Position numbers and translations under genes: made by a program. This document shows, in pieces, positions 1 to 32,886 of a stretch of 32,886 nt of DNA. The stretch's first letter is position 1, and every line of letters begins with the position of its first letter. The DNA lies in IMG/VR virus record IMGVR_UViG_3300024294_000605, positions 1 through 32,886 of that record. One strand, written 5' to 3'. Under the pieces are notes generated by a model, which was not told the DNA's origin, made no database searches, and saw nothing but the letters and a program-made list of their open reading frames with translations. This DNA is from a virus.

Positions 1-1
1 A

Positions 2-68
2 GAAGAAACTGAAGCAGTAGAAGAAACTGAAGAAGAAGAAACTGAAGCAGTAGAAGAAACTGAAACAG
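2..68 (+). repeat. In-frame 18-nt tandem repeat coding EETEAV-type units
   Basis: The unit GAAGAAACTGAAGCAGTA recurs with small indels at the left edge of the window and encodes Glu/Thr-rich repeats. It probably continues upstream. It forms an acidic stretch of the scaffold-like protein. Confidence 0.7.
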
Positions 69-604
69 TAGATACATTAGATGCTTACAAATCTGAAATT
101 AGTTCTAAATTATCTGCTTTAATCGAAAAAGCAACTGTTAAAGAAAATACTAACCCTCATTTCTTTAGATTTATTTCTGAAGCTAAGAAAGCAGAATATA
201 ACGAATTAAATACTGAAGATCAATCTAAAGTATTAAAATCAATCGAAGGAAAAGGATTCTTAACTGAAGGACAAATTCTTACATTATGGAACTCTTCATT
301 AATAAATAGCGTTAAAACTAACGAACCTAATGTTATTGAAATGATGCCAGAAGAATATAAAGAAGCATGGTCTAACATGTCAGATAACAAGAAAACAGCT
401 CTTATAGCTCAATCTAAATACCATAAACTAGAAACTGCTTACCAAGTAAGAAACTTCTGGCAAACTAGAGATCTTAGAGATGTCAAAGTTGTTATGGAAA
501 AAGTAGAATCAGTAAATGAAGCTGCTCCTGTTATTGAAGACAAAAAACCTTTATATGATTTAACTAATGTTAAGAAGTCTATTAACAAGAGATTCAACAA
601 GTAA
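2..604 (+). CDS. Prohead core/scaffold-like protein, C-terminal part (gp22-like)
   Basis: The frame is open from base 2 to the stop, so the N-terminus lies outside the window; 200 residues are visible. The first ~22 residues are acidic repeats of the type EETEAV, followed by a mostly helical, charged region and a basic C-terminus (KSINKRFNK). In T4 the gene just before the major capsid gene is the gp22 scaffold, which the gp21 protease digests at (L/I)xE|(A/G/S). Two such sites are visible: ISE|A (visible residues 58-60) and LTE|G (87-89). Position, acidity and cleavage-like sites all fit a head-core protein. A fusion to a prohead protease upstream cannot be excluded. The function is inferred from context, not from recognised family similarity. 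Confidence 0.6.
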   Translation, partial: EETEAVEETEEEETEAVEETETVDTLDAYKSEISSKLSALIEKATVKENTNPHFFRFISEAKKAEYNELNTEDQSKVLKSIEGKGFLTEGQILTLWNSSLINSVKTNEPNVIEMMPEEYKEAWSNMSDNKKTALIAQSKYHKLETAYQVRNFWQTRDLRDVKVVMEKVESVNEAAPVIEDKKPLYDLTNVKKSINKRFNK

Positions 605-651
605 TATCTTAATATTTTAGGAAAAACGTAAAAAACGTAAATATAATAACA

Positions 652-659
652 ATATATAG
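652..659 (+). promoter_or_regulatory. Candidate late promoter motif ATATATAG before the capsid gene
   Basis: ATATATAG, preceded by A, matches the motif found upstream of the other virion genes in this window. It leaves a leader of about 100 nt before the capsid ATG, the longest of the set. Two small inverted repeats lie in that leader: 671-676 with 688-693, and 707-711 with 718-722. No -35-like element is evident, as in T4 late promoters. Confidence 0.45.
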
Positions 660-759
660 TATATCGATAATCAGATAAGAAGAAAAAATCTGACAAACAT
701 CGAGAAGATCGTTCAATCGATCAAATTTAAACAACCATTAAAAAAAAACAAATAATAAA

Positions 760-2199
760 ATGGCAAATTTAATTAACTCTGCAGAAGTTAGAGAAACTTG
801 GGCTCCGATCATCGAATCAGCTACAGGTATCAACGAAGCAGAAAAACTAGCGTGGATGTCAGAATACTGTCATAACCACAAACTTTACGAAGATGCACAC
901 ATCATGTCTTTAGGGACTGCTGGTAACATCTACGGTATGGGTAATGTATCTTTACCTTCTGCAACTGCAGACGGTTCAGGTGATAAAGCTCCTACATTAT
1001 TACCATTAGCAATGCAAGTTGCTGCACAAACTATAGGTTTAGACTTAGTACCAGTTGTACCAATGGCTGGACCAATGGGTCTTTTATCTTACTTAGACTT
1101 CGTTTACGAAGGTGGTAAATTAGCTGGAGATGTTGCTCCAACTTACATCAAAACTGACGCTGCTAAAGCTGAGGTAGATGGTAACGAATCAGGTGGATTT
1201 ACTTTCACTTGGATCGGTTCTTCTAGAATTGACAACATGGATATCTATAAAGTTGCTGAAGCAGCTTCTACTTCAGGTTCTGTTGCTGATGCAATCAACG
1301 CATTAGATACTGAAGTTGATGCAGATGATGCTACTATCGCTATTGTTAAATCAGTAGAATTAGTAAAAGGTTTAGAAGATCATATTAAAGGATTCGCTGC
1401 TGCTGACGAAGATGGTAACCCATTCTCAAGAGGTGCAGGTGAACAAACTCCTGACAAAGTTATGGGTCTTTCTTTATTCTCAAAAAGTGTTGCTGCTGAA
1501 ACTTTCCAAGTTGCTGCTGCAGTTACTAGAGAACAAGTACAAGATCTTAAACAATTCGGTGTAGATGCTGTTGCTCAAGTTGAGTCAGTATTAACTAACG
1601 AATTAACTCAGTCAATCAACAACTTAATCTTAGCTAAACTTAATTCTTTAGGTAAAGATAACGTTACAGCTGCTGGTGTAAATTTAGACTGTAATTTAGC
1701 ATTAAATGCTGATTTCGGTGGTGAGACTATCGCTTCTAACCATAGAAGAATCTTAACTTCAATCCTTGCTGCTGCGAACTTTATCGCAAACAGAGGTAGA
1801 AGAGGTGCTGGTAACTTTTGTGTTGTAGGTCCTAAAGTGGCTACAGCTTTACAATCAGTTGCTGGTTTCGTTGCTAACCCAATGGCTAACACATTATCAC
1901 AAGCAGCAGGTGCAATCTACCCAGTAGGTTCTGTAGCTGGTGTAAATGTATACACTGACCCAAGACAAGCATGGGGAGCTAATGATTCTAATTACGAAGT
2001 AGTAGTTGGTAGAAAAGGTGACGGTAATGGTCCTGGATTAGTATTCATGCCTTACTTAATGGCTGAATCAGTACAAACAATCGCTGAAGGAACTATGGCT
2101 CCTAAAGTAGCTGTTAAATCTAGATTCGCATTAGTTGAAGCAGGTTTCCACCCAGAAACTCAATATGTTACATACGAAGTTAAAGGATTAGCTCTTTAA
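760..2199 (+). CDS. 23: Major capsid protein, T4 gp23-like
   Basis: 479 residues (T4 gp23 has 521). Several gp23 signatures are readable: an N-terminal ETWAPIIES segment like T4 NKWKPLLEG; VPVVPMAGPMGLLSYLDFVY like the T4 VQPMNSPTG region; RRGAGNFCVVGPKVATAL like T4 GEGNFIIASRNVV; and a C-terminus ending EVKGLAL like T4 YVKGI. The protein builds the icosahedral head shell. In T4 the precursor is cut by the gp21 protease after LTE|AE; here INE|AE at residues 24-26 is a candidate, but it is much nearer the N-terminus than the T4 site, so processing is uncertain. The gene follows the scaffold-like gene as in T4 and ends at a strong terminator. The start has an A-rich leader and no Shine-Dalgarno. 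Confidence 0.93.
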   Translation: MANLINSAEVRETWAPIIESATGINEAEKLAWMSEYCHNHKLYEDAHIMSLGTAGNIYGMGNVSLPSATADGSGDKAPTLLPLAMQVAAQTIGLDLVPVVPMAGPMGLLSYLDFVYEGGKLAGDVAPTYIKTDAAKAEVDGNESGGFTFTWIGSSRIDNMDIYKVAEAASTSGSVADAINALDTEVDADDATIAIVKSVELVKGLEDHIKGFAAADEDGNPFSRGAGEQTPDKVMGLSLFSKSVAAETFQVAAAVTREQVQDLKQFGVDAVAQVESVLTNELTQSINNLILAKLNSLGKDNVTAAGVNLDCNLALNADFGGETIASNHRRILTSILAAANFIANRGRRGAGNFCVVGPKVATALQSVAGFVANPMANTLSQAAGAIYPVGSVAGVNVYTDPRQAWGANDSNYEVVVGRKGDGNGPGLVFMPYLMAESVQTIAEGTMAPKVAVKSRFALVEAGFHPETQYVTYEVKGLAL

Positions 2200-2227
2200 T
2201 TAGAACTAACTTTTAGATTTTAATATT

Positions 2228-2257
2228 AAAGGTCCTCTATTTTAGAGGACCTTTTTT
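2228..2257 (+). terminator. Intrinsic terminator after the capsid gene
   Basis: AGGTCCTCTA and TAGAGGACCT form a perfect stem with a 3-nt loop, followed by a run of T. It lies 30 nt after the capsid stop codon. Confidence 0.9.
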
Positions 2258-2278
2258 TGTTTCGTTGAAACTTAAACA

Positions 2279-2287
2279 GATATATAG
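2279..2287 (+). promoter_or_regulatory. Candidate late promoter GATATATAG
   Basis: The motif ends 32 nt before the ATG of the internal-protein gene and follows the capsid terminator, so the downstream gene needs its own promoter. A T4-style TATAAATA also occurs at 2298-2305, but it is not repeated before the other virion genes. Confidence 0.5.
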
Positions 2288-2319
2288 ACTATAAGTTTAT
2301 AAATAAATCAATATAAAAG

Positions 2320-3705
2320 ATGAAAACATTCGAACAATGGTATAATTCTACAAAAAAGGCTGATTCAATAGATGAAGCTTCTGAAGATAATATACCTGTA
2401 GCTAAATCATCAACTTCAATAGAATCAGACACAACTACTGCCATAGCCTCTCCGGAAGCAACGGGAGAAGAGGGTTATTCTAAAATGATGCAAGATTGTG
2501 ATGATATTATCAATTCTCTAAAAACACTTTCTGATCAACTTACGGAATCAGAAGATCAACCATTAAATGAAGCAAATCCTATGGGACAGGTGCTTATGGA
2601 AGATCCTATTATTATGGGAGCAGTTCTAGGATTAACGGCAGTTATTGGTGCAGTTGGTTTAGGTGCAAAGGCTATAAAAGATGGTGCTAAAAATAAAAAG
2701 ACCATTAAAGAAGCAGAAAAAGATTATTCTAAATTAAAGAAATTAAAAATGCAAACCGTTAAAATGGAAGTTGCAGTATTATCTTTAGAGGATAAAAGAA
2801 GAGAACTTTCAACTACTGAATCAATCGAAGAAGCTGGAGATGATGTAAAGGCGAAGGCAAGCGCAGCAAATAAGAAAAAAGCACTTCAAAAAATGAAAGC
2901 CAAGTTAGATAATCAAATAGAATCTATGAGGCAGAAAAAAGATGGAATTAATTCAGCTGCTACAGAATATGGATCTTCATTAGAAGTTAAATACTCAAAG
3001 GTAAGTGGATTTGGATCTGGAAAAGTTAAAACGTTAATCGCTGATATGAGAGATCAAATCACGACAGAAGTTTCAGAATATAAGCTAGATGCATGGGGAG
3101 ATAAGATGAGTGCCGAGACTAAGAAAGATTTAAAAGAAAGAATTACAAAATCTAAACAGGCTCAAAAGGAGAGAATGGATAAAATAACAGCTGAGCAAGA
3201 GAAAAATGCTAAGAAGTTAGATGATGCAGCTAAAAATGACGAAAAGGTTAAAGCTGAGCTAGAGCAAATAAAGGCTGAAAAAGAAAAAGGAAAAGAAAAA
3301 GAAGAAGCTCCAGAGGAAACTCCAGAAGAAACTCCAGAAGAAACTCCAACGGAGACTCCGGAAGAAACTCCAGAAAAAGAAGATGATTTCGATGCATTTG
3401 GAACGGATGGAGACGATGAAGAATCTCCTGAAGAAGAAACGGAAGAAGTCGATAAGACAGATAACTCAAAGGAAGGAATGACCAAAAGAGTTGATGCTGT
3501 TATTGCAAAGGCAGAAGAGAGTGGAGATGAAGCAAAGCTTAAAAAAGCAAAAGAACTTAAAGCTAAAATTCTTGCAAAAGAATCTTGGCAATTAAATAAT
3601 ACTAAATTAGGGTTAATATTTGAATCCGATCTTAGAAAAATGGAAATGGAATCTTTAATACAAGAGTCTATTTCAGTTAAAGATCGTTTCTCTAAACTAA
3701 TCTAA
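2320..3705 (+). CDS. Candidate internal head protein with capsid-targeting N-terminus
   Basis: 461 residues, strongly charged. The N-terminus MKTFEQWYNS aligns with the T4 capsid-targeting sequence MKTYQEFIAE of internal proteins IPI-III. It is followed by IDE|A (residues 17-19) and LNE|A (82-84), both fitting the (L/I)xE|(A/G/S) prohead-protease rule. Residues ~97-117 are hydrophobic (Gly/Ala/Val/Ile, possible membrane segment). Residues ~120-330 are Lys/Glu-rich and predicted helical or coiled coil. Residues ~330-360 carry EETP repeats, then an acidic stretch. The C-terminus has more LxE/IxE sites (LIQE|S). The gene sits directly after the capsid gene behind a late-type motif. I infer a protein packaged in the head, processed, and perhaps ejected with DNA. 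No homologue of known function is recognised. Confidence 0.6.
   Translation: MKTFEQWYNSTKKADSIDEASEDNIPVAKSSTSIESDTTTAIASPEATGEEGYSKMMQDCDDIINSLKTLSDQLTESEDQPLNEANPMGQVLMEDPIIMGAVLGLTAVIGAVGLGAKAIKDGAKNKKTIKEAEKDYSKLKKLKMQTVKMEVAVLSLEDKRRELSTTESIEEAGDDVKAKASAANKKKALQKMKAKLDNQIESMRQKKDGINSAATEYGSSLEVKYSKVSGFGSGKVKTLIADMRDQITTEVSEYKLDAWGDKMSAETKKDLKERITKSKQAQKERMDKITAEQEKNAKKLDDAAKNDEKVKAELEQIKAEKEKGKEKEEAPEETPEETPEETPTETPEETPEKEDDFDAFGTDGDDEESPEEETEEVDKTDNSKEGMTKRVDAVIAKAEESGDEAKLKKAKELKAKILAKESWQLNNTKLGLIFESDLRKMEMESLIQESISVKDRFSKLI
3307..3378 (+). repeat. 12-nt in-frame tandem repeats coding EETP
   Basis: About six copies of a GAAACTCCAGAA-type unit encode consecutive EETP/TETP/EKE units in the internal protein. 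The spurious antisense open frames over this region result from the skewed composition. Confidence 0.75.
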
Positions 3706-4209
3706 ATTCTTTTTAGAATTTTTACGAGCTAAATTTAGAAACTCCTGTTGTTGATTCAATAGGAGTTTTTTTATGTGCTTACGGAACTCTATCGATGACT
3801 TAAGTATTCTAGCATCTACCATAGGAGCCAGTAATGCATCATGATACTCTGGATGAACAAAGTTTTCCAAGCTAAAGTTATCAGTCTTAGATCTGATAGG
3901 TTTACCAGATAGTGCACAGACCCAATCTATTGTGTTATAGTTTTCTTTAAGATCTTCCATCTTCACAAACGAATCAGTAGACCAATCATAATAATACTTA
4001 TTTTTAGAGGAAGTATATCTATGTTGACATATATTGAATATGATATGAACGAACTGATCGCTTTCACACCTTTCACCTAAAATAGGATTTTCTATTAATA
4101 GTCTCTTCTGCTGTCTTGCAAGATTTGATAACTTAATTCCAAATCTATTAGAATAAGGAGAATGAGGGGAAACCCTTTCCAATTTGGGATATTTTTTATT
4201 ATATGCCAT
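3697..4209 (-). CDS. Unknown protein, lone minus-strand gene
   Basis: 170 residues, basic, beginning MAYNKKYPKLERVSPHSPYS. I do not recognise the family. It contains WVCALSGKPIRSKTDN and several Cys/His residues (CESD, ICQH, WVCAL) that are not spaced as a clear zinc finger, and it ends in a basic helix. It is the only minus-strand gene in the first 32 kb. It overlaps the end of the internal-protein gene by 9 bp (convergent) and is divergent from the clamp-loader gene, with a 59-bp AT-rich gap. Coding is supported by an unbroken frame of natural-looking composition filling the gap between two plus-strand genes. It could be a DNA-modulating or nuclease-type accessory protein, but nothing in the sequence proves that. 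Confidence 0.7.
   Translation of the reverse strand: MAYNKKYPKLERVSPHSPYSNRFGIKLSNLARQQKRLLIENPILGERCESDQFVHIIFNICQHRYTSSKNKYYYDWSTDSFVKMEDLKENYNTIDWVCALSGKPIRSKTDNFSLENFVHPEYHDALLAPMVDARILKSSIEFRKHIKKLLLNQQQEFLNLARKNSKKNLD
3739..3773 (+). terminator. Intrinsic terminator lying inside the antisense gene's 3' end
   Basis: AAACTCCT (3739-3746) pairs with AGGAGTTT (3761-3768) and is followed by T residues. It would stop plus-strand transcription from the internal-protein gene, yet it lies within the coding sequence of the convergent minus-strand gene. A weaker 7-bp hairpin (3704-3721) precedes it. Confidence 0.75.
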
Positions 4210-4230
4210 ATAGTATTTATTCGTGAAACA

Positions 4231-4255
4231 AAACAGCTATATTATGTATAATTAT
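4231..4255 (+). promoter_or_regulatory. Possible promoter upstream of the clamp-loader gene
   Basis: The sequence GCTATATTATGTATAATTA resembles the GCTTATATTAGTA core of the repeated promoter element, but without its T-tract/ATCTCAGA part. It lies about 15-35 nt before the ATG. The assignment rests only on this resemblance and on the divergent gene upstream. Confidence 0.3.
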
Positions 4256-4268
4256 TAAACAAATTTAC

Positions 4269-5219
4269 ATGGTTCACACACTGTTCACAGAAAAATATCG
4301 TCCAAATAACTTAGACGAGTTGATTTTACCAGAAAGAGTAATGTCAAAATTTAAAGATGGTCTAACTCAAAATGTACTTTTGGCTGGAAGCCCTGGTACT
4401 GGTAAGACATCTACTGCGAAGGCGATTGTTAAGCAATTCGAACTTCCTTATATTTACATCAATGCATCAACTGATACTTCAGTAGATGTTATTAGAACCA
4501 GGATTATGGATTTCTGTTCTACTATGTCTATCTTAGATGATCAAGGTAAGATGAAAATAGTTATCCTCGATGAGGTAGATGGTGTATCTGATCAATTCTT
4601 TAAAGCTCTTCGTGCTACTATGGAACAATTTGCATCTAATTCAAGGTTTATTGCAACCTGTAATTATGTAAATAAAATTCCAGATCCAATTCTTTCAAGG
4701 TTCGAAGTAATTAATTTCGACTTTGATAAAGAAGAAGAGAGCGAATTGACAAAGAAATATATTAGACGAGTATATGATATATGTGGAAAAGAAGAAATGA
4801 CAATAGAAAAACCAGCATTGGTTGAATTTGTCCGTAGAAACTTCCCAGATCTTCGCTCGACACTTAATAAATTACAAGGATATAAGTCAGAAGGAACGAG
4901 TAAGATTACATTAAATGATGTTAAAAAGTTTAACTCAGTCTATAAAGATGTTTTTGAATTAATCTTTAATGAAACAGACCCTGTTAAAAACTATAAGTAT
5001 TTAGTAGGTGAATATTCAAATAGAACAGATGAAATACTTCAAACATTAGGAGAAGAGTTCATAGACTATATTCAATCAGAGAAAGGAAATAGCGCAAAGC
5101 ATATTCCTCAAATTGCAGTAACTGTAGCAGAACATCAGGCACAAAGGGTTCACGTAATTGACCCAGCGATAACCATGCTAAGTTGTATATATAAGCTACA
5201 AGAAATAATTAGAAATTAA
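4269..5219 (+). CDS. 44: Sliding-clamp loader large subunit, T4 gp44-like AAA+ ATPase
   Basis: 316 residues, close to T4 gp44 (319). It starts with the clamp-loader signature FTEKYRPNNLDELI. The Walker A motif GSPGTGKT is at residues 40-47, Walker B VILDEVDG near 98-105 (D101, E102), sensor-1 TCN at 130-132 and the SRF arginine-finger motif at 143-145, followed by a helical C-terminal collar domain. It would load the phage sliding clamp (gp45-like, not in this window) onto primer-template DNA at the fork. In T4, gene 62 follows directly; here a 5' nuclease gene lies between this gene and the gp62 candidate. Confidence 0.92.
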   Translation: MVHTLFTEKYRPNNLDELILPERVMSKFKDGLTQNVLLAGSPGTGKTSTAKAIVKQFELPYIYINASTDTSVDVIRTRIMDFCSTMSILDDQGKMKIVILDEVDGVSDQFFKALRATMEQFASNSRFIATCNYVNKIPDPILSRFEVINFDFDKEEESELTKKYIRRVYDICGKEEMTIEKPALVEFVRRNFPDLRSTLNKLQGYKSEGTSKITLNDVKKFNSVYKDVFELIFNETDPVKNYKYLVGEYSNRTDEILQTLGEEFIDYIQSEKGNSAKHIPQIAVTVAEHQAQRVHVIDPAITMLSCIYKLQEIIRN

Positions 5220-5230
5220 TTGCTGAAATA

Positions 5231-5264
5231 TTTTTTTATCTCAGAAATTTTGCTTATATTAGTA
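5231..5264 (+). promoter_or_regulatory. Repeated promoter element, copy A (before the 5' nuclease)
   Basis: A tract of seven T, ATCTCAGA, then TTTTGC and TATATTAG at 5255-5262. The distance from the start of the T-tract to TATATTAG is 24 nt, the same in all five copies. The box ends 18 nt before the ATG. TATATTAG agrees with 5 of the 6 defined positions of the Bacteroidetes -7 element TAnnTTTG. Confidence 0.7.
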
Positions 5265-5280
5265 ATATAAAACAAAACAC

Positions 5281-6507
5281 ATGAAACTAGGAAAACATAC
5301 ATTGTTAATTGACGGTAACTATTTTTTACACAGTAGACTATTCGTTCTACCTAGGCCTAAAGGTAAACAATTATTAGGCGATAAAGAATCACAATCTCAA
5401 CTTATGAGAAAGCTATGTATTGACTTCGCCTCAGAAGTTCGTAAAATGGCTCCTTTTGTAGACCAGATTGTTGTTGCAGTTGATGCTAAATCATGGCGTA
5501 AAGATCTTTTTCCTGATGCACAATATAAAGGAACTAGAACACATGACGATTCTATTAATTGGAAAGCAGTCTTCGGTGTTTATGCTGAATGGCAAAAAAT
5601 ACTAGAACAAAAGGGTATTATTATCCACCAGGTTCAAGGTGCAGAAGCAGATGATGTAATGTACGGCTGGTCTACTCAATTAAATAGCGAAGGTAAAAAT
5701 TGCATTGCATGGACAGGTGATAGAGATTTAATTCAACTCGTAAACTACAATCAAGCGACAGATGCATATACACTATGGTATTATAATTCTAAGAAAAAGC
5801 TTATTGCCTTTGAAGGTTTCGAAGATGTAATGGCATCTAGAAAAACATCTACAATGACCAATGACGAATTGTTATTCAACATTGCCTCAGAAGAAGCAAC
5901 GTACGACAAGCTAAAGGAAGACTTCCAGGCATGGATGGATAAGAACAGAGTAGAAGTTCAAGAAATTAACTGTGACGACTTTGTATTCGGTAAAATCCTA
6001 CAAGGTGACAAATCAGATAATATTCCTTCAGTTATTACATGGACTAAAGCTGCATCTAATGGCAAGATCAGAAACTATTCACTTACAGAAAAACATTGTG
6101 TAAAGATCTTAGAACAATATAAGAAAGAAGAAAGCGAATTTACAATAGAACACTTTTTCAATAGAGGTCAAGTAAATAAGCTAGTAGATATTATTTATAG
6201 AGTTGTTGGTAAATCTGATCCTAAGGAAATCAGAATTAGATTTAATCAAAACTTAGATCTAGTTCTTCTTCACTATAATACTATTCCCCTTGCAATTCAA
6301 AAAGGTATTTATAATAATATTGAAGCAGATAGAAATGTTTTACCAGAGTTCTCTAATATCACTCAGATGGAAAAGATCTTAGAAGGAACAGATTGGATGG
6401 CAAAGAAATCACAGGGTGCTCCTAAAAAGTATGATGCCTTCGCAGGATTAAAAGAAGATAGTAGCAAGGAAAGACCTTCTACTAAGAAATTGAACGAACT
6501 TTTTTAA
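5281..6507 (+). CDS. rnh: 5'->3' nuclease, RNase H / FEN-type (T4 rnh-like)
   Basis: 408 residues, longer than T4 RNase H (305). FEN/5'-nuclease metal-binding motifs are in order: LLIDGNYF near the N-terminus, VAVDAKSWRKDLFPDAQYKG (the D...R...YKG block), GAEADDVMYG, WTGDRDLIQLV, and the helix-3-turn-helix GDKSDNIPSV. The enzyme would remove RNA primers and 5' flaps during lagging-strand synthesis. The extra length includes a charged insertion of about 70 residues between the DRD and GDKSDN motifs and a C-terminal tail with a KKYDAFAGL segment and a terminal KKLNELF, which could bind a partner such as the clamp or single-strand DNA-binding protein (inference). It has its own repeated-type promoter and lies between two clamp-loader genes. 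Confidence 0.88.
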   Translation: MKLGKHTLLIDGNYFLHSRLFVLPRPKGKQLLGDKESQSQLMRKLCIDFASEVRKMAPFVDQIVVAVDAKSWRKDLFPDAQYKGTRTHDDSINWKAVFGVYAEWQKILEQKGIIIHQVQGAEADDVMYGWSTQLNSEGKNCIAWTGDRDLIQLVNYNQATDAYTLWYYNSKKKLIAFEGFEDVMASRKTSTMTNDELLFNIASEEATYDKLKEDFQAWMDKNRVEVQEINCDDFVFGKILQGDKSDNIPSVITWTKAASNGKIRNYSLTEKHCVKILEQYKKEESEFTIEHFFNRGQVNKLVDIIYRVVGKSDPKEIRIRFNQNLDLVLLHYNTIPLAIQKGIYNNIEADRNVLPEFSNITQMEKILEGTDWMAKKSQGAPKKYDAFAGLKEDSSKERPSTKKLNELF

Positions 6508-6539
6508 TAAACTTATAGCAAGTTTACAGTATAATTTAT

Positions 6540-6971
6540 ATGCTAGACGAAACAAAATTATTTGATTTTGTAAAGATCATGTTTACAAAACCTAATCAAT
6601 ACAAGAACGTAAAGAACTTTAATAAGAAGAGACACCACTTCATGATTAACAGATTTTTTGCTATTAAATATCCATCAAATGCACAGTTATTTAATGTGAA
6701 TGGAATTAATGGCAATGCAGTTATAGATAGTTGGCACATGGTATCTTCAAGATTTCGTTCAGTTCCAGGGTGGATCTATACTAAAACTAAGAAGGCAGCT
6801 CCAAAACCTAAAAAATCAAAAAAAGAATATATACCTAAAGAAGAAACAATTAAATTCTTTTTACAAAGAAATGAAATTGGAATGAGAGAGTTCAATGATC
6901 TTAAGAAATTCAACCCGGTTGAATTAAATAATAATCTATTGGAATTAGAAAACACAATGCAGGTATATTAA
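6540..6971 (+). CDS. 62: Probable clamp-loader small subunit, gp62-like
   Basis: 143 residues. As I recall the short gp62 proteins of T4-like cyanophages, they share a pattern of FIINR, then an aromatic/Asn region, then HID, then a SxRPRKR-type segment. Here the corresponding parts are HHFMINRFFAIKYP, NVNGINGNAVIDSWHM and SSRFRSVPGWIYTKTKK, followed by a helical segment with KEETIKFFLQRNEIG. The small subunit has no ATPase site and completes the gp44/gp62 complex. Nearness to gp44 supports the call. The similarity is from memory and weak, so a profile search should confirm it. It is separated from the nuclease gene by 32 nt and its stop directly abuts the next ATG (TAAATG). Confidence 0.55.
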   Translation: MLDETKLFDFVKIMFTKPNQYKNVKNFNKKRHHFMINRFFAIKYPSNAQLFNVNGINGNAVIDSWHMVSSRFRSVPGWIYTKTKKAAPKPKKSKKEYIPKEETIKFFLQRNEIGMREFNDLKKFNPVELNNNLLELENTMQVY

Positions 6972-7625
6972 ATGATTAGTTACTACGACTTTAATGATGT
7001 GGCTACGGTTGTTGACGCCACCCTATTCAAATATAATTACATCGACAATAAGATTCTTACACTAGTAAAGAATCAATTAGACTATAGGGTCGTTAATGAT
7101 GGATCTCTTCTAGTAAGTAAAGAGCAATTATCTTTGTTTTTAAAAGAAAACTTTCAATCCGATATTAATAGAATTAATGCAACTGGTTTTGAACAATTTC
7201 ATAAAGAAGCAACTACTATCTATTTTCTACATAAGATTTTAAATGATTTTACAAATCTAGAATATGTTAAACTGACTATCAATAAGAATAAATCTTATAG
7301 TAGATTATCTGACATAGATGGAATTAAGACTCTTAGATTTAATTTTAAAGTATTGGCAGGAACATTAAGGCTATATGATATATTTCAACAAGAAAAAGAT
7401 TTACAAGAAATAAACTCTATTTTAATTTCACTAGGTCTTATGAAAAAGAATGTTCCTTACGCAAGGCACAATGCTTCTCATATATTTAATGCCTTAGATT
7501 CTTTTGTAAGATCGAGAGAAGGTTCAGATGGAAAAGAATTTGATACTGCATTAGATCTAATGGACTGCATAGAAGCTAAGATCCAAGATGATAATCCCAA
7601 AATAATGTTAATCACTGATTACTAG
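6972..7625 (+). CDS. Unknown protein in the replication block
   Basis: 217 residues starting immediately after the stop codon of the gp62 candidate, so translation is probably coupled. No family is recognised. The sequence is soluble, mixed alpha/beta, rich in Lys, Asp, Asn and Ile, with no signal peptide, membrane segment or obvious catalytic motif. Its place between the clamp-loader genes and the first late-type motif suggests it is the last gene of a replication transcript. It could be a replication accessory protein or a small structural protein; the sequence does not decide. Confidence 0.75.
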   Translation: MISYYDFNDVATVVDATLFKYNYIDNKILTLVKNQLDYRVVNDGSLLVSKEQLSLFLKENFQSDINRINATGFEQFHKEATTIYFLHKILNDFTNLEYVKLTINKNKSYSRLSDIDGIKTLRFNFKVLAGTLRLYDIFQQEKDLQEINSILISLGLMKKNVPYARHNASHIFNALDSFVRSREGSDGKEFDTALDLMDCIEAKIQDDNPKIMLITDY

Positions 7626-7637
7626 CTTTCTTTAACG

Positions 7638-7646
7638 AATATATAG
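7638..7646 (+). promoter_or_regulatory. Candidate late promoter AATATATAG
   Basis: The motif lies 20 nt before the ATG of the neck-like gene and just after the end of the replication block, marking the switch to virion genes. Confidence 0.5.
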
Positions 7647-7666
7647 ACAAAAGAACTAGATATTAA

Positions 7667-9616
7667 ATGGTAACAGGATATACTGCAAACGCAAACGGAG
7701 ATCAACTCATAGCATCCCTACAAGATCCTTTTCAGAACGTAATAAAGATTACGGATTGGGAAATTATAGCAGGTTTAACAACACCACAGACAAAGGGTGT
7801 AGTTATATTGAATGCAGGATCTCCAACAGTAATAGGAATGGGAACAGATTTTACATTTCTAGCCAATGGTGATGAAATTGTATTAGGAAATAAGATATTT
7901 CAAATTAGTTCCGTACCAGACGCATACACCCTGGAATTAACAACGTCACCCCAGTTTTCAACACAACCATCTGGAATAGAATTTTTCTTAGTTCCTAATG
8001 AATTAAATAAATTTGATTATGAATTTAGATGGTCACAGACTGGTGGATCTTTTTCAGAATTTTCAGAATTAAATAAAACTTCAAACATCGGAGATTTATT
8101 CAGTTTAGATTTTAATAATACACTTCCACTTTACATTGACCTAAAAGCAGAAGTATCTTCATTATCCGGAGGTAACTCTTTATCTCTTATTTCAATCACA
8201 TATACTACACAGACTGAAGACGGTATTGTTGAAGCATGTCCTAACTTTTGTGTTGAGTGTTTAGATCCCTTTTCAATGGACGGATGTGCAAACATTATCG
8301 TAGAAGAATGTAATGATAATTTATTTAATCCATATAATTTAAGTAAATCTACTAAATTTGTAAAACAAATCACAGGATTAGTAAGCAATATATTTGGCCA
8401 TGAAGTAAACTATTTTAGAACTGAACCAGATATGAGAACAGAAGATGTTACTCTTATGGAATATAGTTTACATGATGTAGTAGATAATAAAAACATAAAG
8501 ATATTAGTCCCGGGAAATGAATTTCCTGAAGAAAGTATAACTTTCGATATATTCGGAATGGATTTTGCAGACTTTGAAATTCACATTACTCAAGAAGAAT
8601 TTGATAGAGCGTTTGGTGAAAGAGATTCTCAAGGAAATTTAATAAAAAGCAGATATCCTAGATCTAAGGATTACATGTATATTCCTATTATTAATAGAAT
8701 GTATGAAGTTCATACCATAGCTTTAGCTGACGAGTTTAATAAGACCAATTCATACTGGAGAGTAATGCTGAAGAAATATCAAGAAAGAACTTCAGTTAAT
8801 AAAAATACATTCAACGCCGCAACTGACACGTTAACCACTGGAATCGAAGAAGTTTTTGGAGAAAGACAAAGGGAAGAGCAGGAAAAGGTTTCGAATCCGC
8901 AGCAATTTCAAACAGTTATTTCTACACACAAGGATGGTATTAGAAATTTCTATAATAAAGATTTACAAATAATAGATTTTGAATTAAAAAACAGATGGAC
9001 AATTGTTAGTAAAAATTATTATGACTTATCTGGAGTAGCGGAAGGAGATTTATGTATCGAATATGATGCACCATCTAGTCTAGAAACAGGCAAAAACATG
9101 GCAATTTCCGGATGGTTTAATCCACAGTTTGAAATTGGAAGTGGAGATCATTTCATAATAGGAGATCCAACCGCGCTTACAGGATTTAAAACTTATTTAA
9201 ACGATTCAGAATTTAAAATAATGGTTAATGGAAATACAGTTACATTTAACCACGGCCTTTCTTTAGAAAAAAGATGGTATGGATTTACTTTAAATATAAG
9301 TAATGAATTTTCCACAACTAGTTTAAGTATTTATAACTTAAATGAATCTGGATTACCTCAAAGCGCAACCTCTCAATTAACTGAAGTGTTTAATGAAGTT
9401 AAACCTTCGGGCTTAGTTTGGAACTCTAATTCTAATTTCCAAATAAGAGGAAATAGTATGTATATGACCAACATTAGAGTATTCGATCAAATGATAGAAG
9501 AAGAACAAAGATCTAATATATTAAATCAATATATAGTTAGAGATAATCAACTTGCTAAATTAATAGACAATGCAATACCTAGTATTGGGTTTCAGAAATT
9601 TAGACACACTAGGTAA
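7667..9616 (+). CDS. Neck-type structural protein (gp14-like core) with C-terminal lectin-like domain
   Basis: 649 residues, three apparent parts. Residues ~1-200 are beta-rich (GTDFTFLANGDEIVLGNKIF) and end in a cysteine cluster (CPNFCVECLDPFSMDGC, then VEEC). Residues ~225-400 resemble the T4 gp14 neck core: HEVNYFRTEPD, ITFDIFGMDF, DYMYIPIINRMYEV and SYWRVMLKKYQ correspond in order to gp14 ECYYVPRE, FSNFGM, GDLIYFPM..LFEI and PFYQLG. Residues ~430-640 look like a LamG/concanavalin-type sandwich (MAISGWFNPQF, IMVNGNTV, MYMTNIRVFDQMIEEEQ). T4 gp14 is only 256 residues, so this would be an elaborated neck or collar protein with a possible glycan-binding module. Its position just before terminase genes matches T4 order (13-14-15-16-17). 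The gp14 match is by eye. Confidence 0.5.
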   Translation: MVTGYTANANGDQLIASLQDPFQNVIKITDWEIIAGLTTPQTKGVVILNAGSPTVIGMGTDFTFLANGDEIVLGNKIFQISSVPDAYTLELTTSPQFSTQPSGIEFFLVPNELNKFDYEFRWSQTGGSFSEFSELNKTSNIGDLFSLDFNNTLPLYIDLKAEVSSLSGGNSLSLISITYTTQTEDGIVEACPNFCVECLDPFSMDGCANIIVEECNDNLFNPYNLSKSTKFVKQITGLVSNIFGHEVNYFRTEPDMRTEDVTLMEYSLHDVVDNKNIKILVPGNEFPEESITFDIFGMDFADFEIHITQEEFDRAFGERDSQGNLIKSRYPRSKDYMYIPIINRMYEVHTIALADEFNKTNSYWRVMLKKYQERTSVNKNTFNAATDTLTTGIEEVFGERQREEQEKVSNPQQFQTVISTHKDGIRNFYNKDLQIIDFELKNRWTIVSKNYYDLSGVAEGDLCIEYDAPSSLETGKNMAISGWFNPQFEIGSGDHFIIGDPTALTGFKTYLNDSEFKIMVNGNTVTFNHGLSLEKRWYGFTLNISNEFSTTSLSIYNLNESGLPQSATSQLTEVFNEVKPSGLVWNSNSNFQIRGNSMYMTNIRVFDQMIEEEQRSNILNQYIVRDNQLAKLIDNAIPSIGFQKFRHTR

Positions 9617-9620
9617 TTAG

Positions 9621-9629
9621 GATATATAA
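9621..9629 (+). promoter_or_regulatory. Candidate late promoter GATATATAA
   Basis: The motif ends 19 nt before the small-terminase ATG. It lies inside a short palindrome, AGGAT-ATATA-ATCCT, which could instead or additionally be an operator or RNA hairpin. Confidence 0.5.
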
Positions 9630-9648
9630 TCCTATAAAACAATAACTT

Positions 9649-10299
9649 ATGTCAGAAGAAAAGAAGTCAATAAAAGACCAAGCAGAAGATATTAGAAAAG
9701 AGCTTGATGAACTTATTGGTGAAAGTGTAGATATAACAGAGGCTACGGATACTGATCCAGCGTTTCTTCCACTTCAACCAAAGGAAGTTCTTCCATCATT
9801 TGGAGAACTTAAAACAAGATCTACTAAAACAGCTAAGAAAACTATAACAGCCCTTATGAAATTTTATCTTGCAGAAGATATAATTGAAAAGGATGAATAT
9901 ATCGCTGCTAAGAAAAAGATGGATGAGATGACAATGTCTTCTTTAGTTTATCAATTACAAGCAGGTGAAAGAGCTCTTACAACACTATTAGAAACTATCG
10001 AAGATGGCGAATTAGCTCCAAGAATGTTTGAAGTTCTTGCAACTTTACAGAAATCAATGCTAGATATTATTAAATCCCAAACAATGTATTTAATGGCAAC
10101 TGAAGAAAGTGCTAAACGAATTTCTAGAGATATAGAAATTTACAAGAAAAGAGATGATGTTAGGGAAATAGAAGAATCAGGAGGTTCCACTGGTGATTCT
10201 GCGGTTCAAAGAGGAACTAAAGATCTTATGAGAATGATTCGTTCTGGAATCGATTCAGAAACTCAAGATATCGAAGATGTAGAACCTAACGAAGAATAA
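9649..10299 (+). CDS. 16: Terminase small subunit, gp16-like
   Basis: 216 residues, helical and acidic. The segment GERALTTLLETIEDGELAPRMFEVLATLQKSML matches in pattern the central helices of T4-like gp16 (ALD..LE.A....HPRAFEVFA.....), which form the DNA-recognition ring subunit. It lies 2 nt before the large-terminase gene, as expected. It is somewhat longer than T4 gp16 (164), with a Lys/Glu-rich N-terminus and an acidic C-terminal tail. The role is to select phage DNA and stimulate the packaging motor. It has its own late-type motif upstream. Confidence 0.75.
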   Translation: MSEEKKSIKDQAEDIRKELDELIGESVDITEATDTDPAFLPLQPKEVLPSFGELKTRSTKTAKKTITALMKFYLAEDIIEKDEYIAAKKKMDEMTMSSLVYQLQAGERALTTLLETIEDGELAPRMFEVLATLQKSMLDIIKSQTMYLMATEESAKRISRDIEIYKKRDDVREIEESGGSTGDSAVQRGTKDLMRMIRSGIDSETQDIEDVEPNEE

Positions 10300-10301
10300 C
10301 A

Positions 10302-12128
10302 ATGAGCGATTACGTAGGAGATAATATGTGGATTCCGAAAGGAGACAAAAGCGATCCTGGTCAAAAGCTGGTATGGTCGACTAAGAATGTTGATGATCTT
10401 TTAGTAGCACTAGATAAAGGATATCGCCCACAAGTTTCTATGCCCTTTTATGAGGGTAAGCAGTTTTTACGTAAGGGTAATATTGTATTTGAATATACTG
10501 AAGAGGAAATTGCAGAGCTGGCTAAATGCGCAAATGATATTGTTTATTTTGCAGAAAAGTATGCAGTAGTAATGACAGATGAAGGTATTCAACAGGTGAA
10601 ACTTAGAGAATATCAAAAAGAATTATTACATAACTTTCAAAACGAAAGATTTAATATTGTATTAGCGGCCAGACAAATGGGTAAAACTGTAACGGCTTCT
10701 ATTTTTAATGCATGGTATGTTACATTTAACTATGATAAAACTACTCTTCTTTTAGCTAATAAATCAGATTCAACAAAAGAAATTATAGATAAAGCAAAGG
10801 TAGTTATTGAAAACCTTCCTTTCTTTATGAAACCAGGTATTATTAAGTATGACGTTATGAATGTACGTTCAGATAATGGATGTAGATTAGTAGGTCAATC
10901 AACTACCGCAAAATCAGGTATTGGTTTTACTATTCATAACTTATATCTTGATGAGTTCGCACACATTCATCCAACTATAGTTGATTCATTCTATGAAAAT
11001 GTATATCCTACATTATCAGCTTCTAAGGTATCTAGAATTAATATTACTTCAACACCGAATGGATTTAATAAATTCTATGAAATTTATGCAGGTGCTGAAA
11101 AAGGAGAAAATGAATATACACCAACGAGAGTTGATTGGTGGCAGCATCCGGATAGAGATGATGCATGGTATGAAAGAGAACTTGGAAACTTAGGTTCTGA
11201 AGAAGCCTTTAATAGACAATATGGAAATGAATTCGTAAGTTCTTCTAATCTATTATTAAGCCCAATGGTTATGAAAACCATGAGAAAGAATTCACATGAA
11301 TTTATATGGCATGATTTAGAAGATTTCGAAAATATACAAATAGATACAAAGGGAGTTTTAGGATTTCATAAAGACTTCGATCCTGAAGGAGCAAAAGAAT
11401 CTAATAGATTTTATTTGTTTTCAGTAGACATCGCAGAAGGCAACGGAGGTGATTACTCTGTAATTAATGTTTTCGAAGTAGAACCAATGGAAGATAAGGA
11501 CATTATTGATGCAGTGACACCCGGTGCAATGTATGACTTTTTTAGATTGAATCAAGTGGCAGTCTTTAGATCTAATGAACATGTTATTGAAGATTTTGCA
11601 AAGGTTCTATATACATTAGCTGTTGAGATATTTAATCCTGAAAATGTTAAGATGATTATAGAATTCAATACATACGGTTCTATCTTATTGAAATATTTAC
11701 AAACAGTTTATCCTTCAAGAAATGAATTTGAAGACGAGATGGTATTAAGGTTTAAACATAGACATGATTCAAGAGCCTTAAAACCAGGTATAAAATTAAA
11801 AGCAGATAACAAATCAGTGTTTTGCCAAAATTTTAAAAAATTAATTGAAAATAATAGAATAAAAATAAATGACACAGAAACTGTAAATGAAGCAAGTCTT
11901 TTCGGTAGTCTTAAAAATGGAAGCTATGGTGCTCAAATGGGTAATGATGATATCATTATGACAGGAATCACTGCCACTGAATTTTTTAACACTACAGATT
12001 ATGCAGATTACATCGAAGAATTGCTAGATTTTATAGATCCTGAAAAGTATAAATTAATGGAAACTACTCTATATCAACAAAACGATTCAGCCGGAGATAT
12101 GCAGTATGATATTTATGATCTTATATAG
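10302..12128 (+). CDS. 17: Terminase large subunit, gp17-like packaging ATPase/nuclease
   Basis: 608 residues (T4 gp17: 610). The Walker A motif AARQMGKT is at residues 122-129, like T4 SRQLGKT. Walker B LYLDEF is near 214-219 with catalytic E218. The coupling motif ITSTPNG follows. The C-terminal RNase H-fold nuclease begins at FSVDIAEGNGGDYSVI (D376) and continues with a second acidic site around IEFNTYG and a late aspartate in GNDDIIM. The protein pumps DNA into the prohead and cuts concatemers. It starts 2 nt after the small-subunit gene. Shadow frames inside it on both strands are not genes. Confidence 0.95.
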   Translation: MSDYVGDNMWIPKGDKSDPGQKLVWSTKNVDDLLVALDKGYRPQVSMPFYEGKQFLRKGNIVFEYTEEEIAELAKCANDIVYFAEKYAVVMTDEGIQQVKLREYQKELLHNFQNERFNIVLAARQMGKTVTASIFNAWYVTFNYDKTTLLLANKSDSTKEIIDKAKVVIENLPFFMKPGIIKYDVMNVRSDNGCRLVGQSTTAKSGIGFTIHNLYLDEFAHIHPTIVDSFYENVYPTLSASKVSRINITSTPNGFNKFYEIYAGAEKGENEYTPTRVDWWQHPDRDDAWYERELGNLGSEEAFNRQYGNEFVSSSNLLLSPMVMKTMRKNSHEFIWHDLEDFENIQIDTKGVLGFHKDFDPEGAKESNRFYLFSVDIAEGNGGDYSVINVFEVEPMEDKDIIDAVTPGAMYDFFRLNQVAVFRSNEHVIEDFAKVLYTLAVEIFNPENVKMIIEFNTYGSILLKYLQTVYPSRNEFEDEMVLRFKHRHDSRALKPGIKLKADNKSVFCQNFKKLIENNRIKINDTETVNEASLFGSLKNGSYGAQMGNDDIIMTGITATEFFNTTDYADYIEELLDFIDPEKYKLMETTLYQQNDSAGDMQYDIYDLI

Positions 12129-12149
12129 ACTAAACTCCAGATTTACACG

Positions 12150-12158
12150 GATATATAG
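12150..12158 (+). promoter_or_regulatory. Candidate late promoter GATATATAG
   Basis: The motif ends 32 nt before the sheath ATG in a 62-nt intergenic gap. The leader between motif and start is almost all A and T. Confidence 0.55.
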
Positions 12159-12190
12159 ATTAACAAATAAAAAAATAAAATTAAATAACT

Positions 12191-14857
12191 ATGGCACTAA
12201 GTCCTCAATTATTACAATTCAAGAGTTCAGGCGTTTACAGATTGGAATTTGATAAATCTCAAACTGCTAATATTGACGTTTCTACTCTTAGGCTGGTTGT
12301 TGGTCACTCAAGAAAGGGACCTTATAATACACCAGTATTAATCGAAAACGTTGAAGCATTCATTCAAGTATATGGAAACATTGACAAATCGTTAGAGAAA
12401 AAAGGAATGTTCTTCCACAGATCAGCTAAAGCTGCTCTTTCAAGAGGACCTATCCTAGCTCTTAACCTTGCTCAATTTGGAGTAAATGATTTAGCTTCAG
12501 CTGCACAAATTTCAACAAACGGATCATATGAATCTGATCCAGTATCGAATAGATATTCAGCGCCGCTTCCAACGGATGTAGCATTTGAAGTAGGTGATCC
12601 TATTCCAGATACAGGATCTGTTCCAGTTGCAACTGCTATTACAGACGCTGCAGCAGCTACACTTTCAGTAGACGGTTTAACTTTAACACTAGCAGGTGTA
12701 GATTTAACATCTAGCCTAGCAGGTACTTTCTATTTACTTTCAGATGCAGGTAATGAACCTCATATTGCAGCAACAGCTGCGTTTGATGGTACAGATACTG
12801 TAATTACAGCTTTAGCTGCTATCAATACAGCTCACGGTGGTGGTTCAACAAGTTTTGATATTTATGACAGTGCAGCGACTATTGCTCCCGATCAGTATAC
12901 TCTAGCACAAGTTGAAGCTGATACGTTTTATACTTATCCTTCACTAGGTCATCAGACTGGAGACTATACTTATTCAAGTTTCTTTGACACTGATAAATTT
13001 ATGATTCCTTCTGATGAGAAATTATTACAAACATTAGGTGAAGATGCTAACCAAGTTTTAAACTTTGTTAATATTAAACAAACACCAATCACAGTTTTCA
13101 CAAGAAAAGCGCAAGATACGGCTGGATTTGATGTTACTGCAAGAGAATGGTATGGAGAAGGAAATGTTCCAGCATATTTAAATGACAAAGATTTAATGTC
13201 AGATTATATGATTGATGTATTTGTATTCAAAGGTCAATTTGATGCTGCAGCAATGGACACCGATCCAGTTTATGGATTTTACTTCGACAGTAAAGGTTTA
13301 AGAAAAGAGCTAATAGAACAATTTGCAAATTTAAGACAAGTTGAAATGATAGGTTCTTATTCTGGTTCAATGCTTCCAGGTTTTAAAGACTTAGAAGGAA
13401 GAAACGTATATATCGAAACAATGATTAACGCTGAAGCAAGAAGAACAGGTTTATTCTGTGCAATTGCTGAAGATTTAGTAACTGATGAATCTGGAGATAC
13501 TCCAATTGATTTAGTTGGTCACACATTTGACGAAGACGGATCAGATCAAGTAGTATTATCTTACGATGTTGAAATGAGATCAATAGCATTACCTAACGCT
13601 GATGTATATGCCGCGGAAGGAGAAGATGCAAAATTTACTTTTAACGATCCTAATCATCCAAAGCCAGAAATTACAAAAGGAAACTATATTAGAGTAGGTG
13701 AAAGATTAGCTTTAGTTAAACAAGTATCAGTTGAAAAAACAGATTTAGTAACTATATGGACTGTTAAATTATCAGAAGCAGCTCCTTTAGTAGCTCCTTC
13801 AGTTTATGTTGAATCTTTAGAAGATGCAGCTGAGTCATATACTCCATTTGTATTAAATGGTGCTCAAATTGAAGCAGAAACTATTTTCTCATGTTTAGAA
13901 GCTATTAAAGTAGGAACAGGATTAGCAACTGGTTTAGTAGATAAAGATGCAATCGAATTTAGATATATTGTTGATACATTTGGTTCTTTTGATAATCAAT
14001 TAAGAGATAAAATCCAATTATCTCAATTAGCAAAAGAAAGACAAAATGCATCAGCTATATTAAATGCACCAATGGTAAAAGATTTTAAAGCATCTACGGA
14101 TCCTTCATTTATCAATGCATTTAGCCAGTCATTCCAAACTTCATACATTCCAGAAGGAGGTAACTTAGATTTAAATCCAACATCCTTATACACATTACCA
14201 AGTATCGCAGATGGTGCAAATTACGCATTCTACTACGGTCCTGGTCTTATTGTAAGAGAAAATGGAAAAGACATCATGGTTCCACCAGCTGCGTATGTAT
14301 CTAATAACTATATTGATAAATACACAGATGCTTTACCATGGTCAATTGTTGCTGGTCCTAGAAGAGGAGTTGTTGCTGGCCCTAATGTTGTAGGTGCTGA
14401 ATACTCTTTTGACAAAGCAGACAGAGACATTTTAGAGCCATTTGGTTATAATCCAATTGTATTCCAAAGAGGAGTTGGTTTAACTATCTTAGGAAATAAA
14501 ACTGCACAGCAGTCTATTAAATCATCACTATCTTCAGCTCACGTTAGAGAAGTGTTAATTTACATTCAAGATGCAATGGCAGATATCCTTAAAGATTACG
14601 TATTCGAATTTAACAATGCACAAACTAGATTAGAAATCAAAACTCTAGCAGATTCATTAATGGAATCAGTTAGACAAGATGGTGGTGTATACGATTTCAA
14701 AAACGTAATGGATCAATCAAATAACACAGGTGAGGTAATTGACAACAACATAGGTATCATAGATACATTTGTTGAGCCAGTTAAAGGTTTAGAAATAGTT
14801 GTGCATAGAACAACAATTTTAAATACTGGTGAAATTTCAACCGGAAACTTTAGTTAA
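12191..14857 (+). CDS. 18: Contractile tail sheath protein, gp18-like
   Basis: 888 residues, against 659 in T4. The N-terminus (LSPQLLQFKSSGVYRLEFD, then LVVGHSRKGPYNTPVLI) is the typical sheath start. The C-terminal third (VFQRGVGLTILGNKTAQ, HVREVLIYIQDAMADILKDYVFEFN, then a GLEIVVHRTTILNTGE end) is the conserved sheath core that interlocks subunits. Extra length lies mainly around residues ~115-260, an Ala/Thr/Asp-rich beta domain probably displayed on the tail surface. It forms the contractile outer cylinder that drives the tube through the host envelope. The tube gene follows behind another late-type motif. Confidence 0.93.
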   Translation: MALSPQLLQFKSSGVYRLEFDKSQTANIDVSTLRLVVGHSRKGPYNTPVLIENVEAFIQVYGNIDKSLEKKGMFFHRSAKAALSRGPILALNLAQFGVNDLASAAQISTNGSYESDPVSNRYSAPLPTDVAFEVGDPIPDTGSVPVATAITDAAAATLSVDGLTLTLAGVDLTSSLAGTFYLLSDAGNEPHIAATAAFDGTDTVITALAAINTAHGGGSTSFDIYDSAATIAPDQYTLAQVEADTFYTYPSLGHQTGDYTYSSFFDTDKFMIPSDEKLLQTLGEDANQVLNFVNIKQTPITVFTRKAQDTAGFDVTAREWYGEGNVPAYLNDKDLMSDYMIDVFVFKGQFDAAAMDTDPVYGFYFDSKGLRKELIEQFANLRQVEMIGSYSGSMLPGFKDLEGRNVYIETMINAEARRTGLFCAIAEDLVTDESGDTPIDLVGHTFDEDGSDQVVLSYDVEMRSIALPNADVYAAEGEDAKFTFNDPNHPKPEITKGNYIRVGERLALVKQVSVEKTDLVTIWTVKLSEAAPLVAPSVYVESLEDAAESYTPFVLNGAQIEAETIFSCLEAIKVGTGLATGLVDKDAIEFRYIVDTFGSFDNQLRDKIQLSQLAKERQNASAILNAPMVKDFKASTDPSFINAFSQSFQTSYIPEGGNLDLNPTSLYTLPSIADGANYAFYYGPGLIVRENGKDIMVPPAAYVSNNYIDKYTDALPWSIVAGPRRGVVAGPNVVGAEYSFDKADRDILEPFGYNPIVFQRGVGLTILGNKTAQQSIKSSLSSAHVREVLIYIQDAMADILKDYVFEFNNAQTRLEIKTLADSLMESVRQDGGVYDFKNVMDQSNNTGEVIDNNIGIIDTFVEPVKGLEIVVHRTTILNTGEISTGNFS

Positions 14858-14860
14858 GAA

Positions 14861-14869
14861 GATATATAA
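14861..14869 (+). promoter_or_regulatory. Candidate late promoter GATATATAA
   Basis: The motif ends 24 nt before the tube ATG. A separate promoter for the tube gene would fit the need for a very high copy number. Confidence 0.5.
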
Positions 14870-14893
14870 TAAAAAATAAAACAATAAAGACTT

Positions 14894-15448
14894 ATGGCTT
14901 TACCACACTATTCACAAGATCAAACTAGTAAGGCGGGTAGACAATTCGAACCAGTACAAGGAAACTTATTTGAGGTAACTATTTTACCTCCAGCTGGCGT
15001 TTCTGATGCTCCACTATTACTACAACACGTTAACACTATTGGCGGGTTGGAATTATACAAAGATGCAGGTACCGTCGAACAGAAATACAAGTTCTCAAAA
15101 AGATCTTATGCTGGTATGCCAGATGATACTTCACTTACAGTGGCTATCAATTTCTCTTTGAACTTAAACGACGCTAACCAAGCTTATTTATATAAAACAA
15201 TGAGACAATGGTATAACTTAGCTTACAATCCACAAACTGGAGAAATGGGCTTAAAGAAAGACTATACTGGAACAATAGTAATCGTTCAATTTAACAGAGC
15301 TGGAGATATTTTCAGAACTGTAACATTAGAAGATTGCTGGATTTCTTCTGGACTTCCATTCACTAACGACTTAAGTTATGAATCTCCAGAAGCTGCTGCT
15401 TTAGACGTATCATGGAGATGTGATACCTTTAAAGAAGTATTAGCTTAA
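14894..15448 (+). CDS. 19: Tail tube protein, gp19-like
   Basis: 184 residues (T4 gp19: 163). It has the typical tube features: an N-terminal segment with NLFEVTILPPAG, a central beta region (YKFSKRSYAGMPDDTSLTVAINF), an Arg/Trp/Tyr segment (MRQWYNLAYNPQTGEMGLKKDY) and a C-terminal LEDCWISSGLPFTNDLSYES followed by VSWRCDTF. These correspond to the gp19-type beta-barrel that stacks as hexameric rings inside the sheath. Position right after the sheath gene is as in T4. A terminator follows. Confidence 0.92.
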   Translation: MALPHYSQDQTSKAGRQFEPVQGNLFEVTILPPAGVSDAPLLLQHVNTIGGLELYKDAGTVEQKYKFSKRSYAGMPDDTSLTVAINFSLNLNDANQAYLYKTMRQWYNLAYNPQTGEMGLKKDYTGTIVIVQFNRAGDIFRTVTLEDCWISSGLPFTNDLSYESPEAAALDVSWRCDTFKEVLA

Positions 15449-15459
15449 TTTATTAAAAG

Positions 15460-15491
15460 TAGGACGGCTTTAATTAGTTCGTCCTATTTTT
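15460..15491 (+). terminator. Intrinsic terminator after the tube gene
   Basis: TAGGACG (15460-15466) pairs with CGTCCTA (15480-15486) around a 13-nt loop, followed by five T. It would separate the sheath/tube transcripts from the next genes. Confidence 0.8.
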
Positions 15492-15525
15492 ATGAAACTA
15501 AAATATAATATAATGATATAATAAT

Positions 15526-15744
15526 ATGTCCAGTAAACTAACGAAGAAATTACAGGTATTACTCTCTGAAGAAGAAGTGTTTATCATAAACAGGATTATA
15601 CTAAACGAGGCGATTGAAAATGGAGAGAGACCGGTTTCAGTTTCGGCGTTTATCAGAGACTTAATAAGACAAGAAATAGATAAAAAAAGCGATCTTCAAA
15701 AGAGTTGGGATCGAAATAGAATTAAACAACTCAAATCTAAATAA
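15526..15744 (+). CDS. Small ribbon-helix-helix-like regulator
   Basis: 72 residues: a short beta-type N-terminus (TKKLQVLLSEEEVFIINRII), a helix, then VSVSAFIRDLIRQEIDKK, a pattern typical of Arc/MetJ/CopG-type ribbon-helix-helix proteins, and a basic tail. Such proteins bind DNA as dimers through the N-terminal strand. The gene stands alone between the tube terminator and the gp26-like gene (6-nt gap), so it heads a transcript with baseplate genes and may regulate them or itself. The leader is AT-rich (AATATAATATAATGATATAATA) and may include its promoter or operator. The fold is inferred; no target is known. Confidence 0.7.
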   Translation: MSSKLTKKLQVLLSEEEVFIINRIILNEAIENGERPVSVSAFIRDLIRQEIDKKSDLQKSWDRNRIKQLKSK

Positions 15745-15750
15745 TAAAAC

Positions 15751-16722
15751 ATGAGCAAAGACAAAAACAAAAAAGAAGAAGAAATCAATTTAGACGATCA
15801 ATACAAAGCTATTGTTGAAGCTAATGAGAACGAATCTTCAGTAGAATCAGAAGAGCCTAAGAATTTAGGTAAAGTTGATATGTCTAGATTTCAACCAGCT
15901 GAAGCAAAGGAAGCTGATTTTCATTTAGGATATCATTCAGTTAAAATAGATTCACTACCGTCAGGTGGAATGTTCTATACTCCAGATACTGAAATTTCTA
16001 TTAGATCTGCAAAGGTTGCAGAGATTAGACATTTCTCTACCATGGACGAAACCAACATTCTAGATGTAGATGAAAAATTAAATGCTATAGTAGAGTCATG
16101 TCTTAGAATAACTTCTAAGAAAAAAAGACTTTCATATAAGGATATTTTAGAAGAAGATAGATTTTGGTTAATTTTAGCAATCAGAGATTTAACTTTCCCT
16201 GAGCCTGAAAATGCATTAACTGTTAAGTATCAAGATAAGAGAGGTGTTTCTCACGATGCATCAATTGATAAGAAATATTTTCAATACTTTTCTATTCCAG
16301 AAGAATTAGATAAATATTACGATCAAGATAAAAGAACCTTTATTATTGAGACAAAATCATTTGGTAACATTGAAATGAGACCTCCTACAATTGGTCTAAT
16401 GCAAAAGGTTACTAAGTATATTAAAGAAAAGCAAGAAAAGGGATTACAGGCTGATCAGTCTTTAATTCAATTAATTCCATATCTATATACAGATTGGAGA
16501 GGCTTTGATGATAAATCAATCTTTAATTTTGAAGTAGAATTAAACGGATGGAACAATAGAAAATATGCTTTAGTATATAAACTCGCTGAAAAAATGAAAG
16601 TCGGAATTCAACCTGAGATGTTGGTAACGCATGAGGATGACGAGGTCCTCGTTCCGATTGGGTTTCGTGACGGAATCAAATCTATTTTCCTTGTTCAGGA
16701 TATCGCTGGAGAACTTCTTTAA
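15751..16722 (+). CDS. 26: Baseplate hub protein, gp26-like
   Basis: 323 residues. After an acidic, probably disordered N-terminal ~60 residues comes KIDSLPSGGMFYTPDTEISIRSAKVAEIRHFSTMDETNILD, the pattern I know from T4-like gp26 proteins (LPSKGLLYPE...I..KYMTAKEEDIL). The rest is mixed alpha/beta with an RDLTFPEPENALTVKY segment in the region corresponding to the gp26 middle. gp26 takes part in baseplate hub assembly. Its 3' end overlaps the next reading frame by about 90 nt. T4 gp26 is shorter (208), so the N-terminal extension and insertions are specific to this lineage. Confidence 0.65.
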   Translation: MSKDKNKKEEEINLDDQYKAIVEANENESSVESEEPKNLGKVDMSRFQPAEAKEADFHLGYHSVKIDSLPSGGMFYTPDTEISIRSAKVAEIRHFSTMDETNILDVDEKLNAIVESCLRITSKKKRLSYKDILEEDRFWLILAIRDLTFPEPENALTVKYQDKRGVSHDASIDKKYFQYFSIPEELDKYYDQDKRTFIIETKSFGNIEMRPPTIGLMQKVTKYIKEKQEKGLQADQSLIQLIPYLYTDWRGFDDKSIFNFEVELNGWNNRKYALVYKLAEKMKVGIQPEMLVTHEDDEVLVPIGFRDGIKSIFLVQDIAGELL

Positions 16723-16939
16723 AACTAAGTTCTACCTTTATAAGCATCTTTCAATACAACCCTCTGAACTTGAAAACATGGAATATTATGAATTCCATTA
16801 TATTGTCAAGGAGTTAATTGAAATGATTAAAGCTGAAAACGAAGCGAACAAAGGGCAAAATGATCAAACTAACGAGATGATGGGAAGTATGAAAATGCCT
16901 TCTTTCAAAATGCCAAGTTTCAACATGCCTAAAATGTAA
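16631..16939 (+). CDS. Overlapping baseplate/tail assembly partner (gp51-like position)
   Basis: 102 residues if started at the ATG at 16631; the first ~30 codons overlap the gp26-like gene in the +1 frame. The conserved-looking part begins near residue 29 (FFKTKFYLYKHLSIQPSELENMEYYEF) and continues with a helix and a Met/Pro/Phe tail (MPSFKMPSFNMPKM). In T4-like phages a small assembly factor often follows gp26, with a similar IQPSE..N..YYE pattern. The true start is uncertain: the ATG at 16631, a later internal start, or a +1 frameshift at the gp26 stop (CTT TAA). A terminator follows directly. Confidence 0.6.
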   Translation: MRMTRSSFRLGFVTESNLFSLFRISLENFFKTKFYLYKHLSIQPSELENMEYYEFHYIVKELIEMIKAENEANKGQNDQTNEMMGSMKMPSFKMPSFNMPKM

Positions 16940-16943
16940 TAGA

Positions 16944-16978
16944 AAAAGGAGGTCCTAGATTGGACCTCCTTTTATTTA
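16944..16978 (+). terminator. Intrinsic terminator after the gp26/gp51-like genes
   Basis: AAAAGGAGGTCC pairs with GGACCTCCTTTT around a 6-nt loop, 12-bp perfect stem, followed by a T-rich tail. Confidence 0.88.
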
Positions 16979-16987
16979 GATATATAC
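16979..16987 (+). promoter_or_regulatory. Candidate late promoter GATATATAC
   Basis: The motif lies immediately after the terminator and ends 24 nt before the next ATG, so it should start the transcript for the second internal-type protein and the tape-measure-like gene. Confidence 0.5.
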
Positions 16988-17011
16988 TAAAAGAAAATAA
17001 CATATATTGCG

Positions 17012-17458
17012 ATGAAAAAAGTAAAATCATATAATAATTTCGTAAACGAATCTTTAATTACTGAAATTATAGATCCTATCACCTTAACATTTGCTATAGC
17101 AGGAATAGGTATAGCGTTTGGACCTGAAATCATGAAAGCATATAGATCGAGAAAAATATCTAATGCAGATCTTAAAGATCTTACGAAGATGTTATCTAAG
17201 GCTAAAGCTAAGGCAAAGAAATATGAAAGACAAGGTCTAGATCATGATTCTGCAGAAGCACAGTCTGAAGTAGATCATATTGAAGCAAGAATAGATGATC
17301 TTCGAGGTGAAATGAGTAACCATGATGAAATTATTAAAGATTTTGAAAAGGATAAAAAGACACATAAGGAACTAGAACAGGAACTTAAAGATGTTGATCC
17401 TGAAGTTTTAAGAAAGGCATTAAGAGATGCAAAGAAAGAAGCTTCTAAATTAAAATAA
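17012..17458 (+). CDS. Second candidate capsid-targeted protein with hydrophobic segment
   Basis: 148 residues. The N-terminal SYNNFVNES (residues 6-14) aligns position by position with TYQEFIAEA of the T4 capsid-targeting sequence. It is followed by ITE|I at 16-18, which fits IxE of the prohead-protease site but has Ile rather than Ala/Gly/Ser after it. A hydrophobic segment (~19-40) comes next, then a Lys/Glu-rich helical coiled coil to the C-terminus (Arg/Lys/Asp/Glu heptads). This layout repeats, in small form, that of the internal protein encoded after the capsid gene. Oddly, it lies among tail genes, 17 nt upstream of the tape-measure-like gene. It could be ejected with the genome or be a tail-core protein. 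No homologue of known function is recognised. Confidence 0.6.
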   Translation: MKKVKSYNNFVNESLITEIIDPITLTFAIAGIGIAFGPEIMKAYRSRKISNADLKDLTKMLSKAKAKAKKYERQGLDHDSAEAQSEVDHIEARIDDLRGEMSNHDEIIKDFEKDKKTHKELEQELKDVDPEVLRKALRDAKKEASKLK

Positions 17459-17475
17459 AAGCCCGCAATACCTAA

Positions 17476-20400
17476 ATGGCAAACACCAACTCCGAAAAGG
17501 CGTTAATGGGATTCGCAATGAGTTCCAACTCGCTTCTGCAGAAAATAGAGGCTATAGAGAATCAAACCAGAGATACTTTATTTAGAATAGAGAGTATCAT
17601 GGTTACGAGTTTCTCTGTTACACAGGGTATTGCCGCAAGTCTTACTGAAAACAACAAAATACTTAAAGAAATAAAGGAAATCATTTCCAGAAAAAGCGAG
17701 GCTGAAAAGGCTCAATTTGGAGGTGGTGGAGGAATAAGTAAACTTCTAGGACTAGGAGGGTTTATCGCACTTACAGGAATAGGAATGTTCGGTCTAGCGA
17801 TGGCATTTCAAGAAGCAGGTAAGGTAAGTCCTACGGCTATAGTTTCGGGTGTTGCTTTATTCGCAGCAATGTTCCCTATTGCAAAAATCCTAGGAGCTAT
17901 AATGGCAGATCCTAGTAGTGGTGGAGTTTTTGGTCAAATCAAGGTAATGAAAAAACTAGTTTTAACAATGGGTATGTCTATGTTAATGTTAGTTGCTATG
18001 TCATTGGCATTAAACTCAATGGCACCTGTAAGTGGTGATAAATTAGTGGCCGCTCTGGCAATCGGTGCAGTTATCTATATAATGGGTCAAACTTTCGTTC
18101 AATTAATTAAGGCATGGGAATTTTCAGGTATTATGAATTTTATGCTTAATAAGAATAACACCGATGATATTATGAGGGCCATGTTCCTTATGACTATTCA
18201 AATGGTTGTTTTAGCAGCTGCAATGAATTTAATGCCATCTGTTAAAATGGATGATGCATTTAATTTTGTAATAATATCAGCAGCAATGATACCTCTTGCA
18301 GTTGCCCTAGTTGCAATGAGATTTGCACTTCCAGCTATTGAAAAGATAAAGGTAGGCACTATTGCTAAAGCAGGTTTAGCGGTTGCAATGCTAGGATTAG
18401 CTCTAGTTCCTGTTGCGATGGCAGCGAGGCTAGTTGGTAAGGTAGGAATATCGGAACAGGAAATTTCTAGATTAGTAAGTATTACAATGGCACTTGCACC
18501 TTTAATAGCTGTAATAGGAGTTATCACTGCAATTATTAATTTTGCAAAAGAAGGTAGAGTTAATAAATCTGCAAGTGGAGGTAATTCTCTACTTAAACAA
18601 GATAATTCTAGAAAGAGAAATCAGAAAATGAATTTAAAAGGAATTGCAATATTTGGTCTACAAGCCGTTGTTATTCTCGGAGTATTAGCCCTTACTGCAG
18701 TTGCCTTCAAATTTGGAGCGCCAATGATAGCAGCGGGTGCACAAGCCGCTAGGCAAATTGACATGATAGGTGTAATGAAATTAATGTTTACATTAGGAGG
18801 ATTATTATTAATAGGAGGTCTTGTAATAGGGATGACAATTAAAATGATGAAGGGTAAGCAAAAATCACAAAAAACTGGACTTATACCAGGAATGGGATCT
18901 AGTTCAGAAAAACCAGGAGCATTATCAAAGCAAGATTTAATAGCATCCATGGTAATATTACCAATTATAGTATTATCAATGGCAGCAGCAGTTATGGCAT
19001 TTAAATTAATGCCATCTATTCCTAAAATAGAAGATGGATTCTTATCGTTTGTATTTATTACAGGTATTGCAATATTTATATACGGATTTGCAATGGCAAA
19101 GGTGTTTAGCGCATTAGCAGGTAAGTCTAAAGGTCCAGGTGCAGGAATGTTTGGTTTTGGAGGTTCATCTAAAAGAGGAAAATTAGGTATTAAAGATATA
19201 TTACTAGCGGCACTTATGGTTCCTATAGTAGCATTAGCTATTGTCGGAGCAGCTTATGTATTTCAAATGATGCCAGCTACTTCTGCGGAGATGGCACCTG
19301 ATTTGATGTGGGCTTTAAAATCATCAATCGCATTAATGATATTTGGTGGAGCGATGATAATAATTGGAAAGCTTGCTAAGAATATGGATTTTAAAGCAGC
19401 AGCTAAAGCAATGTTAGTAGTTGCTCTTGCAGCACTAACTATATTATTGGTTGCATTTGCATTTAGTCTCGCTGGAGACATATCTTACGGAGAAGCGCCA
19501 CCACTTCCATGGTCAGTTGGTGTAGGAATAGCTCTATTTATATTAGGTGGTGTAATTTTAGCCCTTGGTGCAATTGCGACAGTAGTAACTCCTGTAGGGA
19601 TATTATTAGGTGCTCTTACCGTATTAGTAGGTGCAGCTGTATTGTATGCTGTTGCATGGATATTTACACAAATTGGTAAAATTGACGGTCTTAAAGAAGC
19701 TGCTCAAACAATAACCGATGTTTTATTTATGCCATTTAATGCAATGGTAGATTTATTTAAAAGATTTAAAGATGAGATAGGAATAGAAAACATGGGAGGA
19801 CTTGCAGCTGGTATAGGCCAAATAGCACTTGCATGGATAGGTCTTTCTATGGCACTTGCTGGTTCTGCAGCATCTGGATTATTTTCTAAGCTAGCAGGAG
19901 TTGGAGGAGCAATATTAGATGGTATAACATCCTTTCTAGGAGGAGATGTAGAAATGACACCATCTCAATTATTAAAATATTTAGTTAGAAATGCTGAAAA
20001 ATTAGTAGTTACTGGAAATGCAATACAAATGGTATCAAAGGCATACACTAATGTAGCGGGTATGAGTGAGGCATTTATTGCTGGAATAGCTCCATTTGGA
20101 GAATTCGTAAACAGGTTGGGAAGTTATACCGGTACTCTTGCTAGCGAAAATATGAAAGGTCTTTCTAAAGCTTATGGACAATATGCTAAAGCTAACAATT
20201 CCTTAGACGTAACTAAAGTTGAAGCAACTACAAAGATGTTTAACGCACTTGCAGATCTTGCTAAAAATAATGGTGAAAATGCAATGAAAGTTCTTGCTGA
20301 TCAATTATTAAACGCAGTAGCACAATTATCGGATGCTGTTGCAGATCTAGATAGAGCAGTTGCTAAGCAAGGTAAATCTACTGGCGGATTTGGAGATGCA

Positions 20401-20568
20401 GTTTCTGGAGCTATTGATAAATTTAAAGAAGTAGTTACTGGAAATACCAAAAAGGTAGAAGCAATGACTCCAAAGGCCGGAAGCAATGCAGATATCATAG
20501 AAGCGATTCAAGATTTAGAAGATACATTAGTGGCTTCAGGAATCAAGATCAAGCAATCTGCATATTAA
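17476..20568 (+). CDS. Tape-measure-like protein with degenerate hydrophobic repeats
   Basis: 1030 residues. Residues 1-75 form a helical, coiled-coil-like head with no hydrophobic core. Residues ~85-720 are very hydrophobic, with around fifteen possible membrane-spanning segments arranged as about eight degenerate repeats. Each repeat starts with a motif like AFKLMPS or ALNSMAP (near residues 108, 176, 247, 314, 408, 506, 592 and 660), followed by a polar turn and a Gly/Ala/Ile/Met-rich segment. Residues ~735-1030 are amphipathic helices. Length, position after sheath, tube and baseplate genes, and the hydrophobic core fit a tail tape measure that may insert in the host membrane on ejection. 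At roughly 1.5 angstrom per residue it would predict a tail near 150 nm. T4 gp29 is shorter (590). A stand-alone membrane pore is the alternative. Confidence 0.6.
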   Translation: MANTNSEKALMGFAMSSNSLLQKIEAIENQTRDTLFRIESIMVTSFSVTQGIAASLTENNKILKEIKEIISRKSEAEKAQFGGGGGISKLLGLGGFIALTGIGMFGLAMAFQEAGKVSPTAIVSGVALFAAMFPIAKILGAIMADPSSGGVFGQIKVMKKLVLTMGMSMLMLVAMSLALNSMAPVSGDKLVAALAIGAVIYIMGQTFVQLIKAWEFSGIMNFMLNKNNTDDIMRAMFLMTIQMVVLAAAMNLMPSVKMDDAFNFVIISAAMIPLAVALVAMRFALPAIEKIKVGTIAKAGLAVAMLGLALVPVAMAARLVGKVGISEQEISRLVSITMALAPLIAVIGVITAIINFAKEGRVNKSASGGNSLLKQDNSRKRNQKMNLKGIAIFGLQAVVILGVLALTAVAFKFGAPMIAAGAQAARQIDMIGVMKLMFTLGGLLLIGGLVIGMTIKMMKGKQKSQKTGLIPGMGSSSEKPGALSKQDLIASMVILPIIVLSMAAAVMAFKLMPSIPKIEDGFLSFVFITGIAIFIYGFAMAKVFSALAGKSKGPGAGMFGFGGSSKRGKLGIKDILLAALMVPIVALAIVGAAYVFQMMPATSAEMAPDLMWALKSSIALMIFGGAMIIIGKLAKNMDFKAAAKAMLVVALAALTILLVAFAFSLAGDISYGEAPPLPWSVGVGIALFILGGVILALGAIATVVTPVGILLGALTVLVGAAVLYAVAWIFTQIGKIDGLKEAAQTITDVLFMPFNAMVDLFKRFKDEIGIENMGGLAAGIGQIALAWIGLSMALAGSAASGLFSKLAGVGGAILDGITSFLGGDVEMTPSQLLKYLVRNAEKLVVTGNAIQMVSKAYTNVAGMSEAFIAGIAPFGEFVNRLGSYTGTLASENMKGLSKAYGQYAKANNSLDVTKVEATTKMFNALADLAKNNGENAMKVLADQLLNAVAQLSDAVADLDRAVAKQGKSTGGFGDAVSGAIDKFKEVVTGNTKKVEAMTPKAGSNADIIEAIQDLEDTLVASGIKIKQSAY

Positions 20569-20641
20569 CTGAAACAACCCCCTCTTATTTAGTATAATTA
20601 ATAGTTCTTTGACAGCTATACTTAAAAATAAACACAAGTAT

Positions 20642-20971
20642 ATGGAAACAACTATTATTACATTCGGTCTGGGTGTGGTGCTAACTCTAATTATTTTAGG
20701 CGCAGTGTCATTGTTCAGGTCAACTAAAAAAATCAGTGAATTAGATTCGTTGATTAATCACATCGAAAGCGATATTCAAAGTAGAATAGATTCAGTCGAA
20801 AACTATTTAGATAATTGCATAGATGATCTAGATAGAAGATTAGATTCTAGAGTAGATAGAGCAATTTCTCAATTTGAGAAAGAAATAGAAGTAATGGATT
20901 TAAGATTAGATAAAATTATTGATAGTTTTAATCTTCAAAAATCCAAAGAAAAGGAAAACATTCCTAATTAA
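20642..20971 (+). CDS. Membrane-anchored coiled-coil protein
   Basis: 109 residues from the ATG at 20642; an upstream in-frame TTG (20609) is possible, but the ATG sits behind an A-rich leader and directly precedes the membrane segment. Residues ~5-25 are a single transmembrane helix (TIITFGLGVVLTLIILGAVSLF). The remainder is a long, charged amphipathic helix with repeated DxxLD/RxD/IDS heptads, likely a coiled coil. The topology (N-terminal anchor, cytoplasmic or periplasmic helix) would fit a lysis accessory, spanin-like or membrane-scaffold protein, but no family is recognised. It follows the tape-measure-like gene by 73 nt and precedes the tRNAs. Confidence 0.7.
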   Translation: METTIITFGLGVVLTLIILGAVSLFRSTKKISELDSLINHIESDIQSRIDSVENYLDNCIDDLDRRLDSRVDRAISQFEKEIEVMDLRLDKIIDSFNLQKSKEKENIPN

Positions 20972-21011
20972 TTTAAATAAATAAACATTAACCCATAGTT
21001 GTTGAAGAATA

Positions 21012-21096
21012 GGAGAAGTGGCAGAGTGGTCGAATGCACTGGTCTTGAAAACCAGCGAACTTCACGGTTCCAGGGGTTCGAATCCCTTCTTCTCCG
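21012..21096 (+). tRNA. tRNA-Ser (anticodon TGA)
   Basis: The acceptor stem GGAGAAG pairs with CTTCTCC (21089-21095). The anticodon arm CTGGT-CTTGAAA-ACCAG carries TGA. A long variable arm, as expected for tRNA-Ser, and a T-arm AGGGG-TTCGAAT-CCCTT follow. The discriminator is G and CCA is not encoded. It reads UCA codons, which are frequent in this AT-rich genome. Confidence 0.95.
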
Positions 21097-21101
21097 CAAT
21101 T

Positions 21102-21178
21102 GGTCTGGTAGTTCAGTTGGTTAGAATACATGCCTGTCACGCATGGGGTCGCGAGTTCGAGTCTCGTCCAGACCGCCA
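21102..21178 (+). tRNA. tRNA-Asp (anticodon GTC), CCA encoded
   Basis: The acceptor stem GGTCTGG pairs with CCAGACC (21168-21174). The anticodon arm CATGC-CTGTCAC-GCATG gives GTC. The T-arm contains GTTCGAGTC. Discriminator G is followed by an encoded CCA (21176-21178), unlike the neighbouring tRNA-Ser five bases upstream. Confidence 0.95.
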
Positions 21179-21185
21179 CTTAGAG

Positions 21186-21210
21186 AAGCACATGAAACAT
21201 TGTGCTTTTT
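21186..21210 (+). terminator. Intrinsic terminator after the tRNA pair
   Basis: AAGCACA and TGTGCTT form a 7-bp stem with an 8-nt loop followed by T residues. It would end the tRNA transcript. Confidence 0.75.
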
Positions 21211-21242
21211 GGGGGTATAACTAATATAGAAAACAATTTAAA

Positions 21243-21479
21243 ATGAGAAAAGTACACAGAGGTAGTCGAGGAATGGTTGCTGGAGTATGTGATGGTTTAG
21301 GATATTATTTTGGAATTGATCCATTAATATTTAGACTTTTATTCACATTAGCATTCTTTACACCTACAATTCCAGCAATATTAATATACATTATATTTTG
21401 GATAGTAATACCAGCAAATAAAAAAACAAAAACAAATGACAAGAGCGCAAATAGTTCAAAAGCTACTAGACGAAAATAA
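21243..21479 (+). CDS. PspC-domain small membrane protein
   Basis: 78 residues. The sequence reads as a PspC domain: RGSRGMVAGVCDGLGYYFGIDPLIFRLLF followed by a hydrophobic helix (IPAILIYIIFWIVIPA) and a basic tail. In bacteria PspC-type proteins sit in the inner membrane and take part in envelope stress response. In a phage it could modulate the host response to membrane stress during infection or lysis (inference). Its 3' end overlaps the following small gene by 44 nt in another frame. Confidence 0.85.
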   Translation: MRKVHRGSRGMVAGVCDGLGYYFGIDPLIFRLLFTLAFFTPTIPAILIYIIFWIVIPANKKTKTNDKSANSSKATRRK

Positions 21480-21615
21480 GATAACAACAGCAGAAGCTGT
21501 AGTTCTTCTTACACCAGAGGATTCATACACTCGTCCTACAACTTATTTACCTTACCAACCACAACGAGGAACAGATCCTTATTGGTTTACAACATCGACA
21601 CATGATAACGCCTAA
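21436..21615 (+). CDS. Small unknown protein, 59 aa
   Basis: 59 residues from an ATG inside the PspC-like gene. It begins MTRAQIVQKLLDENKITTAEAVVLL, an amphipathic helix-turn pattern seen in many short phage proteins, and ends in an aromatic/Pro/Thr-rich tail (TYLPYQPQRGTDPYWF). It overlaps the PspC-like gene by 44 nt and the thermonuclease gene by 14 nt, bridging an otherwise 122-nt gap, which together with the natural sequence supports coding. No function is recognised. Confidence 0.7.
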   Translation: MTRAQIVQKLLDENKITTAEAVVLLTPEDSYTRPTTYLPYQPQRGTDPYWFTTSTHDNA

Positions 21616-22000
21616 CTACACCTTTAACGCAAAATTAATTAGAGTAGTAGACGGAGATACTGTATGGGCACATGTAGATTTAGGATTTGATATTTGGAAA
21701 AAGGTAAACGTTAGACTACATGGAATCGATACTCCTGAAACTAGGACTAGAGATCTAGTAGAAAAAAGAGCAGGTCTTAAATCTAAAGAAAGACTAGTGC
21801 AATTACTAGAACAAGGAAACAATGAATTCGTATTGGTTTCTAAAGAAGTGGATAAATATGGAAGAGCGCTAGGAGAACTATATAATGGTTATCATGAAGT
21901 TCATGTCCATGAAGGTGAAACTAGACCTATATCAATTAGTATAAATCAAGTATTATTAAACGAAGGTTTAGCAAAACCTTATAATGGAGGAAAAAGATAA
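21602..22000 (+). CDS. Thermonuclease-like (SNase-domain) nuclease
   Basis: 132 residues, essentially one staphylococcal-nuclease domain. Motifs: VVDGDTV (15-21), VRLHGIDTPETR (37-48, containing a catalytic Arg and Ca-binding Asp), KEVDKYGRALGEL (second catalytic Arg), and INQVLLNEGLAKPY at the C-terminal helix. No signal peptide is present, so it acts in the cell cytoplasm. It could degrade host nucleic acid or process DNA or RNA in infection. It overlaps the small gene upstream by 14 nt and ends 3 nt before the epimerase gene. Confidence 0.9.
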   Translation: MITPNYTFNAKLIRVVDGDTVWAHVDLGFDIWKKVNVRLHGIDTPETRTRDLVEKRAGLKSKERLVQLLEQGNNEFVLVSKEVDKYGRALGELYNGYHEVHVHEGETRPISISINQVLLNEGLAKPYNGGKR

Positions 22001-22003
22001 AAT

Positions 22004-22582
22004 ATGAAATCAAGAAAATTTAGCATTTCAGGATTATTAGAATTAAGACCTGGAAAATTTGAAGATGAAAGAGGAGAGTTTATAGAAACATTCAAATCTT
22101 CAAAACTTAAAGAACTTGGAATTACAGAAGAATTTCTACAAGATAATCAATCTGTTTCTAAGAAAGGAGTATTTAGAGGAATACATTTACAAACCGGAGA
22201 TAGTGCTCAAGGAAAATTAGTAAGAGTTTCTAAAGGAGCTGTTGTAGATTTCGCAGTAGATCTTAGACCTGGTTCCCCATCCTATGGAGAATGGACTTAT
22301 GTATTATTAAGTGCGCACGTAGGAAATCAATTTTGGATTCCGGCCGGATTTGGCCATGCGTTTCTTGCCCTTGAGGATGATACAATCTTTTCATATAAAT
22401 GTACTAAAGAATATGATAAGAGTGCAGAGGAGTGTCTCCTATGGACCGACAAGGATATAGATCTGACTATAGATAAGAGTATACTTACACAATTCAATAT
22501 ATCAGACATCTTAGTCTCCGAAAAGGATAAAGAAGGTATTACGCTAAAGGAATATACTAAAAAATATGGCGTACTGGTTTAA
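22004..22582 (+). CDS. dTDP-4-dehydrorhamnose 3,5-epimerase-like (RmlC family)
   Basis: 192 residues. Cupin-type RmlC motifs in order: FEDERGEFIETF, LQDNQSVSKKGVFRGIHLQ (catalytic-type H61), QGKLVRVSKGAVVDFAVDLRPGSPSYG, FWIPAGFGHAFLAL, and FSYKCTKEYDKSAEECLLWTDKDIDL (Tyr131 and an acidic residue as in the family). Enzymes of this family epimerise keto-deoxy sugar nucleotides on the way to rhamnose and related sugars. The exact substrate cannot be read from sequence. It may work with the SDR epimerase gene about 5 kb downstream to make a sugar for glycosylation of DNA, virion or host surface (inference). It overlaps the next gene by 17 nt. Confidence 0.85.
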   Translation: MKSRKFSISGLLELRPGKFEDERGEFIETFKSSKLKELGITEEFLQDNQSVSKKGVFRGIHLQTGDSAQGKLVRVSKGAVVDFAVDLRPGSPSYGEWTYVLLSAHVGNQFWIPAGFGHAFLALEDDTIFSYKCTKEYDKSAEECLLWTDKDIDLTIDKSILTQFNISDILVSEKDKEGITLKEYTKKYGVLV

Positions 22583-23051
22583 AAGAAAATACAGACAAAT
22601 TAAAAGAGTCTTAGATTACTTGCCAATTATTTGGAAAGGTTATGATTTTGATTATAGATACGCAATTGATTTATTTAAACATCAATTAATACGTACTTCT
22701 AATTTTATGGAATCAGATAGAGCGTATGCCATCGATTCCGATATGAGAGCTAAGAGAATTAAAACCGCTATCGAACTTCTTGATAAAGTTTACGATGAAG
22801 AATATGGAATGGAATACCAAGATCAGATGAAAAAGATTTATGGCGATAACGTATTAGATTGGAACTTTGAAGATACTGGAAGGGGAGATGGAACTTCATA
22901 TATTAATTATGAATACGAGAAGTGGGAAAACAAAGATAAAGTTAAAGAAACCTTTGATAAACTATTTAAACAGTCTAAAGAAAAGCAAATTAAAGCAGAG
23001 AAATTAGTATGGAAATTTATATCCCATAACATCCGAGGATGGTGGGATTAA
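22566..23051 (+). CDS. Unknown phage protein
   Basis: 161 residues overlapping the end of the epimerase gene by 17 nt. It has an aromatic, basic N-terminus (YWFKRKYRQIKRVLDYLPIIWKGYDFDYRYAI), then charged helices and a C-terminal aromatic patch (NIRGWWD). The pattern of PIIWxxxDxDYxYxIxLxxHxL is one I have seen in uncharacterised proteins of diverse phages, so it is probably a conserved phage family of unknown function. No membrane span, signal peptide or catalytic motif is evident. A repeated promoter element follows. Confidence 0.75.
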   Translation: MAYWFKRKYRQIKRVLDYLPIIWKGYDFDYRYAIDLFKHQLIRTSNFMESDRAYAIDSDMRAKRIKTAIELLDKVYDEEYGMEYQDQMKKIYGDNVLDWNFEDTGRGDGTSYINYEYEKWENKDKVKETFDKLFKQSKEKQIKAEKLVWKFISHNIRGWWD

Positions 23052-23078
23052 AATAATTTGAAAATAATTGCCTAAATA

Positions 23079-23112
23079 TTTTTTTATCTCAGATATTTTG
23101 CTTATATTAGTA
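23079..23112 (+). promoter_or_regulatory. Repeated promoter element, copy B
   Basis: T-tract, ATCTCAGA, TATTTTGC and TATATTAG (23103-23110) with the fixed 24-nt spacing. The box ends 28 nt before the next ATG. Sequence similarity to copy A extends upstream (TAATTGCCTAAATA versus TAATTGCTGAAATA). Confidence 0.7.
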
Positions 23113-23138
23113 TAGTAATAATCAATAAAGCAAAAGAT

Positions 23139-23366
23139 ATGTCACTTAATTTAAACTTAGAAAAAGCTTGGGTAACCTTCTTAAATGATGGTTGGGAAAG
23201 CGTTTGGCATCCAGTAACAGACGTTCTTGGAAACCATTTAGACTGGTCAGACGAAATCATGGACCATTGTAGAAAACAATTTAATGACTCTGACAATTGG
23301 GTTAGTTTTGGAATCGCTCCTACTTCTCAAATGTTAATTAAAAACTCAGTAAGAGATAACCTTTAA
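23139..23366 (+). CDS. Small unknown protein
   Basis: 75 residues, soluble, Trp- and Asp-rich (AWVTFLNDGWESVWHPVTDVLGNHLDW). No family recognised. It is the first gene behind repeated promoter copy B, so it is likely expressed early. It is followed 10 nt later by the phosphatase gene. Confidence 0.7.
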   Translation: MSLNLNLEKAWVTFLNDGWESVWHPVTDVLGNHLDWSDEIMDHCRKQFNDSDNWVSFGIAPTSQMLIKNSVRDNL

Positions 23367-23376
23367 AAATATAAAA

Positions 23377-23835
23377 ATGAAAACAGTAATTTTCGATTTA
23401 GATGGAACTCTCGCTCTTATCGACGATAGGAGAGCTATTTCCACAAAAGATAATGGTAAAATGGATTGGGACACTTTCTTCGATCCAGCAAACATTCAAT
23501 TAGATAAACCGAATTGGCCAGTTATTCACATGGCACGACTTCTTAAAAAAGATGGACATCGTGTTGTAATTTTCAGTGGAAGATCTAAAGCTACTAAAGA
23601 CGCAACGAAAGATTGGTTAAACGATCTTGATATTCCATTTGATGTTTTAAAGATGCGACCAACTGCTGGAGGTTTTAAGTTTATGAAAGATGATGTATTA
23701 AAGAAAAAGTGGCTTGATGATTTATTTCCAAACACTGACGATATTACATGTGTCTTTGACGATAGAGATAAAGTAGTTCAAATGTGGAGAGATAATGGTA
23801 TCACTTGCTTTCAAGTAGCTGACGGTAATTTTTAA
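23377..23835 (+). CDS. Stand-alone polynucleotide 3'-phosphatase-like HAD protein
   Basis: 152 residues. HAD motifs: FDLDGTLA (motif I, nucleophile D7 and D9), SGR (motif II, 67-69), KKKW (motif III Lys, 109-112) and DDRDKVVQMWRDNGI (motif IV). The last block with VVxMWRxxGxxxxxVxxGxF, and DVLKMRP after the SGR block, are characteristic of the 3'-phosphatase domain of T4 polynucleotide kinase/phosphatase. The P-loop kinase domain is absent, so this is a phosphatase alone unless the kinase is encoded elsewhere. It would remove 3'-phosphates from nucleic acid ends during repair. A related nucleotide phosphatase is the alternative. Confidence 0.8.
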   Translation: MKTVIFDLDGTLALIDDRRAISTKDNGKMDWDTFFDPANIQLDKPNWPVIHMARLLKKDGHRVVIFSGRSKATKDATKDWLNDLDIPFDVLKMRPTAGGFKFMKDDVLKKKWLDDLFPNTDDITCVFDDRDKVVQMWRDNGITCFQVADGNF

Positions 23836-23845
23836 AATAAAAGAT

Positions 23846-24130
23846 ATGAAATTCAAAGATTTAACATTTAACAAACAAACACACGGTGGTGTAGGAGCTA
23901 CTGCAAAATTCAAAGAAGTTACAGTGAGTATTCAGGCTGGTAAGTTTGTTTACAGTAATCCTCGAGAGGATGGCTTAGACTCTACACAATACTCTTCATT
24001 CGAAGTTGCTATATGGGAGAACTCCAAAGACGGAAGTTTTGTCACTTCTAAATTTATAGATACTGAAGACGAAGTTGCAGGATGGACTTCTAAAAAAGAT
24101 ATTGATAATCTTTTACAAAAATTGAAATAA
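23846..24130 (+). CDS. Small unknown protein
   Basis: 94 residues, mainly beta-type (FKEVTVSIQAGKFVYSNP, SFEVAIWENSKDGSFVTSKF) with a short C-terminal helix. No family recognised. It starts 10 nt after the phosphatase gene, and its stop overlaps the next start (TAATG), so the two are probably translationally coupled. Confidence 0.7.
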   Translation: MKFKDLTFNKQTHGGVGATAKFKEVTVSIQAGKFVYSNPREDGLDSTQYSSFEVAIWENSKDGSFVTSKFIDTEDEVAGWTSKKDIDNLLQKLK

Positions 24131-24357
24131 TGGGAATAGAAGGATTATTTTTAACAATTTTTTTAGGAGCATTTGCATTCGTAATGGGATGGATGAAAGG
24201 ATGTGAAGACGAGCAATCGAGAATTAGAGAAGCTTTCAGGTCAGAAGAATATGACTATGAAGGCTTCTTTAACGTTCTTGAAAAATACGAAGAGGAGAAG
24301 GAAGCGGCTAAGCAATGGGCTAAGTTTAATAAAAAAAGAAAAAAAAATCAAAAATAA
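24130..24357 (+). CDS. Small membrane-anchored protein
   Basis: 75 residues. An N-terminal transmembrane helix (GIEGLFLTIFLGAFAFVMGW) is followed by acidic, then basic helices ending in Lys/Arg-rich residues. The start codon overlaps the upstream stop by one base. The function is unknown. The alternative frame at 24203-24400 is a shadow. Confidence 0.7.
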   Translation: MGIEGLFLTIFLGAFAFVMGWMKGCEDEQSRIREAFRSEEYDYEGFFNVLEKYEEEKEAAKQWAKFNKKRKKNQK

Positions 24358-24368
24358 ACAGCCTAGAA

Positions 24369-24402
24369 TTTTTTTATCTCAGATTTTTTGCTTATATTAG
24401 TA
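24369..24402 (+). promoter_or_regulatory. Repeated promoter element, copy C
   Basis: T-tract, ATCTCAGA, TTTTTTGC and TATATTAG (24393-24400), same 24-nt spacing. It ends 29 nt before the ATG. AAATAAACAG upstream is shared with copies D and E. Confidence 0.7.
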
Positions 24403-24429
24403 GAGTAATAATTAATAAAAGAAACCATT

Positions 24430-24630
24430 ATGGCAGAATTAAAAAACAAACAATATATGTTCACCTTTGAAGGTGGCGGTTGGAACACAGTGTGGGCCAA
24501 AACTAAACGCGGTGCAATTAAAGCCGCTCTTAAAGAATACTCAGATTCAAATACTTTGAATCCACGTATTGATTCTTTTCATAAAGCTACCGAAGAAGGT
24601 CTTCGAAATGCAATGTCTCTTTTCTACTAA
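24430..24630 (+). CDS. Small unknown protein
   Basis: 66 residues: KQYMFTFEGGGWNTVWAKTKRGAIKAALKEY then a Ser/Asn/Pro stretch and a short helix. The beginning resembles short beta-beta-alpha proteins common among early phage genes. No known family is recognised. It is the first gene behind promoter copy C, followed by a string of small genes. Confidence 0.7.
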   Translation: MAELKNKQYMFTFEGGGWNTVWAKTKRGAIKAALKEYSDSNTLNPRIDSFHKATEEGLRNAMSLFY

Positions 24631-24640
24631 AAAAATAAAA

Positions 24641-24985
24641 ATGAATAAACTACAATCACTTAAATGCGTTGAAGTAACTTCACAGACGCAAGCCGACAAT
24701 GGAACTATTTGTTACCATGACCCTATCACGAATACTGACTATCTTTCTTATGAAAGTGGATATATTCGTAGAGCATATACCCGTAATTACGAAAATTACA
24801 AAGGATATGAATGGTCTCATCGAACGATCTATCAATTAAATCCTACTAAGAAATCAATGCATGAATGGAATGGAACCACATGGCCTTCAACTGAAAGGAT
24901 TATGATCGAAGATCCAAGCGAGCGTTTAGACAGACTTGCAAAGGCTGTAGTTAATTATAGAAAAACTCTTAGTAAGAATGCGTAA
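24641..24985 (+). CDS. Small unknown protein
   Basis: 114 residues from the ATG at 24641. A longer in-frame extension to 24569 overlaps the upstream gene and reads unnaturally, so the A-rich leader start 10 nt after the previous stop is preferred. The protein is Tyr/Thr-rich (YLSYESGYIRRAYTRNYENYKGYEW) with a helical C-terminus. No family recognised. Its last 8 nt overlap the following micro-gene. Confidence 0.65.
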   Translation: MNKLQSLKCVEVTSQTQADNGTICYHDPITNTDYLSYESGYIRRAYTRNYENYKGYEWSHRTIYQLNPTKKSMHEWNGTTWPSTERIMIEDPSERLDRLAKAVVNYRKTLSKNA

Positions 24986-25094
24986 ACTAAAACATACACT
25001 TAAGCAGATTGATAGCGTAGACATCGTCCTAATTACTGCATTTGGACTTTATATGATTCTACTTGTTTCTAACCTTTTAAAAATGGTAAACTAA
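24978..25094 (+). CDS. 38-aa membrane micro-protein
   Basis: 38 residues, MRKLKHTLKQIDSVDIVL then a transmembrane helix (ITAFGLYMILLVSNLL) and KMVN. The ATG lies at the end of the upstream gene (8-nt overlap) and the stop overlaps the next start (TAATG), typical of coupled phage genes. It fills an otherwise empty 108-nt gap. Its function is unknown; small early membrane proteins may be host-takeover factors. Confidence 0.6.
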   Translation: MRKLKHTLKQIDSVDIVLITAFGLYMILLVSNLLKMVN

Positions 25095-25327
25095 TGAGAT
25101 ATACAGTAACATTTGAAGTATACATTGATGCAGATAACGATAAACATGCTCTTTCAAAGGGTGAACTTATCGCTGACAATCAAGAAAATAAGTACGGCCA
25201 ATCATGGGATGTAACTGAATTACACCAAACTCCTTTCGCTTCTTTTAATACAAAAAAAGTAGATATTCAAAAACTTAGAACGGAGCAAATGATTAAATCA
25301 ATAGAAGAAGATCCATTACCGTTTTAA
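25094..25327 (+). CDS. Small unknown protein
   Basis: 77 residues: a beta-strand start (MRYTVTFEVYIDADNDKHALSKGE) and a charged C-terminal helix ending EDPLPF. The opening beta-alpha pattern is common among short phage proteins but I recognise no function. It is coupled by overlapping codons to the micro-protein upstream and separated by 1 nt from the next gene. Confidence 0.7.
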   Translation: MRYTVTFEVYIDADNDKHALSKGELIADNQENKYGQSWDVTELHQTPFASFNTKKVDIQKLRTEQMIKSIEEDPLPF

Positions 25328-25328
25328 T

Positions 25329-25520
25329 ATGATAACTTATCTATTTATTGGGGTAATTTATTCTTTTATTATGCACCTTTCATGGGATCATCATAGAAGA
25401 AATGATAAAAACTTTGGATTAGAAAAGTGGACACTTAAAGAATCTTTGGTATTAACGGTAATTTGGCCACTATACCTTCTATATTTCATTTATTCTTTTT
25501 TTAAAGGATTAGGAGATTAA
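25329..25520 (+). CDS. Small membrane protein
   Basis: 63 residues with two hydrophobic helices (ITYLFIGVIYSFIMHL and LVLTVIWPLYLLYFIYSFF) separated by a His/Arg/Asp-rich loop (WDHHRRNDKNFG). No signal peptide cleavage site. A holin-like role is conceivable but unproven; the position in the accessory block rather than beside lysis genes argues for caution. Confidence 0.65.
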   Translation: MITYLFIGVIYSFIMHLSWDHHRRNDKNFGLEKWTLKESLVLTVIWPLYLLYFIYSFFKGLGD

Positions 25521-25549
25521 ACTTTTTATAAAACTCATATATAATCAAT

Positions 25550-26383
25550 ATGCCAGAATTAGCAGAATTAAAATTTACAGCAGATTACGTTAACCAAATG
25601 TCGGAAGGCATGAAATATGTTAACGTAGTAAAAAACCCAGAACATAAGTGTGAAGATCTAAATATACCCTTTAAGTTTTTTAAAATTAAAGCAGAATCTA
25701 GGGGTAAGGAAATGGTTCTTCTTATTTTAGATAATGATTCTGATAAAATTATTCCAATTCGAATGACAATGGGAATGAGCGGGTATTTTAAATTGACTAA
25801 TACTGGCGACGAAGCAAAACATTCACACCTTAAATTTCATCGCAAAGACGGAACAACCCTTTCATTTGTAGATATGCGTAGATTTGGCAAGTGGAAGCAG
25901 GGTTTATGGTGGAATGATACACGAGGGGAGGATCCAACGACCTCCTTTGATTCTTTTTGGAAAGATATAATGACTAATCTAACGTCACGCGCTTTCAGGA
26001 AACCACTCTATGAAGTCCTGATGAACCAAAAATATTTTAATGGAATAGGAAATTACCTAAGAGCGGAGATTATTTATAGAGCCAAAGATGTAGATCCGTT
26101 TCTTCCAGCTGGAATGCAACTAGCAAAATACCCTAAAATACTAGAACTATGTAAAGATATTCCAATGCTAGCATACGCAAAAGGAGGAGGAAGCATTAAA
26201 GATTGGGATAATCCATTCGGAACAGATGCTATTCAAGAAAAATTCATGCTATGTTATGGAAATCCTGTTATGTCGAAAAGAAAAGATTCGAATGGAAGAA
26301 CATTTTGGTATGATTCTAAATGGGACAATGTTCCTACAAGTAGAGACGATTTAAAAGAATATTTCCATGGCGATAGAAGCTAA
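25550..26383 (+). CDS. Formamidopyrimidine/endonuclease VIII-type DNA glycosylase
   Basis: 277 residues. The N-terminus MPELAE provides the Pro2 nucleophile and Glu3 of the Fpg/Nei family (usual PELPE/PEGPE). RGKEMVLL gives the conserved Lys (K53), then MGMSGYF, DMRRFGKW, and the H2TH core NQKYFNGIGNYLRAEIIYRA. The C-terminal region, normally a four-Cys zinc finger, reads CYGNPVMSKRKDSNGRTFWYDSKW: only one Cys remains but the GRTFWY hairpin is kept, like zincless fingers. It would remove oxidised bases and nick the AP site. It overlaps the next gene by 17 nt. Confidence 0.9.
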   Translation: MPELAELKFTADYVNQMSEGMKYVNVVKNPEHKCEDLNIPFKFFKIKAESRGKEMVLLILDNDSDKIIPIRMTMGMSGYFKLTNTGDEAKHSHLKFHRKDGTTLSFVDMRRFGKWKQGLWWNDTRGEDPTTSFDSFWKDIMTNLTSRAFRKPLYEVLMNQKYFNGIGNYLRAEIIYRAKDVDPFLPAGMQLAKYPKILELCKDIPMLAYAKGGGSIKDWDNPFGTDAIQEKFMLCYGNPVMSKRKDSNGRTFWYDSKWDNVPTSRDDLKEYFHGDRS

Positions 26384-26552
26384 GAAGTGGCTTAACGAAA
26401 ACGAATGGCCAGATAATAATATAGACAGTGATGCATTTTCTCATTACACTAAAATGAGCAGTATCATGGAACAATATGCCAGAGAATATCATGCTAAGAA
26501 ATTAGAAGAAGCTCGAAAAAAAGAAGTAACACAATTTAAAAAGTTCTTATGA
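26367..26552 (+). CDS. Small helical unknown protein
   Basis: 61 residues, acidic to basic helix (WLNENEWPDNNIDSDAFSHY, then a Lys/Glu-rich helix). It overlaps the glycosylase gene by 17 nt, and its stop overlaps the next start by ATGA. Short proteins of this pattern (motif with a helix YAREYHAKKLEE) are frequent in phages; no function known. Confidence 0.65.
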   Translation: MAIEAKKWLNENEWPDNNIDSDAFSHYTKMSSIMEQYAREYHAKKLEEARKKEVTQFKKFL

Positions 26553-27181
26553 AGAAACTAGAACGCATGCAAAACTTAATCGTAGTTGGACATCCTGATA
26601 AAAAATCATTTTGTTATAACGGAATTTTTAAAACAATCCAAGAATCTCTATTAGATAGTGATTACCTAAATGAAATACAGGTAATAGATTTATATAGAGA
26701 TGATTTTTCTCAACCAAGAAAAGATCTTATTAAGGAATATCAAGATGCTGTAACATGGGCGGATAGAATTTACTTCGTATCTCCTGTTTGGTGGTTTAGA
26801 TTAACACCTAGAATGGAAATATTCTTTGACGAAGTATTTACCCCAGGTTTTGCGTATAAGTTTGTTCCCCTTTTCGGAGCATACGCGTATCCAAAGCCAT
26901 TCTTAAGTGATAAAAAGGTAAGGACATATATAACCCATGGAGCTCCTTCATTACCCGTAAGAACTCTATATTTAAACTCAGTTAAATTACGTTTAGTGAT
27001 GGGAGTATTTACATTTGTATTTGGATGGAATATTTCAAGATGGTTAAAGACAAAACAATTTTGGTCAGTTCCCTTCGTGAGCGATGCAAAAAGAAAGAAA
27101 TATTTAGACAGAGTTAAAAAAGATATTAAGAGAGATCTTAAAAAACATCAAACATTACCTATGCAACATGAAAGTATATAG
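26549..27181 (+). CDS. Flavodoxin-fold NAD(P)H oxidoreductase-like protein
   Basis: 210 residues. Starts with a Rossmann-type strand and loop LIVVGHPDKKSFCYNGI (FMN-phosphate binding as in the NQO1/flavodoxin-2 family), then ADRIYFVSPVWWFRLTPRMEIFFDEVFTPGFAY, the signature active-site region of NAD(P)H quinone reductases, and ITHGAP. A Lys/Arg-rich C-terminal tail follows. Such proteins reduce quinones with FMN. In a phage this is unexpected; it may help redox balance or detoxification (inference). It overlaps the upstream gene by 4 nt and the downstream one by 14 nt. Confidence 0.8.
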   Translation: MKKLERMQNLIVVGHPDKKSFCYNGIFKTIQESLLDSDYLNEIQVIDLYRDDFSQPRKDLIKEYQDAVTWADRIYFVSPVWWFRLTPRMEIFFDEVFTPGFAYKFVPLFGAYAYPKPFLSDKKVRTYITHGAPSLPVRTLYLNSVKLRLVMGVFTFVFGWNISRWLKTKQFWSVPFVSDAKRKKYLDRVKKDIKRDLKKHQTLPMQHESI

Positions 27182-27419
27182 ACCCACAAAAGAAATGAGA
27201 ATTAATCCACTTTCCTTACAGGAGGGAGGATCTACAGTAACGGTGATTTACGATAATTACGCCGTTGAATTTACAAACATTAAATCTCCTTATTCGTATA
27301 TTTCTTCTATTCGCTTTGCTAAACGCAATGATATTTCTCTTAGAGGTTTTTTAATAAACGGTGAAGTATATGACATGTGTAGTGGTAATAAAGAAACAAA
27401 AATAAATAAATCAGTATAA
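27168..27419 (+). CDS. Small unknown protein
   Basis: 83 residues, beta-rich (STVTVIYDNYAVEFTNI, SYISSIRFAKRNDISLRGFLINGEVYDM) with a basic C-terminus. No family recognised. It overlaps the oxidoreductase gene by 14 nt and ends 6 nt before the epimerase gene. Confidence 0.65.
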   Translation: MKVYRPTKEMRINPLSLQEGGSTVTVIYDNYAVEFTNIKSPYSYISSIRFAKRNDISLRGFLINGEVYDMCSGNKETKINKSV

Positions 27420-27425
27420 TATTAT

Positions 27426-28319
27426 ATGAAAAACGTATTAGTCACAGGTGGTGCAGGATTTGTCGGAAGCAACCTCATTAAACACCTACAGGAAACCTAC
27501 CCAAAAATTAAAATAACTTCATTAGATAATTACTTCACGGGAAAAGAAGAAAATCATGTTCCTGGCGTAACCTATTATAGAGGACATACTTGGGAAGCAG
27601 ATACTATTTTTGAAAAATTAACAGAAGAAAATTACTTTGACACTGTATTTCACTTTGGAGAATATAGTAGAATTGTTCAATCGTTTGAAGATATTGATTT
27701 TGTTCATAGGTCTATTCTATCTGGAACACCTGTTATATTAGAACTATGTAGAAAATGGAATTCAAAGTTAATTTATTCTGCATCTAGTTCTAAATTCGGT
27801 AACAACGGTGAAGATGAGAATCTTTCTCCTTATGCTTGGATGAAATCTAAGATGGTAGAATTAATCAAAAACTATAATACATGGTATGATCTTCAATATG
27901 AGATCTGTTATTTCTTTAATGTATATGGACCTGGCCAAATTACATCAGGTGATTATGCAACAGTTGTCGGTATTTTTGAAAGACAATTTAAAGCAGGTGA
28001 AAAGTGTTCAGTAGTTTCTCCTGGAAATCAAAGCAGAGACTTCACACACGTTGAAGACGTAGTTACAGCTCTTGGATTAGCAGCACAGAGAAAAGACAAT
28101 CACGAATGGCACCTGAGAAGCGGAGTTAATACTACAATGATAGAATTAGCAGAAATGTATGGTGATTGGGTAATGATTCCTGAAAGAAGAGGCGAAAGGT
28201 TTACAAGCGAAGACTTCCCATCAGACACTGAAGAAAAATTAGGCTGGAAACCAACTTGGAAATTACAAGATTGGGTAAATTTAGTAACATCATCAAAACA
28301 AGAAAAAATTAATGCATAA
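27426..28319 (+). CDS. NAD-dependent sugar epimerase/dehydratase (extended SDR)
   Basis: 297 residues. N-terminal TGGAGFVG (7-14) binds NAD. A catalytic YAWMK (Y136 and K140, YxxxK) is preceded by SASSSKFG (Ser). FNVYGPGQ and SRDFTHVEDVV are also typical of UDP-glucose 4-epimerase and related dehydratases. The substrate cannot be read directly. It could work with the RmlC-like protein on a nucleotide sugar. Its last 8 nt overlap the guanylate-kinase gene, suggesting a coupled transcript. Confidence 0.87.
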   Translation: MKNVLVTGGAGFVGSNLIKHLQETYPKIKITSLDNYFTGKEENHVPGVTYYRGHTWEADTIFEKLTEENYFDTVFHFGEYSRIVQSFEDIDFVHRSILSGTPVILELCRKWNSKLIYSASSSKFGNNGEDENLSPYAWMKSKMVELIKNYNTWYDLQYEICYFFNVYGPGQITSGDYATVVGIFERQFKAGEKCSVVSPGNQSRDFTHVEDVVTALGLAAQRKDNHEWHLRSGVNTTMIELAEMYGDWVMIPERRGERFTSEDFPSDTEEKLGWKPTWKLQDWVNLVTSSKQEKINA

Positions 28320-28803
28320 AAAAGGTAAAATAGTATTAGTAGGAAAGGCAGCCGCTGGAAAAGATTATTTAAGAACTAGATATGAAAATAGAGGTTTCGT
28401 TTTTGGAGTCTCTTATACTACTCGTCCTCCTCGTAAGAAGGCAAACGAACAAGAAGGAGTAGACTACTATTTTGTAAACGAAGATAGCTTTAAAAACATG
28501 ATCGATAATGATGAATTCGTTGAGTATCAAAAATTTAACGGATGGTATTACGGAATCACAAAGGAAGAATTTGAAAGATGTGACGTAATGATTTTAAATG
28601 CGGAAGCAGTCGATTTATTAAATGAAGAATATCGAAGCAGATGCTTTGTAACTTATATAGATATACCAATTGACGTAAGAAGATCAAGGATCATAGAAAG
28701 AAACGACCCAGATGACAATTTTGAAAGAAGAATTCAGGCTGATGAAGATCAATTTAGAAACTTTTTCAATTATGATTGTAGAATAACTAACCACAACTTT
28801 TAA
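28312..28803 (+). CDS. Guanylate kinase-like nucleotide kinase
   Basis: 163 residues, shorter than cellular Gmk (~200). P-loop GKAAAGKD at 11-18, then SYTTRPPRKKANEQEGVDYYFV, the GMP-binding block, and YGITKEEFE. The lid region carries ERNDPDDNFERRIQ with an Arg pair. It would phosphorylate GMP/dGMP to the diphosphate, feeding dNTP supply. The unusual second residue triplet AAA in the P-loop replaces the usual SGV but keeps GK. Overlaps the epimerase gene by 8 nt. Confidence 0.85.
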   Translation: MHKKGKIVLVGKAAAGKDYLRTRYENRGFVFGVSYTTRPPRKKANEQEGVDYYFVNEDSFKNMIDNDEFVEYQKFNGWYYGITKEEFERCDVMILNAEAVDLLNEEYRSRCFVTYIDIPIDVRRSRIIERNDPDDNFERRIQADEDQFRNFFNYDCRITNHNF

Positions 28804-28825
28804 AACAACAATAAATAATAATAAG

Positions 28826-29338
28826 ATGGCAGATTTAAAGATGAACTTATCACAACTAGAAACAAAGAGAGACGAACTTATCAAAGAAATTGATGCGACT
28901 TCAAAGGATATGACTAATAAAACCTATGATGTTGATTTCGTAAGTAACGCTAATATTAACAAAACATTATCTCATCTAGATAAAAATTACAAATGGACAG
29001 TTAAGAATGCTGCTCTTTTAATTAATCTTCACGAAGCTCTAAAGGCTGAAAAAACTAGAATTTCAAAAGAAGGTGGCGATGCAATAGTAGCCCTAAAAAC
29101 AGTTCCACTTAATACACTATACAGTGCTCTGACAACACTTGAAGGAACAGGCGTATCTCAGGCAAAAGCATTTACAACTCTTCTTACACAGGTAGGTTTC
29201 AATATTAGTGAAGCCATGAAAACTATGCAGGAATCAAATAAAGAAATACAAACTCTTCATGTTTCTTTAGCTGAAGTTGAAAAAGAAATAGAAGAGAATA
29301 ACGTAGAAACAGTAACACCGGATGAAGTTAGCAAGTAA
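28826..29338 (+). CDS. Unknown helical protein
   Basis: 170 residues, almost entirely amphipathic helix (MNLSQLETKRDELIKEIDAT, ...AEVEKEIEENN) with no membrane or catalytic motif. Likely coiled coil. No family recognised. The leader is A/T-rich with AATAATAATAAG. It overlaps the next gene by 17 nt. Confidence 0.75.
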   Translation: MADLKMNLSQLETKRDELIKEIDATSKDMTNKTYDVDFVSNANINKTLSHLDKNYKWTVKNAALLINLHEALKAEKTRISKEGGDAIVALKTVPLNTLYSALTTLEGTGVSQAKAFTTLLTQVGFNISEAMKTMQESNKEIQTLHVSLAEVEKEIEENNVETVTPDEVSK

Positions 29339-29837
29339 ATCTAAAAACAGATTAGAACTCTTAGACGTAATTCAAGAAGGAATTACGGTCGAAGATACGA
29401 CTCTATCTGTTGAAAAGATTAAGCAATTAGCCTATCCTAGCCTTTTAGAAAAGGTAAGTGGATGGGTTACTGAAAAGAAAGGTTTTAGCGGAGGTCTTGC
29501 AAAAGAGAAAGCTAAAACAATGATTAAATTTGATAGTAGTAAAACAACGGGTGCAAGAAGCATGCATTTTATGGGAACTACTAACAAGCCCACTCTCACC
29601 GTAGAGAGTGCTGGAATTAAGGTTGCTATAGAATTTATTAAAGGAGATAGAGGCTCAGATTTAAGAGAAGCCATCGGACAATCGATGATATACTCAACAG
29701 CGTATGATTTTGTAATGTGTGTATTTTTAGATTCAACTGATGATAAAAGAATTAAAGGAGGATCTTCTTCAATCACAGAACATTATTTTTTAAACAACCT
29801 TTGGGATAATTTTAACGTAAAGTTTACATTAGTATAA
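29322..29837 (+). CDS. Unknown protein, possible restriction-nuclease-like fold
   Basis: 171 residues, overlapping the helical gene by 17 nt. The part VAIEFIKGDRGSDLREAIGQSMIYSTAYDFVMCVFLD resembles the core of PD-(D/E)xK nuclease-fold proteins: a strand with E104 and K107, a helix with Q120 followed by Y124, then a hydrophobic strand. However, the spacing ExxK is one residue off the canonical ExK, and an upstream catalytic Asp is not obvious. It might be an inactive or divergent nuclease, or unrelated. No experimental family is recognised. Confidence 0.7.
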   Translation: MKLASKSKNRLELLDVIQEGITVEDTTLSVEKIKQLAYPSLLEKVSGWVTEKKGFSGGLAKEKAKTMIKFDSSKTTGARSMHFMGTTNKPTLTVESAGIKVAIEFIKGDRGSDLREAIGQSMIYSTAYDFVMCVFLDSTDDKRIKGGSSSITEHYFLNNLWDNFNVKFTLV

Positions 29838-29847
29838 CAAACCATAT

Positions 29848-30378
29848 ATGCAAATATTCGTAACATCAAACCAACAGTTTGGGAGACCTGGGGCTATCAA
29901 GAAGTATGATAGGCCCTTTTCTTCGCTAGAAGAAATGAATGAAACATTAATAGAAAACTGGAACCTTACAGTTTCACCCGAAGATGTAGTATATGTTTTA
30001 GGTAATTTTGGATGGGATCCGACCACCGTAGAGAACTGTATTAATACATTAAATGGCCATATATATTTTATAGAAGGAGAATTTGATAAAGCGACTGTTG
30101 ACGTTTCTATGCTTCCTAACGCAGATAAGAAGATGGAAGAAATAGGACAAATAGACTTTTTACCAGAAATGGACGCATGTATGTCTTATTGGCCTCTTTC
30201 AATTTGGCCTGGTAAATACTTATTAAGCGGTCATCCTTCTAAGAAAATTAAAACAAGTCCTTCTAAAAAGATAATTAACGTATCATGTGACCAATGGTCT
30301 TATAAACCAGTTAACATAAAATCACTGATAGGGTTGTTCGAGGAAAATAATTTGAAAAAAAGTGAAAATAAACAGTAA
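29848..30378 (+). CDS. Degenerate metallophosphoesterase-like protein
   Basis: 176 residues with the calcineurin-like phosphoesterase layout: IFVTSNQQFGRPGAIKKYDRPFSSLEEMNETLIENWN, VVYVLGNF, LNGHIYFIEGEFD, SGHPS and INVSCDQWSYKPVN. In active relatives these read TSDTHFGH, LGDF, GNHD, GHxH and NVGxDxWNYxPV. Here D8 is N, H10 is Q, the GD aspartate (53) is N, GNHD is GEFD (77-80), and GHxH lost its second His. Most metal ligands are therefore missing, while the fold-related residues remain. The protein is likely catalytically inactive, perhaps a ligand-binding or decoy protein. Its C-terminus (SENKQ) lies in a duplicated stretch with promoter copy D. Confidence 0.75.
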   Translation: MQIFVTSNQQFGRPGAIKKYDRPFSSLEEMNETLIENWNLTVSPEDVVYVLGNFGWDPTTVENCINTLNGHIYFIEGEFDKATVDVSMLPNADKKMEEIGQIDFLPEMDACMSYWPLSIWPGKYLLSGHPSKKIKTSPSKKIINVSCDQWSYKPVNIKSLIGLFEENNLKKSENKQ

Positions 30379-30431
30379 AAAGTTTTTTTATCTCAGATAT
30401 TTTGCTTATATTAGTATAGTAATTAATTAAA
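30363..30431 (+). repeat. 69-nt direct repeat, left copy
   Basis: This stretch matches 31468-31536 in 65 of 69 positions, covering the last codons of the upstream gene (ENKQ and stop), promoter element D and part of the leader. It is a diverged duplication of a gene-end/promoter cassette. Confidence 0.85.
30383..30416 (+). promoter_or_regulatory. Repeated promoter element, copy D (before the sigma factor)
   Basis: T-tract, ATCTCAGA, TATTTTGC and TATATTAG (30407-30414) with 24-nt spacing. It ends 34 nt before the sigma-factor ATG. Confidence 0.72.
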
Positions 30432-30448
30432 AACCAAAAATATAACGT

Positions 30449-31048
30449 ATGGCTACCTACAAACAACTAACTCAAAACTTTCTAGAAACAGGATCAGATC
30501 AAGACTTCGCAGCTCTTTACAACAAGATAAAGCCAGGTCTAACTTCGTACATTTACAAAATAGTTAAAGATCGTGAAATGGCAGAAGACATTGCAGTAAA
30601 CACATTAACTAAGATGTGGACCAAAATAGAACAATATAACCCAAGTTACGGAATTACTACTTGGTTATATAGAATCGCATTTAACGACTCTTTAGGTTAT
30701 ATTAAAAAAAGAAATCAAACTACGTCTTTGAGTAAATTATCAGAATATGGTGTAGAAGTAAGTGGCACTGGATCAGTTTCAAATACTCTAAAAGATTTAG
30801 TCTTAGATCATGAAGAAAAAACTGAACAAGATTATCTAGAAGAAGATGACGCTCTTCAAGACAAATACATTAAAACTCTAGAAGCTATGCAAAATCTAAA
30901 AGAAATGTATAGAGATATTCTAGTAGACAGAATGGTAAATCATATGAAATATGACCAACTAGCAACTAAATATAAACTTCCACTGCAGACTATTAAAAAT
31001 AGAATTCGTAGAGGTAAAGCTTTAATCGTTGAAGCTGTAGAAAAATAA
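30449..31048 (+). CDS. ECF-like RNA polymerase sigma factor
   Basis: 199 residues. Region 2 spans about 24-90: DREMAEDIAVNTLTKMWTKI, then YGITTWLYRIAFNDSLGYIKKRNQ, a standard ECF sigma-2 with -10 recognition and core binding. A linker of about 50 residues follows. Region 4 spans ~142-196: NLKEMYRDILVDRMVNHMKYDQLATKYKLPLQTIKNRIRRGKALI, a helix-turn-helix. T4 gp55, its late sigma, is also small (185). This protein may direct host RNA polymerase to the late-type motif GATATATA; this is inference. It is expressed from the repeated promoter type, as expected for a middle gene that switches on late genes. Confidence 0.9.
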   Translation: MATYKQLTQNFLETGSDQDFAALYNKIKPGLTSYIYKIVKDREMAEDIAVNTLTKMWTKIEQYNPSYGITTWLYRIAFNDSLGYIKKRNQTTSLSKLSEYGVEVSGTGSVSNTLKDLVLDHEEKTEQDYLEEDDALQDKYIKTLEAMQNLKEMYRDILVDRMVNHMKYDQLATKYKLPLQTIKNRIRRGKALIVEAVEK

Positions 31049-31067
31049 ATATGAAAGGAAGCACAAC

Positions 31068-31268
31068 ATGCAAGAAGGAAAGAAGAATGACCCAGAGTTT
31101 GTGTTCTGTTATTGGGACGAATTTAAACCTAACGTAGAAAAAGATGATAGTAGTAGTTTACAAGAAGAGCAAGACGGCAAAGAAATTATACATGACGGTA
31201 TTCGAAAACGAAGCAACACCGGACAGGATAATAAATGCGAAAGCAAGAAAGCCTCTGATTCCGAATGA
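31068..31268 (+). CDS. Possible small acidic unknown protein
   Basis: 66 residues (MQEGKKNDPEFVFCYWDEFK, then an acidic Ser/Glu/Gln stretch and a Lys/Ser-rich tail). The first half reads as protein; the last third looks less natural and overlaps the next frame. It starts 19 nt after the sigma factor gene. It may be a real small gene overlapping its neighbour, or only its first part is meaningful. Confidence 0.45.
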   Translation: MQEGKKNDPEFVFCYWDEFKPNVEKDDSSSLQEEQDGKEIIHDGIRKRSNTGQDNKCESKKASDSE

Positions 31269-31356
31269 ATATGAAATCGTAGAGTTAGGAATGGGATCAA
31301 GTTTTATTAAGTGGTATAAAGATAAGCATAAAATTAAAAAACATGAATTGGCGTAA
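31144..31356 (+). CDS. Small unknown protein
   Basis: 70 residues if started at the ATG at 31144; an alternative ATG at 31192 would give 54. The sequence (KKSKTAKKLYMTVFENEATP, then EYEIVELGMGSSFIKWYKDKH) is natural-looking beta-alpha with a basic C-terminus. It overlaps the acidic frame by 125 nt (or 77 with the later start) and the next small gene by 14 nt. Function unknown. Confidence 0.6.
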   Translation: MIVVVYKKSKTAKKLYMTVFENEATPDRIINAKARKPLIPNEYEIVELGMGSSFIKWYKDKHKIKKHELA

Positions 31357-31483
31357 TCAAATTGACGAATGGGACGAAGAATTTTACGAAGATCGTCCTA
31401 GGAAGGGTAAATTGCCTAAAATGAAAGACGTTGAAAAATCGCTAGCAAGCAAAAAAAGAAAAGATATTGAAAATAAACAGTAA
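31343..31483 (+). CDS. 46-aa unknown protein
   Basis: 46 residues: MNWRNQIDEWDEEFYEDRPR then KGKLPKMKDVEKSL and a basic tail SKKRKDIENKQ. It overlaps the upstream gene by 14 nt. Its last codons (ENKQ, stop) belong to the 69-nt repeat that also ends the metallophosphoesterase-like gene, so the shared C-terminus is a by-product of the duplication. Function unknown. Confidence 0.6.
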   Translation: MNWRNQIDEWDEEFYEDRPRKGKLPKMKDVEKSLASKKRKDIENKQ

Positions 31484-31536
31484 AAAGTTTTTTTATCTCA
31501 GAAATTTTGCTTATATTAGATAAGTAATTAATTAAA
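31468..31536 (+). repeat. 69-nt direct repeat, right copy
   Basis: Partner of 30363-30431 with four mismatches, one in the CAGA(A/T)A position and three between TATATTAG and GTAATTAATTAAA. Confidence 0.85.
31488..31521 (+). promoter_or_regulatory. Repeated promoter element, copy E
   Basis: T-tract, ATCTCAGA, AATTTTGC and TATATTAG (31512-31519) with the 24-nt spacing. The box ends 23 nt before the nucleotidase ATG. Confidence 0.72.
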
Positions 31537-31542
31537 CAAGTA

Positions 31543-32100
31543 ATGAATCATCAAGAAACATCAATAGAAAAATTAGAATCAGCTCCTCAAAGTACAACTG
31601 AGAAAGCAATCGATACTCTATTTTCTGTACTATGTTCTTCTTCTAAAAAAAGCAAGAAGATAGTTTACGTGGATATGGATGGCGTCTTAGTAGATTTACA
31701 TGCAAAACTCAGAGAATATCCTGAAGACGTTGTAAAATCTCTAGGAAACGATATTGATAAATTACCTGCTCTTTTCCTCGATCCTCCTCCAATGGAAGGT
31801 GCGATTGAAGCCTTTAACATTCTTTGTTCTTTATTCGATGTGTATATTCTATCAACTGCACCTTGGGATAATCCTGAAGCTTTAATGCACAAAAGACTAT
31901 GGGTTGAAAAGCATCTAGGAAAAAATGCATATAAAAGATTAATTCTTTCTCACAACAAACATTTAAATGTTGGAGACTTTTTAATCGATGATAGAACTGC
32001 AAACGGAGCTGGTCAATTTACAGGAGAACATATTCATTTTGGAACAGAAAAATGGCCAGATTGGAAGGCTACTTTAGACTATCTTATACCTCACGCTTAA
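31543..32100 (+). CDS. 5'(3')-deoxyribonucleotidase-like HAD phosphatase
   Basis: 185 residues. HAD motif I YVDMDGVLVDL (D44 nucleophile, D46), motif II STAPWDNPEALMHKRLWVEKHLG, and motif IV FLIDDRTANGAGQFTGEHIHFG are the signature of the NT5C-type 5'(3')-deoxyribonucleotidases. A ~38-residue N-terminal Ser/Glu/Thr-rich extension precedes the domain. It would dephosphorylate deoxynucleoside monophosphates, balancing dNTP pools together with the guanylate kinase. It stands behind promoter copy E. Its end overlaps the convergent minus-strand gene by 17 nt. Confidence 0.88.
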   Translation: MNHQETSIEKLESAPQSTTEKAIDTLFSVLCSSSKKSKKIVYVDMDGVLVDLHAKLREYPEDVVKSLGNDIDKLPALFLDPPPMEGAIEAFNILCSLFDVYILSTAPWDNPEALMHKRLWVEKHLGKNAYKRLILSHNKHLNVGDFLIDDRTANGAGQFTGEHIHFGTEKWPDWKATLDYLIPHA

Positions 32101-32461
32101 ATATAAGCTTAATCCAGTTATATCTTTTTCTGGATTCTAAGTATTTATAATTCTTTTCATTGGCATACGCTTCTCTTTCAAATGAGATGTTACGGTATGC
32201 TCCGGTTCCATAGATGAACAATTTTATAAACCATTCAGTAACATATAGAATATAGAAAGGAATCACTAAAAGTTCTTCCTGCTGCTTTATATGTATAGAT
32301 TCATGATTAATAATCCTCTTCGCTCTTCCTCTCCACCATTTACCAGAATCATACTTTTCTCTTAGAACGATAAAGGGCCAAAGGGTAATTCCTCCAATTG
32401 ACATAAACCAGCTTACTGCGTTTAAAAATCTGTCACTATATTTAATAATCGGTGTTTTCAT
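32084..32461 (-). CDS. Small membrane protein with HExxH motif
   Basis: 125 residues from the ATG at 32461; a GTG-started extension to 32494 would run through the promoter-like repeat and is less likely. Hydrophobic segments at ~14-33 and ~64-84 flank the motif HESIH at residues 53-57, and EREAYANE at ~95-102 supplies a further Glu. HExxH plus downstream Glu is a zinc-peptidase pattern, and membrane proteins with an IxHExIHxxQQ signature and FEREAY are known as a small uncharacterised group in Bacteroidetes. It may be a membrane metalloprotease or a lysis or envelope factor. It is divergent from the secreted-protein gene. Confidence 0.65.
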   Translation of the reverse strand: MKTPIIKYSDRFLNAVSWFMSIGGITLWPFIVLREKYDSGKWWRGRAKRIINHESIHIKQQEELLVIPFYILYVTEWFIKLFIYGTGAYRNISFEREAYANEKNYKYLESRKRYNWIKLIFKREV

Positions 32462-32464
32462 ATA

Positions 32465-32473
32465 GTATATATC
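32465..32473 (-). promoter_or_regulatory. Late-type motif GATATATAC, minus-strand orientation
   Basis: Reads GATATATAC on the minus strand, only 3 nt upstream of the HExxH gene's ATG, so the transcript would be leaderless or nearly so. It is the left arm of an inverted repeat with the plus-strand motif at 32475. Confidence 0.4.
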
Positions 32474-32482
32474 AGATATATA
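32466..32482. repeat. Inverted repeat TATATATC-A-GATATATA between divergent genes
   Basis: A perfect 8-bp inverted repeat with a 1-nt spacer whose arms are the late-type motif in both directions, centred between two divergent genes. It could be a shared promoter pair or a dimer operator. Confidence 0.7.
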
Positions 32483-32483
32483 A
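32475..32483 (+). promoter_or_regulatory. Late-type motif GATATATAA, plus strand
   Basis: The motif ends 69 nt before the ATG of the signal-peptide gene. A weak hairpin (GTCAG/CTGAC, around 32495-32508) lies in the leader. Confidence 0.45.
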
Positions 32484-32552
32484 CCTAAGCCCACGTCAGA
32501 ACGCTGACATTTAACTTCTTGGGCAGAAATCTATTAAACACTTTTTTTACAA

Positions 32553-32886
32553 ATGCTGAAATACTCAATGATAGCCTTTCTGGGGCTTTTCCTAGTTACT
32601 AGCGCCTATGCGCAAACCTGTGATTTAACACTCATAAGTCAAACACCACCTGCCACAACAGAAGATGACCATTCTTTTGTAATTGAATTTGTTAATGCAG
32701 AAAATTGTGGATGTAATGAATTTACTCAATACGATGGAAATACTTGCGATGGCAATGGGTCTAGTTCCGTAAATAATAATGAAAATGTATCTCATCTTGT
32801 TTTTGGTATTCATTATGTAAATGAAATCACTGGAGAAGACTTAGGAGAAAACACAGATTGTACTTCTACAACATTTCATCCAGGTT
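32553..32886 (+). CDS. Secreted protein with signal peptide (partial, runs off window)
   Basis: 111 residues visible without a stop. The start MLKYSMIAFLGLFLVTSAYA is a clear Sec signal peptide with likely signal peptidase I cleavage after AYA, before QTCDL. There is no lipobox, so it is not a lipoprotein. The mature part is rich in Asn/Thr/Ser/Gly with repeated Cys (TCDL, CGC, TCDG, DCTS), a pattern of surface or extracellular proteins from Bacteroidetes. The window ends in the middle, so size, domains and any C-terminal sorting signal are unknown. It might be a host-derived surface protein or an adhesion-type virion protein. Confidence 0.75.
   Translation, partial: MLKYSMIAFLGLFLVTSAYAQTCDLTLISQTPPATTEDDHSFVIEFVNAENCGCNEFTQYDGNTCDGNGSSSVNNNENVSHLVFGIHYVNEITGEDLGENTDCTSTTFHPG

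Follow-up and report, generated by a model that had tools for sequence, protein, structure and literature searches.

The window, that is, the whole 32,886-base stretch of DNA analysed here, is the viral record IMGVR_UViG_3300024294_000605 and comes from a marine T4-like phage of the gp23/Peptidase_S77 type. Searches of the Pfam and PHROG type identified ORFs for a gp23-type capsid protein, a terminase, a tail tube protein and a clamp-loader-like protein, and IMG/VR holds near-identical records of 160-179 kb. The relatives of the capsid protein (PAU, PTm1, pT24, MaF61 and Lak) suggest hosts among the Bacteroidota. The focal gene lies immediately after the capsid gene (Table 1), and the interval singled out by an earlier, sequence-only reading, 2320-2379, corresponds to codons 1-20 of its ORF. 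The counterpart of the convergent opposite-strand ORF adjoins, as judged by eye, a distant family member in LR756500. The motif TATAAATA, one copy of which lies 14 bases 5' of the focal start codon, was considered as a late promoter and rejected, its frequency in the window being at chance and many relatives having TATAAACA in its place. Five further intervals of the window (21012-21178, 22004-22582, 25550-26383, 27426-28319 and 30449-31048) are taken up by tRNA-Ser and tRNA-Asp genes and by ORFs that, by eye, resemble genes for a sugar epimerase, formamidopyrimidine-DNA glycosylase, NAD-dependent epimerase and sigma factor.

Table 1. Features of the window discussed in the text (arrows mark predicted cleavage; residue numbers refer to the protein in question)
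Feature	Position	Strand	Remarks
C-terminal end of fused prohead protease (Peptidase_S77) and gp22-like scaffold	2..604	+	Whole gene: L022:5785-7845
Scaffold-fusion site VNE↓A	512-520	+	Tail ...INKRFNK; tail conserved
gp23-type major capsid protein	760..2199	+	Pfam Gp23 6e-45
Capsid site LYE44↓D45	883-891	+	Conserved; alignment places it at the N-terminally sequenced mature end of the PAU capsid protein
Intrinsic-terminator-like hairpin and T-run	2228..2254	+	Between capsid gene and focal gene
Focal ORF, 461 aa, pI 4.8	2320..3705	+	Proposed prohead core protein, directly after the gp23-type major capsid gene
Capsid-targeting-type N-terminal leader, residues 1-19	2320..2376	+	Predicted cleavage IDE19↓A20
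F4 and W7 codons	2329-2331, 2338-2340	+	Both near-invariant in family
Conserved helix, residues 50-78	2467..2553	+	Consensus DVDTIxTSLETLxxELTEEL; D61, I63, L67, L70, E76 invariant
Second predicted protease site LNE84↓A85	2563..2571	+	Predicted loop; xE in 27/32
Hydrophobic segment, residues 97-115	2608..2664	+	Mean hydropathy 2.22; comparable segment in 12/42 members
Long charged helices/coiled coil, residues 112-326	2653..3297	+	AlphaFold2 model
Acidic disordered linker with EETP repeats, residues 329-378	3304..3453	+	Sequence varies among relatives
Conserved C-terminal helical region, residues 384-448	3469..3663	+	K420, W423, Q424, L430 invariant
C-terminal predicted site IQE449↓S450 and basic amphipathic tail SISVKDRFSKLI	3658..3702	+	E449 invariant, 32/32
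170-aa ORF	3697-4209	-	Convergent with focal gene; no known family
Second leader-bearing ORF, 148 aa	17012..17458	+	MKKVKSYNNFVNE↓S, then hydrophobic segment (19-37), coiled coil

The focal ORF starts with MKTFEQWYNSTKKADSIDE↓A. Among the T4 leaders, the one of IPI, MKTFKEFTSTTTPVSTITE↓A, comes closest, being identical at 8 of 20 residues and having the same register: F4, an aromatic residue at 7, I17, E19 and A20 coincide, and the I-x-E↓A ends are aligned. Over the first 20 residues the ungapped BLOSUM62 score against IPI is 41; among the 200 ORFs of a near-identical genome of 178.7 kb the runner-up has a score of 21, and 300,000 random MK+18 peptides all stayed below 41. The likeness originally proposed was to MKTYQEFIAE, the start of IPIII; it exists, but with a score of 20 (rank 2 of 200; random probability 0.008) it falls short of the likeness to IPI. 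In the T4 leader, residues 4 and 7 decide targeting, and residues 8 and 10 decide processing (PMC9026906). Compared with it, the focal leader keeps the targeting pair (F4, W7) without the processing pair at 8 and 10, and its site sits further along, at the position of ITE↓A in IPI. This exact agreement with the IPI spacing may be a coincidence, because the first site moves within the family (about residues 11-19). Other hallmarks of a T4-type leader are also found: an N-terminus of 10-20 residues of the form MKT(F/Y)xx(F/W) with residues 4 and 7 in place, an (L/I)xE end (IDE19↓A), a phage-encoded gp21-family protease (known from the near-identical genome, the window holding the end of the gene alone) and portability onto unrelated bodies.

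In about 70 viral contigs from aquatic sources, a member of the focal family follows the gene of the gp23-type capsid protein, and the members diverge to about 20-25% identity. In an alignment of 32 members (mean identity 25%), the invariant or near-invariant columns include F4 and W7 at the N-terminus and E449, F457 and L460 at the C-terminus. Of 42 non-redundant members, 37 have an aromatic-x-x-aromatic motif followed by (L/I/V/M/F)xE, and 35 of the 36 that are complete have the C-terminal pattern, against 0.5 in shuffles in each case; as the members are related and the shuffles ignore this relatedness, these counts measure constraint and not independent events. Most of the tests reported here rest on related sequences and are therefore mutually dependent. 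A deviant leader occurs in one branch (L087-L089/L094), and the distant relative in LR756500 (462 kb), which lacks the C-terminal tail, retains a leader (MKFLETYENHIEES), an LNE↓G site and the neighbouring opposite-strand ORF. A tblastn search of 50,697 phage records with the focal protein gave no match, the family profile found none in the T4 genome, and PAU has no detectable relative. The description of the protein as novel holds in so far as Pfam, PHROG and isolates (none in INPHARED) yield no match, but it is not an ORFan, since in a large group of phages it is conserved next to the capsid gene.

Both sites initially proposed to follow the gp21-type rule, IDE19↓A20 and LNE84↓A85, are present, although P1' at the second is not conserved, close relatives reading LNEQ or VKEN. 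The number of (L/I)xE sites was discarded as evidence, 9 being observed against 7.8 expected, which is chance level; what is informative is the conserved placement of the sites, and the focal protein has several conserved protease-type sites. The P1' residues observed in the family (A, S, G, E, N, K, Q, T and D) are looser than the T4 rule. The C-terminal LIQE↓S and the basic tail of 12 residues are invariant in the family; the freed tail would be basic (pI 10), and the remainder of the protein is acidic. The combination typical of gp22, a C-terminal xE↓A/S site and a short helix with RF, was found in 35 of the 36 complete members.

The enzyme that could act on these sites is encoded directly upstream of the capsid gene, as a 686-aa fusion of a Peptidase_S77 protease and a gp22-like scaffold (complete in the near-identical genome L022). 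Its protease matches Peptidase_S77 (7.8e-10), the family of T4 gp21, and phrog_207 (2e-41), and similar fused ORFs precede the capsid gene across the clade. The C-terminus of the fusion is conserved in the clade as (V/I)(N/K)E(S/A) and a helix ending (K/R)F(K/N)(K/R); this tail, [VI][NK]E[SA]...AKRFKK, resembles the focal LIQE↓SISVKDRFSKLI, as does the end of T4 gp22, FVTEA...KVASRF. A small acidic leader-bearing ORF (MKHLKTFKNYSNLTED; L022:5354-5722) lies between the portal and protease genes, the place of T4 gene 67. At the position aligned with the mature end of the PAU capsid protein, the capsid proteins of the clade have LYE and then D, except for two with E or N instead. N-terminal sequencing has shown that the mature PAU protein retains 520 of 585 residues (PMC5646251). 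Its mature end therefore lies within one residue of LME64↓N65, and thus an xE site with P1' outside A/G/S is probably used in a relative.

AlphaFold2, run on the 32-row alignment, gave a model with a mean pLDDT of 70. It consists of a helix (4-18), disorder (19-49), a helix (50-78) and a loop, followed by the coiled coil (112-326), the disordered acidic linker (329-378), a helical region (384-448), a short loop and a last helix (453-460), with sites 19, 84 and 449 in loops or at helix ends. The long charged coiled coil and the EETP repeats of the original description are present, and the body is indeed unlike IPI-III, with no T4 profile match and no Pfam or PHROG match. As to the hydrophobic hairpin, the segment 97-115 is real and the hairpin is of low confidence in the model; it was rejected as a family trait, the segment being absent from 30 of 42 members. 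The EETP repeats were similarly rejected as a functional motif, the linker being variable in the alignment. Searches of Pfam, PHROGs, NCBIfam, PDB and BFVD folds with the focal protein gave no credible match; the body has no sequence match to a known scaffold, and the fold search, with a query model that is mostly coiled coil, gave no significant match in BFVD or PDB. The gp24 vertex protein, whose gene follows gene 23 in T4, was excluded as an identity because the model is all-helical and lacks a Gp23 match.

The leader is not confined to this protein. With ORFs defined by a simple longest-ORF rule, the strict leader pattern is carried by 7 of the 200 ORFs of the near-identical genome, against 0.3 in shuffles, and by none of 142 internal M(K/N) positions. 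Among aromatic pairs near ORF starts in that genome, spacing 3 alone is enriched (25 vs 11.8), and (L/I/V)NE(A/S/G) occurs 27 times in 55,558 residues, with 6 of these falling precisely at residue 11 in ORFs that start with MK. In IMG/VR, the strict pattern MKxxKxFExF(V/I/M)NE was found at the DNA level in at least 120 stretches; the strict leader there marks at least 142 unique ORFs in at least 86 groups with bodies unrelated at E 1e-3, a set chosen by the leader whose sole informative aspect is this diversity of bodies. Among the matches listed, 100 of these 142 ORFs begin no more than 10 codons from a stop. A scan of prokaryote genomes totalling 257 Gb matched the strict pattern once, in L300, a contig of a Woesearchaeota MAG (JACPMZ010000011) that may or may not be viral. 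Of the 291 ORFs of phage PAU (NC_019521), 20 bear a leader with a different wording, MKTLxxLYE, where shuffles give 0.007; none is internal.

MK starts and acidic residues are common in this AT-rich genome, and the resemblance to T4 might in principle be due to chance. The family alignment and patterns, the IPI score of 41, the seven leader ORFs where 0.3 are expected and the IMG/VR leader set all argue against it, and the family-wide conservation makes this reading very unlikely. The N-terminal motif could also be a tag unrelated to the capsid, for example for late proteins or degradation, with the E-A/S sites incidental. Leader-bearing ORFs do include enzymes (ATP-grasp, AAA), which need not be in the head, and the number of LxE sites is at chance. 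Nevertheless, the key positions are those of the T4 leader, the leader ends in a protease-type site, and it also occurs on the small acidic portal-protease ORF; furthermore, Peptidase_S77 is present in 12 and a gp23 match in 11 of 16 large leader-bearing contigs (raw counts), and the contigs without them may be fragments. We consider such a tag improbable.

Several leader-bearing ORFs deserve mention in their own right. The second one in the window (17012-17458) has a more canonical leader and no family match, and adjoins (5') a long hydrophobic tape-measure-like ORF. The near-identical genome has four consecutive leader-bearing ORFs (L114:245-7026; 1072, 444, 105 and 568 aa), and the large ones have internal NE(A/G)-type linkers between small segments and are polyprotein-like, as if for cutting by the head protease. 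A 122-aa ORF (L113:7822-8190) starts with MKTFFEYLSE↓E, its register being exactly that of T4 IPII/IPIII, and has a hydrophobic, glycine-zipper-like C-terminus. In L208 (IMGVR_UViG_3300031566_000207), nine leader-bearing ORFs with mostly mutually unrelated bodies lie within about 15 kb. The full form of the PAU leader is MK(T/S/G)(L/I)xx(L/M)(Y/F/L)E; many such ORFs adjoin head genes, and several have a second site (LYEAKLNEA).

Leader use in T-even phages is already known (PMC12373910, PMC3012670); the literature search found no paper on the phages considered here and, for the focal phage, neither a virion proteome nor N-terminal sequences, and the published particle proteins of MA9V-1, a relative of PAU, come from an SDS gel only, without mass spectrometry. 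Like T4 IPI, the focal protein combines the MKTF..(F/W) and IxE19↓A20 register with a gp21-type protease and a leader common to unrelated bodies, whereas its body is unrelated, five times longer and extended by a C-terminal site and tail. With T4 gp22 it shares a helical, acidic character, a place in the head operon, several protease-type sites and, at the C-terminus, an xE↓A/S site ahead of a helix that has RF at its end or close to it. It differs from gp22 in having an internal-protein-type leader and no detectable sequence relation in the body, and the phage already has a gp22-like part, fused to the protease. The inner-head (ejection) proteins of phiKZ and SPN3US are also trimmed by a gp21-like protease, which removes a propeptide after xxE, and they also have repeated N-termini on diverged proteins (PMC5694885); however, several of those propeptides are longer than 100 residues and the motif in phiKZ is S/A-x-E, as opposed to about 10-20 residues and L/I/V-x-E here. 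The MKTLxxLYE ORFs of PAU again present a short common leader with a protease-type end on unrelated ORFs, many of them near head genes, but with Leu at 4 and 7.

Once injected, the internal proteins of T4 inhibit restriction (PMC12373910), and the sequence-only reading had envisaged such an ejected cargo. Under this alternative, the protein would carry the same leader, receive one or two cuts, be kept with the DNA and be injected, its hydrophobic segment then acting at the host membrane, or its coiled coil protecting the entering DNA or countering defence. The IPI-like leader and the hydrophobic segment in the focal clade are consistent with it, as are the hydrophobic or glycine-zipper segments of the 17012-17458 and L113:7822-8190 ORFs. 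Yet the segment is missing from most of the family, the removable scaffold-like tail is strictly conserved along with several sites, and the focal gene keeps its capsid-gene neighbourhood, in contrast to the variable internal-protein loci of T4. Ejection of the focal protein is possible, but we regard this alternative as rather unlikely and do not favour it over a scaffold or core function.

The best explanation, which we consider probable, is that the focal protein is a prohead core (scaffold-companion) protein with a T4-type leader that would be trimmed at both ends. The earlier interpretation is supported in part. Its proposal that the T4 code targets to the capsid a body unlike IPI-III is well supported by the near-invariant F4/W7, the (I/L/V)xE that follows, the Peptidase_S77 of the same operon and the portable tag. 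The link between leader and capsid is drawn from the T4 precedent, the gene neighbourhood and the co-occurrence of the protease. The points weighing against a core protein are the variable first site, the loose P1', the deviant leader of L087-L089/L094, the tailless LR756500 relative and a body and fold for which the searches gave no match to a known scaffold.

The leader, its conservation, the sites, the protease gene, the synteny, the tail shared with the scaffold and the portability are read directly from the sequences, and the mechanism that we infer is as follows. The leader (residues 1-19) would form a short helix whose aromatic face, F4/W7, docks the protein into the assembling core, as the T4 internal-protein leader does; the C-terminal helix, which is similar to the tail of the protease-scaffold fusion, would anchor the protein a second time, probably to the core or the shell. 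Once the prohead is complete, the gp21-type protease would cut after IDE19, LIQE449 and perhaps LNE84, freeing the coiled-coil body of about 365 residues, and the leader and tail would be discarded.

In T-even phages, this leader identifies anti-defence proteins that are injected. Somewhat more speculatively, the short removable leaders of T4-like phages of Bacteroidota-type hosts (MKxxKxFExFxNE↓A, MKTFxxWY...xE↓A and MKTLxxLYE↓A) might constitute a general head-loading address for a large set of proteins, most of them unknown, that are to be delivered; enzymes would be among them, as would polyprotein-like ORFs with cuts at internal NE↓A linkers, with the focal protein as a doubly tagged core component. 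Its C-terminal tag, common with the scaffold, is relevant to the way in which core proteins are anchored and then let go. Should the code operate in these abundant, uncultured phages as it does in T4, the N-terminal pattern would point from sequence to candidate packaged or injected proteins, most of which belong to no protein family, and the leader could be used to predict the contents of the head in this group of viruses.
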